A stretch of 60,998 nucleotides of DNA from Bacteroidota bacterium (GTDB lineage Bacteria > Bacteroidota > Bacteroidia > UKL13-3): positions 1 through 60,998 of the forward strand of contig CANGGG010000008.1 in NCBI GenBank assembly GCA_947453415.1. Reading direction: 5' to 3'. This document shows positions 1-60,998 of the stretch, piece by piece. Both the position numbers and the translations under genes were made by a program. The notes under the pieces were generated by a model. That model saw nothing but the letters and a program-made list of their open reading frames with translations, made no database searches and was not told the DNA's origin. Every line of letters begins with the position of its first letter. Positions within the stretch are counted from its first letter, which is position 1.

Positions 1-2031
1 GTTCAAAATCCTCGTTTAATTGATAAAAACATGGTGGATGCTCAACAAGCGCGTAGGGTTTTAGATAGGTTAGTTGGTTTCGAATTAAGTCCTGTTTTAT
101 GGAAAAAAGTTCGTCCAAGTTTATCTGCCGGTAGGGTTCAATCTGTAGCAGTTAAATTAATAGTAGAACGCGAACGCGAAATCAATAATTTTAATTCCAA
201 TTCGGCATTTAAAATTACTGCTAAGTTTAACGTTGGTGGCAAACAAATGGATGCTGAATTACCAAAACGTTTTGAAACGGAAGCAGAGGCTATGGCATTT
301 TTGGAAAAATGTAAAAATGCCACTTTTAGCATCAAAAATTTAGAAGTAAAACCAGCAGAAAAAAGTCCTGCGGCTCCATTTACCACTTCTACTTTACAGC
401 AAGAAGCAAGTAGAAAATTAGGATTTGGTGTAACCATGACCATGAGCGTGGCTCAAAAATTATATGAACACGGATTCATTACTTACATGCGTACCGATTC
501 GGTAAATTTAAGTGAAACTGCCATTCAAAATGCAAAGGAGAATATTATCAATAGCTATGGCGATAAATATTCAAATCCAAGAAAATATACTACCAAAAGT
601 GATTCTGCACAAGAAGCGCATGAAGCCATTCGTCCTACTTATTTTGAAAAAAATGAAATAGATGGAACAGCCCAAGAAAAGCGTTTATACGATTTGATTT
701 GGAAACGTGCCATTGCTTCGCAAATGAGCAAAGCGCAAATTGAAAGAACCTTAGCTACTGTTGCTATTTCTTCCATGAATGAAACGTTTACAGCAACTGG
801 TGAAGTACTGAAATTTGATGGTTTTTTAAAGGTGTATTTAGAAAGCACCGATGATGAAGGTGATGATGAAAACAGTAAAATGTTACCACCTTTAAAAGTG
901 GGCGAAAATTTAAGTTTAATAAATATAGATGCTACTGAACGTTTTACTCGTCCTGCACCTAGATATACTGAAGCTAGTTTAGTGAAAAAGTTAGAAGAGT
1001 TAGGAATTGGCCGACCAAGTACTTATGCGCCAACCATTGGAACAGTTCAAAAACGTGGTTACGTAGTTAAAGAAGACAGAGAAGGAAAAGAAAGAAACTT
1101 TACCGTTTTATTCTTTGAAAATAACAATATTTCAAGAAGTGTAAAATCAGAAAAGTTTGGAAGCGAAAAATCTAAATTATTCCCTAGTGATATTGGAATG
1201 GTAGTGACTGATTTTTTAGCCAAACATTTTGAAAATATCATGGATTATGGTTTTACCGCCAGCGTAGAAGAGGAGTTTGATAAAATTGCCCGTGGGCAAT
1301 TGGTTTGGAATAACATGATTGCAAAATTCTATACTCCTTTCCATAAAGAAGTAGTAGAAACAAGCGAAAATGCAGAACGTCAAAATGCAGTAAGAGTAAT
1401 AGGTGTAGACCCCGAAAGTGGTAAGCCTGTTAGCGTGAAGGTAGGAAAATATGGTCCTTATGCACAAATAGGCGAAAACAGTGACGATGAAAATCCTGAA
1501 AAACCCCGTTATGCAAGTTTAAGAAGCGGACAATTAATAGAAACCATTACCTTGGATGAAGCCATGGATTTGTTTAAATTACCCCGTGTAATTGGCCAGT
1601 ATGAAGACAAAGACATGAAAGCTGCCATTGGCCGTTTTGGTCCATACATTGTTCATAGCAGTGTATTTACTACCATTCCAAAAACCGATGACGTATTTAC
1701 CATTACTGCGGAAAGAGCCATTGAATTAATAGAAGAAAAACGATTAAAAGATGCCAATAAATTAATTAAAGTTTTTGAAGAAGACGAAAACTTGAAATTA
1801 TTAAATGGCCGTTGGGGTCCGTATTTAGCTTATGGAAAAGACAATTATAAATTACCAAAAGGTTCAGATGCTACTATTTTAACATTTGAAGAATGTATCA
1901 AGTTAGTTAAAATCCCAAGTGCTACCAGTAAAGCTGCTGCCAATAAAAAAGTAGCAAAGAAAGTAGCTGTAAAAAAAGTAGCAGCAAAAAAAACAGCCAA
2001 AAAAGTTGCAAAGAAAGTAGCGAAGAAGTAA
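1..2031 (+). CDS. topA: DNA topoisomerase I (5'-truncated by window edge)
   Basis: Type IA topoisomerase that relaxes negatively supercoiled DNA by cutting one strand through a tyrosine-phosphate bond. The frame is open to base 1, and the first codons (VQNPRLIDKNMVDAQQARRV) are core topoisomerase sequence, so the ATG at 31 is internal and the Toprim half lies to the left. The catalytic tyrosine is in GFITYMRTDS (TAC at 484-486). The core is followed by three C-terminal repeats of the GKYGPY / GRFGPY / GRWGPY kind instead of the four-cysteine zinc ribbons of the E. coli enzyme. The last 35 residues are an Ala/Val/Lys-rich tail with repeated AKKVAKK units, a probable DNA-binding tail. A strong hairpin terminator lies about 125 bases downstream. 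Confidence 0.97.
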   Translation, partial: VQNPRLIDKNMVDAQQARRVLDRLVGFELSPVLWKKVRPSLSAGRVQSVAVKLIVEREREINNFNSNSAFKITAKFNVGGKQMDAELPKRFETEAEAMAFLEKCKNATFSIKNLEVKPAEKSPAAPFTTSTLQQEASRKLGFGVTMTMSVAQKLYEHGFITYMRTDSVNLSETAIQNAKENIINSYGDKYSNPRKYTTKSDSAQEAHEAIRPTYFEKNEIDGTAQEKRLYDLIWKRAIASQMSKAQIERTLATVAISSMNETFTATGEVLKFDGFLKVYLESTDDEGDDENSKMLPPLKVGENLSLINIDATERFTRPAPRYTEASLVKKLEELGIGRPSTYAPTIGTVQKRGYVVKEDREGKERNFTVLFFENNNISRSVKSEKFGSEKSKLFPSDIGMVVTDFLAKHFENIMDYGFTASVEEEFDKIARGQLVWNNMIAKFYTPFHKEVVETSENAERQNAVRVIGVDPESGKPVSVKVGKYGPYAQIGENSDDENPEKPRYASLRSGQLIETITLDEAMDLFKLPRVIGQYEDKDMKAAIGRFGPYIVHSSVFTTIPKTDDVFTITAERAIELIEEKRLKDANKLIKVFEEDENLKLLNGRWGPYLAYGKDNYKLPKGSDATILTFEECIKLVKIPSATSKAAANKKVAKKVAVKKVAAKKTAKKVAKKVAKK

Positions 2032-2077
2032 TATAAATTGTTGTTCTTTTTTGCGAGCAAATGCCATTGCGAAAGAG

Positions 2078-2144
2078 CGTCATTGCGAACAAAGTGAAGT
2101 AATCTTATAACTATAGAGAGATTGCTTCGTCCCTCGCAATGACG
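2078..2144 (+). repeat. 67-bp palindromic intergenic repeat, copy 1
   Basis: The ends CGTCATTGCG and CGCAATGACG are exact inverted repeats, and the interior continues as an imperfect palindrome (AGTGAAGTAATCT against AGATTGCTTCGT). A second copy of the same length lies at 29665-29731 in the opposite orientation and matches at all but a few interior bases. This is a REP/BIME-like or MITE-like hairpin family. No transposase is nearby. Confidence 0.85.
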
Positions 2145-2156
2145 ATAAATATTAAC

Positions 2157-2192
2157 AAAAAAGCCATTCGAATTTCGAATGGCTTTTTTGTT
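2157..2192 (+). terminator. Intrinsic terminator after topA
   Basis: A 12-bp perfect stem (AAGCCATTCGAA with TTCGAATGGCTT) around a one-base centre is flanked by A and T runs, so it could work on either strand. It serves topA on the plus strand. Confidence 0.8.
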
Positions 2193-2544
2193 TCAACTTA
2201 ATTTTAACTATCCGTAAAGTTAGCGAATTGCGCTACGGATTTTAAATGAAAGGTAGTTTCCGATAGCTCGGAATCTCTACTCATTTTAAACACGTAGTTG
2301 CCTTGCAATGGCTTGGCTTCAGATTAAGCATAGTAGTGCGGAAACATCCGCGAAATCTGCGAAATCTGCGGGTAAATTTAGTTACAATTAAAAGAGGACT
2401 GTGTCAGTTTATCAACTGATGCTTGAAGATTAATGGTATTTTTTTGCCTATTGCCTCCTTCGTCCGATAGCTATCGGACTCCGCTCAGGATGACAAATTG
2501 TATATTCCCACTTCTCATTTTCCATTTCTCAACTCCCATTCCCA
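2193..2544. other. Non-coding gap with several short palindromes
   Basis: I see no gene. It holds small inverted repeats: ATCCGTA/TACGGAT, TTCCGA/TCGGAA, and the perfect 16-mer TCCGATAGCTATCGGA at 2463-2478 followed by CTCCGCTCAGGATGAC. It also has a short direct repeat (GCGAAATCT). Text of this style looks like decayed intergenic repeat elements. Confidence 0.6.
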
Positions 2545-3807
2545 CTAAGCCATTACCGTTATTATTTCTTTTAAATTAGTACTAAACCTAGGCGAAAGAC
2601 GCTCTTGTTTCATTTTCCATGTTCTCCCCAAATCGTGCCGAGCAAGCTTTACTTTTTGGTTTCCCATATTTCGGTTTAGTTTGTCCATGGCACTCATTAA
2701 TAGTGCATGTTTTGGATTGCTATTTGCAAAAAGAGAAAACTGTTTTTTGCTTTCGGGAGTAATATCCATTACCACCACACCCGCTTTTTTATAGTAATAA
2801 TTATCCTTATAAATTTTAGCCAAACCCGCCAAAGCAAACTCTGCAATTTCAATACTCGAATTGGTAGGAAAAGGTGTTTTTACAATAATATTTTGGCTGT
2901 ATTGTGGCAAGTCTTTTCGATGTCCGTTGGTGTGCAAAAAAATCATAATGGCATTGCAACAGCTTTTTTGTTTGCGCAATTTTTCACCACAAATGCTGGC
3001 AAAAGTAGAAACACGTTCTTGCAAAATACTTAACTCTTTATAGTTATGATCAAATGAACGAGTAGTGGCAATATTTTGTTTAGGTGCCCCCGTTACAAGC
3101 ATACTTAACGTGGGTTTGCCCTCCAGTTCGTGCTTTAAGCGAAGCTCTACAATGCTCATTTTCTTTTTTACCCAATCATCGTTTAATTGTGTAAAATCAA
3201 AAGCAGTTTTAACGCCTATATTTCTTAATCGTTGCGATAGCCTTCGGCCAATTCCCCACACATCTTCAATGGCTAGCCATTTGAGTGCTTTGATGCGTTT
3301 TTCATCGGTGTCAATAATGTGTATTCCGTTGGTGCGTTCAGGAAATTTCTTGGCAATTCTATTGGCAGCTTTTGCCAAAGTTTTGGTAGGAGCAAATCCC
3401 AAACTAATAGGTATTCCGGTACTTTTTGAAACCACCCGTTTTATTTTCAAAGCTTCTTCATCTAACTTTATATAATCGCATTTATCAAACTGCAGAAAAG
3501 CTTCATCAATGCTGTAAACCTCTATTTCGGGCGCAAATTGCGAAAGCAAATTCATGACCCTTGCGCTCATATCGCCATACAAAGCATAGTTTGATGAAAA
3601 TACTTGAATGTTATTTTTGGTAAATATTTCTTGGTATTGGTAAGCCACTGCGCCCATGGGAATTCCAAAGGCTTTAGCTTCGTTACTACGCGCAATTACA
3701 CAGCCATCGTTGTTCGATAAAACTACAATGGGTTTTCCGTTCAAATCAGGTCTAAAAACCCTTTCGCACGAAGCGTAAAAATTATTACAATCAACTAGCG
3801 CAAACAT
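2545..3807 (-). CDS. umuC: Y-family translesion DNA polymerase, UmuC subunit
   Basis: Error-prone polymerase of the Pol V type. With processed UmuD it copies past DNA lesions. The N-terminus MFALVDCNNFYASCERVF carries the metal-binding Asp and the steric-gate region, and YSIDEAFLQF holds the second catalytic acidic pair. The middle has the helix-hairpin-helix-like stretch WGIGRRLSQRLRNIG, then the little-finger domain with ATTRSFDHNY. At 420 residues it matches full-length UmuC and is unbroken. It starts 3 bases after the umuD stop, so the two form one transcript. It is on the chromosome between core genes with no sign of a plasmid or phage. Confidence 0.96.
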   Translation of the reverse strand: MFALVDCNNFYASCERVFRPDLNGKPIVVLSNNDGCVIARSNEAKAFGIPMGAVAYQYQEIFTKNNIQVFSSNYALYGDMSARVMNLLSQFAPEIEVYSIDEAFLQFDKCDYIKLDEEALKIKRVVSKSTGIPISLGFAPTKTLAKAANRIAKKFPERTNGIHIIDTDEKRIKALKWLAIEDVWGIGRRLSQRLRNIGVKTAFDFTQLNDDWVKKKMSIVELRLKHELEGKPTLSMLVTGAPKQNIATTRSFDHNYKELSILQERVSTFASICGEKLRKQKSCCNAIMIFLHTNGHRKDLPQYSQNIIVKTPFPTNSSIEIAEFALAGLAKIYKDNYYYKKAGVVVMDITPESKKQFSLFANSNPKHALLMSAMDKLNRNMGNQKVKLARHDLGRTWKMKQERLSPRFSTNLKEIITVMA

Positions 3808-3810
3808 GAT

Positions 3811-4260
3811 TTAGAATGATTTTATTACATGAACCACCATTCCCCAAACTATAAAATCATTATCGGCAGTTACTTTAATAGGTTTATACAAATCGTTTTC
3901 AGGAATTAGCCAAATACAATCTTTGTCGAGTTTAATGCGTTTTACGGTAAATTCTCCATCAATATAACACACGGCTATTTTACCATCTTTGGGCTCCAAA
4001 CTTTTATCTATAATTAACAAATCGCCATTGTCAATACCTGCATTTTTCATGGAATTTCCTTTTACTCTTCCATAAAAAGTAGCCGAAGGATTTTTGATAA
4101 ATTCTTTGTTTAAATCAATGGTGGCATCTATAAAATCATCGGCAGGCGAAGGAAAACCAGCACTGATACCTTTTTCTACATAAGGCAGCGATAGTTCCAT
4201 TTCGGTTAACGATGAAAAAAAATCGATGGTTTTACTCGTAAAGATTGGAGGTGTTTTCAC
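3811..4260 (-). CDS. umuD: UmuD, LexA/S24-family self-cleaving subunit of Pol V
   Basis: SOS mutagenesis subunit that cleaves itself and joins UmuC. The cleavage site is the Ala-Gly in GISAGFPSPADD. The serine is in KGNSM and the catalytic lysine in FTVKRIK, 37 residues apart as in E. coli UmuD. The frame stays open to a TTG at 4281, but that TTG is part of a TATCTTTG promoter element at 4279-4286 and is an unlikely start. I chose the GTG at 4260 (VKTPPIF...). An ATG at 4200 (MELSLPYVEKG) is also possible. Expected regulation is by DNA damage, but I cannot identify an SOS box here. Confidence 0.9.
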   Translation of the reverse strand: MKTPPIFTSKTIDFFSSLTEMELSLPYVEKGISAGFPSPADDFIDATIDLNKEFIKNPSATFYGRVKGNSMKNAGIDNGDLLIIDKSLEPKDGKIAVCYIDGEFTVKRIKLDKDCIWLIPENDLYKPIKVTADNDFIVWGMVVHVIKSF

Positions 4261-4278
4261 AAAGAGAAATTTATTCCT

Positions 4279-4286
4279 CAAAGATA
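4279..4286 (-). promoter_or_regulatory. Promoter -7 element of umuDC
   Basis: TATCTTTG on the minus strand is an exact match to the Bacteroidota -7 consensus TAnnTTTG, 18 bases before the chosen GTG start. No clear -33 TTTG is visible, which would fit a regulated promoter. Confidence 0.5.
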
Positions 4287-4378
4287 AAATTATAAATTCA
4301 GATTGATAAAAATTTCAGTGTAAAAAAATGTAAAATGAACAGCAATAGGGGAGAAGATTTTTTTATGTTTTTTTGAGT

Positions 4379-4972
4379 TTAATTAAACTCATCCCAACTT
4401 TCCCAACTCCGAATAGAAATCCCCACAAAAAAAGTTTGTGGTAAATAATCGTAAGCTACATTTAATAATAACCGCCTGTATATTGGAATAAAAGTACCAA
4501 TGGTAAAAGTGGGTAAAATTTTTGTTTCAGCATCATCTACAAACCAAAATTTGCTAATGGTATCTGCGGCATAATATTCTTTGTAAACCTTTTTTCTAGT
4601 AATACCCAATCCTATATAAAGCGGTATTTTATGCGTAATAGCAATGGTAAAGGAAGGAATAATGGCAAAGGAATAAGCAGTACTGGTTTTTCCTGTAAGT
4701 AAGTTTTTTGCTTTTGCATTTTTAAAAAGTTCTAGCTCTCCTGTTTCTCCCTCTTGAGTAGGAGCCAACAAATCTTTAATGCCAAATCGGTAACTTAAAG
4801 CCATACCAAAACTTCTATAAAATACATGATTTCCGCCAAACATGAATTGGTCGTTTGGTAATACACCCATGCCAAAAGCATTATAATTAATGGTGTGTTT
4901 TAGTTTTATTTTTTGCGCTTGCAGCGAAATAAAACAACAAAAGATGGTGGCGAAGGCAATTATTTTTTTCAC
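4379..4972 (-). CDS. Secreted hypothetical protein, probable small outer-membrane beta-barrel
   Basis: I do not recognise a named family. From the GTG at 4972 the protein starts VKKIIAFATIFCCFISLQAQ, a clean signal peptide ending in an AQ cleavage site typical of Bacteroidota. The remaining 180 residues have alternating polar and hydrophobic stretches, many aromatics and a C-terminal pattern like a porin-type barrel. A longer frame from a GTG at 5008 is possible but would place its start 17 bases from the divergent trmD start and add a hydrophobic stretch before the signal peptide. It is divergent from trmD and downstream of nothing obvious. Confidence 0.6.
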   Translation of the reverse strand: MKKIIAFATIFCCFISLQAQKIKLKHTINYNAFGMGVLPNDQFMFGGNHVFYRSFGMALSYRFGIKDLLAPTQEGETGELELFKNAKAKNLLTGKTSTAYSFAIIPSFTIAITHKIPLYIGLGITRKKVYKEYYAADTISKFWFVDDAETKILPTFTIGTFIPIYRRLLLNVAYDYLPQTFFVGISIRSWESWDEFN

Positions 4973-5010
4973 AAATGCGATAATAAAGTTTTTTAGGAAA
5001 AAATACACAC

Positions 5011-5018
5011 TAAATTTG
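5011..5018 (+). promoter_or_regulatory. Promoter -7 element of trmD
   Basis: TAAATTTG matches TAnnTTTG exactly and ends only 7 bases before the trmD ATG at 5026. The transcript would start at or within a few bases of the start codon, so trmD is probably translated from a leaderless or nearly leaderless mRNA. Confidence 0.65.
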
Positions 5019-5025
5019 CGGCCAC

Positions 5026-5700
5026 ATGCGAGTAGATATTATTACCTTACATCCAGCCTTAATTGAAGAAGTTTTTAAACATTCCATGATGAAGCGTGCC
5101 ATTCAAAAAGAATTGGTGGAAGTGCATTTACATAACCTTCGGGAATTTGGTTTTGGCAAACACAAACAAGCCGATGATTATGCTTTTGGTGGCGGGGCGG
5201 GCATGGTAATGATGATTGAACCCATTGATAAATGCATTGAAAAGCTAAAAGCAGAACGCATATACGATGAAATAATTTACATGAGTCCTGATGGAGAAGA
5301 ATTTTGCCAGCCAATGGCCAATCAATTATCAAGCTTAAAAAATATCATTATTCTTTGCGGGCATTACAAAGGAATTGATGAAAGAATTAGGCAATATTTA
5401 ATTACCAAAGAAATTTCGATAGGAAATTATGTTTTAACTGGAGGTGAGTTAGCAGCGGCAGTTGTGGTAGATGCCATTGTGAGATTAATTCCAGGAGTTT
5501 TAAACGATTCACAATCGGCATTAAGCGACTCATTTCAGGACGATTTGATCAGTCCGCCAGTTTATACAAAACCATTTGAATACAAAGGTTGGGCTGTTCC
5601 CGAGATACTTTTAAGTGGCCATCAAGCCAAAATTGAAGACTGGAAAATGGAACAATCATTAGAACGTACCAAACAACGAAGACCTAATTTACTTAAATAG
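5026..5700 (+). CDS. trmD: tRNA (guanine-37-N1)-methyltransferase
   Basis: Methylates N1 of G37 next to the anticodon, using S-adenosylmethionine, and so prevents +1 frameshifts. The SPOUT trefoil-knot motifs are present: [12 protein letters not shown] and [14 protein letters not shown], with the Asp of the family in the C-terminal part ([12 protein letters not shown]). The length of 224 residues fits the family, as does the start [15 protein letters not shown]. It is followed by rplS, a pairing conserved in many bacteria, although here rplS has its own promoter. Confidence 0.97.
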
Positions 5701-5749
5701 TGCAAGTTGAGTAATTATAAAAAATAAATATAAAACTTTTAGAAATATA

Positions 5750-5780
5750 TTTGGATTTTTAGAAAATAGCCTTACTTTCG
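5750..5780 (+). promoter_or_regulatory. Promoter of rplS
   Basis: A -33 TTTG at 5750-5753 is followed 19 bases later by TACTTTCG at 5773-5780, one mismatch from TAnnTTTG. This is one of the few promoters in the window where both elements are visible. Confidence 0.6.
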
Positions 5781-5807
5781 CAGTCCAATTTTTTGACCAG
5801 AATAGTT

Positions 5808-6164
5808 ATGAATTTTACAGAAGCAATAAAATTAGTTGAATCAGAATTTACTACAGGAAAAACTTTTCCTAAGTTTAAAGCTGGTGATACTATCAACGTA
5901 TATTACAAAATTAGAGAAGGCGTTAAAGAACGCATTCAGCAATATCAAGGCGTTTGTTTACAACGCAGAAACAGCAGCATTGCAGAAACATTTACAGTTC
6001 GTAAAATGTCAAACGGTGTTGGTGTTGAACGTATTTTTCCTTTATATAGCTTAAATATTGACAAAATAGAGGTGGTCAGCCGCGGAAAAGTTCGCAGGGC
6101 TCGTTTGTTCTACTTACGCGCTTTAACTGGTAAAGCTGCCAAAATTAAAGAAAAAAGAGGTTAG
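5808..6164 (+). CDS. rplS: 50S ribosomal protein L19
   Basis: Large-subunit protein at the interface with the small subunit. Conserved L19 sequence is visible: [45 protein letters not shown] and the basic end [20 protein letters not shown]. The ATG at 5808 ([11 protein letters not shown]) gives 118 residues, close to the usual length; a TTG at 5793 would add five residues and is not needed. A hairpin terminator follows. Confidence 0.97.
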
Positions 6165-6184
6165 TTTTTTCATAGTTAAATTGG

Positions 6185-6220
6185 AAAGCCCTGATTCAGT
6201 AATGGATTGGGGTTTTTTTT
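6185..6220 (+). terminator. Intrinsic terminator after rplS
   Basis: AAGCCCTGATTC pairs with GGATTGGGGTTT through several G-U pairs and is followed by eight T's. The wobble pairs work only in the plus-strand RNA, which fits its placement after rplS. Confidence 0.65.
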
Positions 6221-6494
6221 TGAAAAATTAAATAAAATAACAAATAATTGTTTCGTTGTTATTTATTGTTGGTTAGTTAATGGCAAGTAATTTTTGATAG
6301 CCAAGGAGATGCTTACAGCATGACATTTGTTTTGGTTTCAAGAAAGGTCATTCCCTAGTAATCTCCTTAAAATATTATTATCATTCCATTAACCAAAAAA
6401 CTTTTAAAGCAATGAAGTTGCTTGTGGCTTGCAAAAAACTCCATATAAAATAAGAAGTTAAATTTTAAAACAAAAAATTAAATTGCATAAGTTT
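6221..6494. other. Non-coding gap with an inverted repeat
   Basis: No gene is seen. AAGGAGAT near 6302 and ATCTCCTT near 6360 form an 8-bp inverted repeat enclosing about 50 bases that include CATGACATT and GGTCATTCC. It is a probable decayed hairpin element upstream of valS. Confidence 0.4.
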
Positions 6495-9185
6495 ATGACA
6501 AAAGAAATTTCAAAAACGTATTCACCACAATCAATTGAAGATAAGTGGTATAGTTACTGGTTAAGTAACAAATATTTTCATGCTACTCCCGATGAGCGTG
6601 AACCATATTCCATTGTAATTCCACCACCAAATGTTACGGGCGTATTACACATGGGCCACATGTTGAATAATACCATTCAAGATGTATTGACGCGTAGAGC
6701 GCGTATGCAAGGTAAAAATGCATGTTGGGTTCCAGGAACCGATCATGCAAGCATTGCTACAGAAGCTAAAGTTGTTCAAATGTTGCGCGAGCGTGGCATC
6801 AAAAAATCGGATTTAAGTAGAGAAGATTTTTTAAAATATGCTTGGGAATGGAAAGAAAAATATGGCGGAATTATTTTAGAACAACTCAAAAAATTAGGTG
6901 CCAGCTGTGATTGGGATAGAACCCGATTTACCATGGAACCTAGTTTAAGTGAAGCTGTTATTGATGTCTTTATTGACCTTTACAACAAAGGATTGATTTA
7001 CCGCGAGCTTAGAATGGTAAACTGGGATCCGTTAGGTAAAACAGCTTTGAGCGATGAAGAAGTTATTTTTAAAGACGTAAATTCTAAACTGTATTACATA
7101 AAATACCATTTAACTGAAAATTCGAAAAATGAAATTCGAAATTCGAATCATTCAACATCCAACATTCAACATTCAACATTTGTTGTTATTGCAACTACTC
7201 GTCCTGAAACCATTTTGGCTGATGCAGCAATTTGTGTAAATCCTAACGATGAACGTTTTAAGCATTTAATAGGTAAAAAAGCGTTGGTTCCTTTTATTAA
7301 TCGTGAAATTGAAATCATAGCTGATGAATATGTGGCCATGGATTTTGGTACAGGTTGCTTAAAAGTTACGCCTGCTCACGATAAAAACGATTATGATTTA
7401 GGGAAAAAACATGGTTTAGAAGTAATTGATATTTTAACAGAAGAAGGTTTTTTAAACGAAAATGCGCAAGACGAACGCTATATTGGTAAAGACCGTTTTG
7501 CGGTTCGTAAGCAAATTGCCATTGATTTAGAAGAAGCCGGATTTATAGTTAAAATTGAAGAATATAAAAACCAAGTTGGAACAAGTGAAAGAACGGGAGC
7601 AGTTATTGAACCTCGTTTAACGCTTCAATGGTGGGTGGATATGAAAAAGTTTTTGGCTAAAAATCCAGAGGTGTTAGATGCGGTTATGAACGATGAAATT
7701 AAGTTTCATCCTGCCAATATGAAAAATACTTACAAGCATTGGATCGACAATATCAAGGATTGGTGTATCAGTCGCCAACTTTGGTGGGGGCAGCAGATTC
7801 CCGCTTGGTATGGGCCAAATGGCGAGTTTGTTGTAGCAAAAACAGCCGAAGAAGCAGTTGAAAAATTTCGAATTTTGAATTTCGAATTTCGAATTTCCGA
7901 ATTGAAACAAGACGAAGACGTACTCGACACTTGGTTCAGCTCATGGCTTTGGCCAATCAGTGTTTTTGATGGTTTTAAGGAAGAAGGCAAAGAAGATATT
8001 AAATATTTTTACCCGACCAACGATTTAGTTACAGCACCAGAAATTATGTTTTTTTGGGTGGCTAGAATGATTATGGCTGGATACGAATGGATGGGGCAAA
8101 AACCATTTAGCAATGTTTACTACACCGGTATTGTTCGCGATAAACAACGCAGAAAAATGAGTAAATCATTGGGAAATTCACCTGATCCATTGGATTTGAT
8201 TGCGCATTATGGTGCTGATGGTGTTCGCATGGGAATGCTTATTTGTAGCCCTGCGGGCAATGATATTTTATTTGACGAAAGTCAGGTAGAACAAGGACGT
8301 AATTTTGCCAATAAAATATGGAATGCTTTCCGTTTGGTAAAAGGATTAACCATTAAACCTGATGCTGATTTTGCTGCCGATTTATTGGCAAGTAATAAAA
8401 TTTCGGAACAATGGTTTAATGCTAGATTCAATATTGCTTTAGCAGAAATAGAAGAAAAATGTAAAGATTATAAATTAAGCGAAGCCTTAATGATGATTTA
8501 CAAATTGATTTGGGATGATTACTGCGCTTGGTATTTAGAAATGATAAAACCAGTTTATGGCGAAGCATTGAACCAAAGTACATATGACCAAACTGTTGTT
8601 TTCTTTGAAAAATTAATGTTGGTTTTACATCCTTTTATGCCATTTATTACAGAAGAAATTTGGCAAGAATTAACGGAAAGAAAAGTAGGAGAAAGTATTT
8701 GTATTGCCGCATATCCAAACGTAGAGACGTATAATTATACTTCTTTACAAAATGCCTTTGAAACTATTGCTAAAATTCGTGATTTACGTAACAGCAAAGG
8801 CATTAGTCCGAAGGAAGCATTTGAAATTGTTATCAAAACTACGCAAGCTGAATTATACGAACCTTACCAGTTTTTAATTAAAAAATTGGCCAATGTTTCG
8901 AGTATTTTATTCAATGAAGATGCGCATAATTATGCGTCTATATCAGTTTCTACAGATCAAGTTTTTGTAAAGTTAAACATTGAAATTGATGCAGTAGCAG
9001 AAACCGAGAAAATTAACAAAGAAATTGAATATTTAATTGGTTTTATGGCTAGCGTAGATGTGAAGTTAAGTAATGAAAAGTTTGTGGCCAATGCCAAACC
9101 AGAATTGGTTGAAAAAGAACGTCAAAAGAAAGATGATGCCTTGGCTAAAATAGAAGTATTGAAACAAAGTTTAGCAAGTTTGTAA
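6495..9185 (+). CDS. valS: Valyl-tRNA synthetase
   Basis: Charges tRNA-Val and edits mischarged threonine. Class I signatures are present: HMGHM (HIGH) near the N-terminus and KMSKS in RRKMSKSLGNSPDP. The editing domain has ATTRPETILAD, and the C-terminus is the expected coiled coil. The start is the ATG at 6495 (MTKEISKTYSPQSIEDKWY); the frame runs back to a TTG at 6483. Two segments look foreign: residues about 208-229, just before the editing motif (NEIRNSN then STSNIQHSTF), and residues about 457-470 (FRILNFEFRIS). Their DNA is made of short repeats normally seen between genes. The frame is intact and all catalytic motifs are kept, so the enzyme should work. Confidence 0.96.
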   Translation: MTKEISKTYSPQSIEDKWYSYWLSNKYFHATPDEREPYSIVIPPPNVTGVLHMGHMLNNTIQDVLTRRARMQGKNACWVPGTDHASIATEAKVVQMLRERGIKKSDLSREDFLKYAWEWKEKYGGIILEQLKKLGASCDWDRTRFTMEPSLSEAVIDVFIDLYNKGLIYRELRMVNWDPLGKTALSDEEVIFKDVNSKLYYIKYHLTENSKNEIRNSNHSTSNIQHSTFVVIATTRPETILADAAICVNPNDERFKHLIGKKALVPFINREIEIIADEYVAMDFGTGCLKVTPAHDKNDYDLGKKHGLEVIDILTEEGFLNENAQDERYIGKDRFAVRKQIAIDLEEAGFIVKIEEYKNQVGTSERTGAVIEPRLTLQWWVDMKKFLAKNPEVLDAVMNDEIKFHPANMKNTYKHWIDNIKDWCISRQLWWGQQIPAWYGPNGEFVVAKTAEEAVEKFRILNFEFRISELKQDEDVLDTWFSSWLWPISVFDGFKEEGKEDIKYFYPTNDLVTAPEIMFFWVARMIMAGYEWMGQKPFSNVYYTGIVRDKQRRKMSKSLGNSPDPLDLIAHYGADGVRMGMLICSPAGNDILFDESQVEQGRNFANKIWNAFRLVKGLTIKPDADFAADLLASNKISEQWFNARFNIALAEIEEKCKDYKLSEALMMIYKLIWDDYCAWYLEMIKPVYGEALNQSTYDQTVVFFEKLMLVLHPFMPFITEEIWQELTERKVGESICIAAYPNVETYNYTSLQNAFETIAKIRDLRNSKGISPKEAFEIVIKTTQAELYEPYQFLIKKLANVSSILFNEDAHNYASISVSTDQVFVKLNIEIDAVAETEKINKEIEYLIGFMASVDVKLSNEKFVANAKPELVEKERQKKDDALAKIEVLKQSLASL
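7117..7183 (+). repeat. In-frame repeat-derived insertion in valS, segment 1
   Basis: The DNA is a run of ATTCGAAA-type palindromic units (7120-7147) followed by units of the CATTCAACATT kind (7149-7181), giving the peptide IRNSNHSTSNIQHSTF. Synthetases of this family normally go straight from the strand before it into the VxIATTRPE motif, so about 20 residues are extra. Confidence 0.65.
7863..7905 (+). repeat. In-frame repeat-derived segment in valS, segment 2
   Basis: The DNA repeats TTTCGAATT about four times and codes for FRILNFEFRIS between the editing domain and the DEDVLDTWFSS motif. Here the repeat appears to replace a variable loop of about the same length. The unit resembles the one in segment 1. 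Confidence 0.6.
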
Positions 9186-9190
9186 TTAGC

Positions 9191-9232
9191 AAGTCCCTGA
9201 CAGGTTTTTAAAGCCTATCAGGGCTTTTTTAT
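9191..9232 (+). terminator. Intrinsic terminator after valS
   Basis: CCCTGA and AGG pair with CCT and TCAGGG around an A/T-rich loop and are followed by six T's. Confidence 0.75.
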
Positions 9233-9347
9233 TCAGTTGCTAATTATTTCATATCTTAAATTACTCTTAATTATTTTCCATATGCAACCTAATTGATTTT
9301 AAATAATCAACTTTTTAACTACCCCAATTATTCAATTTTTTATTTTT

Positions 9348-10370
9348 ATGAAACGCTTCGATAACAATAAGTCATTATTCATTATTTTTACTTCAATTAT
9401 TTTATTTTTTAATATTTCAACCTCCCTTTATGATTTATTTTATTTAGACAAAAAAGAAGATAATCAATCAGAAAACAATAAGAATATAAGTTCAGAATGT
9501 AAAGACTATAAATTAAAAAGATTAAGTAGTTATAAGTATGCCATGCCTTTGATGTTTGTTGACAATATTTGTCAATCTGAAAAACTTTCATCTTTAAAAA
9601 ATGAACTCAATAATTTATTTAATAAATATAAAGAATCGGGAGTTTTAATTTCTGCGTCTTTATATTTAAAGGATTATAATAGTAATGGTTGGATTGCAAT
9701 CAATGAAAATGAAACTTATTCACCTGCTTCATTGCTTAAAGTTCCTGCATTAATTACACTGTTAAAAATGAGTGAGAAAAACCCAGGGTTTTTAAATAAG
9801 AAGATTGTTTTCAATAAACATTATGACGTACAAATAGACCCCAAATATTTATCGAAATCAATAAAGTTTGGCGAAACTTATACGGTAAAAGAGCTAATGT
9901 CATACATGATAAAATATTCTGATAACAATGCTACTTTGCTTTTAAATGAATTAATGGATGTAAAAATGTTCAAGCAACTTTTTAAAGATTTTGGTTTAAA
10001 AGAATTTGATTGGAATGGGGCAGATTATTTAATGACGGTTTCAGATTATTCTGAATTTTTACGTGCTTTATTCAATGCGAGTTACTTGAATATTGAAAAT
10101 TCAGATTTTGCTTTAGAATTGTTAAGTAAATCTGATTTTAAAGAAGGGTTTTCTAAAGGAATTCCAACTAATGTAAATATGTCTGAAAAATTTGGTGAAT
10201 CTGGTAATTTAGATATGAAAGAATTACACGAAACAGCCATTGTTTTTTTAGCAAATAAGCCTTATATAATAACTATAATGACCAAAGGTAAAGAGTTAGA
10301 AAAGCTCCCTGAAGTTTTAAAAGAAGCAAGTTATTTAGCATATAATCATTTGAATCAATTAAGTAATTAA
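9348..10370 (+). CDS. Membrane-anchored serine hydrolase of the class A beta-lactamase / PBP fold
   Basis: A hydrophobic N-terminal segment (residues about 9-25) anchors the protein, with the rest outside. The penicilloyl-serine motifs are SLLK (S128, K131) in SPASLLKVPAL and SDN (S191-N193) in IKYSDNNATLLLNEL, in the order and spacing of the class A beta-lactamase family. The third motif, usually KTG or KSG, is KFG (K281-G283), so a bulky Phe sits where a small hydroxyl residue is normal. I do not see an E166 motif. It could be a cell-wall peptidase or a relative without lactamase activity. It is a single gene with no partner nearby. Confidence 0.75.
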   Translation: MKRFDNNKSLFIIFTSIILFFNISTSLYDLFYLDKKEDNQSENNKNISSECKDYKLKRLSSYKYAMPLMFVDNICQSEKLSSLKNELNNLFNKYKESGVLISASLYLKDYNSNGWIAINENETYSPASLLKVPALITLLKMSEKNPGFLNKKIVFNKHYDVQIDPKYLSKSIKFGETYTVKELMSYMIKYSDNNATLLLNELMDVKMFKQLFKDFGLKEFDWNGADYLMTVSDYSEFLRALFNASYLNIENSDFALELLSKSDFKEGFSKGIPTNVNMSEKFGESGNLDMKELHETAIVFLANKPYIITIMTKGKELEKLPEVLKEASYLAYNHLNQLSN

Positions 10371-10384
10371 GAATATTTTCTTTC

Positions 10385-11719
10385 TTAATTCTTGTGTAGC
10401 CAAACTTGCAAATCATTGATTACTTCAAAAGGAATATGCCGCATAATAGCATATTCGCTATAAGTTGATTCACCCTCACCCGAATGCATGATGTGATTCA
10501 TTTTTTCATACATTTTAAAGGTAACATTTTTATTATTTTTTAGCTTTTTCTCCCACACAGCAAAATTCTTTTTATCTACTTGATAATCGCGTGCGCCTTG
10601 CATAATAAAAATTGGAATAGTAAGTTTTTTTGCTACTTTTATTTGGTCGTATTTGTTAATCCATAACCAGTATTTAGCTGGAATTTCATGTGGTAATAAA
10701 AAGTAGGAAGTGTTTTCTTTTACTTTTCTTTTCAAAACTATTTTTGCCTTAGCATCATCTTCATCAAAATGTACTTTTTTATGAGGTAATATCCTTCCTA
10801 AATATTTGTTTTGGTCTATCATCATTTCTAATGGATGATTGGCATTTGCTCCCATCATAATGATTCCTTTTATAAAAGGATTTTCTTTGGCTACAAATGG
10901 TGCAAAATAAGCACCTTCTCCATGGCCAAGTAAATATATTTTAGTACTGTCTACATTTGGATTTTTCTTTAATAAATTTATTGCAGCTTGTAAATCATCT
11001 AATAAATCTTCACGCGGAGTAAATGGCACTCCGTTCATTTTGTTCTGCGAAAAATTAAAACCATAGTTTAAACTTCGTTTATTATACCTAAAAACAGCAA
11101 ATCCATCTGTGGCTAAACCCACTGCAATGTCTTTATATGGTTTTGAAACAAAATTACCATCTTCATCTGATGGTCCAGCAGCAGGAATTATAATTACTAA
11201 CGGAACTTTCTTATTGCCAACAGGCATGCTTAAAATACCACTTAAAGGCATGCTAGTATCAGCAGCAAATTTTATATTTTCATCATTGTATTTTTCTGCA
11301 GTGGCATAATCAGGAATTGCATATGTTTTAAAAGTTTCTATGAAACGATAAAGTATTAATTTTTTATTTTCTCTGTTAAAAACTAATTCTATTAATAAAT
11401 CAATGTTATAAACTGTTTTGGAAACATATTCTATATTTATTTGACCATAGTTTTCACTAAATCCGGCAAATTTATAGTTAGTAATACCGCCATATTTTTC
11501 AATAATTGGGTCGTAATTAGAAGCCAATGCCATTGCACTATTGAACGAAATTTGCTGCTCGTTAAACTGCATTGATAATGAATCATAATTTTTGTTTTTA
11601 AAAAGTGAAATAATATTTTCACTTTTATCCATAAATATTTTTTGCTCAGTTTGAGCAATGGCGTTATTGAATAAAAATAACACTAAAAAGATTGATAATA
11701 TGCTGTATTTAATTTTCAT
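10385..11719 (-). CDS. Secreted alpha/beta-hydrolase-like protein lacking the nucleophile
   Basis: Signal peptide (residues 1-22, ending FNNAIAQ), then a DUF3887-like domain (about 28-130) and an alpha/beta-hydrolase domain. Related secreted hydrolases have HGSGP and GHSxGG. Here these read PAAGP (179-183) and GHGEG (265-269), so the nucleophile serine is Gly267 and the oxyanion-hole His-Gly is gone. The Asp (GARDYQ, D378) and His (KMNHIM, H409) of the triad remain. The codon is GGA, two bases away from a TCA serine. It is probably not an esterase. It could bind a ligand or use another residue. The reading frame is intact. Confidence 0.75.
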   Translation of the reverse strand: MKIKYSILSIFLVLFLFNNAIAQTEQKIFMDKSENIISLFKNKNYDSLSMQFNEQQISFNSAMALASNYDPIIEKYGGITNYKFAGFSENYGQINIEYVSKTVYNIDLLIELVFNRENKKLILYRFIETFKTYAIPDYATAEKYNDENIKFAADTSMPLSGILSMPVGNKKVPLVIIIPAAGPSDEDGNFVSKPYKDIAVGLATDGFAVFRYNKRSLNYGFNFSQNKMNGVPFTPREDLLDDLQAAINLLKKNPNVDSTKIYLLGHGEGAYFAPFVAKENPFIKGIIMMGANANHPLEMMIDQNKYLGRILPHKKVHFDEDDAKAKIVLKRKVKENTSYFLLPHEIPAKYWLWINKYDQIKVAKKLTIPIFIMQGARDYQVDKKNFAVWEKKLKNNKNVTFKMYEKMNHIMHSGEGESTYSEYAIMRHIPFEVINDLQVWLHKN

Positions 11720-11776
11720 TTGGTAAAGGCAAGTTTATGCTTTTTAATTGAAACGAAAATCTAAAATTTTGTTAAA

Positions 11777-11808
11777 AAAAATGCAGCAATTTAATTTGCT
11801 GCATTTTT
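11777..11808 (-). terminator. Intrinsic terminator of the cytochrome/YceI operon
   Basis: AAAATGCAGCAA pairs with TTGCTGCATTTT. On the minus strand it follows the yceI-like gene and runs into eight T's. Confidence 0.8.
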
Positions 11809-11828
11809 ATATGAATAATTTGAATGAT

Positions 11829-12404
11829 TTAATTTTTAGGTAATAAAGTAGCTTTTACTTTTACGTTTAATTCGTCAGCTATTTTTGTAGCTACTAATGA
11901 GGGGATTTCTATTTTGTGGTCTGAGTTTTTTACTATGAAATTACTTTCTAATAAAATGCTTCCTTCTTTTACTGTAATGGTTCCAGGAATAGTTCTATCT
12001 AACGTTATACCATGAATAGTTAATTTACCATTTACTGTTACTTGGTATACTCCAGCTACTTTTAAATCTATGTTTTCTTGAATATTTCCCCTAAAACTGC
12101 TTATAGGATATTTTTCACTTTCCATGTATTTTTCGTTAAAATGTTCTTGCATTAATTTATTCGGGAATTGGAAAGAATTATTTTGAATCATAAAAGCAAT
12201 GTCTTTTTTTTCTAAATTTATTAAAGTTGTAGCCGTTTCACTTTTTCCATCAATGTCTTCAATGGGAGTTTTTGAAAAAAAGCTTACTGTGGCATTGGTA
12301 GCTTTATATAATGTTTGTGCCGATGAATTTGCTACTGAAAATATTGCTATGGTAGCAATTGTTAAGATTAGTTTCATGCTGATGGCTTGGTTTGTGATTT
12401 TCAT
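11829..12404 (-). CDS. YceI-like periplasmic protein
   Basis: YceI proteins are small periplasmic lipocalin-like barrels that bind polyisoprenoid lipids such as quinones. After the signal peptide (ending VANSSAQ), conserved features include FSKTPIEDIDGKSE, MQEHFNEKYMESEKYP and VNGKLTIHGITLDRTIPG. The start MKITNQAISMKLI resembles the start of the 128-residue cytochrome in the same operon (MKISNQAISIKTI), which supports the upstream ATG over the inner one. It is the last gene of a five-gene minus-strand operon that begins at 14570 and ends at the hairpin at 11777. Its position beside c-type cytochromes suggests a part in quinone or envelope redox chemistry, by inference. Confidence 0.9.
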   Translation of the reverse strand: MKITNQAISMKLILTIATIAIFSVANSSAQTLYKATNATVSFFSKTPIEDIDGKSETATTLINLEKKDIAFMIQNNSFQFPNKLMQEHFNEKYMESEKYPISSFRGNIQENIDLKVAGVYQVTVNGKLTIHGITLDRTIPGTITVKEGSILLESNFIVKNSDHKIEIPSLVATKIADELNVKVKATLLPKN

Positions 12405-12452
12405 TTTTAATTTTTAATTTGTTTGTTACAATGATGGTGCCAATAGTAAATA

Positions 12453-13364
12453 CTATTTTATATGTTCGTTATCAAATGAAAAAGTACGTGATAAATTGAA
12501 ACCTAATCTTATTCCAAAATCACTCCATTTACCTGTAGTTTGAGCCACAAAACCTTGCTCATACATATACATTGAATTGCTAAACATTAATTGAAATACA
12601 TGTCCACCAGTTTCAATATCAAATCCCACTGCTAAGTAATCTTCAAATTTATTAGTGGTGTTTGGAATTAATTCATCTCTTCCTGTTAATCTTGGGTAAT
12701 ATTCAACATTAAGTCTTGTGCTTCTTGTAATTTTAAAGGAACCTCCCAAACCCAATGCTATTACATCGTTTGGATCACTTGTTTTATTTACTAAATTTCT
12801 GTGAACAAAAGTAGGAGTAATTTGTATTGAAATACTAGGGTTAATTTTGCGAGCAATGATTAATTGGTTACAAAAACTTAAACGTGAAGTGAAATAATTT
12901 TCGCGTGTTGGTTCTGTAAAAGTTGTAGAATTTAAACCCATGTTTCCATAATAGGAAATGGCTAATGGAAAGTTTTTATTGCCTCCGATTTTTTGCTGTG
13001 CAATTTTATATTTTACACTAAAATCATAAACTTTAGTTTTAGAACTTCTACCTACTCCAACCATTAATTTATCGGTTATTCCATAATCAAAAGCAATGCG
13101 AACAGTAGCTTCATCTATTCCCAATAAACTGTAATACCATGCATCATCTTTAAGCTCTCCAAAACGATGAAGAATTAAAAAGTTTAAATGTTTTTTAGCA
13201 ATGTTTTCATTGCTCTGTCCTGTAATAATTCTGGTTCCTTTGAAGGTTGCTAATACTGGGCTCGAAACGGTATTTTCGGATTTTAACATGTCTAATAAAT
13301 CATCTTGTGCCCAAGCAAAATTTACCATTAAAAGCATTGCGATAAAAAGTATATTTTTTTTCAT
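12453..13364 (-). CDS. DUF5777 family outer-membrane beta-barrel protein
   Basis: Signal peptide MKKNILFIAMLLMVNFAWAQ, then a barrel-like protein of about 280 residues. TFKGTRIITGQSNENIAKKHLNFLILHRFG is typical of DUF5777, a Bacteroidota family of unknown function. The rest alternates polar and aromatic residues, and the C-terminus ends in a SRTFSFDNEHIK strand. It lies 5 bases after the 113-residue cytochrome and 48 bases before yceI, so the genes are cotranscribed. It could form the outer-membrane platform for the cytochrome lipoproteins, which is inference from order only. Confidence 0.85.
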   Translation of the reverse strand: MKKNILFIAMLLMVNFAWAQDDLLDMLKSENTVSSPVLATFKGTRIITGQSNENIAKKHLNFLILHRFGELKDDAWYYSLLGIDEATVRIAFDYGITDKLMVGVGRSSKTKVYDFSVKYKIAQQKIGGNKNFPLAISYYGNMGLNSTTFTEPTRENYFTSRLSFCNQLIIARKINPSISIQITPTFVHRNLVNKTSDPNDVIALGLGGSFKITRSTRLNVEYYPRLTGRDELIPNTTNKFEDYLAVGFDIETGGHVFQLMFSNSMYMYEQGFVAQTTGKWSDFGIRLGFNLSRTFSFDNEHIK

Positions 13365-13369
13365 TTTTT

Positions 13370-13711
13370 TTATTGAGCCATTCCGGCTTTAATCCAATTG
13401 TTTAATTTTGTAATATTACAAGCCGTCATTCCTGCTGGCTTTGGCATTGTTTTATTTGTAATTGCTCTGTTAGTTATATCTTCTATATTGTTTTTTACGA
13501 AGTCATAAGTTGTTAAATCAGGAATAGACATTCCTGCAACATGACAACCAACATAGGCACAATTTACATCAATGATTGTTTTAATTCCATTGGTGTATGT
13601 TAGCGTTAAATTACAATCTTCTAAAGGGGAATTTGTTTTCTCTTTTTCATGATTGCAGCCAAACATTATTATGAAGATTAATAATAAAAAAACAATTGAA
13701 AATAATTTCAT
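13370..13711 (-). CDS. Small c-type cytochrome-like lipoprotein (CX4CH)
   Basis: A lipoprotein signal (IIMFGC, lipid-bearing Cys19) precedes a domain of about 90 residues with one heme motif, CAYVGCH (C51, C56, H57). This is CX4CH and not the standard CX2CH. Candidate axial methionines are in KTMPKPAGM. It is a clear paralogue of the next gene upstream (TYTNGIKTIID, DLTTY, MPKP, CNI.KL.NWIK), so the pair arose by tandem duplication. It is probably an envelope electron carrier or heme-binding protein. The family name is not known to me. Confidence 0.75.
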   Translation of the reverse strand: MKLFSIVFLLLIFIIMFGCNHEKEKTNSPLEDCNLTLTYTNGIKTIIDVNCAYVGCHVAGMSIPDLTTYDFVKNNIEDITNRAITNKTMPKPAGMTACNITKLNNWIKAGMAQ

Positions 13712-13718
13712 TACACTT

Positions 13719-14105
13719 CTAGTTTTCTAATGCTCCTCGTTTAATCCAATTGTCTAATTTAGCAATATTACAAACCGACATTCCAGATGGTTTTGGCATG
13801 TCTTTTATAGTGATTGCTCTTGCTGTAATTCTTATGGTATTGGCTTTAACCAAACTGTAAGTTGTTAAATCAGGAGACGTTCCTCCCGATACATGGCAAC
13901 CAGGGCTTGCACAATTTCCATCTATAATGGTTTTTATACCATTGGTATATGTAAGTGAAGTACTTGCTGTATCTTTACAATCCAAATTCCCATTTGGGTA
14001 TAAGTAATCTTCTTTGTCGTAATAACAGCCAGATAAAATAACGATACCTGACAATATTGTAAAAAGAATTGTTTTTATGCTAATTGCTTGATTTGAAATT
14101 TTCAT
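13719..14105 (-). CDS. Small c-type cytochrome-like lipoprotein (CX4CH), paralogue
   Basis: The signal peptide ends at a lipobox (VILSGC, Cys27). The heme motif is CASPGCH (C65, C70, H71), again CX4CH, and the methionine region is KDMPKPSGM. It shares roughly half its residues with the downstream paralogue. Its stop touches the downstream gene's leader with 7 bases between, and its ATG directly follows the stop of the diheme gene, so translation is probably coupled. The N-terminus MKISNQAIS is shared with the YceI protein. Confidence 0.75.
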   Translation of the reverse strand: MKISNQAISIKTILFTILSGIVILSGCYYDKEDYLYPNGNLDCKDTASTSLTYTNGIKTIIDGNCASPGCHVSGGTSPDLTTYSLVKANTIRITARAITIKDMPKPSGMSVCNIAKLDNWIKRGALEN

Positions 14106-14570
14106 TTATTGATTTAAATATATTTTTTCTGTTGATTTTCCATGGCAACTATTACAGCCACCACCTGTATATTTACTTATCATTTTTCTTGTAGTTGTTC
14201 CATTTTTAACAATTGGATAACAACCACCATTAAAATTAAATATTTTTTCAGAATAAAAATTTCCATTTTTATCTGAAACTAATCCTGCTATTTTATAACC
14301 AGAACCCATAGTGTCGCTCCAAAGTTCAACAGTTGTGTTATTTGAAATTAATCCATAATTATAAACAGTACCAGCAATGTTCCACCAATTACTTGATGCC
14401 CCAATTGAAGCATTGTTATGGCAACTCATACAATCTTGACCAGCGTTATGACTTTTACCATTTGCAGAGCTTTCTTTTCCGTTTTTTTCTAAATTATCAT
14501 AATGCGAACAAGCAACAAAAAATATTGCAAGTATTAAATATAAAGAGATGGTGTTTTTTTTAAAATTCAT
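14106..14570 (-). CDS. Diheme c-type cytochrome-like lipoprotein
   Basis: First gene of the envelope operon. The lipobox is IFFVAC (Cys21). Two CX2CH heme motifs are present: CMSCH (47-51) and CNSCH (139-143), one near each end, with about 90 residues between that include a carboxypeptidase-regulatory-like stretch (IAGLVSDKNGNFYSEKIFNFNGG). It has no obvious relation to the two CX4CH paralogues. It would sit at the outer or inner membrane facing the periplasm and carry electrons, by inference from the motifs. Confidence 0.75.
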   Translation of the reverse strand: MNFKKNTISLYLILAIFFVACSHYDNLEKNGKESSANGKSHNAGQDCMSCHNNASIGASSNWWNIAGTVYNYGLISNNTTVELWSDTMGSGYKIAGLVSDKNGNFYSEKIFNFNGGCYPIVKNGTTTRKMISKYTGGGCNSCHGKSTEKIYLNQ

Positions 14571-14593
14571 TGTTTTATAGCTGAAAATTTTGT

Positions 14594-14601
14594 CAAATTT
14601 A
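14594..14601 (-). promoter_or_regulatory. Promoter -7 element of the cytochrome operon
   Basis: TAAATTTG on the minus strand, an exact TAnnTTTG, 23 bases before the ATG at 14570. The expected -33 region falls at about 14620, inside the palindrome at 14613-14627. Confidence 0.6.
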
Positions 14602-14612
14602 AAGTATTTATA

Positions 14613-14627
14613 TTATCATAATGATAA
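14613..14627. promoter_or_regulatory. 15-bp 7-1-7 palindrome, candidate Fur/PerR-type operator
   Basis: TTATCATAATGATAA is a perfect 7-1-7 inverted repeat. It has the architecture of Fur-family boxes and differs from the PerR consensus (TTATAATnATTATAA) at one position in each arm. It covers the -33 region of the cytochrome operon promoter, where a bound protein would block transcription. Confidence 0.5.
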
Positions 14628-14663
14628 CATTTTATGACTTTTAGTAATAATATTTTTTTAAGA

Positions 14664-16010
14664 TTATTTAATCCCTTTAAATAATCTTTTCCATCTAACT
14701 TCTTTATTTGCTGAATCCCAGCTCATCCAAACAAAAAGTGCTTTCCCTACAATGTGAGTTTCAGGAACAAATCCCCAAAAACGACTGTCTGCTGAATTAT
14801 CGCGGTTATCGCCCATCATAAAATAATAATTATACTTAAACTGATAAGTTTTTATGGCTTGTCCATTGTTCATGGCTTGTCCATTTTCCCAAGTTAAAGT
14901 TGGGTTATCTTCATAATGGTTAATGGCAAATTGGTACACATCAAAATTATGTTCATTCATTTCTATTACATCGCCACTTTTTGGAATGTAAATAGGGCCA
15001 TAATCATCAATACTCCACTTATATTTTTCTTGAAAAGTGGTATAGCCACTAATGAATGTGGTATCATTTTTTTCAATGGAAACAATACCTGGCAATTCTT
15101 TCAATTTGGCTTTCGATTTATTTGATAAATTGATTAACAAATAACCTTTATCAGTAGCGCCACCTTCAGTAATGTCATTGTCTTTGATAAATTTTTCACT
15201 GATTCCTTCAGTAGAAACTACTTTGTAAAAATGTTGCATCAAATCAGGATTGTCAGCAGGTTTATTATTAATAAATAATTGCTGATTTACTACTTTTAAA
15301 CTGTCGCCAGCTATTCCCACACATCGCTTGATATAATTTTCTTTTTTATCTGTTGGTTTGTCTATTTCAAAAGGATAATTAAATACAACTACATCATTAT
15401 TTTTAATAGAAGACACAGCAAACAGGCGAGTGTATGGCATTTTCATCCATTCCAAATACGACTGTGTGGTTTCAGAAAATGGTAATTTGTTATGCACAAA
15501 TGGAAAGCTTAAAGGCGTTTGTGGTAACCTGTTTCCATAACTGTATTTACTTACAAAAAGAAAATCACCAACCAATAATGATTTCTCCATGGAAGAAGTT
15601 GGAATGGTATAAGCTTCCATAAAATAACCACGAATAATGGTAGCTGCTATGGTTGCAAATATCAAAGCATCGCTCCATTCGTAAGCAGTTTGAATTTCAT
15701 TTTCTTGTTTAAAAACCAATCCAACTATTTTAAATATTAGAATAAAAATGGGTGCAATTAACATTGCAATTACTCTTGTAAAATAGCCAAATATTATAAG
15801 TATTCCATAAATGCAATTTACCAAAGCTAAGCCAAATGAAGCGCCAGCAGCCATGTATAAAAACATACATATAAAGTTTACTACAATCCAAATGGTTATA
15901 ATTGACCATTGTTTTTTACTGAAATTTTTTGGGCTTTTGTAAAAATAATTAAACAACTCTGTAAAAAAATTGCCTTTAACTAGGTTGTTATTTCCTTTTG
16001 TATTATTCAT
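14664..16010 (-). CDS. lepB: Signal peptidase I
   Basis: Inner-membrane protease that removes signal peptides from secreted proteins. N-terminal membrane segments span roughly residues 36-105. The catalytic serine is in [10 protein letters not shown] (S140), followed by [13 protein letters not shown], the lysine region [11 protein letters not shown], and the C-terminal box [19 protein letters not shown]. At 448 residues it is longer than the E. coli enzyme because of the extra membrane segments and an insert before the last box, both common in Bacteroidota. It lies downstream of dapB with a 95-base gap in the same direction. Confidence 0.96.
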
Positions 16011-16105
16011 GAATTTTATATATTGAATTTACATAGTTAAACATACTTAACTATTAATCATTCAAATTTTGTTAAATTGTTTGTATTGATTGTAAACGGT
16101 AAATT

Positions 16106-16846
16106 TTAAAATTTTAAAATATCGTCAAGGGTATAAATGCCTTTTTTTCCAACTAACCATTCGGCAGCCAAAACAGCACCTTGTGCAAATCCATACCTGC
16201 TTTTAGCGCTATGGGTAATTTCTATGATGTCAATTATATTTTCATAACGTACAGTATGGTCGCCCATGATATCACCTTCTCGGTAACTTTCAATTAATAA
16301 TTCGTTTGATTTGGTGCTTTGTGCCGGAGTGGAATTGTCAAATAATAAACGATCTTTTATTTTTTCTTTCTTAGTGTTTTCCGCCATTATTTGATTAGCC
16401 AAAGTCAATGCAGTTCCACTTGGATGGTCCTTTTTAGCAGTATGGTGCGATTCATTAATCATTACATCATAGTCATGATTTTTCATTATTTGTGCCAACA
16501 TTTTATTTATTTTATAGAATATATTTACACCAATACTAAAATTACTACTATAAACCATGCTTTGTTTTTCTGACAAACATTTTTCTTTGATTGCATCAAA
16601 TTGATCATACCAACCTGTAGTTCCTACCACAATTGGCACATTTGCTTCAAAACATTTTAAAATATTATCAACTGCGGCAGTAGGCATGCTAAAATCAATG
16701 GCTACATCTACGTTTTGCAAACTTAAAGGTAAAAAATCAAAGGCATTGTTTAAGTCAACACGGTAAACAATTTCATGGCCTTTGGCAATGGCAATTTTTT
16801 CAATTGCTTTTCCCATTTTACCATATCCAAGAAGTGCTATTTTCAT
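16106..16846 (-). CDS. dapB: 4-hydroxy-tetrahydrodipicolinate reductase
   Basis: NAD(P)H-dependent step of the diaminopimelate/lysine pathway, feeding peptidoglycan and lysine. The nucleotide-binding start is MKIALLGYGKMGKAIE. The catalytic histidines and lysine are in SHHTAKKDHPSGTALTLA. The length of 246 residues is normal. It lies in the same direction as lepB, an arrangement I have seen in other Bacteroidota. Confidence 0.96.
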   Translation of the reverse strand: MKIALLGYGKMGKAIEKIAIAKGHEIVYRVDLNNAFDFLPLSLQNVDVAIDFSMPTAAVDNILKCFEANVPIVVGTTGWYDQFDAIKEKCLSEKQSMVYSSNFSIGVNIFYKINKMLAQIMKNHDYDVMINESHHTAKKDHPSGTALTLANQIMAENTKKEKIKDRLLFDNSTPAQSTKSNELLIESYREGDIMGDHTVRYENIIDIIEITHSAKSRYGFAQGAVLAAEWLVGKKGIYTLDDILKF

Positions 16847-16939
16847 AATTAATTAAATGAATTTGAGGCTTATTAATTTGATTGCACAATATAAAACTTT
16901 AATTTTAACATGCAAATTATTTGTTTCAATAAAATGTAG

Positions 16940-18073
16940 TTAAAATGACTTACCATGCGTTAAAGAAACCAGTTTATTTACTAAAAAAGGCATTGGTTTT
17001 ATTGCATTTATGAGCAAGTTTGTCATTATTTCATTGCCAAAAACACCTTGAATTTTCCTGCCTGCCCAAAGTCTGGTACTAAAATTTTGTTTCCATTGAA
17101 ACATATATTTTGCCATTAAATGTGTTTTATTGATTTCATTTTCAAAATATTGTGGAAGTAATTCGCTCAATATTTTAGCTGCTTTCATGGCCATACTCAT
17201 TCCATTTCCACACAGTGGTGTAATTAACCCTGCAGCATCACCAAGCATTATTATTCCGTTTTCGTATTGAGTTTTATTTGAAAAATTAATTTGTGATATT
17301 GCCAAGGGCTCTTCGTAAAAACTTTCAAAGGAGGTAAAATATGTTTTTAAAAACGGATTTTTATGCAAAACATTTTCCTCCATTTTTTTAATATTTCCTT
17401 GATGGTCTTTTAAATTTTGTGCAGTTGTTAAATAGCACATACAATACTTTTCTTCTTCAATTTTAGAAATTCCGCAATACCCGTTTTTAAAGTTATGCAG
17501 TTCTATTATATCATTTGGTAAATTTGCTTTTACATGGTATTTGATGCCAATATAATTATCCAATCCTTTGGCTTTATTTTGAATAAAATTTCTATTTAAC
17601 TTTACATCTAAATTGCTTCGCTTTCCATAGCTTCCAATAACAATTTTTGCTTCAATAGTTTCAAAATTTGAATGAACTAAATAATGGTTTTCATTGATTT
17701 CGGTTACATCATTTACCTTGCAATTTTCAATTAAATTTACACCTAGTTTCTTTGCTTCTATTGCTAATAAATGGTCTAGTTTATACCTAGAAATTCCAAA
17801 TCCACCAGGATTTAAAGGATGTTCAATAAAATTTCCGTTAGGTGCCGAAACTTTCAATTTTTCTAATCTTGGTAAATGTAAATTGGGTAATTGAATGCCA
17901 CAATTGATCAAATAATTCCAAGATTCCATGGCTATGTATTCACCACAAACTTTGTGAAAAGGATAAGTTTCTTTTTCCAATAAAGCTATTTGGTAACCCT
18001 TTTTTGCTAGTTGAATGGAAAGCGTTAATCCTCCCAATCCACCACCAATAATGATGCAATCATATTTTTGCAT
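16940..18073 (-). CDS. FAD-dependent oxidoreductase, geranylgeranyl-reductase-like
   Basis: Flavoprotein with an N-terminal dinucleotide-binding motif (IIGGGLGGLTLSIQLAKKG) and the HKVCGEYIA box of the geranylgeranyl reductase/halogenase-like group. The second FAD motif is IIMLGDAAGLITPLCGNGMS. Members act on isoprenoid chains, aromatic polyketides or similar lipids; the substrate cannot be read from the sequence. It starts 3 bases after the T9SS type B gene's stop, so it is probably cotranscribed with it, though a common job is not obvious. No carotenoid gene is adjacent (the retinal locus is 13 kb away). Confidence 0.8.
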   Translation of the reverse strand: MQKYDCIIIGGGLGGLTLSIQLAKKGYQIALLEKETYPFHKVCGEYIAMESWNYLINCGIQLPNLHLPRLEKLKVSAPNGNFIEHPLNPGGFGISRYKLDHLLAIEAKKLGVNLIENCKVNDVTEINENHYLVHSNFETIEAKIVIGSYGKRSNLDVKLNRNFIQNKAKGLDNYIGIKYHVKANLPNDIIELHNFKNGYCGISKIEEEKYCMCYLTTAQNLKDHQGNIKKMEENVLHKNPFLKTYFTSFESFYEEPLAISQINFSNKTQYENGIIMLGDAAGLITPLCGNGMSMAMKAAKILSELLPQYFENEINKTHLMAKYMFQWKQNFSTRLWAGRKIQGVFGNEIMTNLLINAIKPMPFLVNKLVSLTHGKSF

Positions 18074-18076
18074 TTA

Positions 18077-20755
18077 TTATTCTCTTATAATTGTAATGGT
18101 TCCTCTTACAGGTTTCATTACTGTACCTGATAAATAATTTTCGTATATTTTTAAAGTGTAAAAATATACGCCACTTGATAAATCTTTTCCAGATTCTTTG
18201 TCTTTACCATTCCAATTGATATCAATATTTTCAGTATCAAAAACTGGAGTGCCCCAACGGTTAAATACTTGAAAATCTATTTTTTCTATAAAGCGGTACT
18301 TTCTTGGTTTAAATAAATCATTGATTCCATCACCATTTGGAGTAAATACATTTGGTAATTCATAATACGGGCAATTATCAATACAAAAAGCATTACCATT
18401 GATGTTACTTTCATTCCCTGTAGAATCAGCAGCGGTAACAGCATAACAACCTGCTATGCTATATTTTAAAAGTGAATTTGTGTCGGTATATGAAAATGTA
18501 TTTGCATTGCTAACAGCAATTAAAACCCAAGGCATTGTGATTTTCTTTCTGTAATAAATTTTATAAGTTTCTACATCTTGAGTACATGAGCTTGGATAAG
18601 TCCAATTCAATATAATATTATTCAAATTAAACTGTGTACACGGACTAATATAGCTAAGAACTGGAATGCAAGGCGGAATGGTATCTTTAGGAATTCCACA
18701 GATTTCTTGTGAATTATTAAACAAAGAATCTGCCATTAAACTATACTTTCCAATTGTGGTGATGTAGTAACAATAAGTTTGCCCATTTATTAAACCGGTA
18801 TCTCTGTATGAAGTGTTATTTGTATTTGTTAAAAAAGTAAAATTAGTTCCAGTTTTTCTGAAAATATTAAAGGAGTTATTGGCCCAAGGAACATCAAATT
18901 TATAGTTTAAAATAATGGCTTTATCGGTATTATTGGTTGTTAAATATACTGAACTTGCTGCTATACTTTGGTCAATATAGCTTAATGGATTTAATGTTTT
19001 AGTGCAATAAAACATCAATTTATAATTATACTGAATAGTTTGTGTATTTATTAAGGAATCAACTAAACTGTCATTCATTATTTCACTAAATGTATTGTAA
19101 GTTTTACTAACTCCTATATTTATATAATTATCATTTCCCAAAACCGTTCTTTGTAATTGAATGGTGTATGGAGGCGCAAACTGAACGGAATCAAGGAATA
19201 AAGGTTTTAACCATTTTACTAAAATAGCCCCATTTGATATATCAGTATTTAAAACACTTACATGTGTAATAATTGGCTTTGTTCTAGTAATAACGCCACA
19301 AATTTCTTTACTAGCAATTCCTTCTGAACTTTCTGCTAATCCTACTATTTGGCCTTCATCATTTCTTGCCAAATAAAAGGAAGTAATTCTGTAACAATAA
19401 TTAATTAACGGTGATAAACCTTTGCCATTATTATTGTCAAAATAGTTGGTATTATTTACTCCTTGTGTAGTATCTAATAATTCAAAACCAGTGGATGCGG
19501 GAACTCCATTTTGGCATCCTGGATTCCAAAATGAGGAATCTATTCGTCTATATATTTTATATCCAAAAGCAAAATTACAACTATCAGGACTCCAGTTTAA
19601 TTTAAAGCCATTGCTATCTTGGTTAATGGTAAAGTTTTTGGGCGCTGGTCCAATTACTTTTATTTTAAAATGATTAAAGTTTGAGAGAGGAAATGGAACT
19701 CCATTATCTACAGCTTTAAAATCGGCTTGAAAAAGCGCTGCACGAATAGAATTACATGCTGGTCTCCATCTAAATAAAAAACCCGTTGGATTACCAATTG
19801 CAATAGTTGGAGAGGTAAAAGCCGCTCCAAATTTTTGAGCAAATGGTCCGCCAGATGCTGTAAGTGTTACATTGTTAATGTCGGGGTCACTGGCTAAAAT
19901 ATTTTTTTGAAGTAAATCACCAACTATTACACATTCATTACTCATGTTGGCAATAATTGGAGGATTATTGGTACAAAGTTCTATTTTAATTTGCATGTCC
20001 CTATCCACATATCCAACCAAGATAGGCTTTTTTAATTGAGCGCTTGTTCTGTATTCTTTTACACGAATTACAATATTATAAACTCCAACTTTTAGGGGTT
20101 TGCTCCATGTTAATTGACCTGAATTTTGATTGATAACAAATGAGTCGGAAAACAAAGGAATTTGAAAATCTGGAACATCTTGATCGCAATCTTCTTTAGG
20201 CGACCTGATTTCAAATACTAAACTATCACCATCAGGATCGTAAGCACTTGGATTATGAGTAAAAACTTTATTTACACAACCTCTATCAATGGGCGATGAT
20301 AGTAAAATTGGCGATTGGTTATCATAGCCAATAACAATTTGTGCAGTTACACAAAATGCAACATTCACTGATTGGCCACCATTTATATTTCTGATAAGAT
20401 CAACCCTGTTTTTATCAATAATACAAACTCTATAAATGCCGCCACCTCCATAAAGATGAGTTGTTTTATAAACATTTTTTTGAACGCCATAACCAGCTTC
20501 GTTGATCAATGGTGATTTGGTAGTTCTTAAAATATTTTGAGTTATATTATCTCCAAAATTTACATCTACAGAACCTGTACTTACATCGCCTTGTGAGTTT
20601 TGGTCGGTGTAGGTAATTACGGTTATTTCATAGTTTAAACCAGAAATATTTCGGAATAAAATTTCTCCTGCACGGTAATGCGTAGCAAAAGAAAATTTAG
20701 CCAAGATGCTAAATAAAATAAAAAGTATAAAATGAAAATGGCTCGATTTAATCAC
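18077..20755 (-). CDS. Secreted multidomain protein with T9SS type B (gliding motility) C-terminal domain
   Basis: Signal peptide at residues 1-24 (GTG start at 20755, ending KFSFA). An N-terminal region with THYRAGEI is followed by beta-sandwich, fibronectin-III-like repeats in the middle (for example LNWSPDSCNFAFGYKIYRR and LNWTYPSSC). The C-terminus has VFTPNGDGINDLFKP, FNRWGTPVFD and DLSSGVYFYTLKI, the CHU_C/type B sorting domain. It would be exported through the outer membrane by the type IX system and fixed at, or released from, the surface. The ligand is unknown. Confidence 0.92.
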   Translation of the reverse strand: MIKSSHFHFILFILFSILAKFSFATHYRAGEILFRNISGLNYEITVITYTDQNSQGDVSTGSVDVNFGDNITQNILRTTKSPLINEAGYGVQKNVYKTTHLYGGGGIYRVCIIDKNRVDLIRNINGGQSVNVAFCVTAQIVIGYDNQSPILLSSPIDRGCVNKVFTHNPSAYDPDGDSLVFEIRSPKEDCDQDVPDFQIPLFSDSFVINQNSGQLTWSKPLKVGVYNIVIRVKEYRTSAQLKKPILVGYVDRDMQIKIELCTNNPPIIANMSNECVIVGDLLQKNILASDPDINNVTLTASGGPFAQKFGAAFTSPTIAIGNPTGFLFRWRPACNSIRAALFQADFKAVDNGVPFPLSNFNHFKIKVIGPAPKNFTINQDSNGFKLNWSPDSCNFAFGYKIYRRIDSSFWNPGCQNGVPASTGFELLDTTQGVNNTNYFDNNNGKGLSPLINYCYRITSFYLARNDEGQIVGLAESSEGIASKEICGVITRTKPIITHVSVLNTDISNGAILVKWLKPLFLDSVQFAPPYTIQLQRTVLGNDNYINIGVSKTYNTFSEIMNDSLVDSLINTQTIQYNYKLMFYCTKTLNPLSYIDQSIAASSVYLTTNNTDKAIILNYKFDVPWANNSFNIFRKTGTNFTFLTNTNNTSYRDTGLINGQTYCYYITTIGKYSLMADSLFNNSQEICGIPKDTIPPCIPVLSYISPCTQFNLNNIILNWTYPSSCTQDVETYKIYYRKKITMPWVLIAVSNANTFSYTDTNSLLKYSIAGCYAVTAADSTGNESNINGNAFCIDNCPYYELPNVFTPNGDGINDLFKPRKYRFIEKIDFQVFNRWGTPVFDTENIDINWNGKDKESGKDLSSGVYFYTLKIYENYLSGTVMKPVRGTITIIRE

Positions 20756-20829
20756 GCTTTATTTTATAGTTTAAAACACTTAAAATTTAAGTCAGCAAAA
20801 TAGTATTTTTTGTTGCATAAAAATCAAAA

Positions 20830-20869
20830 AATAATCCATTAACTGTAATATTACAATTAATGGATTATT
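20830..20869 (-). terminator. Long hairpin terminator after sdhB
   Basis: AATAATCCATTAA pairs with TTAATGGATTATT and the centre TGTAATATTACA is itself a palindrome. The one mismatch is C-A on the plus strand but G-U in minus-strand RNA, and T's follow on that strand, so it was selected as the sdh operon terminator. Confidence 0.75.
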
Positions 20870-20933
20870 GGGGATTATATTTTAGAAATTCGGTTTGATT
20901 CAAACATCAACCGAAGACAAATTAAAAATCGGT

Positions 20934-20968
20934 CAACTAACAACTAACAACTAACAACTAACAACTAA
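20934..20968. repeat. Five tandem copies of a 7-bp unit abutting the sdhB stop
   Basis: CAACTAA is repeated five times without error, ending at the base next to the sdhB stop codon (20969-20971). It is a minisatellite that can change length by slippage. It lies in the 3' untranslated region and does not affect the protein. Confidence 0.85.
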
Positions 20969-21736
20969 CTAACCTTCGCTTGAAAACAAAGTAGCTTTGT
21001 AATATTCTCTGTTTAAACGAGCAATATTGGTCAATGAAATTTGTTTAGGGCATTCAGCTTCGCAAGCACCAGTATTGGTACAAGAACCAAAACCTTCAGC
21101 ATCCATTTGAGCTACCATATTTAATACGCGAGTAGCACGTTCAGGAGCGCCTTGAGGTAATAATGCCAATTGAGAAACTTTAGCCGAAACAAATAGCATA
21201 GCACTTGAATTTTTACAAGCGGCTACACATGCACCACAACCAATACAAGCAGCAGCAGCAAACGAATCGTCAGCATCGCCTTTTGGAATAGGTAAGTTAT
21301 TGGCATCTTGTGCATTTCCAGTATTGATGGAAATAAATCCACCCGAAGCTATGATTCTATCAAAAGCAGAACGGTTGGTTGCTAAATCTTTTATAACCGG
21401 AAAAGCAGCCGAACGCCAAGGTTCTACTACAATGGTATCATTGTCTTTGAAGCTACGCATGTGTAATTGGCAAGTAGTAACACCTTGATTTGGTCCGTGT
21501 GGTCTACCATTAATGTACATACTACATGAACCACAAATACCTTCTCTACAATCGTGATCAAACGCAATTGGTTCGTCTTTTCCTTCGTTTATTAATCTAT
21601 CATTTAATACATCAAACATTTCAAGAAATGACATATCAGGAGATACATTTTCTACTTTGTAATCAACTAATTTACCTTGACTTTTACCGTTTTTCTGGCG
21701 CCAAACTTTTAAGTTGATATTCATATTTCCGCTCAT
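20969..21736 (-). CDS. sdhB: Succinate dehydrogenase / fumarate reductase iron-sulfur subunit
   Basis: Passes electrons from the flavin of SdhA to the membrane quinone. Ferredoxin-type 2Fe-2S cysteines are in [18 protein letters not shown], and the 4Fe-4S and 3Fe-4S cysteines in [15 protein letters not shown] and [13 protein letters not shown]. The length is 255 residues from [11 protein letters not shown]; a second ATG four codons later could also be used. It is the last gene of sdhCAB. Confidence 0.96.
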
Positions 21737-21810
21737 AATATTTAATTTTTTATATTGATTATGGTTATAGGTTTTAAACTAATAAACCTAAACTTTTTAA
21801 TTATTAACTG

Positions 21811-23814
21811 TTATTTGTAACTACGTTGTGCAATTTTTATGTTTTCGTAAACTAGCTCTTCTTGGTGTAAGTCCCAATTTCCTGTTTCTTTAAATTCCCA
21901 AGCCGAAACATTTTTAAAATTTTCATCATCACGTAAAGCTTCACCTTCTTCAGTTTGATGGTCTTCACGGAAATGTCCGCCACAACTTTCATTGCGTTCT
22001 AAAGCATCTTTACACATTAACTCGCCTAGTTCAATAAAGTCGGCAACACGTCCGGCTTTTTCTAATTCAGGGTTAAAATCATTGGCTTCACCAGTAACGC
22101 GAACATCATTCCAAAACTCTTCACGAAGTGCTTTAATTTCTGAAATAGCTTTAGTTAGACCATCAACATTACGAGCCATTCCACAATTATCCCATATAAT
22201 TTTACCCAAACGCTTATGGAAAAAATCAACAGGTTTGGTGCCTTTAACGGCAAATAATTTTTCAATAGTAGATTGAACATTTTTTTCCGCTTCTACAAAT
22301 GCTTCATGGTCGGTTGAAATTGATTTTACACTAATTTCATTGGCCAAGTATGCACCAATAGTATAAGGAATAACAAAATAACCATCGGCCAAACCTTGCA
22401 TTAAAGCAGAAGCTCCCAAACGATTTGCTCCGTGATCGGAGAAATTAGCCTCACCCAAAGCATACAAACCAGGAACGGTTGTCATTAAGTTATAATCTAC
22501 CCAAAGTCCACCCATGGTATAATGCACCGCGGGGTATATCATCATTGGATTTTCATAAGGATTTACTCCAGTAATTTGTTTGTACATGTCAAATAAATTA
22601 CCATATTTTTCTTTAATTACTTCATGTCCAAATTCGGTTAATTGTGCCTCAGTAGGATTTGAAATATGTTTTAAAGTAGCTACTTGTTTACCATATTTAT
22701 ACTTCATGTTAAAAGCAAAATCTAAGTATACTGCTTCACCAGTTTTGTTCACACCAAAACCCGCATCGCAACGTTCTTTAGCAGCACGCGAAGCCACGTC
22801 TCTAGGAACTAAATTCCCAAAAGCAGGGTAACGTCTTTCTAAATAATAATCTCTATCTTCTTCTTTTAAATCGTTAGGATTTAATTTTCCATTGCGAATT
22901 GCTTCCGCATCTTCTTTACGTTTTGGAACCCAAATTCTTCCATCATTACGCAACGATTCACTCATTAAAGTTAATTTTGATTGGTGATCGCCTGAAACAG
23001 GAATGCAAGTTGGGTGAATTTGAGTATAGCATGGATTAGCAAAGTAAGCACCTTTTTTATGCGCTTTCCAAGCTGCAGTTACATTACAAGCCATGGCATT
23101 TGTAGAAAGGTAAAACACATTTCCATATCCACCAGTGCATAATAAAACTGCATGTCCAAAATGACGTTCTAGTTTACCAGAAACTAAATCGCGGGCAATA
23201 ATTCCACGGCATTTACCATCAATATTTACTACTTCTAGCATTTCATGACGTGCAAACATTTGAACATTTCCTAAACCTATTTGGCGTTGCAAACCAGAAT
23301 ATGCTCCTAATAATAATTGTTGGCCGGTTTGACCAGCAGCATAAAAAGTACGTTGAACTTGTGTACCACCAAATGAACGGTTACTTAATAATCCACCGTA
23401 TTCGCGCGCAAAAGGAACTCCACTTGCCACTGCTTGATCAATGATATTACTACTCACTTCGGCTAAACGATGCACATTTGCTTCTCTTGCACGGTAATCA
23501 CCACCTTTTATAGTATCGTAAAATAAACGATAAACTGAATCGCCATCATTTTGATAGTTTTTTGCTGCATTTATACCTCCTTGCGCTGCAATTGAATGCG
23601 CACGTCTTGGTGAATCTTGAAAACAAAATACTTTTACTTTATAACCTAGTTCAGCTAATGATGTAGCAGCCGATGATCCTGCTAGTCCTGAGCCAACAAC
23701 CACAATTTCTAAATTTCTTTTATTGGAAGGATTTACCAATGGAACTGATGACTTGTATTTAGTCCATTTTGTTTCCAAATCACCTGCTGGAATTTTTGAG
23801 TCAATTTTTGACAT
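21811..23814 (-). CDS. sdhA: Succinate dehydrogenase / fumarate reductase flavoprotein subunit
   Basis: Oxidises succinate to fumarate with covalently bound FAD. The FAD site is [20 protein letters not shown], and the histidine that bonds the flavin is in [17 protein letters not shown]. Substrate-binding motifs include HPTCIP and [19 protein letters not shown]. At 667 residues it is of the type B/E form common in Bacteroidota. It sits between sdhC and sdhB. Confidence 0.97.
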
Positions 23815-23834
23815 ATTAGTGTTTGTTAATTTTT

Positions 23835-24509
23835 TTATTTAATAATATCGAAATGCATTGCAATTGGCATCATTGCAAAAATGAATGAAATAAGTATTGA
23901 AAACACATTTCCAAATGATTTAATAAATGGTGTGTATTTTTTATGGTTAATTCCCAAAGTTTGAAATGCCGATTGAAAACCGTGCATTAAGTGATATCCT
24001 AATGAAATTACACCTAATAAATAAATTAGCACATTCAATGGGCTTTCAAAAACTTCTTTTAATTCTAAATAAGTGTTGTGGCTTAAAATTGTTCCATTGA
24101 ACTGAGCTGCTTTTGTTCCTATCCAAAAATGAGAAAGGTGAATAACTAAGAAAATTAATAACAATGAACCCAAAATTCCCATGGAGCGTGAATACCATTT
24201 ACTGTTAGCTTTTCCATCGTATGACGCATATTTTACAGGACGAGATTTGTTATTATTTAAAGTTAGAACCAATGCTTTAGCTACATGAAGTATTAAGCCT
24301 ATAAATAAAACTACTTCTACAATTCTAATCAATGGATTTGTAGCCATAAACTGAGCTCCAGCATTAAAAGTTACTCCACCATCATTTAAAAATATAAGTG
24401 AGTTTAATGTACAATGTACAATAAGGAAAGTTATTAGAAACAATCCTGTAATTGCCATGATTAATTTTTGTCCCAGCGATGAGCTAAACATTTTAGAAAT
24501 CCAATTCAT
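23835..24509 (-). CDS. sdhC: Succinate dehydrogenase cytochrome b subunit (single-gene membrane anchor)
   Basis: Membrane anchor with five hydrophobic segments in 224 residues and histidines placed to bind two hemes (for example [51 protein letters not shown]). A single large C subunit with no separate D gene is the type B complex, which works with menaquinone in Bacteroidota. It is first in the operon, behind a promoter at 24540-24547. Confidence 0.93.
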
Positions 24510-24539
24510 TTTTTTATAGTTATTAATAATTTATGACTG

Positions 24540-24547
24540 CGAATGTA
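24540..24547 (-). promoter_or_regulatory. Promoter -7 element of sdhCAB
   Basis: TACATTCG, one mismatch from TAnnTTTG, followed by CAGTC as at the rplS promoter, about 30 bases before the sdhC ATG. Confidence 0.45.
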
Positions 24548-24739
24548 ACCGATGATTTGAAAGAGTCTAAATGATTAATATCAAAACGAGTAATTATTAT
24601 TTACTTGAATTTGTTTAAAAACCACATTTGTTTCCTTAGCAAATTTGTAATTTTTGGATATTTAAAATCAAATATTAAATATATTTTATCATTTTTAAAT
24701 TATAAAATATTGTTTATTAATATTTTATAATATATTTAT

Positions 24740-25852
24740 TTATTCGTTTGAAACTAAATTACCTTTACTAATTTCGAAAAATTTAATATGAGCACTAAGA
24801 TTTTTAAACATTGCTTCCAATCTTTTTTTATCGGTATCGCTAATAAATATTTGACCAAAATTATCTTCAGCAATCATGGTTAAAATAATTGCCAATCGGT
24901 TATTGTCCAATTTTTCAAAAATATCGTCCAACAAAAGCAAAGGTTTGATTCCAGTTTTGTTAAATAAATATTCGTATTGAGCCAATTTTAAAGCAATGAT
25001 AAAAGATTTTTGTTGCCCTTGGCTACCCATTCTTTTCAGAGGAAAATTATTTATTTCAAACAATAAATCATCTTTATGAATACCTTTGGTGGTGCGTTGT
25101 GCGGCCTTGTCAGCATTTATATTTTGAAGGAGTAAATCACTCAAATTATCGTTTAATAATTGACTTTCATATTTCAATGAAATGGCGTCACTTTGCAAAC
25201 TTATTTGATTGTAATATTTTAAAAATAAAGTTTCAAAATCAAGCATAAAAGTTTTGCGTTTTTCAAATATAAATGTTCCAAAACTGATTAACTTTTCGTT
25301 ATAGGAGGCTATTAAACTTTCATCAAAATATTGGAGGTCATTAAAACGCTTAAGCAGCGCATTTCTTTGCTCCAAAGCCTTATTGTATTGCATTAATTGA
25401 TACAAATATTCTTTGTCAAATTGCGATATAAATGAATCAATAAATTTCCTTCTATCTTCACTTCCCTCATGAATTAAATAAATATCGTTTGGAGCTATAA
25501 TTACCAAAGGAAATTCACCAATATGAGCTGAAAGTTTTGGATATTCATTGTTATTAACCTTCAATTTTTTTTTGCTTCCCTTTTGAATAATTAATTGAGT
25601 ATTTTCAACGGTGTCATTTTTATAAAACGCACCATTGATGCTCATTTCATTTTGATCGGTTAAAATATTGATAGCATCTTGGTTTTGAAAATAACTTTTG
25701 GTAAAGCATAAATAATAAATGGCATCTAACACATTTGTTTTACCACTTCCGTTTAAACCTGTAAAACAATTGATTTGCTTGCTAAAGTCAAATTTAGCAG
25801 AAGCATAATTTTTAAAGTTATATAATCGTAGGTTTTGTAAATGTAGATGCAT
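24740..25852 (-). CDS. recF: DNA replication and repair protein RecF
   Basis: SMC-like ATPase that helps load RecA at gaps. The Walker A motif is in FTGLNGSGKTNVLDAIYYL, the signature motif in GSQGQQKSFIIALKLAQ, and Walker B in LLLLDDIFEKLD. The length of 370 residues is normal. It is not next to dnaN or gyrB. The promoter element TACCTTTG lies 10 bases before the ATG. Confidence 0.96.
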   Translation of the reverse strand: MHLHLQNLRLYNFKNYASAKFDFSKQINCFTGLNGSGKTNVLDAIYYLCFTKSYFQNQDAINILTDQNEMSINGAFYKNDTVENTQLIIQKGSKKKLKVNNNEYPKLSAHIGEFPLVIIAPNDIYLIHEGSEDRRKFIDSFISQFDKEYLYQLMQYNKALEQRNALLKRFNDLQYFDESLIASYNEKLISFGTFIFEKRKTFMLDFETLFLKYYNQISLQSDAISLKYESQLLNDNLSDLLLQNINADKAAQRTTKGIHKDDLLFEINNFPLKRMGSQGQQKSFIIALKLAQYEYLFNKTGIKPLLLLDDIFEKLDNNRLAIILTMIAEDNFGQIFISDTDKKRLEAMFKNLSAHIKFFEISKGNLVSNE

Positions 25853-25862
25853 AATTCATTTT

Positions 25863-25870
25863 CAAAGGTA
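25863..25870 (-). promoter_or_regulatory. Promoter -7 element of recF
   Basis: TACCTTTG on the minus strand, an exact TAnnTTTG, 10 bases upstream of the recF ATG, so the leader would be only a few bases long. Confidence 0.6.
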
Positions 25871-26003
25871 AATTTATTTTTATTTATAATTATGTAAGCT
25901 TTTTAAATGTAAAATTATTTTTCAATTTTTTTTATTTATTTGGAAAAACTTAATATTTTCTTATTATTGAAGTCTTAAAATTGAAACTAAAACTAAAATA
26001 ATT

Positions 26004-28205
26004 ATGAAAAAAATCTTACTATTTGGCGCATTAGTATGCAGCTTAAATGTATTTAGCCAGGACTACTGGACTATTAAAAGCACAGGAACTTCAGGTTCTT
26101 ATTCAATGAATGACGCTAGTGCAGTAGCGGTAATAACTGGTACAACAGCTGGTGTTAGTAACACTTTATCAGCTCCTGTAACACTACCTTTTTCAAACTG
26201 GAAATTTTTTGGTAAAGCAGTTACTCAATTTAAAATTAGTTCAAGTGGCTACATTACTTTTGATTTAACTCAAACTGCAGATGTAGTAGCAAACACAACT
26301 TTACCGAATGCCGCAGCACCTAAAAATGCTATTTTTGCTTTTTGGGATAATTTGAATTTACAATCAATTGTTCAAGGAGCTAATACTTTTCCTTCAGATG
26401 CAAAAACTTTTACTTATGGTTCATCACCTAACAGAGTTTTTGTAGTTCAATGGAGATTAACTGGAACTATTGGAGTTGCTGGTGGTACTAATGTAACTTA
26501 TTTTGCAATTAGAATGTATGAAGCTGGTAATTTTGATGTAGTTCATAATTATGGTTTTGGAACGTTTACTGCTACTTGTGGCGTTCAAAACGATTCTGCT
26601 ACTAACGGTTACATGGTTGCTGGAAGTCCAAGTTTAAATTTTGGTGGTGCTAACGGAAGTTATGATGCAACTAAATCTGCTGTTTATACTTTTTTACCTG
26701 GTCCTCAACCAAATTACGATGCTGCTTTAACAAAATTATCATCTCCTGAAGTAGTGAAATTAGGTACAAATGTTACTTTAAAAGGTACTTTAAATAACTA
26801 TGGTAAAAATGATTTAACAGCTTTAAAAGTATATTATACAATAGATGGTGGAACTAAAGTTTCTGCAACTTTATCTACTTTAAATACTGCTAATTCAGGT
26901 GGCGTAGAAGTATTCGATTTTCCAACTCCTTTAAATTTTTCAACTGGTGGAAATAAAGTGATCAAAGCTTGGATTGATAATCCTAATTTACGTCCTGATG
27001 AAAATACTAGTAATGATACAATGTCAACTAATATTTTTGTTAATGATGGTATTACAGGAACAAAACGTGTTTTATTAGAAGAAGGTTCAGGCGCATGGTG
27101 TGGATATTGCCCTGATGGACATTTAAGAATGAGAGATATTTTGGCTGCTAATGATAAAGTTGTTGCAGTTGTTCATCACAATAGTGATGGTATGGCTAAT
27201 ACTCAAAGTAATACTATTAATACTGCTTATGCTACAGGCTATCCTTATGGCGTAGTAGATAGAACTTTATATTCTGACCAAACTACTGTAGGTTTAAACA
27301 GAGGTTTATGGGATGCTAAAGCAACTGAAAACTTAAATGCAATTACCCCATTAAATATTTCTATTATTAACAAAACTTATAATGCTGCTACAAGAACTCT
27401 TTCTTATACTGTAAAAGCTGATTTTGTTGACAATGCTTTACCTGGTGACATGAGAATTACTTCAATTATTTCTGAAGATAACGTTCGTGGTCCAATGATA
27501 TCTGGAACAAGTACTACTTGGAACCAACATAGCTATTATAGTAGCGCTGATAATGGTGCGGGTGGTGCAACTCATGAACTTTATAATGAGCCAGCTTATT
27601 TTTACGGTTATAACCACAGACATGTTGCAAAAACTATTTTACCTTCAGCTTGGGGTAATGCAGGAGTAATTCCTAATGCACCATTAAAAGGTTCTTCTTA
27701 TACGCAAGATTTTACTTATACTTTACCTGCAGTTGTTAAAGTTTCAGAAACTGATTATATCGGAAATACTGGTATATATACTCCTTTCCAAAATACTTAT
27801 CCTGGTGAAGCAAATAATAAAATTGGTGCTACAAAAATTATTGCTTTAGTTTCTTATTATGATGCTGATGCAACAAAACGTAAAGTAATTAACGTAAACG
27901 AAACTCCAGCATTATGGAGCACTAGTGCAAAAGAAGAAATTAAGTCAGCTTATTTCTCAAATGTATTCCCTAATCCTACTACTGGTATAACTCAAATAGA
28001 TTTCAAATTATCATCAACTGATAATTTAACAATTGAATTATTTGACATCATGGGTAAAAGCGTAAAAACTATCAAAAATGGTTCTTTTGCTAGTGGTGAT
28101 CATTCAATTTTCTTTGATACTGAAAACATTGAAAATGGTGTTTATTTCTTAAAATTATCATCTACTAATTATACTGCTACTCATAAGTTAGCTATTCAAA
28201 AATAA
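26004..28205 (+). CDS. Omp28-like thioredoxin-fold secreted protein with T9SS type A sorting domain
   Basis: Signal peptide ending LNVFSQ (19 residues). The first 240 residues are a beta-rich domain, then a CARDB-like domain (NYGKNDLTALKVYYTIDGG). Next is an Omp28-type thioredoxin-like domain with the CXXC motif WCGYC (W365-C369) in EEGSGAWCGYCPDGH. The last 80 residues are a T9SS type A domain (VFPNPTTGITQIDF, LFDIMGKSVKT, NGVYFLKLSS). Codon use is rich in simple Thr/Asn/Ala codons. It is probably exposed on the cell surface. The role of the CXXC is not known. Confidence 0.9.
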   Translation: MKKILLFGALVCSLNVFSQDYWTIKSTGTSGSYSMNDASAVAVITGTTAGVSNTLSAPVTLPFSNWKFFGKAVTQFKISSSGYITFDLTQTADVVANTTLPNAAAPKNAIFAFWDNLNLQSIVQGANTFPSDAKTFTYGSSPNRVFVVQWRLTGTIGVAGGTNVTYFAIRMYEAGNFDVVHNYGFGTFTATCGVQNDSATNGYMVAGSPSLNFGGANGSYDATKSAVYTFLPGPQPNYDAALTKLSSPEVVKLGTNVTLKGTLNNYGKNDLTALKVYYTIDGGTKVSATLSTLNTANSGGVEVFDFPTPLNFSTGGNKVIKAWIDNPNLRPDENTSNDTMSTNIFVNDGITGTKRVLLEEGSGAWCGYCPDGHLRMRDILAANDKVVAVVHHNSDGMANTQSNTINTAYATGYPYGVVDRTLYSDQTTVGLNRGLWDAKATENLNAITPLNISIINKTYNAATRTLSYTVKADFVDNALPGDMRITSIISEDNVRGPMISGTSTTWNQHSYYSSADNGAGGATHELYNEPAYFYGYNHRHVAKTILPSAWGNAGVIPNAPLKGSSYTQDFTYTLPAVVKVSETDYIGNTGIYTPFQNTYPGEANNKIGATKIIALVSYYDADATKRKVINVNETPALWSTSAKEEIKSAYFSNVFPNPTTGITQIDFKLSSTDNLTIELFDIMGKSVKTIKNGSFASGDHSIFFDTENIENGVYFLKLSSTNYTATHKLAIQK

Positions 28206-28226
28206 TTAGAATAAAGTAATATTATA

Positions 28227-28260
28227 TAAAAGCCCGCTCAATTTTGAGTGGGCTTTTTTT
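28227..28260 (+). terminator. Intrinsic terminator after the Omp28-like gene
   Basis: AAGCCCGCTCAA pairs with TTGAGTGGGCTT (one G-U) followed by seven T's. Confidence 0.8.
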
Positions 28261-28362
28261 ATTTAATAGACAGTTGATTTTTAAAATTAACATCGGTTGT
28301 ATGTTCAGTTTTTTATTTTACATTCGAATTATTAAAAAAACAACAAAATTTATTTACCCATT

Positions 28363-29430
28363 TTGATAAAAAACATTTCCTATTCTTTTATTTTCATATT
28401 GTTGATTTTTGCTTGCAACAAATCGGAAAAAAAGTTGGTACAAGTTGAAAACCCATTTTTCATCAAAGCTGTAGATGCTTCTTTTATTCCCGAAATAAGG
28501 CTATCGAATTTAATCACTAAAAATGCAAATGGTGAAGCAGAAGACATGCTTCTGACTTTAAAAAATGCTGGTGTAAATACCATTAGGTTAAGAATTTGGA
28601 ATGATCCAATGAACCAACATTCGGGATTTGAAGAAGTAAAGAATTTTAGCGATGAAATAAAAAAAATAGGTTTAAAAGTTTGGCTTACCATTCATTATTC
28701 TGATACGTGGGCTGATCCAGGAGCGCAAACAAAACCAAGCGCTTGGAATGGATTAACATTTACTCAACTTAAGGATAGTTTGAGGATTTATACATCAAAA
28801 ATTGTAAAGGAAATTAAACCTGATTATATTCAAATTGGCAATGAAATAAACAATGGTTTTTTATGGCCTGAAGGCAGTTTTTCAAATACAATGCAAATGC
28901 TCGAATTATTAAAGGAAGGAGTTAAAGCAGTCAAAGAAAATTCACCTCAAACAAAAATTATTATTCATTTTGCTGGTTATGATAAAGCAGATTATTTTTA
29001 TAGTCAATTGACAAATTTAGATTACGATATCATTGGTATTTCCTATTATCCTTTATGGCATGGAAAAAGTTTAGATACATTGCAAACGCAATTATTGTCA
29101 TTGAGTTCCCAATTTAATAAACCAATATTGATTGCCGAAACTGCTTATCCTTTTACTTTTGCTTGGAACGATTGGACAAACAATATCATTGGCGACAGCA
29201 GTCAAATTCTCCCACAATTTTCAGCTTCTATTCAAGGGCAAAAAGATTATTTGAATAAAATTAAATATATCATTTCAAATACGCCTAATGGAATTGGTTT
29301 TGCTTATTGGGGAGCTGAATTTATTTCATTTAAAGGTAGCCAAGCAAAGAATGGTTCTAGTTGGGAAAATCAAGCTTTATGGGATTTTAACAACAAAGCA
29401 TTGCCAAGCATGAGTGTGTTTAATGAATAA
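28363..29430 (+). CDS. GH53 family endo-beta-1,4-galactanase lipoprotein
   Basis: Glycoside hydrolase of family 53, which cuts beta-1,4-galactan side chains of pectin. The acid/base Glu161 is in IQIGNEINNG and the nucleophile Glu259 in ILIAETAYPF, both on the expected strands of a TIM barrel. IRLRIWNDP and HYSDTWADPG are family motifs. A lipoprotein signal (LLIFAC, Cys18) places it on a membrane surface. No ATG exists before residue 60, and the frame closes upstream at 28353-28355, so translation starts at the TTG at 28363. No SusC/SusD or other galactan gene lies beside it, so it is an orphan enzyme. Confidence 0.88.
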   Translation: MIKNISYSFIFILLIFACNKSEKKLVQVENPFFIKAVDASFIPEIRLSNLITKNANGEAEDMLLTLKNAGVNTIRLRIWNDPMNQHSGFEEVKNFSDEIKKIGLKVWLTIHYSDTWADPGAQTKPSAWNGLTFTQLKDSLRIYTSKIVKEIKPDYIQIGNEINNGFLWPEGSFSNTMQMLELLKEGVKAVKENSPQTKIIIHFAGYDKADYFYSQLTNLDYDIIGISYYPLWHGKSLDTLQTQLLSLSSQFNKPILIAETAYPFTFAWNDWTNNIIGDSSQILPQFSASIQGQKDYLNKIKYIISNTPNGIGFAYWGAEFISFKGSQAKNGSSWENQALWDFNNKALPSMSVFNE

Positions 29431-29520
29431 ATTTTTTAAAAAATCTGTTTTACTAATTTCTGTATAGTCGCATTCCGAGAGATAATTTTTTTCAAAAAAT
29501 TCAATATAAAATGACGTTGT

Positions 29521-29619
29521 GTCATTCAGAAGGAAACTCCTTTCCTCGGCAACCAAAATTGATATTTCTTAGTTGGTTGCCATATTAAGGGTACCGCTCG
29601 AGCGGTACTACTGAATGAC
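29521..29619. repeat. Nested inverted-repeat element
   Basis: The outer arms are GTCATTCAG (29521-29529) and CTGAATGAC (29611-29619). Inside are GGCAACCAA/TTGGTTGCC (29548-29556 and 29573-29581) and the perfect 18-bp palindrome GTACCGCTCGAGCGGTAC (29591-29608). No ORF lies inside. It looks like a MITE or BIME-like unit. Confidence 0.7.
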
Positions 29620-29664
29620 TGGAAGTTTTGCTTTTGTCTTATAGTTAATACTTTATATAAAAAA

Positions 29665-29731
29665 CGTCATTGCGAGGCACGAAGCAATCTTTTTGTTTCA
29701 ATGAGATTGCTTCACTTTGTTCGCAATGACG
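29665..29731 (-). repeat. 67-bp palindromic intergenic repeat, copy 2
   Basis: Reverse-complement copy of the element at 2078-2144: same ends (CGTCATTGCG / CGCAATGACG), same length, and the same interior halves (GAACAAAGTGAAG and GATTGCTTCG) with a few substitutions in the loop. Confidence 0.85.
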
Positions 29732-29815
29732 CATTATTTCGTAAAAAAAATGTTGAAAATTCCATTTCATTTCAAAAACTTCTCAATCTTCCATTTTAAC
29801 TCTGTCAAAATATTT

Positions 29816-29823
29816 TATATTTG
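29816..29823 (+). promoter_or_regulatory. Promoter -7 element of trhO
   Basis: TATATTTG, an exact TAnnTTTG, followed by CAGCCC and the ATG at 29830. The 6-base gap implies a leaderless or nearly leaderless transcript. The TTG that extends the frame to 29821 is part of this element. Confidence 0.65.
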
Positions 29824-29829
29824 CAGCCC

Positions 29830-30762
29830 ATGACGAGTGAACCATTCAATTATTTAGTTTTAGCATATTATAATTATACCCGAATAGACGATGCAGGAAC
29901 TTTTGCTCCATTGCATTTGGCTTATTGTAAAAATTTGAAACTTCGAGGTAGAATTTATGTAGCCCAAGAAGGAATCAACGGAACCATAAGCGGCACCAAA
30001 GAAGCTTGCGAACAGTACATGCGCGATTTAGTGGCTGACCCTCGTTTTGCTACAACTGAATTTAAAATTGACGAAGTTGCTGAACATGCTTTTCAACGCA
30101 TGCATTGTAGGTATAAAACCGAAATTGTTTACAGTGGTTTGCGCGATCCAAATGTTATTGACCCAACCAAAGAAACTGGAAAACACTTAAAAGGGGAGGA
30201 GTTTTTGGCTTTAAAAGACCAAGATGATGTAGTTATTTTAGATGTAAGAAGTAACTATGAAACTCGCTTAGGGAAATTTAAAAATGCTATCACATTAGAC
30301 ATGGAAAATTTCCGTGAATTCCCAGGTAAAATAGCTGAATTAGAAAAGTACAAAGGCAAAAAAATAATTACTTGTTGCACTGGTGGAATTAAATGTGAAA
30401 AGGCCTCAGCACTTTTATTAAAAGAAGGTTTTACCGATGTTTATCAATTACATAACGGCATCATTGGCTATGCAAAAGAAACTGGCGGCAAAGACTTTGA
30501 TGGCATGTTGTATGTTTTTGATGGAAGGGTAAATGTGGCGGTGAATGAAATAAATCCTTCAGTAATTTCTCCATGTAAAAAATGTGGTGGCCCAGCACCT
30601 CGCAATTTGAATTGTGCCAATGTTGAATGCAACGATCAGTTCAACATGTGCGATGCCTGTGCTACGGAAATGGAAGGCGCTTGTTGCGATGCTTGTAAAG
30701 TTCATCCGCGTAAACGTGAATTCAATGGAACCGGTTATTACACTCGCTTTGCCATTGATTAA
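29830..30762 (+). CDS. trhO: tRNA uridine(34) hydroxylase, rhodanese family
   Basis: Oxygen-dependent 5-hydroxylation of the wobble uridine in some tRNAs (YceA/UPF0176 family). The N-terminal acylphosphatase-like domain has YVAQEGINGTISGT, the rhodanese domain holds the active-site cysteine in ITCCTGGIKCEKASALL, and the C-terminus is a Cys-rich zinc-like module (CKKCGGPAP ... CDACATEMEGACCDAC). The ATG at 29830 gives 310 residues (MTSEPFNYLVLAYYNYT). Its stop codon overlaps the last bases of the convergent crtY-blh gene by 4 bp. Confidence 0.95.
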   Translation: MTSEPFNYLVLAYYNYTRIDDAGTFAPLHLAYCKNLKLRGRIYVAQEGINGTISGTKEACEQYMRDLVADPRFATTEFKIDEVAEHAFQRMHCRYKTEIVYSGLRDPNVIDPTKETGKHLKGEEFLALKDQDDVVILDVRSNYETRLGKFKNAITLDMENFREFPGKIAELEKYKGKKIITCCTGGIKCEKASALLLKEGFTDVYQLHNGIIGYAKETGGKDFDGMLYVFDGRVNVAVNEINPSVISPCKKCGGPAPRNLNCANVECNDQFNMCDACATEMEGACCDACKVHPRKREFNGTGYYTRFAID

Positions 30763-32798
30763 AAAATATTTTTTTGTGATTTAAAAGTGTTTTTATAAAA
30801 TACATTCATAGTTAAAATGTGAGGAAAACTTATGCATGATGTAAATATAAAAAAAACAGTAATTATCTGGCTTTGAAATTCAGTTAATAATCTTTTTTCA
30901 ATAAAAATATAAAGTATAAAAAACAATAAAAATGCTCCTAGCGTAAAGGGAAGTGCTTTCATATAAATGGAAGTATTATTAACATTTAAAACTTTTTTTA
31001 AATGACCCCAACCATGTATACTATGTTGCCCAATAAAGTATAAACCAAATGCAGTAATTAAAGGAAGTTTGATGCTTATTGCTAAAAAAACACAGCTTAA
31101 AATCATTGCTAATTTCCTTTCCCAAAACCCCCAAATGAAAACTAATAAAGTCAGAGAAATGCTGATAGTTTTACCGGTTTTTTCATTTATTTGAAATAGT
31201 TCTACGCCCATATTTTTTAAAATAATATTGGTTTCTACTGAATGTCCATATAAAATAATGCCCAATAATATTCCTCCCCAAATCCAGTTTTTAAATCCAT
31301 TATTGTTTTGAATTTTCCATTCATTGATATCTGCTTGTCCGAAATGCCAAATAGAATAAATTAGAAAAAATAATAAAGCAATATTTGGAAAAAGGAGCCA
31401 TAAAATAAAGTACATGAAAGCAGCACCCAAATACTTAATTACAAAATTTAGCTTTATTTTACTGTGTAAATTTCCACTTTCTAATAAATGATCTACAGCA
31501 CCATGGGGTATGCCAACTGTGATTAATCCTAAAATTAAAAGTAATGATTCAACCCATTTAAATTGGTTTGGAAACACTGAATTTGAAATTAATAATCCTA
31601 AGGCTAAAGCAATTAATATAATGGGAATTATCAATGGTTTTAGTTTGACTGAAATATCAAACTTCCATGCTTTTAGAAATGGTTTGAAGGGCAATGAACT
31701 TAATATTTTTATATCTTGAAATATGGAGGTTTTTTCATCCATAAAATTTAAAACATTTTTTGCATCATTTTTTTTAAATAAAGTTTCAAAAATATTTTTT
31801 CCTGATGGTGGGTCATTACGGAGAATTAATAATAATAATCTATCGTAAAACTTAAACCTACTAGCGTAATTAGTTACTTTAAGTTGATGCAAATTTTGCA
31901 AATTATTTGCTATATTTTCTGCATGTTTAAACATGTTTTTAAAAGCATAACCAGTACTAGGTTTTATTGCACCTGACCTTCCTCCAATTGAAATTACATT
32001 TGGAATATTATCATTTAAAATAGCAGCATTACTCATGGGAATATTACCAATTTCAATAGCTGCTATTTTATATGTTCCAAATCGCTTAGTTATGTATTTA
32101 TCAAGGATTGGTTCAGCTTCTTTTTGCATCAATTGTGAAACACCAAATCGCGTTAATTCTACTAAAAGTTTATTTTCACTAAATGGAAGTATATAAACAA
32201 ACTGTGTATATTCATTTTGTTCAACATCAAAGTCCATTAAATCTACGCAATTATAATCCGGTAGTTTATTTTCTACTTCAATTACAAAACCCAAAAAAGA
32301 TTGAAGTAGATGAGATTCATTTTTTTTAAGGGTTAAATAGTTAGGAGGACGACTATCGAAAACTGTTTTTGAAAGAAAAGTTTCATCATTAGTAATTACC
32401 GCCACTCCATGTTCCGTTTTTTTAAATTCTAAAACGGGCTGATGAATGCGAAGAATATTATATTTTTCAATGATTCTTTTTAACTCTTTATACAAATCAA
32501 AACTTGAAATATAGAAATATTTCATTGGGTGAAGCAATTGAGGTTTATTTGAATTTACGCTAACTTTTTCCCATTGATGGCTAATTAAATGTTTACATCG
32601 TTTTACAATTAAATCCTCTGAATTTTCCCAAAAGCAATAGGTCTTATCGTTTTTCAATTTGTTATCAGGATCAATAATAACAATGTTTTTTCCGTGTAAC
32701 ATTCCACGTTCATCCAAACTCATTAATAATAATATTGCCGATGCTCCAGCACCAGCAAATAAATAATCAATATAAGAAGTTTGAATTTGATTTTCCAT
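30759..32798 (-). CDS. Fused lycopene beta-cyclase (CrtY) and beta-carotene 15,15'-dioxygenase (Blh)
   Basis: One 679-residue protein carrying two consecutive retinal-pathway enzymes. Residues 1 to about 375 are CrtY: the dinucleotide-binding start DYLFAGAGASAILLLMS, then IIDPDNKLKNDKTYCFWE, TQFVYILPFSENKLLVELTRFG, and IGGRSGAIKPSTGYAFKNMF. Residues about 390-679 are Blh/Brp: a multi-pass membrane protein with PHGAVDH (H432, H437), WHFGQAD (H485), QHSIHGWGHL (H592, H595, H599) and SFPHILTM (H660), the histidines expected to bind iron. A cleavage of lycopene to beta-carotene and then two retinals is the predicted chemistry. It is directly behind the rhodopsin gene, separated by a terminator hairpin. 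I checked for a stop or frameshift at the junction and found none. Confidence 0.93.
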   Translation of the reverse strand: MENQIQTSYIDYLFAGAGASAILLLMSLDERGMLHGKNIVIIDPDNKLKNDKTYCFWENSEDLIVKRCKHLISHQWEKVSVNSNKPQLLHPMKYFYISSFDLYKELKRIIEKYNILRIHQPVLEFKKTEHGVAVITNDETFLSKTVFDSRPPNYLTLKKNESHLLQSFLGFVIEVENKLPDYNCVDLMDFDVEQNEYTQFVYILPFSENKLLVELTRFGVSQLMQKEAEPILDKYITKRFGTYKIAAIEIGNIPMSNAAILNDNIPNVISIGGRSGAIKPSTGYAFKNMFKHAENIANNLQNLHQLKVTNYASRFKFYDRLLLLILRNDPPSGKNIFETLFKKNDAKNVLNFMDEKTSIFQDIKILSSLPFKPFLKAWKFDISVKLKPLIIPIILIALALGLLISNSVFPNQFKWVESLLLILGLITVGIPHGAVDHLLESGNLHSKIKLNFVIKYLGAAFMYFILWLLFPNIALLFFLIYSIWHFGQADINEWKIQNNNGFKNWIWGGILLGIILYGHSVETNIILKNMGVELFQINEKTGKTISISLTLLVFIWGFWERKLAMILSCVFLAISIKLPLITAFGLYFIGQHSIHGWGHLKKVLNVNNTSIYMKALPFTLGAFLLFFILYIFIEKRLLTEFQSQIITVFFIFTSCISFPHILTMNVFYKNTFKSQKNIF

Positions 32799-32811
32799 TG
32801 TATTTTTAATT

Positions 32812-32852
32812 AAAAAAAGGGGGTTCCTTTTTGATTAAAGAAACCCCCTTTT
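32812..32852 (-). terminator. Terminator/attenuator between rhodopsin and crtY-blh
   Basis: A 16-bp stem (AAAAGGGGGTTTCTTT with AAAGGAACCCCCTTTT) followed by seven T's, ending 13 bases before the crtY-blh ATG. One pair is C-A on the plus strand but G-U in the minus-strand RNA, so it is built for minus-strand transcription. It should end most rhodopsin transcripts and let a fraction read into crtY-blh. Confidence 0.85.
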
Positions 32853-32871
32853 AATTATTTATTGTATATGA

Positions 32872-33588
32872 TTAGTCTTCGTTTCTACTTAATGTATAAA
32901 TTACTAAACCGAAACCAATTTTATTGATTGCGTCAGCAATGTTATAAACAATATCCATAGCATGTGAAGCTGCTGCAGGATCTGCTACTAATTGAATTCC
33001 AAATAATCCACCTGGAGTTCCTAAAATGTAACCCAAAGGATAAATTGCCCAACCAACTAATACAAACCAAGCTAAAACTCTAGTTGCTTTTGCTACTTGT
33101 TTTCCAGCTGTTTGTGCTAAATTAGCAACTTCACCAAACCATACTAAGTATGCAATGTAGAAATAAGCTGCTCCTGAAATTACTCCCCACATTACACTGC
33201 TTCCTCTGTCAATTGTTTCACCGAAATATCCGGTTACAAGCATTACTAAAGAAGCTAAAATTAATTTCCAAAGTAATGAAATTTTTGCACCTGCTTTTTT
33301 AGTGATTAAGTAGAACTCAACGCACATTAAAGGTACTGTAAGAATCCAATCAACATATCTAAAGAATGTTGGTGAATCACCTGTTGCTAAATTGTAACCT
33401 CTCATGTAGTAGTAATGAACTGCTGCAATAAAAGTTATTAATCCAGAAACTAAAACTGATGTTCTCCATTTTGCATTAGTGTTACCTAATTCGAAAAAGA
33501 AGAATACTGATGCGGCCATCATGGCCATTGTTCCGATAAAAAACGTAAATGCTACGTAGTTATCACTTGCAATTTTTAAATGCTCCAT
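32872..33588 (-). CDS. Proteorhodopsin-type light-driven proton pump
   Basis: Seven-helix retinal protein. The motif triad is DTE: Asp80 (proton acceptor), Thr84 and Glu91 (proton donor) in RYVDWILTVPLMCVEF, equivalent to D97, T101 and E108 of green proteorhodopsin, so it should pump protons outward. Lys223 in ADAINKIGFG binds retinal, and His58 matches the acceptor partner H75. The tuning site (GPR 105) is Met88, a green-absorbing type. Gly135 in MWGVISGAA aligns with GPR Phe152 and Gloeobacter rhodopsin Gly178, the opening that can hold a carotenoid antenna. The 238-residue length and MEHLKIASDNY start are typical, with no signal peptide. It is upstream of crtY-blh on the same strand. Confidence 0.96.
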   Translation of the reverse strand: MEHLKIASDNYVAFTFFIGTMAMMAASVFFFFELGNTNAKWRTSVLVSGLITFIAAVHYYYMRGYNLATGDSPTFFRYVDWILTVPLMCVEFYLITKKAGAKISLLWKLILASLVMLVTGYFGETIDRGSSVMWGVISGAAYFYIAYLVWFGEVANLAQTAGKQVAKATRVLAWFVLVGWAIYPLGYILGTPGGLFGIQLVADPAAASHAMDIVYNIADAINKIGFGLVIYTLSRNED

Positions 33589-33615
33589 TTTTTATTTTTT
33601 ATAATTGTTGAATAG

Positions 33616-33623
33616 CAAATAAA
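33616..33623 (-). promoter_or_regulatory. Candidate -7 element of the rhodopsin gene
   Basis: TTTATTTG on the minus strand, one mismatch from TAnnTTTG and identical to the element before lpdA, with about 27 bases to the rhodopsin ATG. Confidence 0.4.
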
Positions 33624-33647
33624 ATTTTTATCAAGCATAAATTTACA

Positions 33648-33659
33648 TAAACTAGTTTA
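33648..33659. promoter_or_regulatory. 12-bp palindrome upstream of the rhodopsin promoter
   Basis: TAAACTAGTTTA is a perfect palindrome located about 25 bases upstream of the candidate -7 element. A further TAGTTT half-site follows near 33675. In this AT-rich gap it could be chance. It is the best operator candidate here for the adjacent Crp-type protein. Confidence 0.3.
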
Positions 33660-33690
33660 ATATTTTTTCTTAATATAGTTTAAGATTTAT

Positions 33691-34272
33691 TTATTTTTTT
33701 GAAATAGCATTTCTAATTTTACTCAAAAATTCAGGAGTAATTCCCAAATAGGAAGCTATAAGTACATTTGGTATCCGATTACAAATATTAGGATATTGTT
33801 CTAAAAAAAATTGATACCTTTCCTCCGCCTTTGAACTAATATTTTGTAAAATTCTGTTTTCAAGTTCCATAAATTTATTTTCAATCAAAACACGAAAAGT
33901 TCTATCAAATTTTTGATAATGAGTAAAAAGATACATCAAATTTGAATTATCAATTTGTATAATTGTGGATGGCTCTATTGCATCTATATAAAGTAAGCTT
34001 TGTTTTTTATTATGAAAGCTATTGATGTCACAAATCCAATCATTTTCTGACGCAAAATGTAAAATATGTTCAGCTCCATTTTTGTCAACTGTATACATTT
34101 TAAACAAGCCTGAAACGATAAAAGTATAATTATTGCAAATGTCATTTTTTTGCAAAATAAATTCTTTTCTTTTAACATTTCTTTCTATAACTCTATTTGA
34201 TAATTCAGTAATTTCTTCATCATTTAAAGGGATGTAATTGCTAAAATGAGTCAATAGTTTATTTATATTCAT
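33691..34272 (-). CDS. Crp/Fnr-type transcriptional regulator
   Basis: An N-terminal cyclic-nucleotide-binding-like beta roll (about residues 30-120; NNYTFIVSGLFKMYTVDKNG, HFASENDWICDI) and a short C-terminal helix-turn-helix (VLIASYLGITPEFLSKIRN). This is the compact 190-residue form common in Bacteroidota. The cAMP-binding arginine motif of E. coli Crp is not evident, so the ligand is unknown. It is 102 bases upstream of the rhodopsin gene in the same direction and could regulate it or be cotranscribed. The sequence does not settle this. Confidence 0.85.
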   Translation of the reverse strand: MNINKLLTHFSNYIPLNDEEITELSNRVIERNVKRKEFILQKNDICNNYTFIVSGLFKMYTVDKNGAEHILHFASENDWICDINSFHNKKQSLLYIDAIEPSTIIQIDNSNLMYLFTHYQKFDRTFRVLIENKFMELENRILQNISSKAEERYQFFLEQYPNICNRIPNVLIASYLGITPEFLSKIRNAISKK

Positions 34273-34613
34273 GTGCGTTCAATTAGTTTTTTAAAATTCA
34301 CCGTCTATTTAAAATAATTATAAATTTATTTCATTTATTTATTCCTTATTTATTATTGGTAACATCATACTTAACTAAATGTTTAGAATATAGTGTTCTA
34401 ACAAATTTATTTCTAATATTTTAAAAACAAAATTTTTAATAAAAATATATATGTAATAACAATTGCTATTTTTATTAAAGGTGCAAATAGGATTGAAGTT
34501 TTAAATAATACTATTAAAATTTATAGTAAAACATTATTGTGTTTCTATGTTTCAATTAATTATGAAATCAATAAAAAATAATATCGCTTTATATGAAATC
34601 TAAGGCAAAAACT
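34273..34613. other. AT-rich non-coding gap
   Basis: Very AT-rich, with no ORF or clear hairpin. It separates the divergent crp-like and yfhO-like genes and should hold the upstream regulatory DNA of both. Confidence 0.5.
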
Positions 34614-34621
34614 TATATTCG
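34614..34621 (+). promoter_or_regulatory. Candidate -7 element of the YfhO-like gene
   Basis: TATATTCG, one mismatch from TAnnTTTG, 19 bases before the ATG at 34641. Confidence 0.4.
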
Positions 34622-34640
34622 AGCAAATTTTTAAATCCCA

Positions 34641-37085
34641 ATGAAAAATAATTTTATGAAAAATGCATTGCCACATTTTGTGGCAATTGGAGTAATTTTA
34701 ATTGCCATGTTTATTTACTTTCAGCCTTTTTTTGGTGGTAAAGTTTTAAAGCAATACGATGTGAGTCAGTGGCGTGCTACCTATGAGGAAACTGCTAATT
34801 TTGAAAAACAAACGGGTGAAAGAACTTATTGGACAAATAGTATTTTTGGTGGTATGCCTAATTACCTAATAGGTGCAACTTATACTGGAAATTGGACGAA
34901 TCAAATTTATTTTAGTTTTCAGCAAGTATTTAAACACCCAACCGATACTGTTTTTCTTTTATTTATATGTTTTTATATCATGCTTTTGGTGTTTGAAGTA
35001 AATGCTTGGTTGGCTATAATAGGGGCTTTAGCTTTTGCGTTCAGTAGTTTCAATTTTATAAATATAGATGCCGGACATATTACCAAAGGCAATGCCATTG
35101 CATTTATTCCATTGGTAATTGCAGGTATTCAAATGGCATTTCATAAAAATAGAATTATGGGAGCTTTGTTAACCGGAATTGCTCTTTCATTTCAATTAGC
35201 TGCAAACCATTTACAAATAACTTATTATTTAGTTTTCATCATCATAGCTTGGATAATAGTTGAATTATTTGATGCCATTAAACAAAAAACCTTAAAGAAT
35301 TTAATATTAAGTGGTGTGTTTTTAGGAGCTGCTGCTTTGGTTGCTGTTGGCACAAACATTACTGGTTTATTAGTAACAGAAGAATATGGCAAATATAGTT
35401 TGCGTGCGCCAAGTGAATTAACCATTGCCGAAGATGGCAAAACTAAAGCAGACAATGGCAGTTCGGGTTTAGATAAAGATTATGCTTTGGCTTGGAGTAA
35501 TGGTGTTACAGAGCCTTTAACGTTAATAATTCCTAATTTTTATGGTGGTTCAAGTAGTGGTGAATTAAGTACTAATAGCGAAACCTTTAAATTATTAAAA
35601 GCTGCTGGTTACGATAATTCAAGTGCCAAACAAACTATTAAGCAAATGCCAGTTTATTGGGGTGATCAGCCTTTTACTGCTGGCCCTATTTATTATGGTG
35701 CAATTATTTGCTTCTTATTTGTATTTAGTTTAATTGTAGTAAAATCAAAAGCAAAATGGTGGATTTTATCCGCTTCATTATTGGCTATATTTTTATCAAT
35801 GGGCAAAAACTTTATGCCACTTACCGATTTGTTTTTCGATTATTTTCCTTTGTACAACAAATTCAGGTCTGTAACTTTTATATTATGCATTACTCAGGCT
35901 TTATTTCCTTTATTAGCATTAATTGGTTTGAACGATTTGTTAAACAATAAAATCAGTAAAAAAGATTTAATGAACGGCCTAAAATATGGTGGTGGAATAG
36001 TAGCGGGATTATGTTTATTATTTGCCATTATGCCAGGTGTGTTTGCAAGTTTTACTAATTTAAGTGATACTAAAATGGATCCTAAATTGGTTGAAGTATT
36101 GGTAGCTGATAGAGAAAGTATCATGCGTGCCGATGCTTTCCGTTCGTTTGCTTTAATTGCCGCGGCTTGTGTCTTGATTTGGTTTTATTTTAATAAAAAA
36201 ATTACCAATATGGTTTTTATTAGCATCATAGGTTTATTAATAATTGGCGATTTATGGCAAGTAGATAAACGTTACTTAAACGATGGTGATTTTGAAAAAA
36301 AGAAAGCTGCTGCATTATTTGAAAAAACAAATGTTGATGCTGAAATATTAAAAGATACAGATCCTAATTACCGTGTTTATAACAACACAACTGATTTTGA
36401 TAAAGATGCCATCACTGCTTATTACCATAAATCAATTGGTGGCTACCATGGTGCTAAAATGCGCAGATTCCAAGAGTTAATTGAATGGCAATTATCTAAA
36501 AATAACATGGATTGCTATAATATGTTAAATGTAAAATACATTATTGTAGGCGATTCAACAGGACAAAAATTTGTTCAGCAAAATCCTGCTACCAACGGTA
36601 ATGCTTGGTTTGTGAGCAATACTAAAATAGTAGCCAATGCCGATGAAGAAATAAAAGCTTTAACAGGATTCAATTCAAAACAATTGGCAGTTATTGACAA
36701 ACGTTATGAAAGTGAATTAGCTTCATTTAAAATGAATTTTGATAGCAGCGCTACCATTAAATTATTAACCTATGCTCCAAATAAGTTGGTGTATGAAAGT
36801 AATACCAATGCTGCGCAATTAGCAGTATTCAGCGAAATATTTTACGATAAAGGATGGGATGCATACGTTGATGGTAAATTGGTTCCACACTTCAGAGCAG
36901 ATTATGTATTAAGAGCCATGATAGTTCCTGAAGGAAAACATAATATAACATTTAAATTTGAACCCAAAACAGTTCAAAAAGGTCAAACAATTGCATTGGC
37001 TTCATCTGCCACATTATATATTGGCTTAGTGGCTTTATTGGGAATGTATTTTTTCAAAAAACGCAAAACAACTTCTGAAGAATAA
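34641..37085 (+). CDS. YfhO family membrane protein
   Basis: Multi-pass integral membrane protein (about 12 hydrophobic segments) with a C-terminal soluble domain of about 250 residues. The conserved start FQPFFGGKVLKQYDVSQW, FGGMPNYL and the AFSSFNFINIDAGHITKGNAIAFIPLVIAG region are family features. YfhO proteins are GT-C-like and are linked to glycosylation of lipoteichoic acid or other surface polymers in Firmicutes. The Bacteroidota role is not established. It is a single gene with terminators behind it. Confidence 0.85.
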   Translation: MKNNFMKNALPHFVAIGVILIAMFIYFQPFFGGKVLKQYDVSQWRATYEETANFEKQTGERTYWTNSIFGGMPNYLIGATYTGNWTNQIYFSFQQVFKHPTDTVFLLFICFYIMLLVFEVNAWLAIIGALAFAFSSFNFINIDAGHITKGNAIAFIPLVIAGIQMAFHKNRIMGALLTGIALSFQLAANHLQITYYLVFIIIAWIIVELFDAIKQKTLKNLILSGVFLGAAALVAVGTNITGLLVTEEYGKYSLRAPSELTIAEDGKTKADNGSSGLDKDYALAWSNGVTEPLTLIIPNFYGGSSSGELSTNSETFKLLKAAGYDNSSAKQTIKQMPVYWGDQPFTAGPIYYGAIICFLFVFSLIVVKSKAKWWILSASLLAIFLSMGKNFMPLTDLFFDYFPLYNKFRSVTFILCITQALFPLLALIGLNDLLNNKISKKDLMNGLKYGGGIVAGLCLLFAIMPGVFASFTNLSDTKMDPKLVEVLVADRESIMRADAFRSFALIAAACVLIWFYFNKKITNMVFISIIGLLIIGDLWQVDKRYLNDGDFEKKKAAALFEKTNVDAEILKDTDPNYRVYNNTTDFDKDAITAYYHKSIGGYHGAKMRRFQELIEWQLSKNNMDCYNMLNVKYIIVGDSTGQKFVQQNPATNGNAWFVSNTKIVANADEEIKALTGFNSKQLAVIDKRYESELASFKMNFDSSATIKLLTYAPNKLVYESNTNAAQLAVFSEIFYDKGWDAYVDGKLVPHFRADYVLRAMIVPEGKHNITFKFEPKTVQKGQTIALASSATLYIGLVALLGMYFFKKRKTTSEE

Positions 37086-37104
37086 TTTGTATTAACTGAT
37101 TTTG

Positions 37105-37140
37105 AAAAAGCTTCCAAAACCATAGTTTTGGAAGCTTTTT
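37105..37140 (+). terminator. Intrinsic terminator after the YfhO-like gene
   Basis: AAAAAGCTTCCAAAAC pairs with GTTTTGGAAGCTTTTT around a CATA loop. Confidence 0.85.
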
Positions 37141-37183
37141 TTATGTTTTATTATAAAATGTATCATTATGATTAATAAATAAA

Positions 37184-37219
37184 AAAGCCCTTGTTTTATT
37201 ATTAAAAACAAGGGCTTTA
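37184..37219 (-). terminator. Intrinsic terminator of the mlaD transcript
   Basis: AAAGCCCTTGTTTT pairs with AAAACAAGGGCTTT. On the minus strand six T's follow. It lies 12 bases downstream of the 38-residue ORF. Confidence 0.8.
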
Positions 37220-37233
37220 TATGATTGATAATA

Positions 37234-37350
37234 TTAGTTTTGAAACAAATCGCGTTTCAGTTTTTGCCAATCTATTTTTTGTGCTAACAGCGTTACAATT
37301 GCAGTAATTATTGCACCAATAAAGAATCCTTTAAAAAATTTATTATTCAT
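37234..37350 (-). CDS. Small membrane protein (38 aa) behind mlaD
   Basis: Short ORF from ATG at 37350 to TAA at 37234: starts MNNKFFKGFFIGAIITAIVT and ends DWQKLKRDLFQN. It has a charged N-terminus, one hydrophobic helix with the glycine-spaced FFKGFFIGAII pattern of YtxH-like proteins, and an amphipathic basic tail. It begins 12 bases after the mlaD stop and ends just before a terminator, so it fits inside the transcript. No homologue is known to me. Codon use is normal for the region. Confidence 0.55.
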   Translation of the reverse strand: MNNKFFKGFFIGAIITAIVTLLAQKIDWQKLKRDLFQN

Positions 37351-37362
37351 ATTTTAAATTTA

Positions 37363-38385
37363 TTATTCTGGTTTATAAGTTCCACTTTTCATATCTTTTT
37401 CGCGTTTAGTATTTGCTTTTTTACTTGGTCCGCCAAATACAGAAACATTAACATATCTTCCAGGATAACGTTGCATATCTTTCAATAATAAGTTCAATTC
37501 CTTAGTCGATTTGTTCAAATTATCATAAAGCTCTTGATCGTTCATCATTTTTCCTAATGAACCTTCGCCTTTGTTCATTTTTGAAGTAATCATTGCCAAT
37601 TCTTTGGTAACTATACTTAGGTTTTCAATAGTACCCTTAATATCAGAATTTGCTAAGGAGTCGCTTAATTTACCAAAGTTTTTAATGGTTTTATTAATTT
37701 CATCATTGTTTTTAGCAAGATTATTGCTAATTAATTGAACATTTCCTAGAGTTTTGCTGATTGAATTTCCGTTTTCGTTTACAATTTTATTTAAACTTTC
37801 AGATGTTAGCCTGAGCGCATGCAAAGCACCACTTAAATCAACTACGCTATTGGTTAAATTCTGTGTTCCTTTTTCGTTAAAAACTTGCCTTAATGAACCT
37901 AATACTTTGTCTAAAGTTACTAAAACTTGCTCACTTTTGGTTTTAATTGGAGAAACTAAATTGTTGATGGAAGTAAATAAATCTTCTTCTCTTGCACCAG
38001 TTATATATGAACCATCAGATAATATCGTAGACGATTTATCATCAAAATTGATACTAATTACATTCCCATCTAATAATCCAGATTTAGTAACTAAAGCTAT
38101 TGAATTTGATTTGATTTGAATTTTACCCTGTACTAATATCTTCACTAAAATACTATCAGTTTTTAGCATGTCTGGCATTGAAATTTCTTCAATTTGACCC
38201 ACTTTAAAACCATTTACAAATACTGCAGTAGAAGTTACCAACCCTTCAACATTATTATAAATTACATAATAGGTATTGTAAGTAGAAAAGAGTTTTTTTC
38301 CTCTTAAAAAATTGTAACCAAAATACAATAATGTTATTGCAACTGCAACAAACAATCCAACCTTAGCTTCTTTAGTTATTTTCAC
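37363..38385 (-). CDS. MlaD/MCE family lipid-transport protein
   Basis: MCE-domain subunit of an outer-membrane lipid transport system. One N-terminal membrane helix (VGLFVAVAITLLYFGYNFL), then the MCE domain with VEGLVTSTAVFVNGFKVGQIEEI and VTKSGLLDGNVISINFDD, then a long coiled-coil-like region (about residues 150-305) and a basic tail. The partner ATPase and permease are not in this window. Upstream on the same strand is the amidase. Confidence 0.9.
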   Translation of the reverse strand: MKITKEAKVGLFVAVAITLLYFGYNFLRGKKLFSTYNTYYVIYNNVEGLVTSTAVFVNGFKVGQIEEISMPDMLKTDSILVKILVQGKIQIKSNSIALVTKSGLLDGNVISINFDDKSSTILSDGSYITGAREEDLFTSINNLVSPIKTKSEQVLVTLDKVLGSLRQVFNEKGTQNLTNSVVDLSGALHALRLTSESLNKIVNENGNSISKTLGNVQLISNNLAKNNDEINKTIKNFGKLSDSLANSDIKGTIENLSIVTKELAMITSKMNKGEGSLGKMMNDQELYDNLNKSTKELNLLLKDMQRYPGRYVNVSVFGGPSKKANTKREKDMKSGTYKPE

Positions 38386-38480
38386 AAAAATTTATTATAA
38401 TAATTATTGGGCAAAAGTATTGTTTTTTAGGCAAAATAATGCATGTTTTTTTATCAAATAAAGTTTACCTCAATGTTAAT

Positions 38481-39260
38481 TTAATCATTACTTACTTTGA
38501 CTTGAACATTTTCAATTGATTGTTTAAAATCAACCAAAGAATATTTTATATTATCAGTAATTTTATCAACACCCTCATCGCTTGTTAATAAAATTCTGTC
38601 ATTTTTATTTGATAAAAATCCTGTTTCAATGAGTATGCTTGGCATTTTTGTTTTCCATAGCACTACAAATCCTGCTTGTTTTACGCCCCTACTGGAGTTT
38701 ACTTTGTTTTTAACAAAATATTTTTCAATTCTTGAAGCCAAATCTATGCTTTTATCTAAGTATGCATTTTGGTGTAACGACAGAATAATATGAGTTTCAG
38801 GTGAGTTAGGATCAAAACCTTCGTAACGCTCTTCATAATTTTTTTCCATTAAAATAACGTCATTTTCCCTAATTGAAACTTCTAAATTACTTTCGGCTTT
38901 ATGTAAGCCCATTGCAAATGTTTCAGTACCACTAACTTCAGTATTTTTATTTGCATTGCAATGAATAGAAATAAATAAATCTGCTTGATTTCTGTTTGCA
39001 ATATTTGCCCTGTCCCAAAGTGTTACAAACTCATCTGTTTTTCTTGTAAAAATTACTTTTACATCAGAAAGTTCTTCACTTATTTTTTTACCTAACTCTA
39101 AAGCAATTTTTAAAGTAACTTCTTTTTCTTTTGCTCCACCATACTGACAACCAGGATCATGTCCACCATGACCAGCATCTATTACAATGGTTTTTATTTG
39201 ACGTTTGTTCAAAGCTGGTAAAGCTGCATTGATAGATATCAACAGTACCAATATTGGCAT
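38481..39260 (-). CDS. N-acetylmuramoyl-L-alanine amidase (Amidase_3)
   Basis: Zinc amidase that cleaves the bond between muramic acid and the stem peptide. Zinc ligands are in IDAGHGGHDPG and SIHCNAN, with the downstream ILIETGFLSNKND box holding the catalytic Glu. The ATG at 39260 (MPILVLLISINAALPAL, a short signal peptide) is preferred. The frame extends to 39335, but that ATG would overlap the divergent lptD start and its promoter. The function in cell separation is inferred from AmiC-like proteins. Confidence 0.88.
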   Translation of the reverse strand: MPILVLLISINAALPALNKRQIKTIVIDAGHGGHDPGCQYGGAKEKEVTLKIALELGKKISEELSDVKVIFTRKTDEFVTLWDRANIANRNQADLFISIHCNANKNTEVSGTETFAMGLHKAESNLEVSIRENDVILMEKNYEERYEGFDPNSPETHIILSLHQNAYLDKSIDLASRIEKYFVKNKVNSSRGVKQAGFVVLWKTKMPSILIETGFLSNKNDRILLTSDEGVDKITDNIKYSLVDFKQSIENVQVKVSND

Positions 39261-39296
39261 GAAATTTTCAATCTTAGCGAATTTGCCAATATTAAT

Positions 39297-39304
39297 TAGT
39301 TTTG
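39297..39304 (+). promoter_or_regulatory. Promoter -7 element of lptD
   Basis: TAGTTTTG, an exact TAnnTTTG, 12 bases before the ATG at 39317. The TTG in this element is in frame with lptD but is not a sensible start. Confidence 0.6.
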
Positions 39305-39316
39305 CAAACCTCAATA

Positions 39317-42055
39317 ATGAATTATAAATTTTCATATCATTTGTTTTTTAACAGCCAAATTCCTTTAACTAGTTGTTTAAAGTATTTGGCTATTTTGTTT
39401 ATTTGCAGTTTTTTAAATGTTAATTTTATTGCTGCTCAGCAAAGTAAAGGTAAAAAAATTGATTCCAATGGCTCTGTCGCAATTCAAAAAAATAATAAAG
39501 ACACAACTATCAGAATATCAATACCATTATTTTCGGATTCTAGTACCACCACCAATAATAACAATACTTTAAATAACGACAGTATAATTAAAGCTAATTT
39601 TAGTTATTTACCAAGGAAAAATTCTGCTATTAAAAGTATTGTTAAATATAATGCCAAAGACTCCATTGTATTTATTGATTCAGTGCGAACCTTTGATTTA
39701 TATAGTGAAGCCAAAGTATTGTATGAAGACTTAAATAACAGTTCCGAACGCATCACAATAGACCTCAATAGGAATACAATCTCTAGTTTAGGAAAAATGG
39801 ACAGTTTAGGAACTATTATAGGTGCGCCAGATTTTAAACAAGGAGAAAATAGTTATAAAGCTGTAAAAATCACTTATAATTTTGTAACTAAAAAAGGGTA
39901 TTTAAAAGAATTTAAAACCAAAGAAGGCGATGGATATGTGAAAGGAACCAATGTAAAACGCGATCCTGAAAATAATTTTTATATAGATGGTGCCTATTAT
40001 ACCACCTGCGATGCGGAACATCCACATTTTTATATTGGCTCTAAAAAAATAAAAGTGGTTCCTGGTAAAAAATTAATAACTGGTCCTGCAAATTTTGTTA
40101 TTGAGGGTATTCAAACACCCTTGTTTTTACCTTTTGGAATATTTCCTTTAAAACGTGGTCAACAATCGGGAGTAATTATTCCACAATATGGCATAGATGC
40201 GCAACGCGGGCCTAATATTCGTCAAGGTGGGTATTATTTAGGATTAGGGGAGAAAATGGATTTAACGCTGCTTGGAGATATTTACACTAATTTAAGTTGG
40301 ACTTTAAATGTAAAATCTAATTACAGCAATAGGTATCGATTTAATGGTGGTGTAAATATTTTATTTGGAAATAATAAATTTGGAAACCCTGATGACGCAA
40401 GTTATTACGAACAAGGTACTTATTCCATTGGTTGGAATCACGCTATGGATGGACGAGCAAGGCCATTTACCACTTTTAGTGCAAGTGTAAATTTTGTAAG
40501 TTCAAATTATTATGCTCAAAATGCGTTAAGAAGTGCTACCCAATTTAATTCCACTTCCCAATCTAGTATTTCTTTTTCTAGGGGATTTAAAAATGGTAAA
40601 TATAATTTGTCGTCATCGGCCAATGTTACTCAAAATTTGCAAACCAGAACATTGTCAGCTACTTTACCAAGTGTAAATTTTACAGTTGCTGCTTTTAATC
40701 CTTTTAAACCTAAAAGCAAACCACAATCTGAATATTGGTATGAAAAAATTAATATGAGTTACAGCGCAGCATTCAGTAATTCATTTACTGCCATTGACAG
40801 TATTTTATTTAAACAAAGAAACGATGTAAATTGGGGCAAGTATATTGACACTACTTTTAAATATGGAATTACCCATGCAATTCCTATCAATACTTCTTTT
40901 AAATTATTTAAGTTTTATGTATTAAGTGTAAGCGCTAGTTATAAAGAAACCTGGGCGCCAACAACTGTTAGAAAAGAATTTATAAATAATGCGGTTCAAA
41001 CAAAAACAGTAAGTGAATTTGGAAGGTGGTTTTCATTTAATACGGGTGCTTCATTAAGTACAAAATGGTATGGAATGTTAACGTTTAAAAAAGGTAAAGT
41101 AGCCGCAATTAGGCATGTAGCTGATCCCAATTTAGGTTTTAGTTATACGCCAGATTTTAGTGATAATATGTGGGGCTTTTACCGAGATGTTCAAGCTGAT
41201 AGTACTGGTAAAATGATGAAATATTCCATTTTTGAAAGTAGTTATGGTGGTTCTCCAGGGCAAGGTAAACAAGGAAATATAACTTTTGGATTAAATAATA
41301 ATTTAGAAATGAAAATCAGAACAGGTAAAGATACTGCCATGAAAGAAACAAAAATTAAGCTACTTGAAAGTTTAAGTTTTGGTGGTGCTTATAATATTTT
41401 TGCCGATTCATTAAATCTATCAAATATTTCAATAAGTGGGCGTACAACTTTATTCAAAACATTGGCTATAAATGCTTATGCAACTTTAGATCCATATCAA
41501 AATATCATAGTCACTCAAAATAATTATAGTAGAATTCAAAGGGTAAATCAGTATTACTTTAACAATGATGGAACTTTTGGGAAAATTACCAATGCAAATT
41601 TGAACTTTGGATACGGTTTTTCACAAACTACTTTTGAAGGAAAGAAAAAGAAAAAAGAAGACCGTAAAAAAGAAAGTGAAAAATGGGGTTATATGGCCTA
41701 CGATTTACCCTGGTCACTTAATTTAAATTATGCCATTAGTTACCAGGCTAATGATTATAAGGATTTAACAAAATCAGCATATATTCAAACATTAGGTTTT
41801 AGTGGAAATGTAACCTTAACAAAAAGTTGGTCATTAGGTTATTCATCAGGTTACGATTTTGTAAACAAAAAAATTGCAAGTTTATTTCTTGACTTAAAAC
41901 GTGACTTACATTGTTGGGTATTTACTTTCAGTTGGAGTCCAATTGCTCCTGGAGGATTTTCATTCTTTAACTTTCAAATCAATCCAAAATCAGATGTAAT
42001 GAAAGAATTAAAATTACCAAAACGCAAAGATTATTTTGACAATAGAAATTACTAA
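39317..42055 (+). CDS. lptD: LPS-assembly protein LptD-like outer-membrane barrel
   Basis: Outer-membrane barrel that inserts lipopolysaccharide into the outer leaflet. Signal peptide from MNYKFSYHLFFNS to NVNFIAAQ. The N-terminal OstA-like periplasmic domain (about residues 90-260) carries DLYSEAKVLYED and YYTTCDAEHPHFYIG. The barrel starts at GPANFVIEGIQTPLFLPFGIFPLKRGQQSG and ends with a short C-terminus, with a run of Lys residues (KKKKKEDRKKE) in one loop. Length of 912 residues is normal for the Bacteroidota form. It is divergent from the amidase gene. Confidence 0.93.
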   Translation: MNYKFSYHLFFNSQIPLTSCLKYLAILFICSFLNVNFIAAQQSKGKKIDSNGSVAIQKNNKDTTIRISIPLFSDSSTTTNNNNTLNNDSIIKANFSYLPRKNSAIKSIVKYNAKDSIVFIDSVRTFDLYSEAKVLYEDLNNSSERITIDLNRNTISSLGKMDSLGTIIGAPDFKQGENSYKAVKITYNFVTKKGYLKEFKTKEGDGYVKGTNVKRDPENNFYIDGAYYTTCDAEHPHFYIGSKKIKVVPGKKLITGPANFVIEGIQTPLFLPFGIFPLKRGQQSGVIIPQYGIDAQRGPNIRQGGYYLGLGEKMDLTLLGDIYTNLSWTLNVKSNYSNRYRFNGGVNILFGNNKFGNPDDASYYEQGTYSIGWNHAMDGRARPFTTFSASVNFVSSNYYAQNALRSATQFNSTSQSSISFSRGFKNGKYNLSSSANVTQNLQTRTLSATLPSVNFTVAAFNPFKPKSKPQSEYWYEKINMSYSAAFSNSFTAIDSILFKQRNDVNWGKYIDTTFKYGITHAIPINTSFKLFKFYVLSVSASYKETWAPTTVRKEFINNAVQTKTVSEFGRWFSFNTGASLSTKWYGMLTFKKGKVAAIRHVADPNLGFSYTPDFSDNMWGFYRDVQADSTGKMMKYSIFESSYGGSPGQGKQGNITFGLNNNLEMKIRTGKDTAMKETKIKLLESLSFGGAYNIFADSLNLSNISISGRTTLFKTLAINAYATLDPYQNIIVTQNNYSRIQRVNQYYFNNDGTFGKITNANLNFGYGFSQTTFEGKKKKKEDRKKESEKWGYMAYDLPWSLNLNYAISYQANDYKDLTKSAYIQTLGFSGNVTLTKSWSLGYSSGYDFVNKKIASLFLDLKRDLHCWVFTFSWSPIAPGGFSFFNFQINPKSDVMKELKLPKRKDYFDNRNY

Positions 42056-42125
42056 TTTCTAATAAAACAACAATGATTTATTTTGTTAAATAAGTTATTG
42101 AATTAAATTCTAATGTCTAATTACA

Positions 42126-42160
42126 AAAAAAGCTTCTTGATTACTCAAGAAGCTTTTATA
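42126..42160 (-). terminator. Terminator after tRNA-His
   Basis: AAAAGCTTCTTGA pairs with TCAAGAAGCTTTT around GTAA. On the minus strand it is followed by T's, four bases beyond the tRNA end. It can also end the convergent lptD transcript. Confidence 0.85.
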
Positions 42161-42163
42161 AAA

Positions 42164-42241
42164 TGGGGTGGAATATGGGGCTCGAACCCACGACCTCCTG
42201 AACCACAATCAGGCGCTCTAACCGACTGAGCTAAAACCACC
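42164..42241 (-). tRNA. tRNA-His (anticodon GTG), acceptor stem mismatched
   Basis: Read on the minus strand: D-stem GCTC/GAGC, anticodon stem CCTGA/TCAGG with loop TTGTGGT (GTG = His), T-arm GTGGG TTCGAGC CCCAT, discriminator C73 and an encoded CCA. G(-1) pairs with C73, as His tRNAs need. The acceptor strand reads GTGGTTT at the 5' side and ATTCCAC at the 3' side, so positions 5-68 and 6-67 are U-U mismatches. The expected partner would be GTGGAAT. The terminator behind it is strong. Confidence 0.88.
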
Positions 42242-42389
42242 ATTTTAATTAAACCACAAATCAAATTTCTTCGTTTTGTTGGGTTGCAAATGTAAGTTTA
42301 TTTGAAAATAAAACAACACAATTTTAAAAGAATATTTCAAACTATTGGTAATTAAATATTTCATGTAAAAACTTGTCAAATATTAAACA

Positions 42390-42427
42390 AAAAAGCCATT
42401 GGAAATTTATTTATCCAATGGCTTTTT
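42390..42427 (-). terminator. Intrinsic terminator after typA
   Basis: AAAAAGCCATTGGA pairs with TCCAATGGCTTTTT; the stem lies 50 bases downstream of the typA stop. Confidence 0.8.
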
Positions 42428-42476
42428 ATATTTGAATTTGTAGAGATATTGCATGCAACGTCTCTATATTTCGAAT

Positions 42477-44285
42477 TTAATTAGACGTAGATTGTTTTGC
42501 ACGCTTTCTATCATTTTCGTTTAATTGTACTTTACGTAAACGCAATGATTTAGGAGTAATTTCTACGTACTCATCAGCTTGTATATATTCCATACATTCT
42601 TCTAATGAGAAATTGATTTTTGGAGCCATTCTAGCTTTATCATCAGTTCCTGAAGCACGCATATTTGTTAATTTTTTCTCCTTAGTAATGTTTACAACTA
42701 AATCATCTTGACGGTTATTTTCGCCAATAATCATTCCCATGTATATTTCATCACCAGCTTCCACAAAGAAGTTTCCACGGTCTTGTAATTTATCTATAGA
42801 ATAAGCAATAGCAGTTCCTTGTTCTCCGCTAATCATAACGCCTGCCATTCGGCTAGGTATAACACCTTTCCAAGGCTCAAATGCTTTGAAACGATGTGCC
42901 ATAATAGCCTCACCAGCTGTAGCTGTTAGAACATTATTACGTAAACCAATGATACCACGTGAAGGAATTTCGAATTCTAAATGAATTAAATCGCCTTTAG
43001 GTTCCATAATTAACATATCTCCTTTACGTTGGCTTACTAATTCAATAACTTTACCTGAAACTTCCAAAGGAACGTCAACAGTTAAAATTTCCATTGGCTC
43101 ACATTTTACACCATCAATTTCTTTTACAATAACTTGTGGTTGTCCAACTTGTAATTCGTAACCTTCACGTCTCATGGTTTCAATTAAAACCGATAAATGT
43201 AAAATACCACGGCCAAAAACTAAATAAGAATCTGCTTGTCCAGTTTCTTCAACTCTTAAAGCTAAGTTTTTCTCTAATTCTTTGAATAAACGATCACGTA
43301 AATGGCGAGAAGTAACAAATTTACCATCTTTACCAAAGAAGGGTGAATTGTTAATACAGAACAACATGTTCATTGTTGGTTCGTCAATATTAATTGGAAT
43401 TAACCCTTCAGGATTTTCAAAATCAGCAACAGTATCGCCAATTTCAAAACCTTCAATACCCATAATCGCACAAATATCGCCAGCAAAAGCTTCTTCCACT
43501 TTTAATTTACCTAAACCTTCAAAAGTATATAATTCTTTAACACGAGATTTTTGAATAGAACCATCGCGTTTTACTAAACTAATAGGTTGGTTTACTTTAA
43601 TATTTCCACGTAAAATACGCCCAATAGCAATCCTTCCTGTAAATGAAGAATAATCTAATGAAGTAATTTGCATTTGTAAATTACCTATTTCTACGTGTGG
43701 TTCTGGTATTTCTGTGATAATATCATCTAATAATGTGGTGAAATCAGTAGTTGGATTCTTCCAATCTCTACCCATCCAACCCATTTTAGAACTACCATAT
43801 AATGTATGGAAATTTAATTGTTCTTCTGTTGCATCTAAGTTAAAAAACAAATCAAAAACAGCATCATGTATTTCATCAGGACGACAGTTTGGTTTATCAA
43901 CTTTATTAATAACAACTATAGCTCTTTTTCCTAAAGCCAATGCTTTTTGTAATACGAAACGAGTTTGAGGCATTGGACCTTCAAATGCATCTACTAATAA
44001 AAGTACACCATCGGCCATGTTCAAAACGCGTTCTACTTCACCACCAAAATCCGCGTGACCGGGGGTATCAATGATATTTATTTTATAACCTTTGTATTGA
44101 ACAGAAATATTTTTTGCAAGAATTGTAATACCGCGTTCACGCTCTAAATCGTTGTTATCTAGTATTAAATCTCCTTTTTCTTGGTTTTCGCGGAAAAGTT
44201 GTGTTTGGTGTAAAATTTTATCAACCAATGTAGTTTTCCCGTGATCTACGTGGGCAATAATAGCTATGTTTCTGATTTTTTGCAT
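42477..44285 (-). CDS. typA: Translational GTPase TypA/BipA
   Basis: Ribosome-associated GTPase of the EF-G family that helps ribosome assembly and growth under stress. GTP-binding motifs: AHVDHGKTTL (P loop), DTPGHADFGG and NKVDK. The C-terminal TypA-specific region includes PSRGIIGLRNNVLTATAGEAIM and RAGDEIYMG-like motifs (EAGDEIYMGMIIGEN). The 602-residue length is normal. A TACTTTTG promoter lies 23 bases upstream of the ATG. Confidence 0.97.
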   Translation of the reverse strand: MQKIRNIAIIAHVDHGKTTLVDKILHQTQLFRENQEKGDLILDNNDLERERGITILAKNISVQYKGYKINIIDTPGHADFGGEVERVLNMADGVLLLVDAFEGPMPQTRFVLQKALALGKRAIVVINKVDKPNCRPDEIHDAVFDLFFNLDATEEQLNFHTLYGSSKMGWMGRDWKNPTTDFTTLLDDIITEIPEPHVEIGNLQMQITSLDYSSFTGRIAIGRILRGNIKVNQPISLVKRDGSIQKSRVKELYTFEGLGKLKVEEAFAGDICAIMGIEGFEIGDTVADFENPEGLIPINIDEPTMNMLFCINNSPFFGKDGKFVTSRHLRDRLFKELEKNLALRVEETGQADSYLVFGRGILHLSVLIETMRREGYELQVGQPQVIVKEIDGVKCEPMEILTVDVPLEVSGKVIELVSQRKGDMLIMEPKGDLIHLEFEIPSRGIIGLRNNVLTATAGEAIMAHRFKAFEPWKGVIPSRMAGVMISGEQGTAIAYSIDKLQDRGNFFVEAGDEIYMGMIIGENNRQDDLVVNITKEKKLTNMRASGTDDKARMAPKINFSLEECMEYIQADEYVEITPKSLRLRKVQLNENDRKRAKQSTSN

Positions 44286-44308
44286 GTAAAGTCTTTTTTA
44301 AAAGGGTG

Positions 44309-44316
44309 CAAAAGTA
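44309..44316 (-). promoter_or_regulatory. Promoter -7 element of typA
   Basis: TACTTTTG on the minus strand, an exact TAnnTTTG, followed by CACCC and 23 bases to the ATG. Confidence 0.6.
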
Positions 44317-44477
44317 TGCAATTTAAATTAATAAAAAAAGGTTTCGTCAGTTTCTTAATGATTTAACAACAAAAAGAAATTATAATTTCACTTTTATTCA
44401 TATTATTCAACTCTTTCCAATGGTTTAAGCATTAAAAATTTAAACTTATATCATGTAATAAAATTTATATTCAGCAT

Positions 44478-44485
44478 TACTTTTG
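44478..44485 (+). promoter_or_regulatory. Promoter -7 element of the CoA-transferase gene
   Basis: TACTTTTG, an exact TAnnTTTG, 30 bases before the ATG at 44516. Confidence 0.6.
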
Positions 44486-44515
44486 TAATTGTAAATTTAA
44501 TAAAATAATAATTTT

Positions 44516-45790
44516 ATGAGAAAATACGTAAGTGCTGAAGAAGCTGTTTCAATCATTCAATCAGGCGATAGAGTGTTTTTACATGGAAGTGCTGCTACAC
44601 CCATTTTTTTAATAAATAAATTACTAGAAAGATATAAGGAATTAAGAGAAGTAGAATTAGTAAGTATTAGTACATTTGGTGATATTGATTTTGGAAATGT
44701 AAAGTATAAAGATAGTTTTTATATCAATTCACTTTTTGTTTCTTCAAATACACGAGAGGCTGTAAATAGTTCTCAAGGTGATTATATTCCAATTTTTTTA
44801 AGTGAAATTCCAATTTTATTTAGAGAGAAATATTTACCTTTAGATGTTGCCATTATTCATGTTTCACCGCCTGATATTCATGGTTTTTGTTCACTTGGAA
44901 CTTCAGTAGATGTGGCAAAAGCTGCGGTAGAAACTGCTCAAATTATTATAGCTCAAGTAAATCCCAATATGCCTCGTGTGCATGGTGCTGGCTTTGTTCA
45001 TGAAAGCAAAATAAATAAAATGGTTTGGGTTGATGATGAATTACCTGAGGTAAATTACAGTAAAAGTATTTCTCCTGCAGTTGAAAAAATAGGTGAAATT
45101 ATAGCTGGTTTGGTAGAAGACGGTGCAACTTTACAATTAGGAATTGGTGGAATTCCAGATGCAGTGTTACGTAAATTATCCAATCATAAAAATTTGGGAA
45201 TTCATACTGAAATGTTTTCTGATGGCGTGCTTCCTTTAATTGAAAGTGGTGTGATCAATAACAGTATGAAAAAAATTATTAAAGGCAGAATTGTAACTGG
45301 ATTTATGGTAGGAACCAAAAAATTATATGACTTTGCTAACGATAATCAACTAATTAGTGCATTGGATATTTCGTGGGTAAATGATACAGCAAATATTCGT
45401 CAAAATCCGAAAGCTACTTGTATCAATAGTGCCATAGAAATTGATATAACGGGTCAAGTTTGCGCTGATTCAATGGGAACTTACCAATATTCGGGAATTG
45501 GTGGTCAAATGGATTTTATAAGAGGAGCGTCATTATCGGCAGGAGGGAAGCCAATTATTGCTTTGCCTTCTACTACATCAAAAGGATTATCTCGTATAGT
45601 ATCAAGTTTACAACCTGGTGCTGGTGTAGTAACCACACGCGGACATATACATTGGGTGGTTACAGAATATGGTGCAATAAATTTGTTTGGAAAAAATTTA
45701 CAACAACGCGCTTTTGAATTAATTAAATTAGCTCATCCTGACCATAGAGAAGAATTAGAAAAAGCATATTACCAAAGATTTTGTTCGTAA
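44516..45790 (+). CDS. Acetyl-CoA hydrolase/transferase family protein (4-hydroxybutyrate CoA-transferase-like)
   Basis: Class I CoA-transferase-type fold in a single 424-residue chain. The N-terminus MRKYVSAEEAVSIIQSGDRVFLHGSAATP and IHVSPPDIHGFCSLGTSVD are typical. The catalytic glutamate is in the GIHTEMFSDG motif, and GIGGQMDFIRGASLSAGGKPIIALPS follows. It would move CoA between acetate and another acid, perhaps 4-hydroxybutyrate or succinate. The substrate is not readable here. It is followed by lpdA, which has its own promoter. Confidence 0.9.
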   Translation: MRKYVSAEEAVSIIQSGDRVFLHGSAATPIFLINKLLERYKELREVELVSISTFGDIDFGNVKYKDSFYINSLFVSSNTREAVNSSQGDYIPIFLSEIPILFREKYLPLDVAIIHVSPPDIHGFCSLGTSVDVAKAAVETAQIIIAQVNPNMPRVHGAGFVHESKINKMVWVDDELPEVNYSKSISPAVEKIGEIIAGLVEDGATLQLGIGGIPDAVLRKLSNHKNLGIHTEMFSDGVLPLIESGVINNSMKKIIKGRIVTGFMVGTKKLYDFANDNQLISALDISWVNDTANIRQNPKATCINSAIEIDITGQVCADSMGTYQYSGIGGQMDFIRGASLSAGGKPIIALPSTTSKGLSRIVSSLQPGAGVVTTRGHIHWVVTEYGAINLFGKNLQQRAFELIKLAHPDHREELEKAYYQRFCS

Positions 45791-45837
45791 AACAAAATTT
45801 CTTTGACATGCAATTCAAACTTTAAGCAAATATTCCT

Positions 45838-45845
45838 TTTATTTG
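45838..45845 (+). promoter_or_regulatory. Candidate -7 element of lpdA
   Basis: TTTATTTG, one mismatch from TAnnTTTG, with a possible -33 TTTG at 45812-45815 (22 bases apart). The same element is found before the rhodopsin gene. The ATG is 27 bases downstream. Confidence 0.5.
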
Positions 45846-45872
45846 CAGCAAATAACAAAACAAAAATTAATA

Positions 45873-47261
45873 ATGAGTTACGATTTAGTAGTAATAGGTA
45901 GTGGTCCTGGAGGATATGTAGCTGCCATCAGAGCAAGTCAGTTAGGTTTAAAAACTGCAATTATAGAAAAAGCTGAAATGGGTGGTGTTTGTTTAAATTG
46001 GGGTTGTATTCCAACTAAAGCTTTGCTTAAATCGGCTCAAGTTTTTGAATATATTAAGCATGCTGCCGATTATGGAATTAATGTTCAAGGTGCTGAACAC
46101 GATTTTGGTGCAGTGGTAAAACGTAGCCGTGGTGTTGCCGATAACATGAGCAAAGGCATTGCATTTTTAATGAAAAAAAATAAAATTGAAATTATTGCTG
46201 GACACGGAAAATTATTAGCTGCAGGTAAATTAGAAGTTACTGATGCTACTGGTGCTAAAAAAACAGTGGAATCAAAACATATCATTTTGGCAACAGGCGC
46301 ACGCAGCCGTGAATTACCAAATATAAAAATTGACAATAAAAAAGTATTGGGTTACCGCGATGCAATGGTATTGCCTACGCAACCAAAAACCATGTTGGTA
46401 ATGGGAAGTGGTGCTATTGGATGTGAGTTTGCCTATTTTTATAATAGCATGGGTACTAAAGTTACCATTGTAGAATTTTTACCAACTATATTACCTGTTG
46501 AAGATGAAGATTCAAGCAAAGAAGTAACCAAAGCATTTAAAAAATCAGGCATTGAAATTTTAACTTCTGCCTCGGTAGAAAAAGTAGATGCAAGTGGTGA
46601 AGGGTGCAAAGTAACTATTAAAACAGCGGAAGGTATGAAGGAAATGCAAGTAGATGTAGTGCTTTCAGCTGTTGGAATTCAAACTAATTTAGAAAATTTA
46701 GGTTTAGAAACTTTAGGTGTTAAAACCGATAAAGGTAAAGTTTTGGTAGATGATTATTACCAAACCAATGTTAAAGGTGTTTATGCCATTGGCGATATTG
46801 TCAAAGGTCAAGCTTTGGCGCATGTAGCAAGTGCTGAAGGTATTATTTGTGTAGAAAAAATTGCAGGGCATCATCCTGAACCTTTAAACTATAATAATAT
46901 TCCTGGCTGTACTTATAGTTCGCCAGAAGTAGCCTCAGTTGGATATACTGAAAAAGCTGCTAAAGAAGCTGGTTACGAATTAAAAATTGGAAAATTCCCT
47001 TTCAGCGCAAGTGGTAAAGCAAGTGCTGGTGGCGTAAAAGAGGGTTTTGTAAAAGTTATTTTTGATGCTAAATATGGTGAGTTTTTAGGTGCTCACATGG
47101 TTGGTGCTAATGTAACTGAAATGATTGCTGAAGTAGTGGTAGCGCGTAAGTTAGAAACTACTGGAATGGAAATTATTAAATCGGTTCATCCACATCCAAC
47201 CATGAGCGAAGCCATTATGGAAGCTGCCGCTCAAGCTTATGGTGAGTGTATTCATTTGTAG
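45873..47261 (+). CDS. lpdA: Dihydrolipoyl dehydrogenase
   Basis: E3 component of 2-oxoacid dehydrogenases and the glycine cleavage system; it reoxidises lipoamide with NAD. The FAD motif is VVIGSGPGGYVAAIRASQLG, the redox disulfide is in GGVCLNWGCIPTKALLK, and the C-terminal catalytic HPHPTMSEA box is present. The ATG at 45873 (MSYDLVVIG) is the natural start. The frame runs back to a TTG in the promoter. No E1 or E2 gene is next to it. Confidence 0.97.
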   Translation: MSYDLVVIGSGPGGYVAAIRASQLGLKTAIIEKAEMGGVCLNWGCIPTKALLKSAQVFEYIKHAADYGINVQGAEHDFGAVVKRSRGVADNMSKGIAFLMKKNKIEIIAGHGKLLAAGKLEVTDATGAKKTVESKHIILATGARSRELPNIKIDNKKVLGYRDAMVLPTQPKTMLVMGSGAIGCEFAYFYNSMGTKVTIVEFLPTILPVEDEDSSKEVTKAFKKSGIEILTSASVEKVDASGEGCKVTIKTAEGMKEMQVDVVLSAVGIQTNLENLGLETLGVKTDKGKVLVDDYYQTNVKGVYAIGDIVKGQALAHVASAEGIICVEKIAGHHPEPLNYNNIPGCTYSSPEVASVGYTEKAAKEAGYELKIGKFPFSASGKASAGGVKEGFVKVIFDAKYGEFLGAHMVGANVTEMIAEVVVARKLETTGMEIIKSVHPHPTMSEAIMEAAAQAYGECIHL

Positions 47262-47392
47262 GAAGTTTTAAGTTATAAGTTTTAAGTGTTAAGTTTGTCC
47301 ATGGTTGGTGTCCTCACCAATCACTAAAAACAGATTGTTAGTGCCAATAGTCATTGGTAAACAAATAGGACGAAGAAATAAAAAATAATACA

Positions 47393-47419
47393 AAAAAGGC
47401 TTCGATTGAAGCCTTTTTT
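47393..47419 (+). terminator. Intrinsic terminator between lpdA and kdsB
   Basis: AAAAAAGGCTTC pairs with GAAGCCTTTTTT, 18 bases before the kdsB ATG, so it sits just ahead of the next gene. Confidence 0.75.
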
Positions 47420-47436
47420 GTATTAAATATATAAAA

Positions 47437-48183
47437 ATGATGATAGTAGGAATTATTCCAGCAAGGTACGAAAGTTCACGTTTTCCAGGAAAACCATTGA
47501 TCAATATTGATGGTAAAACCATGATTCAGCGTGTGTATGAGCAAGCAAGTAAAGCCAATTCTTTGACTCACGTTATTGTGGCAACCGATGATGAAAGAAT
47601 TTATAAGCATGTAGAAAGTTTTGGTGGCAAAGCAGTTTATACAAAAAAAGACCATCCAAGCGGAACCGATAGAAGTTTTGAAGCACTTAAAAATGCTGGA
47701 TTTGATGCGCAATATATCATCAATATTCAGGGCGATGAACCTTTTATTGACCCAAGTCAAATAGAATTATTAGCAGCTTTGTGCGATGGAAAAACAGAGT
47801 TAGCTACTTTAATGATAAAAGTAGATAATCAAGAAGTTTTATTTGACAAAGGTGAAGTAAAAATTACTTTAAATAACCAAAACGAAGCACTGTATTTTAG
47901 TCGCATGGTTATTCCATATATCAAAGGAGTTCCTCAATCTGACTGGCATTTACACCACAATTATTACCGCCATGTAGGCATGTATGCTTACCGCAATGAT
48001 ATTTTGGAAGCTGTTTGTAAACTATCTCCTTCCAGTTTAGAAATTGCTGAATCATTAGAACAATTACGTTGGTTGGAAAATGGTTTTAAAATAAAATGTG
48101 CCATAACTGAACACGATAGTCATTGCATTGACACTCCTGAAGATGTAGAGAAAGTTTTGCGTTTGATCGGGAATGGACGATAG
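47437..48183 (+). CDS. kdsB: 3-deoxy-manno-octulosonate cytidylyltransferase
   Basis: Activates KDO with CTP to CMP-KDO for the LPS inner core. The nucleotide-binding start is IPARYESSRFPGKPL, followed by HVIVATDDERIYKH, HPSGTDR and NIQGDEPFI. Length of 248 residues is normal. It is the only KDO-pathway gene in the window. Confidence 0.96.
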   Translation: MMIVGIIPARYESSRFPGKPLINIDGKTMIQRVYEQASKANSLTHVIVATDDERIYKHVESFGGKAVYTKKDHPSGTDRSFEALKNAGFDAQYIINIQGDEPFIDPSQIELLAALCDGKTELATLMIKVDNQEVLFDKGEVKITLNNQNEALYFSRMVIPYIKGVPQSDWHLHHNYYRHVGMYAYRNDILEAVCKLSPSSLEIAESLEQLRWLENGFKIKCAITEHDSHCIDTPEDVEKVLRLIGNGR

Positions 48184-48253
48184 ACGATGGACGATAGTTA
48201 ATAGACCACAGACAATTGTAATGGCCGATAGATAATTATCAATAACTTTGCAT

Positions 48254-48295
48254 AAAAAAAGCCATGAATTTTAATTTAATTCATGGCTTTTTTTT
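48254..48295. terminator. Bidirectional terminator between kdsB and tonB
   Basis: AAAAAGCCATGAATT pairs with AATTCATGGCTTTTT with A and T runs on both flanks. It separates two convergent genes. Confidence 0.8.
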
Positions 48296-48309
48296 ATACA
48301 AATAATATT

Positions 48310-49146
48310 TTATTCAAAGGTAAAACTCACCGTCATGGTGCCATATTGTTCTTCTGGTCCATCTGCTTTTGGTGAAAATTTAGTTGATAATGCAGCATTC
48401 TTTGCTTCACGTAATTTATCGGCATTCAAAGTGGTAGTTCCCCTTGCGCCCGGCTCTGCTTTTATTACATTTCCGGCTCTATCCACAGTAATATTTACAA
48501 CCACAATTCCAACATCTTTAGAGTTAGCAGAAATGTTTGGCTTTTTAGCAACTCTTCTACCTGTTAAGCTATATTTTACTCCACCACCATCAGGTCCAGA
48601 ACCAGTTCCAGTTCCTTCATTTCCAGTTCCAGTTCCTCCAATTACACCATCAGGTTTCCCATCAGGATTTCCTTCATTTCCCGGTTCAGCTCCACTTCCA
48701 TGTCCACCGTCATCGCCTGAATTTGATTTCTTTCTAAATAATGAATGCACATCGGCTTTTCTAGGAAGTACTATTTCATCTTTTGGTCTTTCAATGGGTG
48801 GTGTAATAATTGGTTTTGCCACTTTTTTATCATCTGCTTTTTTGGCTATAACATTTACTTCATCTGTGCTTTGGCTTAATTCCTCAGGAGCAGGTTCACT
48901 TTTTATTTCAGTATATGTTTCGTTAGGTTGTGGGTTTTCAACAGGAGTTTCGCTAGGTCCGCCCATATTTTCTTCCCCTAAAATCATGGAAGTTCCGCCA
49001 TCGGCCCAAGGTGGATTAGGAGGTGTAAGCACAAAAAAGTAGAGTAATAAAAATATAATACCATGAATAAAAACAGTCCCAGCTAGCCCAAACCAATTGT
49101 GATGATTGTTTTCATGTTGTAAATAGTATGCTTGATTCTGTTGCAT
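48310..49146 (-). CDS. TonB-like energy transducer protein
   Basis: N-terminal cytoplasmic tail, then one membrane helix (FIHGIIFLLLYFFVLTP, about residues 27-43), a long Pro/Glu/Gly-rich periplasmic linker (GGTGTGNEGTGTGSGPDG), and a C-terminal TonB-like domain (about 195-278, VVNITVDRAGNVIKAEPG). It would pass proton-motive energy to an outer-membrane receptor. The exbB/exbD genes and a receptor are not adjacent. The long plus-strand ORF across it is a composition shadow. Confidence 0.8.
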   Translation of the reverse strand: MQQNQAYYLQHENNHHNWFGLAGTVFIHGIIFLLLYFFVLTPPNPPWADGGTSMILGEENMGGPSETPVENPQPNETYTEIKSEPAPEELSQSTDEVNVIAKKADDKKVAKPIITPPIERPKDEIVLPRKADVHSLFRKKSNSGDDGGHGSGAEPGNEGNPDGKPDGVIGGTGTGNEGTGTGSGPDGGGVKYSLTGRRVAKKPNISANSKDVGIVVVNITVDRAGNVIKAEPGARGTTTLNADKLREAKNAALSTKFSPKADGPEEQYGTMTVSFTFE

Positions 49147-49285
49147 ATGTTAATATTTATAAATATAAAGATTGAATTTTTCTTTACTAACAAATGTATT
49201 AACGAAAAAGGTTTGTTTTTTATTTATTAGTAAACAATTTTATTAAATGTGTATGCTAATAAGAACTATTATTTGAAACCGGATT

Positions 49286-50710
49286 TTATTTTCCCCTGCC
49301 TTGAATAATGATAAGCGCGGTGTAAATGAGAATTCTAAAATCAATGGCAATGGAACGATTCTCAATGTAAAGAATGTCAAATTGAAGGCGTTCAACCATT
49401 TGTTCTATATTTTCGGCATAACCGTATTTTACCATTCCCCAACTTGAAATTCCTGGTTTTACACGTTGTAAATGTTTGTAATGCGGTGCTATTTTTACTA
49501 TTTGGTCTATAAAAAATTTCCTTTCAGGTCTTGGTCCTACCAAGCTCATTTCACCTATCAAAACATTGTAAAATTGAGGAATTTCATCCAATCTATATTT
49601 ACGAATAAAAACACCAAAAGGTGTGCGTCTTGCATCGGTTGTACTTGAAAGTGCAGGACCTTCTTGTTCTGCATTATTATACATGCTTCTAAACTTTAAT
49701 ATATGAAAAGGTTTGCCTTTATAACCAATTCTTATTTGCTTAAATAAAATAGTACCAGGACTGCTCATTTTTACACCAATAGCCACTAATATAAAAATAG
49801 GGGAGAGGATGAATAAAACTAAAACTGAAATGCCAATATCCATTCCTCGTTTTATAAATTTTTGCCACTGTGGCATTACATCTTGATTAATTTCAATGAG
49901 TGCAGTTCCAACTACGTTTTCTAGTTTTACAGAACCGCTACGCATGTCGTAAGTATCAGGAATAATGCGTAACACCACGTTTTCATCTTCTAATAAATCA
50001 GTAATAAAATTAAGTTCTTTGTGGTTATTGCTTTCTACGCCAATGATTATTTCTTCAATTTCCAGTTCTGAAATTAATTTCGATAAATCTTTATAATAGC
50101 CTAAAAATGGCAAGCTATTCAATAGTTTATGATCGTCAATAATACTTTCGTCAATGCCAACATAACCTTTAATTAAAAATCCTTGTGCGTTTGTTTTTTC
50201 ATTCAACTCCTTAACTAAAGCAAATGTTTTTTCATTATTTCCAATCACAAGTGTATTGAAACCAAGAATTTTTTTCCTGAGTTTTTTGATGATATATGAT
50301 GCGAAAATTAATCGTTCTGTAATTGTTAATGAAAAATGAAGTATAAATAATACAAAAGTAGTCGTGTAATAAACTTGATAATTTACCACCGCATCGTCTA
50401 ATAATAAGGCAAAAAATAAAAGTATTACACCTAAGATTGCAATGCTGAATGTTTTTGAAACTTCTTTTAAACGTGATTTACGCCAAACGTCTTTGTAATT
50501 TCCTGCTAAAAAATAAAGAAATACCCAAAACAATGGCACATAAAGCAATCCTAAATAAAAGTTTTTATCTAAAACCACATTCATTTTTCCATATAATGCA
50601 GTTTCTATAAACAGTTTTCTGTAGGCAAAAAACATAGACCATGCTATTGCAGCTGCCAAAGCATCTAACAAAACTAGGATTACTAAATATATTTTTCTAC
50701 TACTTTTCAA
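49286..50710 (-). CDS. Undecaprenyl-phosphate sugar phosphotransferase (exopolysaccharide type)
   Basis: Polyprenyl glycosylphosphotransferase that starts a surface or exopolysaccharide by moving a sugar phosphate onto undecaprenyl phosphate. The N-terminal half has four or five membrane segments and a Rossmann-like domain. The C-terminal catalytic region starts KRGMDIGISVLVLFILSPIF and contains FKQIRIGYKGKPFHILKFRSM and the RRTPFGVFIRKYRLDEIPQ, GEMSLVGPRPE signatures. The gene overlaps the lipoprotein stop as ATGA. Confidence 0.93.
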   Translation of the reverse strand: MKSSRKIYLVILVLLDALAAAIAWSMFFAYRKLFIETALYGKMNVVLDKNFYLGLLYVPLFWVFLYFLAGNYKDVWRKSRLKEVSKTFSIAILGVILLFFALLLDDAVVNYQVYYTTTFVLFILHFSLTITERLIFASYIIKKLRKKILGFNTLVIGNNEKTFALVKELNEKTNAQGFLIKGYVGIDESIIDDHKLLNSLPFLGYYKDLSKLISELEIEEIIIGVESNNHKELNFITDLLEDENVVLRIIPDTYDMRSGSVKLENVVGTALIEINQDVMPQWQKFIKRGMDIGISVLVLFILSPIFILVAIGVKMSSPGTILFKQIRIGYKGKPFHILKFRSMYNNAEQEGPALSSTTDARRTPFGVFIRKYRLDEIPQFYNVLIGEMSLVGPRPERKFFIDQIVKIAPHYKHLQRVKPGISSWGMVKYGYAENIEQMVERLQFDILYIENRSIAIDFRILIYTALIIIQGRGK

Positions 50711-51594
50711 AAATGTACTAATTTTATATTGTCAAGAAATAAATGGGTATTATCTATTAATGGTTCTCCACTTTTTTGCACTTCAAAATATATTTGAAAT
50801 TTTGTTCCAGTGCCATTTTTAGCAATTTCAGTTCCTATATCTAAGGCCAAATCCAAGTATAATTTTCTCCACTTTCCATTGGTTGAATTTGCTAAGTAAA
50901 CCGATGTACCTTTAGACTCTTTTCCATTATTATAAATTGGATTGATACCAATAGAAAAAGCGCCATTACATTTATAATCTACTTCTAAATAAATAGGAAT
51001 ATTATTAGCAGGTAAATTACTTAATTCTTTAGAAACATAAAATAATTGATAAGTAGAATCTGCCAATATAAATTTTGCACTATTATTATTTATTTTCCAT
51101 GCATCTAAGTCGTTTACCTTAGCAATACTATCACCGTTTTTAGGATTATTAATGGAAAAAAAACTAGAATTTCCATCAAAATCTTGTATCAATGGAAACT
51201 TACAATTTGGCAAATAAGAAACCGTTGGAGAAATGGTATCACTACCCAAATCATTTAAAGGTAATATGGTGTCATAATCAGTAAAAATTGGATATAATAA
51301 ACGTTGGTCATCTTGTCCACTACGTTTAACGCCTGCCCTTAATTTAATATTATGCTTGTCTTTTTCAGTTATTGGAATATAAGTTGGCAAACCAAATGAG
51401 CCTTTAAATTCATTGTTTTGAAATAGCCATACATCTACAATGTCTTCACTTGTATCACCTTGAGTTAATAAATTGGTATTTAATTTAAATTCTTTCACGT
51501 AAATATATGAAGGAATGGTTGATTTTTCAACGGTACAAGCCATTGCCAAAAGCAACAACAATAATAGAAAATGATGTTTTTGAAACTTAAACAT
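50707..51594 (-). CDS. Hypothetical lipoprotein
   Basis: A lipoprotein signal with a run of leucines (HHFLLLLLLLAMAC, Cys20). The mature part is about 275 residues with a beta-sandwich-like second half (YLEVDYKCNGAFSIGINPIYNNG and GTKFQIYFEVQ) that could bind sugar. I do not recognise a named family. It is directly upstream of the sugar phosphotransferase and translationally coupled to it by an ATGA overlap, so a role with that polysaccharide system is likely. Confidence 0.75.
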   Translation of the reverse strand: MFKFQKHHFLLLLLLLAMACTVEKSTIPSYIYVKEFKLNTNLLTQGDTSEDIVDVWLFQNNEFKGSFGLPTYIPITEKDKHNIKLRAGVKRSGQDDQRLLYPIFTDYDTILPLNDLGSDTISPTVSYLPNCKFPLIQDFDGNSSFFSINNPKNGDSIAKVNDLDAWKINNNSAKFILADSTYQLFYVSKELSNLPANNIPIYLEVDYKCNGAFSIGINPIYNNGKESKGTSVYLANSTNGKWRKLYLDLALDIGTEIAKNGTGTKFQIYFEVQKSGEPLIDNTHLFLDNIKLVHF

Positions 51595-51601
51595 ATATGG
51601 G

Positions 51602-51609
51602 CAAATGTA
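51602..51609 (-). promoter_or_regulatory. Promoter -7 element of the lipoprotein/phosphotransferase pair
   Basis: TACATTTG on the minus strand, an exact TAnnTTTG, with only 7 bases between it and the ATG at 51594, as at trmD and trhO. Confidence 0.6.
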
Positions 51610-51697
51610 CTATAAAACCTTAAAAAGCCTAAAGTGAAAAGCTAATAATTAATATCATTGTCAAATGTTTATACTAATAAGTTGCTTAAAACCCTAA

Positions 51698-52633
51698 CTA
51701 ACGCTTATGTTTTTGTAAATCTGCTATAATTCTATGAGCTACTTCTATGGCTTGATAATTATCGTAATAGGTGCGTAATCGCAATGATTGGTGCGTTATA
51801 TTTTGTGCAAAATGTTCCAACTCACGTTTAATCATTTCATTGGTGTTTTTACCAGAATTCCTTAAAATTTGTTCTTCTTGTGCTTCATTTATTTCATCGC
51901 TCGAATTAAGTAATGAAATTCTGAAATTTGTTAAATCAAATCCGTAAGTTTTATTTTTCTGGAAAAATCTGATTTTATTTCGTTGTTCCGATTTAAAACT
52001 TCCCCCCACCATATTATATACACAACCATTGTCAAATTCTAAACGAACATTTATAAAATCAACAGTGTCACTGTGCATGCAAGCAGCAGTTGTTCTAACT
52101 TTTAAAACATTAGCTTTTACTATATTCAAAACTAATTCTAATTCATTTAACAATAAATCAAAAACTAAATCTTCGGGTGAAAGATTAATTACATGTTGGT
52201 CAAATTTTGAAGACTCAATATATAATGGATTATTTAAAAGTTTTTTTAGTAATTGAAAATTAGGGTGAAATCTTTCGTACCTACTCACATGTAATTGAAT
52301 ATTCGCTTCGTAAGCAAGGTTTGCTAATTCTTTGGCTTCATCTAAGTTTTCGCTCAGTACTTTATCTACAAAAACGTGTCTGCAACTTTCAATGGCTTTT
52401 AGTGCATATTTATAATGTGTACCAACAGGTGAAAGTATATCAATGGCTTGTGTATTTGCTAGTAAATCAGCATAGGAGTCAAATTTTTTCAGACCAAAAG
52501 TATTGCTAATGTATTCGCTACTTTGCTCATCATGGTCGTAAAAACCAACCAATCTAAAGTCTTTTATTTCTAAAATCTTTTCAATATGTTTTTTACTAAG
52601 TTCGTTAGCTCCTGCTATGCCAATTTGAATCAT
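51698..52633 (-). CDS. Gfo/Idh/MocA family oxidoreductase
   Basis: NAD(P)-dependent sugar or polyol dehydrogenase family. The Rossmann start is MIQIGIAGANELSKKHIEKI, and ILSPVGTHYKYALKAIE and the lysine in HVFVDKVLSEN (usually EKP) match the family. The EKP motif is altered, with Asp-Lys-Val in place of Glu-Lys-Pro; the lysine is kept. The C-terminal half has the expected beta-sheet dimer domain. The substrate is unknown. It is the upstream neighbour of the lipoprotein pair. Confidence 0.82.
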   Translation of the reverse strand: MIQIGIAGANELSKKHIEKILEIKDFRLVGFYDHDEQSSEYISNTFGLKKFDSYADLLANTQAIDILSPVGTHYKYALKAIESCRHVFVDKVLSENLDEAKELANLAYEANIQLHVSRYERFHPNFQLLKKLLNNPLYIESSKFDQHVINLSPEDLVFDLLLNELELVLNIVKANVLKVRTTAACMHSDTVDFINVRLEFDNGCVYNMVGGSFKSEQRNKIRFFQKNKTYGFDLTNFRISLLNSSDEINEAQEEQILRNSGKNTNEMIKRELEHFAQNITHQSLRLRTYYDNYQAIEVAHRIIADLQKHKR

Positions 52634-52678
52634 TGTTTAACTGATTAAGTTTGATAGTTTGATTATTTAAATCAAAAA

Positions 52679-52686
52679 CAAAACTA
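52679..52686 (-). promoter_or_regulatory. Promoter -7 element of the MocA-type gene
   Basis: TAGTTTTG on the minus strand, an exact TAnnTTTG, 45 bases before the ATG at 52633. Confidence 0.5.
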
Positions 52687-52882
52687 AGGGCAAATGGCAT
52701 TCATATTTTTTTTTGCGGCTTCAAACTGTAAACAGCGACATTGTTTTAAACCTCTAAATTGAACACTTTATGCAAATTAGGCTATTTGTGTATAGTACTT
52801 TGAAATGTTCACACCCTAAATGTTTTTATTTTAAAATTAGTAAATGCCATTATCAATTGCTTCCTTATTTTGCAAAGCAATA

Positions 52883-53527
52883 ATGGAAGATACTTATAAA
52901 GATAGAGGCGCCCGAAAGCGATTAATACAAGAACTGCGAACCAAAGGAATTGTGGATGAAAAGGTATTAACAGCCATGTTGAAAATTCCACGCCATTTCT
53001 TTATTCAATCTGAATTTAGATCACATGCTTACCAAGACAAAGCTTTTAAAATAGATGCAGGTCAAACCATTAGTCAGCCTTATACTGTAGCATATCAAAC
53101 GCAACTTCTACAAATAGAACCAGGCGATAAAGTATTAGAAGTTGGAACCGGTTCCGCTTATCAATCAATTATTTTATTAGAATTGGGAGTAAATTTATTT
53201 ACCATTGAAAGACAAGAAGAGCTGTTTAAGAAAGCACATGCACGCATTTCAAAATTTGGATACAAAGCAACTTGCATTTTGGGTGATGGCAGCAAAGGTT
53301 ATATTGAAGCGGCTCCTTACGATAAAATTATTGTAACTGCTGGTGCGCCAGTTTTGCCTGATTCATTAATCAATCAATTGAAAGTGGGTGGAATATTAAT
53401 TATTCCCATTGGAGATAGTAAAATTCAAAAAATGCACAGCATTGTTAAAACATCGGCAACCACTTTTGAAGAAATAACTTTAGAAAATTTCAAATTTGTA
53501 CCTTTAATAGGTGAACAAGCTTGGTAG
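52883..53527 (+). CDS. pcm: Protein-L-isoaspartate O-methyltransferase
   Basis: Repairs isoaspartate in aged proteins, using S-adenosylmethionine. Motif I is VLEVGTGSAYQSIILLELG, with PRHFFIQSEFRSHAYQDKAFKI upstream and GDGSKGYIEAAPYDKIIVTAG after it. The ATG at 52883 (MEDTYKDRGARKRLIQEL) gives 214 residues, as usual. The frame runs back to 52844, but that would include its promoter region TTATTTTG. Confidence 0.95.
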   Translation: MEDTYKDRGARKRLIQELRTKGIVDEKVLTAMLKIPRHFFIQSEFRSHAYQDKAFKIDAGQTISQPYTVAYQTQLLQIEPGDKVLEVGTGSAYQSIILLELGVNLFTIERQEELFKKAHARISKFGYKATCILGDGSKGYIEAAPYDKIIVTAGAPVLPDSLINQLKVGGILIIPIGDSKIQKMHSIVKTSATTFEEITLENFKFVPLIGEQAW

Positions 53528-54079
53528 TTTTTTGATTTGTGAAATGTGATTTTTGATATATGAAAAAACAGTACTACAGATAGCTTTTGGTATGACGGAC
53601 ATTGAACTTGTCGAAATGTTATTTACTTAATTAAACTCCATTAATTTATTAATTTTAATAGATGAAATATAAAGGATGTAAAATATTATTATTATTATTA
53701 TTAAATTTTTACGCCTAAAAAACGTACACGATTTAGATGCGTGCGATTATCTTAAAAGAAAAACCCCGAAGGGGTTTAAAATGAATAGCCCCGAATGGAA
53801 TTCGGGGTATAATACAAGTACAAACCCAACGAAAACCCTAAAATATTTGCGCAAAGCCGGAGGCTTTGCGCAAATATTTTAGGGTTTTCGTATTATGATT
53901 TCCTTAATTTTTTCAACGGTTTAAAACCCGTTGCTATAAATATTTCGTTCCTACGGAACTCACCAATAAAAAGACGAATATAAAATTGATAATGAGCATG
54001 CAATGTAATAAACAAAATAACAAACATAACTTCATTATTACTGCTATTTTGCAAAACTCTATACGAAAATACCCAAAAC
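53528..54079. other. Non-coding gap with a dense cluster of hairpins
   Basis: No gene is supported. It has an (ATT)n microsatellite (about 53683-53705) and six hairpins between 53761 and 53965: AAACCCC/GGGGTTT, CCCCGAAT/ATTCGGGG, the 63-bp palindrome, CAACGG/CCGTTG and GTTCC/GGAAC. The text is that of mosaic mobile-repeat debris. Confidence 0.7.
53829..53891. repeat. 63-bp perfect palindrome (30-bp arms, 3-base loop)
   Basis: The arms at 53829-53858 and 53862-53891 are exact reverse complements (outer ends ACGAAAACCC and GGGTTTTCGT, inner ends CAAAGCC and GGCTTTG), with GGA between. It is the longest perfect hairpin in the window and lies in a gap beside several smaller hairpins. Confidence 0.95.
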
Positions 54080-54117
54080 AAAAAAGGCGTTTGTTAATTA
54101 AAACAAACGCCTTTTTT
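54080..54117 (-). terminator. Terminator after the transaldolase-CBS gene
   Basis: AAAAAAGGCGTTTGTT pairs with AACAAACGCCTTTTTT, 17 bases downstream of the stop. Confidence 0.85.
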
Positions 54118-54134
54118 GTATTATAAATTTAGGA

Positions 54135-55145
54135 TTATGCTTCTAAATCTTGAATATCTAACATACCAATTGGCTTGCCATTATCAGTTACTAAAATAGT
54201 ATCTACTTTAGTTGATTTAAATAAGCCTGCAGCAACATTCAACAAAGCATCAGACTCAATTGAAATAGCAGCATTATAAGTAAAATCACCCATTGTTTTA
54301 TTTAAAACATCTCTACCGTCAGCTATTAGTTTTCTACGTAAATCACCGTCAGTGAAAACACCTTTTAAACTTCCGTCAGCATTAGTAATGGTAATAGCAC
54401 CAAAACCATATTCAGTCATTTTTACAATAGCTTCAGCTAAATTAGTATCAGCAGAAACAATAGGATTTACACCATTCAAAGCCTCTTTAACTTTTACAGT
54501 CATTAAACGAGTATCCTGAATAAATTGGTCTGTTCCAACAGTTGTAAAATGATTTTCGGTTAACTGCTTCATTATTTTTAAAGGAACAGTAATGGTGTGA
54601 ACGCCTAAGTTTAGCGCATTTCTAATATGCTCCATGGTTCTTACCGATGAGAACATTACTTTGGTATCATAACCATAATGATCAACAGCATCAATTATTT
54701 GTGCTACTAAATCTAAAGCATCATGCCCTTGGTCTTGCAAACGACCAACTAATGGACAAACATAAGTTGCGCCAGCTTGCATAGCCATGTAAGCTTGTTG
54801 TAAGGTATAAACCAAATGTACATTTACCAACATTCCTTCATTGCGTAACATGCGGCAAGCACGAACACCTTCTAACGAAACAGGAATTTTGAAAACAGTT
54901 TTTTTAATATCTAAACCTAAGTCTAATTGGCGTTGTGCTTCTTTTAAAATATCTTCTGCAGTATCTCCCAATGCTTCAATTTGAAGTACTGGAACAATTT
55001 TCGACAGTTTTACAATCATACCATCTATGTCGGTAATACCTTCACGTTGCATAAAAGTTGGAGTGGTAGTTAAACCATTCAAAAACCCTAATTTAAAGGC
55101 TTCTTCAATCTCTTTAAGATTGGCTGAATCTAAATATAATTCCAT
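54135..55145 (-). CDS. Transaldolase/fructose-6-phosphate-aldolase-like enzyme fused to a CBS-domain pair
   Basis: Residues 1-218 are a TalC/FSA-type Schiff-base aldolase: MELYLDSANLKEIEE, Lys86 in VFKIPVSLEG (the expected Schiff-base lysine), and GATYVCPLVGRLQDQG. Two usual active-site residues differ: TTNPS is TTTPT (Asn to Thr28) and NVTL is NVHL (His110). Residues about 226-336 are two CBS motifs of the KpsF/arabinose-5-phosphate-isomerase kind: YGFGAITITNADGSLKGVFT with DGDLRRKL, then a second copy ending GKPIGMLDIQDLEA. FSA-type enzymes are normally about 220 residues with no such tail. The fusion suggests control by a nucleotide, by inference. A terminator lies just after it. Confidence 0.85.
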   Translation of the reverse strand: MELYLDSANLKEIEEAFKLGFLNGLTTTPTFMQREGITDIDGMIVKLSKIVPVLQIEALGDTAEDILKEAQRQLDLGLDIKKTVFKIPVSLEGVRACRMLRNEGMLVNVHLVYTLQQAYMAMQAGATYVCPLVGRLQDQGHDALDLVAQIIDAVDHYGYDTKVMFSSVRTMEHIRNALNLGVHTITVPLKIMKQLTENHFTTVGTDQFIQDTRLMTVKVKEALNGVNPIVSADTNLAEAIVKMTEYGFGAITITNADGSLKGVFTDGDLRRKLIADGRDVLNKTMGDFTYNAAISIESDALLNVAAGLFKSTKVDTILVTDNGKPIGMLDIQDLEA

Positions 55146-55259
55146 TGATTATTAGTTTGTTTGTTTAATTTTTTGATTGGCAATATTATTAATTTTATTA
55201 AATAAATAATATTTATATTTTATGCTAAATGAATTTGATATCTATAAAAATCTTTTCAC

Positions 55260-55296
55260 TAAAAAATCCATTTACTAATTCGTAAATGGATTTTTT
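55260..55296 (-). terminator. Terminator after the DUF5606 gene
   Basis: AAAAAATCCATTTAC pairs with GTAAATGGATTTTTT, 21 bases downstream of the stop. Confidence 0.8.
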
Positions 55297-55316
55297 GTAA
55301 TTTTAATTTATAAATA

Positions 55317-55883
55317 TTAAACCGATTTTGGTCTATAAGTTGTTTTTGAAGCACCAGCGCCTTTACTATTGGTTTTAGGTGCGGTGTTTTTAGGAGCGAT
55401 GGTTTTTGGAGTAGCAGTTTTCTTTGCAGCTACTTTTTTTGGTTTCTCCTCTTTCGTTTCTGATTCTTCATTTTCATCTGAAACAGTATTTTCATCTTTT
55501 TCCGCTGTTACTAAATTAGCAAAATCAACAATTCCAATTAAGGCATTGTACCAAGTAAAAAACTTTTTGATATCGCTATCATATACTCTTTCACTGTCTA
55601 ATTGAATTAAATCAACTAAAAATTTACGTTGTAATTTCGCATCATCTTTTGCAGTTGGTACATTTCCCGCTGCATGTGCTTTTTGAAGTATCTCCGATAA
55701 TTTAATATCGCCATCTATTGCATACATACTAATGTCTTCCAATATACTTACTCTGTCTTGATAACCAGTTGCAAATTTTTTATTAGCACCAATTGTTTCT
55801 AAAATCAATCCGTTTTTTGTACGACCAATAATTTTGTGTAATCCACTTTGGCCTGATACTGCTACAATATCTTTTAATTCCAT
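55317..55883 (-). CDS. DUF5606 family protein
   Basis: Bacteroidota family of unknown function. The conserved N-terminal half (about residues 1-120) starts MELKDIVAVSGQSGLHKIIGRTKNGLILETI and contains SVLEDISMYAIDG-like text (RVSILEDISMYAIDGD). The last 50 residues are a low-complexity Lys/Ala/Pro/Thr tail (KKVAAKKTATPKTIAPKN), like the tail of topA here. No enzyme motif is visible. It is a single gene with its own promoter. Confidence 0.8.
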   Translation of the reverse strand: MELKDIVAVSGQSGLHKIIGRTKNGLILETIGANKKFATGYQDRVSILEDISMYAIDGDIKLSEILQKAHAAGNVPTAKDDAKLQRKFLVDLIQLDSERVYDSDIKKFFTWYNALIGIVDFANLVTAEKDENTVSDENEESETKEEKPKKVAAKKTATPKTIAPKNTAPKTNSKGAGASKTTYRPKSV

Positions 55884-55909
55884 TAAATCTTTAAGTTTTT
55901 ATTATTGTG

Positions 55910-55917
55910 CGAAAGTA
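55910..55917 (-). promoter_or_regulatory. Candidate -7 element of the DUF5606 gene
   Basis: TACTTTCG on the minus strand, one mismatch from TAnnTTTG and identical to the rplS element, about 26 bases before the ATG. Confidence 0.45.
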
Positions 55918-56060
55918 TCATATTATTTTAGAATAGGCACATATTATAGCAGGTAAATTTTTTATGACAATTTTCAGTTGTATAAAATGCTGTAAGCAAT
56001 TGCATTGCATTTTCATACAAAATTATTTAGATAATTATTTTTACAAAACGTTTTTTTTAC

Positions 56061-56068
56061 TATCATTG
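56061..56068 (+). promoter_or_regulatory. Candidate -7 element of tRNA-Leu
   Basis: TATCATTG, one mismatch from TAnnTTTG, followed by CAGCCC as at trhO, 14 bases before the tRNA. Confidence 0.45.
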
Positions 56069-56082
56069 CAGCCCAATTAACT

Positions 56083-56162
56083 GCCCGGATGGCGGAATTG
56101 GTAGACGCACTAGTCTCAAACACTAGCGAGTAATCGTGCCGGTTCGACTCCGGCTCCGGGTA
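56083..56162 (+). tRNA. tRNA-Leu (anticodon CAA)
   Basis: Acceptor GCCCGGA pairs with TCCGGGT (G1-U72 wobble). The anticodon stem is CTAGT/ACTAG with loop CTCAAAC, so the anticodon is CAA. A variable arm of the class II kind follows (CGAGTAATCG), then the T arm GCCGG/CCGGC. The 3' CCA is not encoded. A strong hairpin terminator follows. Confidence 0.93.
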
Positions 56163-56165
56163 CAT

Positions 56166-56200
56166 TTAAAAGCTTGTAAATTTATTTTACAAGCTTTTTT
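56166..56200 (+). terminator. Terminator after tRNA-Leu
   Basis: AAAAGCTTGTAAA pairs with TTTACAAGCTTTT and is followed by T's. Confidence 0.85.
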
Positions 56201-56547
56201 TATGCAATTATATTAGCTTTTGATTTTGTATTTTAACAAGTAAAATCCGAAAAATACGAATATTTGCTTAAGCAAACCCCAAATGATTTTGCCCTTGTTT
56301 GGTGTTAATACCAACTTTTTTTGTTAAAACAATATTTCCAATTGTAAGATGAAATTTAATTTTACAGCCATAATATTAGATAATAATGCTATGGATTAGT
56401 TAAACATCATTCATTGGATATTTACAAAAGTACTCAACCTTATTAAAAAGTATGAAAGGCTTATTTTAACAAATTAGTTGATTCCAATATCAAGTTATTT
56501 TAAAGAATATGCATGCAATTTCCTAAGCCCTTTGCATTGTATTGACC
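56201..56547. other. AT-rich non-coding gap
   Basis: I see no gene, hairpin or repeat in this stretch. Confidence 0.5.
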
Positions 56548-58401
56548 TTATGCCACCGATAGCAGCGTTAGCCTAACTTGTTTCACATATTCCGAGGGTG
56601 TTAAACCTGTTTTGCTTTTAAAAATTCTAAAAAACGATGCAGTAGATTGAAATCCAGAAGAAAGTTGGATTTTGTCAATATCAATCTTTTTTGTATTTTC
56701 AATTGCTGCATGAATCATTGATTTAACATGATTCACCCGGTAATCATTTACTAAACTTCGAAAATTATCTTCAGTATTTGATTTAATTGCATAATACAAA
56801 TATTTTTTATTAGTGCCCAATTCTTTGATTAAATCATCTAATGTGAGCTCTGGATTCAAATATAATTTTTGGGTTTCCAGTAATTCTCTCAATTCAAAAT
56901 AAAGGTTTGAATAGTTTCCTAAATTAGATTCAATATTTAAATTACTTGTATTAATAGGTACTTCAGTAATTTCAGGCGTTTTAACAGCGGGTTGATTCAC
57001 AAATTCTTCAGGGGTGCCATTTAAATTATTTTCTATTGCATCAGCTTGGTCAATTAAATTTAATTGGGTCAATTTTTCAGTTTTTTTGCGCCAATCAAGC
57101 CATCCTTTTATTGAATTAATCTCTTTATCATAATTTTCAATATTTTTAAAAATTATTTTTTTACGTTTATTTTCTAAATATTTATAACCTATAAAAATTA
57201 TTAGTATTAAAACGGATAAGAAAATAATTAAAAATAAAATTTGAATGGTAGCTTTATCTTTGGTTTGTTCTAAATTTTTTAAAGCCAATTTCTTTTCATT
57301 TTCTTCCACTTTATACAATACCTCAAGTTTATTTAATTCGTTAAATCTACTTTTTTCATAATACTTGTTTTTGAGTTCTACAAAATTTTTATAATATTTT
57401 AGGGCCTTTTCATGTTCACCAATATATTGATAAGAAAGGGAAACTATACTGTCTATGTAAATTTTACTAACTAATTCCTCACTACTTTCCTCACTGTAAT
57501 TTTCTGCTTTTAAACTATAAAAAATAGCTTTGTAATAATCTTTAAAATGAAAACCAATTTCTGCCATGAATCTATAAGAATACCTAATACTCGGTTTATC
57601 ATCCATAATCAAGGAAATTTTTAAAGCCTCATTTATATATTTTTCGCTATTTTTCCTATCATTAATTATAAGATATATTAAAGATAATTGAGTATTTATT
57701 GTTTTTAAAGAATATTCATTATTAGGTAACTTATTTACAAGTGTTTTGGCTAAAAATAAATCATTGAAACTTTCTTTAGTTTTATCTAATTTTGAATATA
57801 AACCTCCTCTAATAACTAAAGCAGTTATTTTTGAAGTTAGGTTATCGAAATTGTTTAAATCATAATTTTCAGCATTGGTGTGTTTAATTGATAAATTTAA
57901 ATAATACAAAGCCAGGTTCATATTTAAATTTTCTGTAATAATTAAATTACCCAACTCATTATATGCTCTTACTAAAACATTTAAATAATTTATTTTTTTT
58001 GCCATATTTATTGCTTTTAATAAATATTGAGTACTGTTATTGATATCAAGGTTGTTCTTATAGCCTATTCCTAATCTTAGATAGGTAAAACAAATCAATT
58101 CTGAATCCTGAACACTTGGTAGCAAATCCAATGAATTTTTTATGGAAATTAACATGGAATCATTTTTTTCCATATTTGTATATGCACGAATAATACAATT
58201 ATTATAAAAAAGCTTCTTTTCAATTGAATTGGTTTTTAATAATTTAAACCTAGCAACTTGAACGGATTTCTCATATTGATAGGTTTTATTTAACTCTTCA
58301 ATTAAAGGATCCTTATATTTGATTTGGGCTTGCGACTTAAAAATGCTTAGATTGCAAATTAATAAAATAATAAAAAAATGGGGTTTAAATAGTTGTATCA
58401 T
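56548..58401 (-). CDS. Membrane-anchored TPR protein with AraC-type DNA-binding domain
   Basis: Signal peptide (ending FKSQAQ), then a periplasmic-side TPR region (about residues 60-350; AYNELGNLI, YLNLSIKHT, KALKYYKNF units), a short coiled coil, one membrane helix (about 386-406) and a cytoplasmic AraC-type helix-turn-helix at the C-terminus (about 515-617; LTLDDLIKELGTNKKYLYY, SGFQSTASFFRIFKSKTGLTPSEYVKQ). Such one-piece sensors bind something outside through the TPRs and regulate DNA inside. No target operon is evident here. Confidence 0.85.
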   Translation of the reverse strand: MIQLFKPHFFIILLICNLSIFKSQAQIKYKDPLIEELNKTYQYEKSVQVARFKLLKTNSIEKKLFYNNCIIRAYTNMEKNDSMLISIKNSLDLLPSVQDSELICFTYLRLGIGYKNNLDINNSTQYLLKAINMAKKINYLNVLVRAYNELGNLIITENLNMNLALYYLNLSIKHTNAENYDLNNFDNLTSKITALVIRGGLYSKLDKTKESFNDLFLAKTLVNKLPNNEYSLKTINTQLSLIYLIINDRKNSEKYINEALKISLIMDDKPSIRYSYRFMAEIGFHFKDYYKAIFYSLKAENYSEESSEELVSKIYIDSIVSLSYQYIGEHEKALKYYKNFVELKNKYYEKSRFNELNKLEVLYKVEENEKKLALKNLEQTKDKATIQILFLIIFLSVLILIIFIGYKYLENKRKKIIFKNIENYDKEINSIKGWLDWRKKTEKLTQLNLIDQADAIENNLNGTPEEFVNQPAVKTPEITEVPINTSNLNIESNLGNYSNLYFELRELLETQKLYLNPELTLDDLIKELGTNKKYLYYAIKSNTEDNFRSLVNDYRVNHVKSMIHAAIENTKKIDIDKIQLSSGFQSTASFFRIFKSKTGLTPSEYVKQVRLTLLSVA

Positions 58402-58622
58402 ACCTAACCTAATACAAAATTTAATCTAAATTGTTTAAAAAAAATATTAATCATAAAAAGTATAACATTTAATAATAAAAATGCATGGTTTTTCCAGCAA
58501 GCAATTATGGTTAAATGCTTAAATTTTTCAGTACTCAACACTTAGTGCTCATTTCATACTTTCCCGATGTGTCGGGACTTCATAATTTTGGCATCTGGCT
58601 GTATAGCTTTCGGCATTTTATT

Positions 58623-59972
58623 TTATTGCCTGTTTTCATACAGCCATTTTGCTGTAGCAATGGCATTTAAGGGTTTCGCTACTATTTTATTTTCAGTATC
58701 CAGCACAAAGATACTGGGAGTAGCAAAAACATAATAATTTTTAACATTGGAGCTTGCCCAACCTTTATAATCACAACTGTTTATAAATGGTAGGTCTTTT
58801 ATAAATGCATCATACTTTTCTTTATCCGTATCTAACGAAACAAAAACAATTTCTGAATCGTAAGTTGTTTTAAATAGTTCAGCATACTCTTTAAACTGTG
58901 GCATTTCCTTGGTACATGCTTCGCACCAACTGGCTCCAAATACCACTACTTTGTACTTCGCTTGTACTTCTGATAATTTCTTGTACTTCAAGCCTTCACT
59001 AAATACCATGTCGGCTGCTGTATTGCCAATGGCCATTTTCTTATATTGCTCCAATATGGGCAAGGTTTTGGAGTCTATTAAGCACTTGTTATCGTTTAAT
59101 AACGACATAGCCAAATACTCAGCACAAGTTATAAGTCCAAACTTTTCGTATTCCTTTATCAAGTATTCGCTGTATTGGTTTAATGCTTTTGTATTGCCTT
59201 GGATACTATTTTTGAGCAAATCAGAAAAGGCATTCAGTTTTGATACAATAAGCGTTTCATTTTGAATAGTGAATATTTGCTTGATATAGGCATCAAAGAA
59301 CTCTTTGGTTAAACCTGAAAAGAATAAATTTTCGTCACTAAAATCAATTGCCAAGAACGCAGTTTCTGAATCCCTTGCTTCTGCTTGGAACTTGTTTTCT
59401 TTTTGTAGTTTTTGCAAAACAGAACGATAACTTAGATACGCTTTGGCATAACTAGTATTGGGCAATTTTTTTAAATACGCCTCAAACCTATTATTTTCAA
59501 TACTTATTTCCTTTTCCAGTTGTGCAGACCATTCTTTTTTGGAAAGGTCATTTTTATAGAAAGGCAAAAGGTAGTCAAGGCCTGCCAATTTTTTTTGGAC
59601 ATCTGTATTTATAGCAAAGGCCTGCTGAAATACTTCATTTTCCTTAGAGTTGGTGAATTGCAAAGCAGCAAAATCTTTGAAGTCCGCCCATGTGATTTCG
59701 AAATTTTCATTATTCAACAAAACAATCAAGCTGGTTGTTTCTTTTATTTGAAGGGTAGCGGCACCTTTGTTTTTTTGGGGATAATGCAGCAGGAAATTGC
59801 CCAAAGCATCGGTTTTGGTTTGAGCGAGCAAGGTATCTTTGACACCTATAAATCCCATCAGGCGGATCTCAGTTTCTTTCGCAAAACTAAAATGGCCTTT
59901 CAGTATTGAACTGTTTTGAGCAGATGCCTGTAAAACAGCAAAATAGAGTATAATAAATATTTTTTTTTTCAT
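58623..59972 (-). CDS. TlpA-like thioredoxin-family protein with N-terminal DUF4369-like domain
   Basis: Signal peptide (ending AVLQASAQ), a first beta-rich domain of the DUF4369 kind (SSILKGHFSFAKETEIRLMGF), a long helical middle, and a C-terminal thioredoxin domain with the redox motif WCEAC (W349-C353) in VVFGASWCEACTKEMPQF and the cis-proline ATPSIFV. It probably handles periplasmic or surface disulfides. The specific substrate is unknown. Confidence 0.88.
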   Translation of the reverse strand: MKKKIFIILYFAVLQASAQNSSILKGHFSFAKETEIRLMGFIGVKDTLLAQTKTDALGNFLLHYPQKNKGAATLQIKETTSLIVLLNNENFEITWADFKDFAALQFTNSKENEVFQQAFAINTDVQKKLAGLDYLLPFYKNDLSKKEWSAQLEKEISIENNRFEAYLKKLPNTSYAKAYLSYRSVLQKLQKENKFQAEARDSETAFLAIDFSDENLFFSGLTKEFFDAYIKQIFTIQNETLIVSKLNAFSDLLKNSIQGNTKALNQYSEYLIKEYEKFGLITCAEYLAMSLLNDNKCLIDSKTLPILEQYKKMAIGNTAADMVFSEGLKYKKLSEVQAKYKVVVFGASWCEACTKEMPQFKEYAELFKTTYDSEIVFVSLDTDKEKYDAFIKDLPFINSCDYKGWASSNVKNYYVFATPSIFVLDTENKIVAKPLNAIATAKWLYENRQ

Positions 59973-60061
59973 TTGTTATTTTGTTTGCGTTTAACATGAA
60001 TTTTTAAAATCAAAAAAACGAACGCTATTCTAAAATAAATCAGCGTTTGTTAAGTTAAAAA

Positions 60062-60084
60062 ACGCTTGGCTAAAAGCCGAGCGT
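60062..60084 (-). terminator. Terminator after the FISUMP-domain gene
   Basis: ACGCTCGGCT pairs with AGCCAAGCGT (one wobble pair) and on the minus strand is followed by six T's. Confidence 0.75.
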
Positions 60085-60112
60085 GATAATATTAATCCTG
60101 AAACTATCGGTA

Positions 60113-60998
60113 CTAATCTTTGATGCAACGTACAGATAATCCGGGCCCTCTATTGATGTTGTACATTAAGGGAGTGGTACTACCGAAGATGAGGGAGCGA
60201 GCATCGGTACCACTCACCGTACTGCTCCAATAGGTACCGCCTACCCCTAAATTCGTGATCAAAGCACTACCTCCGTTGTTGCTGCGGTAGCCCGGCACGG
60301 GCAATTTAAGCGGAGAAGCAAAAGCGCCTACTTCGCTGTTGGCAGACCATGAAAGTCGTTGATTATTCAGTTCTGTTTCGGTGGGTAAACGATACCCAAT
60401 AGGGCAAGGATTGTTTGTGCCACTTACCCCTTGCCATAAATTATTGTCTTGTGGAGTGCGCCAGTCGATATTAGGAGTGGTGATATTTGTGATAAAGTTA
60501 GTTGATGTCCATGGTGTTCCAATAGGGCCAACTGTGATTCCACTAGTTCTAAATTCATGCCCATCAGCTCCTCTACCCCATTGAAATAACGAACCATAAG
60601 CGTTTACATCGGTAGCACTGCTGGCTTGTGCCGCAGGGTTAAAAGAACCGCTGGTGGTATTAGCGTAATCAGCACCCAAGTTATAGTTAAGCCATGTTTT
60701 GCCATCAGTTCCTAATACAGGCATGTAAAACATTACATGATTAGCATCAGCTATATTGCGGTCTGGAATAGCTGCAATGTTTCTCAATTGAAAGTTTGCA
60801 CTACCACCACTATTGTTAGTAGCATAGAAAAACTGTGCCAGTAACCAACCTAAATTATCGTTACCAATACCTGTTTGTATGTCTAATTTTTTAGCATTCA
60901 AGATGCTACCAACCGATTGTAAAGTAGCGCTAATTGTACCACTACCCACTCCCAACGTAGCTGCAGCGTAAGAAAAAGTTACATCTCTTGCAATCCCA
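60113..60998 (-). CDS. FISUMP-domain surface protein (N-terminus cut by window edge)
   Basis: The frame is open to the last base; codons before the TTG at 60955 read GIARDVTFSYAAAT, so the start lies to the right. The C-terminal 200 residues are a fibrobacter-succinogenes-major-paralogous domain: KTWLNYNLGADYA, SLFQWGRGADGHEFR, NPCPIGYRLPTETELN, YRSNNGGS, TYWSSTVSGTDAR and a C-terminal SVRCIKD. It is often found on large surface or adhesion-like proteins. Base composition is clearly more GC-rich than the rest of the window. Confidence 0.88.
   Translation of the reverse strand, partial: GIARDVTFSYAAATLGVGSGTISATLQSVGSILNAKKLDIQTGIGNDNLGWLLAQFFYATNNSGGSANFQLRNIAAIPDRNIADANHVMFYMPVLGTDGKTWLNYNLGADYANTTSGSFNPAAQASSATDVNAYGSLFQWGRGADGHEFRTSGITVGPIGTPWTSTNFITNITTPNIDWRTPQDNNLWQGVSGTNNPCPIGYRLPTETELNNQRLSWSANSEVGAFASPLKLPVPGYRSNNGGSALITNLGVGGTYWSSTVSGTDARSLIFGSTTPLMYNINRGPGLSVRCIKD

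Follow-up and report, generated by a model that had tools for sequence, protein, structure and literature searches.

A single-frame CrtY-Blh fusion beside proteorhodopsin in Bacteroidota as a candidate lycopene-to-retinal enzyme

Organization of the locus

The window, i.e. the whole stretch of 60,998 nucleotides analysed, belongs to a freshwater bacterium and contains a gene joining a lycopene cyclase (CrtY) half and a Blh half in one frame, preceded by a proteorhodopsin gene. The relevant features are as follows:

30759–32798, minus strand: whole fused CrtY-Blh gene, 679 amino acids from its ATG (uninterrupted open reading frame)
31671–32768, minus strand: FAD lycopene cyclase domain, CrtY-type, residues 11–376 (PF05834, E 2e-42)
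31530–31670, minus strand: junction, residues 377–423, with the first hydrophobic helix of the Blh half (AlphaFold helix, spacing in homologues)
30798–31529, minus strand: Blh domain, residues 424–667 (PF15461 BCD, E 4e-34; TIGR03753; residue conservation)
32815–32852, minus strand: strong terminator-like hairpin with a T-run, between the opsin stop and the fusion start (16 pairs, z = -5.7)
32872–33588, minus strand: proteorhodopsin (PF01036), directly upstream of the fusion (Pfam and alignment)
33691–34272, minus strand: Crp/Fnr-like regulator (PF00027), preceding the opsin in the same orientation (Pfam)

The uninterrupted CrtY-Blh frame read from the letters in the preliminary description is confirmed by profile matches in both halves, and the whole-genome search found it as a single copy in its own genome. 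The cyclase half matches PF05834 (Lycopene_cycl) with 146 bits at a cut-off of 23.4, covering profile positions 1–377 of 380, with identical limits in the whole-genome profile search, and the Blh half exceeds both the curated cut-off of PF15461 (118.9 versus 28 bits) and that of the NCBIfam Brp/Blh model TIGR03753 (137.9 versus 95.25 bits). The Pfam search, in which the cyclase is identified as PF05834, found neither a CrtI nor a CrtB domain in the fused chain. By its scores, the CrtY half is a member of the lycopene cyclase family that cannot be assigned as a CrtY equivalog, since it stays below the NCBIfam cut-offs for both the CrtY equivalog (TIGR01789, 45 versus 215 bits) and the wider cyclase subfamily (95 versus 209.5 bits); its product is therefore deduced from family and context. 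At its 3' end, the fusion gene (30759) is convergent with a rhodanese-like gene (29821–30762), and the two stop codons share about 4 bases.

The opsin and its terminator-like hairpin

The opsin in the window aligns with green proteorhodopsin at the D, T and E pump residues and the retinal lysine, its best solved relatives being 9jou and 9jov. In most related loci an opsin lies within a few kb of the fusion; among the 80 fused loci found in GTDB genome contigs, it is directly upstream in 40 and downstream on the same strand in 12. It should be pointed out that the opsin is conserved far above the fused enzyme—mostly 86–100% identity with dN/dS of 0.01–0.03, versus 34–88% identity for the enzyme.

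Concerning the hairpin, it ends in the window about 17 nt ahead of the start codon of the fusion, so that a transcript coming from upstream must pass through it. A hairpin follows the opsin stop in 51 of 60 related loci—34 of the 40 with the opsin upstream, 8 of 10 with it downstream and 9 of 10 with it on the opposite strand—and the stem sequences differ from locus to locus. None was seen behind the stops of the fusion (0/76), and random stretches gave 7 in 1000. The opsin terminator probably acts as a step-down, which would keep the fused enzyme scarcer than the opsin.

Conserved residues, selection and predicted structure

All seven histidines listed for the Blh half in the preliminary description stand at the residues it gave, and most of them are conserved: among 61 fused homologues, H432, H485, H592 and H660 are histidine in every sequence, H599 in 58 and H437 in 51. 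The exception is H595, the position of which holds histidine in 3 of the 61 and mostly asparagine, while H519, invariant in all 61, had been overlooked. In the CrtY half of the same homologues, C55-F56-W57 and D148 are invariant, as are the dinucleotide-binding glycines and acidic residue (G16, G18, A19, E214 and G283).

Comparison of the window with its two nearest relatives gave dN/dS values of about 0.16 for the CrtY half and 0.21–0.25 for the Blh half, the junction being the only region with a raised value (0.46–0.55); purifying selection thus acts on both halves. Decay of one half was considered as well and is ruled out by these values together with the key residues invariant in the 61 homologues. 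The junction keeps its length, the spacing from F374 to G429 being 50–55 residues in all 61.

The AlphaFold model of the fused protein (mean pLDDT 90.9, pTM 0.82) predicts one helix, residues 371–408, running through the junction. A fold search matched the CrtY half to geranylgeranyl reductase and related flavoproteins, all of the matches listed being flavoproteins aligned to this half; the sequence search returned no solved structure for either half.

Distribution and origin of the fusion

A search for the same domain order, as proposed in the preliminary description, showed the fusion to be widespread in related aquatic bacteria beyond this genome, with about 100 loci at 34–88% identity, including some 30 near-full-length matches from a search of 147 relatives; in almost all related fused loci the frame is unbroken at about 650–720 amino acids. 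Neither the stop codon nor the frameshift against which that description had cautioned is found at the junction in any of these approximately 100 loci, and its claim of a real fusion beside an opsin has held. The probability that assembly or sequencing merely joined two neighbouring genes is practically nil: nothing speaks for such an artefact, and it is refuted by the recurrence of the same open frame in separately assembled genomes, at about 100 loci. A frameshift is likewise dismissed because of these shared loci, the selection on both halves, the invariant residues and the high-confidence model. No viral carriage of the fusion was detected in the scan of IMG/VR.

Among 395 genomes of the class sampled, 71 contain a clear Blh: in 33 it forms a single frame with a cyclase, in 9 a cyclase gene is its neighbour—two of these resembling interrupted or contig-end fusions—and in 29 it is without one. 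The 33 fused genomes fall in 11 families. In a quick tree, the fused cyclase domains all fall on the same side of a branch with support 93. The Blh domains of the fusions group in one clade with support 99, which also includes one contig-end copy and a lone Blh (locus L132). Both domain trees fit a single origin of the fusion, after which the cyclase half was lost at least once.

The lone Blh, located in genome G280, has no adjoining cyclase and a glycosidase-like neighbour; the cyclase half has probably been lost there. As this member of the fused clade occurs on its own, the fusion is not an absolute requirement. It should be noted that two records bearing the names Streptomyces griseus and Candidatus Parcubacteria (L038 and L090) have this Bacteroidota-type gene, their assemblies being likely mislabelled or mis-binned. 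One fusion-bearing genome (G124) also carries a divergent second Blh-like gene with a frame of 259 amino acids (G124:C2:27958-28587).

A second lycopene cyclase

A second lycopene cyclase is encoded elsewhere in 31 of the 33 fused genomes and in all seven genomes with a clear adjacent two-gene CrtY-Blh pair, versus none of the 26 genomes with unlinked blh left after contig-end cases were dropped. The PF05834 part of the search scored no more than four candidates per genome, so that a divergent cyclase may have gone unseen. The Fisher value for this association, 2e-16, treats the genomes as independent and is not to be read literally because those sampled are related; the families f2, f33, f53 and f68 contain both kinds of genome. 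The two fused genomes in which no second cyclase was found are G342 (77% complete) and G402 (92%).

Concerning the genome of the window, CrtI and CrtB are encoded on contig 81, with a DNA photolyase gene shortly behind crtI-crtB (L160:5719-7047), and contig 23 carries CrtYcd, CruF and CrtD together with a member of the fatty-acid-hydroxylase family that is about as large as CrtZ. In Algoriphagus, a CrtYcd/CruF/CrtD/CrtZ set has been associated with flexixanthin, a monocyclic carotenoid (PMC10784355).

With such a gene set present, the two cyclases could also work in series, the CrtY half adding the second ring to γ-carotene supplied by CrtYcd instead of using lycopene. The Algoriphagus CrtYcd has been reported as a monocyclase (PMC2889829), and the genome of the window encodes an enzyme of this kind. 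The second cyclase is, however, a stand-alone CrtY in five of the fused genomes, the other 26 having a CrtYcd. Members of the CrtY family are, moreover, usually able to close both rings, and we consider the serial arrangement unlikely.

Proposed function of the fused enzyme

Cells that produce retinal as well as xanthophylls have to share out lycopene and β-carotene between these two products. We propose, with a probability of about 0.72, that the fused protein is a bifunctional membrane enzyme converting lycopene to retinal for the adjoining proteorhodopsin, its cyclase half being an extra, retinal-dedicated one beside the CrtYcd xanthophyll branch; we infer both enzyme activities, what each branch yields and any physical handover. 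The FAD-dependent CrtY half would cyclize lycopene to β-carotene, the non-haem-iron Blh half would cleave the latter at the 15,15' position, and the resulting retinal would pass to the neighbouring opsin. Lycopene would be the branch point, leading through CrtY-Blh to retinal and through CrtYcd, CruF, CrtD and the hydroxylase to monocyclic xanthophylls; the linkage may commit lycopene to retinal, with less β-carotene lost to the hydroxylase. The nearly constant co-occurrence of the fusion with a separate cyclase suggests a private retinal supply line for the proton pump, and a retinal-dedicated role is supported by the genome comparison.

Such dedication of the cyclase requires no covalent link, however, since the two-gene pairs display the same pattern. 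The fusion may merely provide the two enzymes in equal amounts and at the same place, β-carotene diffusing freely with neither channelling nor a separate pool, and to this we assign a chance only a little short of even. The second cyclase in all seven genomes with adjacent unfused genes agrees with it, as does the Blh of the fused clade that has no CrtY, whereas the constrained junction length, the continuous modelled helix and the retention of the fusion down to about 34% identity across 11 families argue against it. Direct transfer of β-carotene between the CrtY and Blh sites is plausible. The broadest version of the retinal-dedicated reading—a channelling lycopene-to-retinal synthase of single origin that has spread through aquatic Bacteroidota, holds retinal and xanthophyll synthesis apart in cells with two lycopene cyclases and is adjusted in level by an attenuating opsin terminator—is offered tentatively, as we are more doubtful than confident of the whole.

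Because CrtY-Blh linkage and a second cyclase go together almost without exception, the division of lycopene and β-carotene can be tested directly. The linkage may also serve as an annotation marker for retinal-dedicated cyclases, and the fusion is a natural one-gene candidate for lycopene-to-retinal conversion in metabolic engineering.

Comparison with known systems

Fusions of carotenoid enzymes are already known as CrtIBY, CrtIBY-Blh and CrtIB. The open-access literature searched yielded no description of CrtY fused to Blh in bacteria; since the fusion is so common, databases may already carry the architecture. Where proteorhodopsin clusters contain crtY and blh as two genes, these represent the same enzyme families, catalysing consecutive reactions next to an opsin, whereas here they make up one polypeptide that is additional to another cyclase. 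The CrtIBY-Blh of Thecamonas trahens (PMC10016063) likewise unites a cyclase with a C-terminal Blh in one chain; it is, however, a four-domain protein of a eukaryote, a protist, in which CrtI and CrtB are present as well and the cyclase is of the unrelated CrtYc/d type. In the CrtIB of Verrucomicrobiota (PMC10284914), enzymes of the retinal pathway are likewise naturally fused within a bacterial rhodopsin cluster, but they are other enzymes acting at earlier steps. Finally, the Algoriphagus pathway (PMC10784355) has the gene set of the second branch in the present genome, although no retinal is made by it.

Follow-up and report, generated by a model that had tools for sequence, protein, structure and literature searches.

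A Bacteroidota proteorhodopsin with a putative 3-hydroxy carotenoid antenna site and an adjacent CrtY-Blh fusion gene

The flavobacterial proteorhodopsin KR1 binds zeaxanthin and lutein, and its helix-F site consists of Y, M, T, and D (PMC12308411). Zeaxanthin binding by Kin4B8 depends on Ser208, with S208A nearly abolishing it, and beta-carotene does not bind Kin4B8 (PMC12308411). The polar residues found at the neighboring position 209 are Tyr, Asp, and Glu in Kin4B8, KR1, and EinA29G6, respectively, and without the hydroxyl of Tyr209 the energy transfer of Kin4B8 is roughly halved (PMC12308411). Moreover, binding is dominated by the carotenoid ring near retinal, and salinixanthin, which lacks the second ring, still binds Kin4B8 (PMC12308411).

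The opsin identified in the window, which is the whole stretch of 60,998 nucleotides analyzed in this study, is of an already known kind, as the antenna-binding flavobacterial proteorhodopsins KR1 and NM-R1 were known before. The features of its locus are listed in Table 1. With moderate confidence, we favor the explanation that this opsin is a proton pump, that its G135 and T191 accommodate a 3-hydroxy carotenoid antenna, which is probably monocyclic, and that its retinal is supplied by a CrtY-Blh fusion protein encoded next to it.

Table 1. Features of the opsin locus, with positions in the window
Feature	Position	Strand	Evidence or remark
TrhO-type tRNA uridine hydroxylase (rhodanese) gene	29821-30762	+	
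CrtY-Blh fusion, 679 aa, 73 bp downstream of opsin	30759..32798	-	PF05834 and PF15461 in one ORF
Blh (beta-carotene 15,15'-dioxygenase) domain of fusion	30798..31529	-	PF15461, residues 424-667, 3.9e-34
CrtY domain of fusion	31671..32768	-	PF05834, residues 11-376, 2e-42
Strong hairpin like an intrinsic terminator (16 bp stem and T run), between opsin and fusion	32815..32852	-	
DTE green-type proteorhodopsin, 238 aa	32872..33588	-	PF01036 (Bac_rhodopsin), E=8.8e-41; best PDB matches 9jov/9jou, E about 1e-88
Codon of T191, equivalent to Kin4B8 S208 (anchors 3-OH of zeaxanthin)	33016..33018	-	Alignment; S208 role from PMC12308411
Codon of Y187, equivalent to Kin4B8 Y204	33028..33030	-	Alignment; known carotenoid-binding rhodopsins conserve this Tyr
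Codon of G135, fenestration glycine	33184..33186	-	Alignment to GPR F152, Kin4B8 G153, XR G156, GR G178, NM-R1 G142
CRP/FNR-like cyclic-nucleotide-binding protein, directly upstream of opsin	33691-34272	-	

The opsin and its putative carotenoid site

The residues to which an earlier note on this DNA had drawn attention, H58, D80, T84, M88, E91, G135, and K223, were each present in the opsin. A MAFFT multiple alignment that combined the opsin with those of 43 sampled Bacteroidota genomes and with six chains of known structure placed D80, T84, E91, K223, and H58 at D97, T101, E108, K231, and H75 of green proteorhodopsin (GPR), respectively. The DTE proton-pump motif was complete, with the Asp acceptor, the Thr and the Glu donor in helix C, the Schiff-base Lys and a His near the acceptor. 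As a member of the proteorhodopsin clade of Bacteroidota, the opsin is predicted to pump protons outward in the light, and D80 would be the proton acceptor, E91 would be the donor, retinal would be carried by K223 and green tuning would come from M88. Judged by its relatives, the host bacterium is of a freshwater type.

The same alignment supported the proposal of the earlier note that G135 is equivalent to F152 of GPR and G178 of Gloeobacter rhodopsin (GR). F152 of GPR is F136 of 8cnk, with an offset of 16 given that D81 of that chain is D97. The column also held Trp in Med12 PR (4jq6). A pairwise HMMER alignment to GPR placed G135 on P150 instead, with a two-residue insertion spanning F152. 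This placement was dropped, as both the multiple alignment and an unbroken helix E favor F152. In the predicted model, whose confidence is moderate (mean pLDDT of 75.8), the helix of residues 128-150 continued unbroken across G135. Gly was found at this position in 80 of the 80 closest relatives, whose record titles mark most of them as freshwater Bacteroidota. In addition, 395 Bacteroidota genomes were sampled evenly, and a related opsin was found in 43 of them. By motif, all of these opsins were DTE pumps, and each had the Gly, which was common to xanthorhodopsin-like and proteorhodopsin-like members. A crtZ homolog was found in 23 of the 43 genomes and none was detected in the other 20. Given that the Gly was universal with or without crtZ, it is by itself no argument for an antenna here, and Gly135 was ruled out as a specific sign of antenna use.

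The Ser or Thr at the position of Kin4B8 208 and the Tyr at that of 204 were both present in the opsin as T191 and Y187, and both residues were invariant among 22 aligned close relatives. The polar residue at the 209 position, which is common in rhodopsins with such an antenna but does not define them, was absent, and P192 was found instead. P192 was discarded as evidence against binding, since zeaxanthin-bound NM-R1 also has Pro. Among the 43 genomes, crtZ was found in 15 of the 16 with Thr or Ser at the 191 position versus 8 of the 27 others (Fisher p 7.6e-5), counts that ignore shared ancestry and that include the most distant opsins, in which the alignment at this position is less certain. 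The link between Thr/Ser191 and crtZ is an association, not proof. By this association, Thr191 is a better marker than Gly for the use of a 3-hydroxy antenna, and Thr or Ser at the 208 position provides a marker that is both testable and useful.

The carotenoid antenna that the earlier note had suggested is plausible and now better supported, by a close homolog with bound zeaxanthin, by crtZ in the genome and by Thr191 at the anchor of the 3-OH, although the argument from Gly that the note had used is weak. Judged from the sequence, antenna binding by the opsin is likely, because NM-R1, which is 63% identical, is zeaxanthin-bound and matches the opsin in the G, Y, T, and P of the site. G135 would leave a side window beside the retinal ring, through which the 3-hydroxylated beta-ring of the carotenoid would enter, and T191 would anchor this ring. 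In the manner of zeaxanthin-bound NM-R1, KR1, and Kin4B8, the carotenoid would then pass the energy of blue-green light to retinal.

The CrtY-Blh fusion gene and its surroundings

Both parts of the fusion passed family profiles. The Blh part scored 137.9 bits against a cut-off of 95.25 with TIGR03753, and the CrtY part scored 146 bits against 23.4 with PF05834 but was below the cut-offs of NCBIfam TIGR01789 and TIGR01790. Across 44 fusions, conservation was at least 95% for six histidine residues of Blh (His432, 437, 485, 519, 592, and 660), and the cyclase motifs were conserved too. The fusion was found at the opsin loci of at least 47 of 80 close relatives, a minimum because some of these loci are truncated. 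The fused CrtY halves formed one clade with a support of 99/98 and a single change in all 200 bootstrap trees, and the members of this clade were mostly 37-58% identical to the fusion of the window. In two genomes, G146 and G194, CrtY and Blh were encoded by separate neighboring genes next to the opsin gene, and the cyclase of G146 was sister to the fused clade. Given that this nearest unfused cyclase is found beside separate blh and opsin genes, our results suggest a single fusion event of adjacent operon genes. Retinal is probably made by the fusion, which would cyclize both ends of lycopene and then cleave the resulting beta-carotene to retinal in one polypeptide, and channeling might occur within it. 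A description of a bacterial CrtY-Blh fusion was not found in the literature searched, which comprised open-licence papers, and its novelty is thus not established.

The arrangement of these genes was also compared among the relatives. CrtY and Blh were separate ORFs in four relatives, and only Blh was detected in another seven. The fusion was upstream of the opsin on the same strand in seven relatives and, in one more, where it spans 3856-5826 of that relative's sequence, upstream on the opposite strand, so that the two genes were divergent. The position of the fusion on the other side of the opsin in these eight relatives indicates that the pair stays together through rearrangement. Hairpins that differed in sequence were found at the same place between opsin and fusion in 26 of 50 relatives, while 0.1 were expected from simple shuffles. 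The hairpin suggests that expression of the fusion is attenuated relative to that of the opsin, which would allow much opsin and little enzyme to be made. The CRP-like gene was rejected as a conserved partner of the opsin, as it was directly upstream in only 4 of 68 relatives. The TrhO-type gene converges on crtY-blh and overlaps its 3' end by 4 bases.

Carotenoid genes elsewhere in the genome and two proposed branches from lycopene

As the earlier note had stated for the window, no carotenoid hydroxylase turned up among the examined neighbors of the opsin gene. The genome's contigs were searched by protein family for the pathway genes, and crtZ, for which the note had pointed to the rest of the genome, was found on contig 23 (150 aa, PF04116). 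On this contig, which is not that of the opsin, crtD, cruF, crtZ, and crtYcd form one cluster. CrtD scored 664 bits against a cut-off of 500 (NF042421), CruF matched PF04240, and CrtYcd matched PF18916 and TIGR03462. Contig 81 contains a CrtI-type desaturase gene together with a phytoene synthase-family gene (PF00494). No ketolase was recognized among the four PF00487 proteins of the genome, none of which matched a ketolase model and two of which matched no NCBIfam model at all. The reading of these matches as CrtW was dropped, as the proteins resemble fatty-acid desaturases or AlkB-like proteins.

The carotenoid would be made by CrtB, CrtI, CrtYcd, CruF, CrtD, and CrtZ, all of which are encoded away from the opsin. 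The product expected by established carotenoid chemistry from CrtYcd, CruF, CrtD, and CrtZ without CrtA-OH is saproxanthin, which has one 3-hydroxylated beta-ring. The carotenoid of this bacterium is probably a monocyclic 3-hydroxy xanthophyll rather than zeaxanthin. This would be saproxanthin or, in the presence of a 2'-hydroxylase, myxol. Action of CrtZ on beta-carotene might yield zeaxanthin as well. Given that the ring near retinal dominates binding and that salinixanthin binds Kin4B8, a monocyclic 3-hydroxy carotenoid would be a sound candidate for the antenna. No report of such a carotenoid as a rhodopsin antenna was found in the open-licence literature searched.

Among 21 genomes with the fusion, a second lycopene cyclase was found in all 18 with CruF (CrtYcd in 14 and a separate CrtY in 4) and in none of the 3 without CruF; these three are all from one genus, and the counts ignore shared ancestry. 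Among the genomes without the fusion, two or more cyclases were found in 3 of 14 with CruF versus 0 of 19 without. The other 11 with CruF had a single detected cyclase, and a second cyclase is thus not obligatory. Given the strict co-occurrence of the second cyclase with CruF in the fusion genomes, our results suggest a division of labor, in which the fusion serves retinal and the second cyclase serves the CruF-CrtD-CrtZ branch to the hydroxy-carotenoid. We tentatively extend this to a widespread freshwater proteorhodopsin clade, for which it is conceivable that a monocyclic 3-hydroxy antenna of the saproxanthin or myxol type is used and that lycopene is divided between two dedicated cyclases, CrtY-Blh for retinal and, for the antenna, either CrtYcd or another CrtY that works with CruF, CrtD, and CrtZ. 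This reading yields the testable and useful prediction that a single lycopene pool serves both pump and antenna in freshwater Bacteroidota via two separate cyclases, one of which is fused to the retinal-making enzyme. If it is true, the antenna pigment of many freshwater proteorhodopsins differs from those studied so far.

Other readings of the antenna site were also considered. The site could hold zeaxanthin itself, made by CrtZ from the beta-carotene of either cyclase, with the monocyclic products serving only as membrane pigment. Zeaxanthin is the ligand in the NM-R1 and Kin4B8 structures and binds KR1, and zeaxanthin-type products fit better in the three fusion genomes that lack CruF, which have crtZ and T191. 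Here, however, CruF and CrtD share the crtZ cluster, and Nonlabens spongiae, which has the same set of genes plus CrtA-OH, produces myxol as its primary carotenoid (PMC11855829). Thus, we consider zeaxanthin as the antenna unlikely. A retinal-only pump, whose side window is open but empty and whose Gly was inherited throughout the Bacteroidota DTE pumps with no current use, is in our view very unlikely. Such a pump would agree with the Gly of all 43 sampled opsins, including those from the 20 genomes without detected crtZ, but keto carotenoids may serve these genomes. Moreover, the invariance of Thr191 and Y187 in the close relatives, the tracking of crtZ by Thr/Ser191, and the zeaxanthin bound to the 63% identical homolog all argue against an empty site.

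The fusion part of our explanation has its own alternative, that two neighboring operon genes were joined by chance with no consequence for flux. The separate, side-by-side CrtY and Blh genes of G146 and G194 and the sister position of the G146 cyclase agree with a chance join, but the fused frame has been kept across a clade of such diverged members and, where the fusion is present, the second cyclase follows CruF. A join without consequence is therefore possible but somewhat doubtful.

Comparison with known systems

Similar to the fusion of the window, CrtI-CrtB-CrtYc/d-Blh of Thecamonas trahens joins a lycopene cyclase to Blh in one protein. Its cyclase, however, is of the CrtYc/d type and is accompanied by CrtI and CrtB, whereas the fusion of the window is bacterial and combines a CrtY-type cyclase with Blh only. 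The myxol cluster of Nonlabens spongiae (crtI-B-Z-D-cruF-crtY-crtA-OH) also resembles that of this genome, with CrtZ, CrtD, CruF, and a cyclase together. Different from that of Nonlabens spongiae, the cluster here has CrtYcd as its cyclase, and the genes for CrtB and CrtI are found on a separate contig.

Kin4B8, Salinibacter xanthorhodopsin (XR) and GR possess the equivalent Gly, but they belong to the xanthorhodopsin family and are only about 30% identical to the opsin of the window. In addition, XR and GR have Met at the position of Thr191 and use 4-keto carotenoids (PMC12308411). KR1 of Dokdonia eikasta and EinA29G6, which are binders of 3-hydroxy xanthophylls from the PR family, have Tyr and Thr at the 204 and 208 positions like the opsin of the window, but have Asp or Glu where this opsin has Pro. 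The closest solved structure is that of zeaxanthin-bound NM-R1 (PDB 9jou) from Nonlabens marinus. At 63% identity, the two opsins share the DTE motif, Met at the tuning position, the Gly of the side window and the Y-x-x-x-T-P residues of the site. They differ at the 188 position, where NM-R1 has Met and the opsin of the window has Ile, and in their hosts, as the bacterium of the window is of a freshwater type by its relatives and its genome predicts a monocyclic carotenoid.
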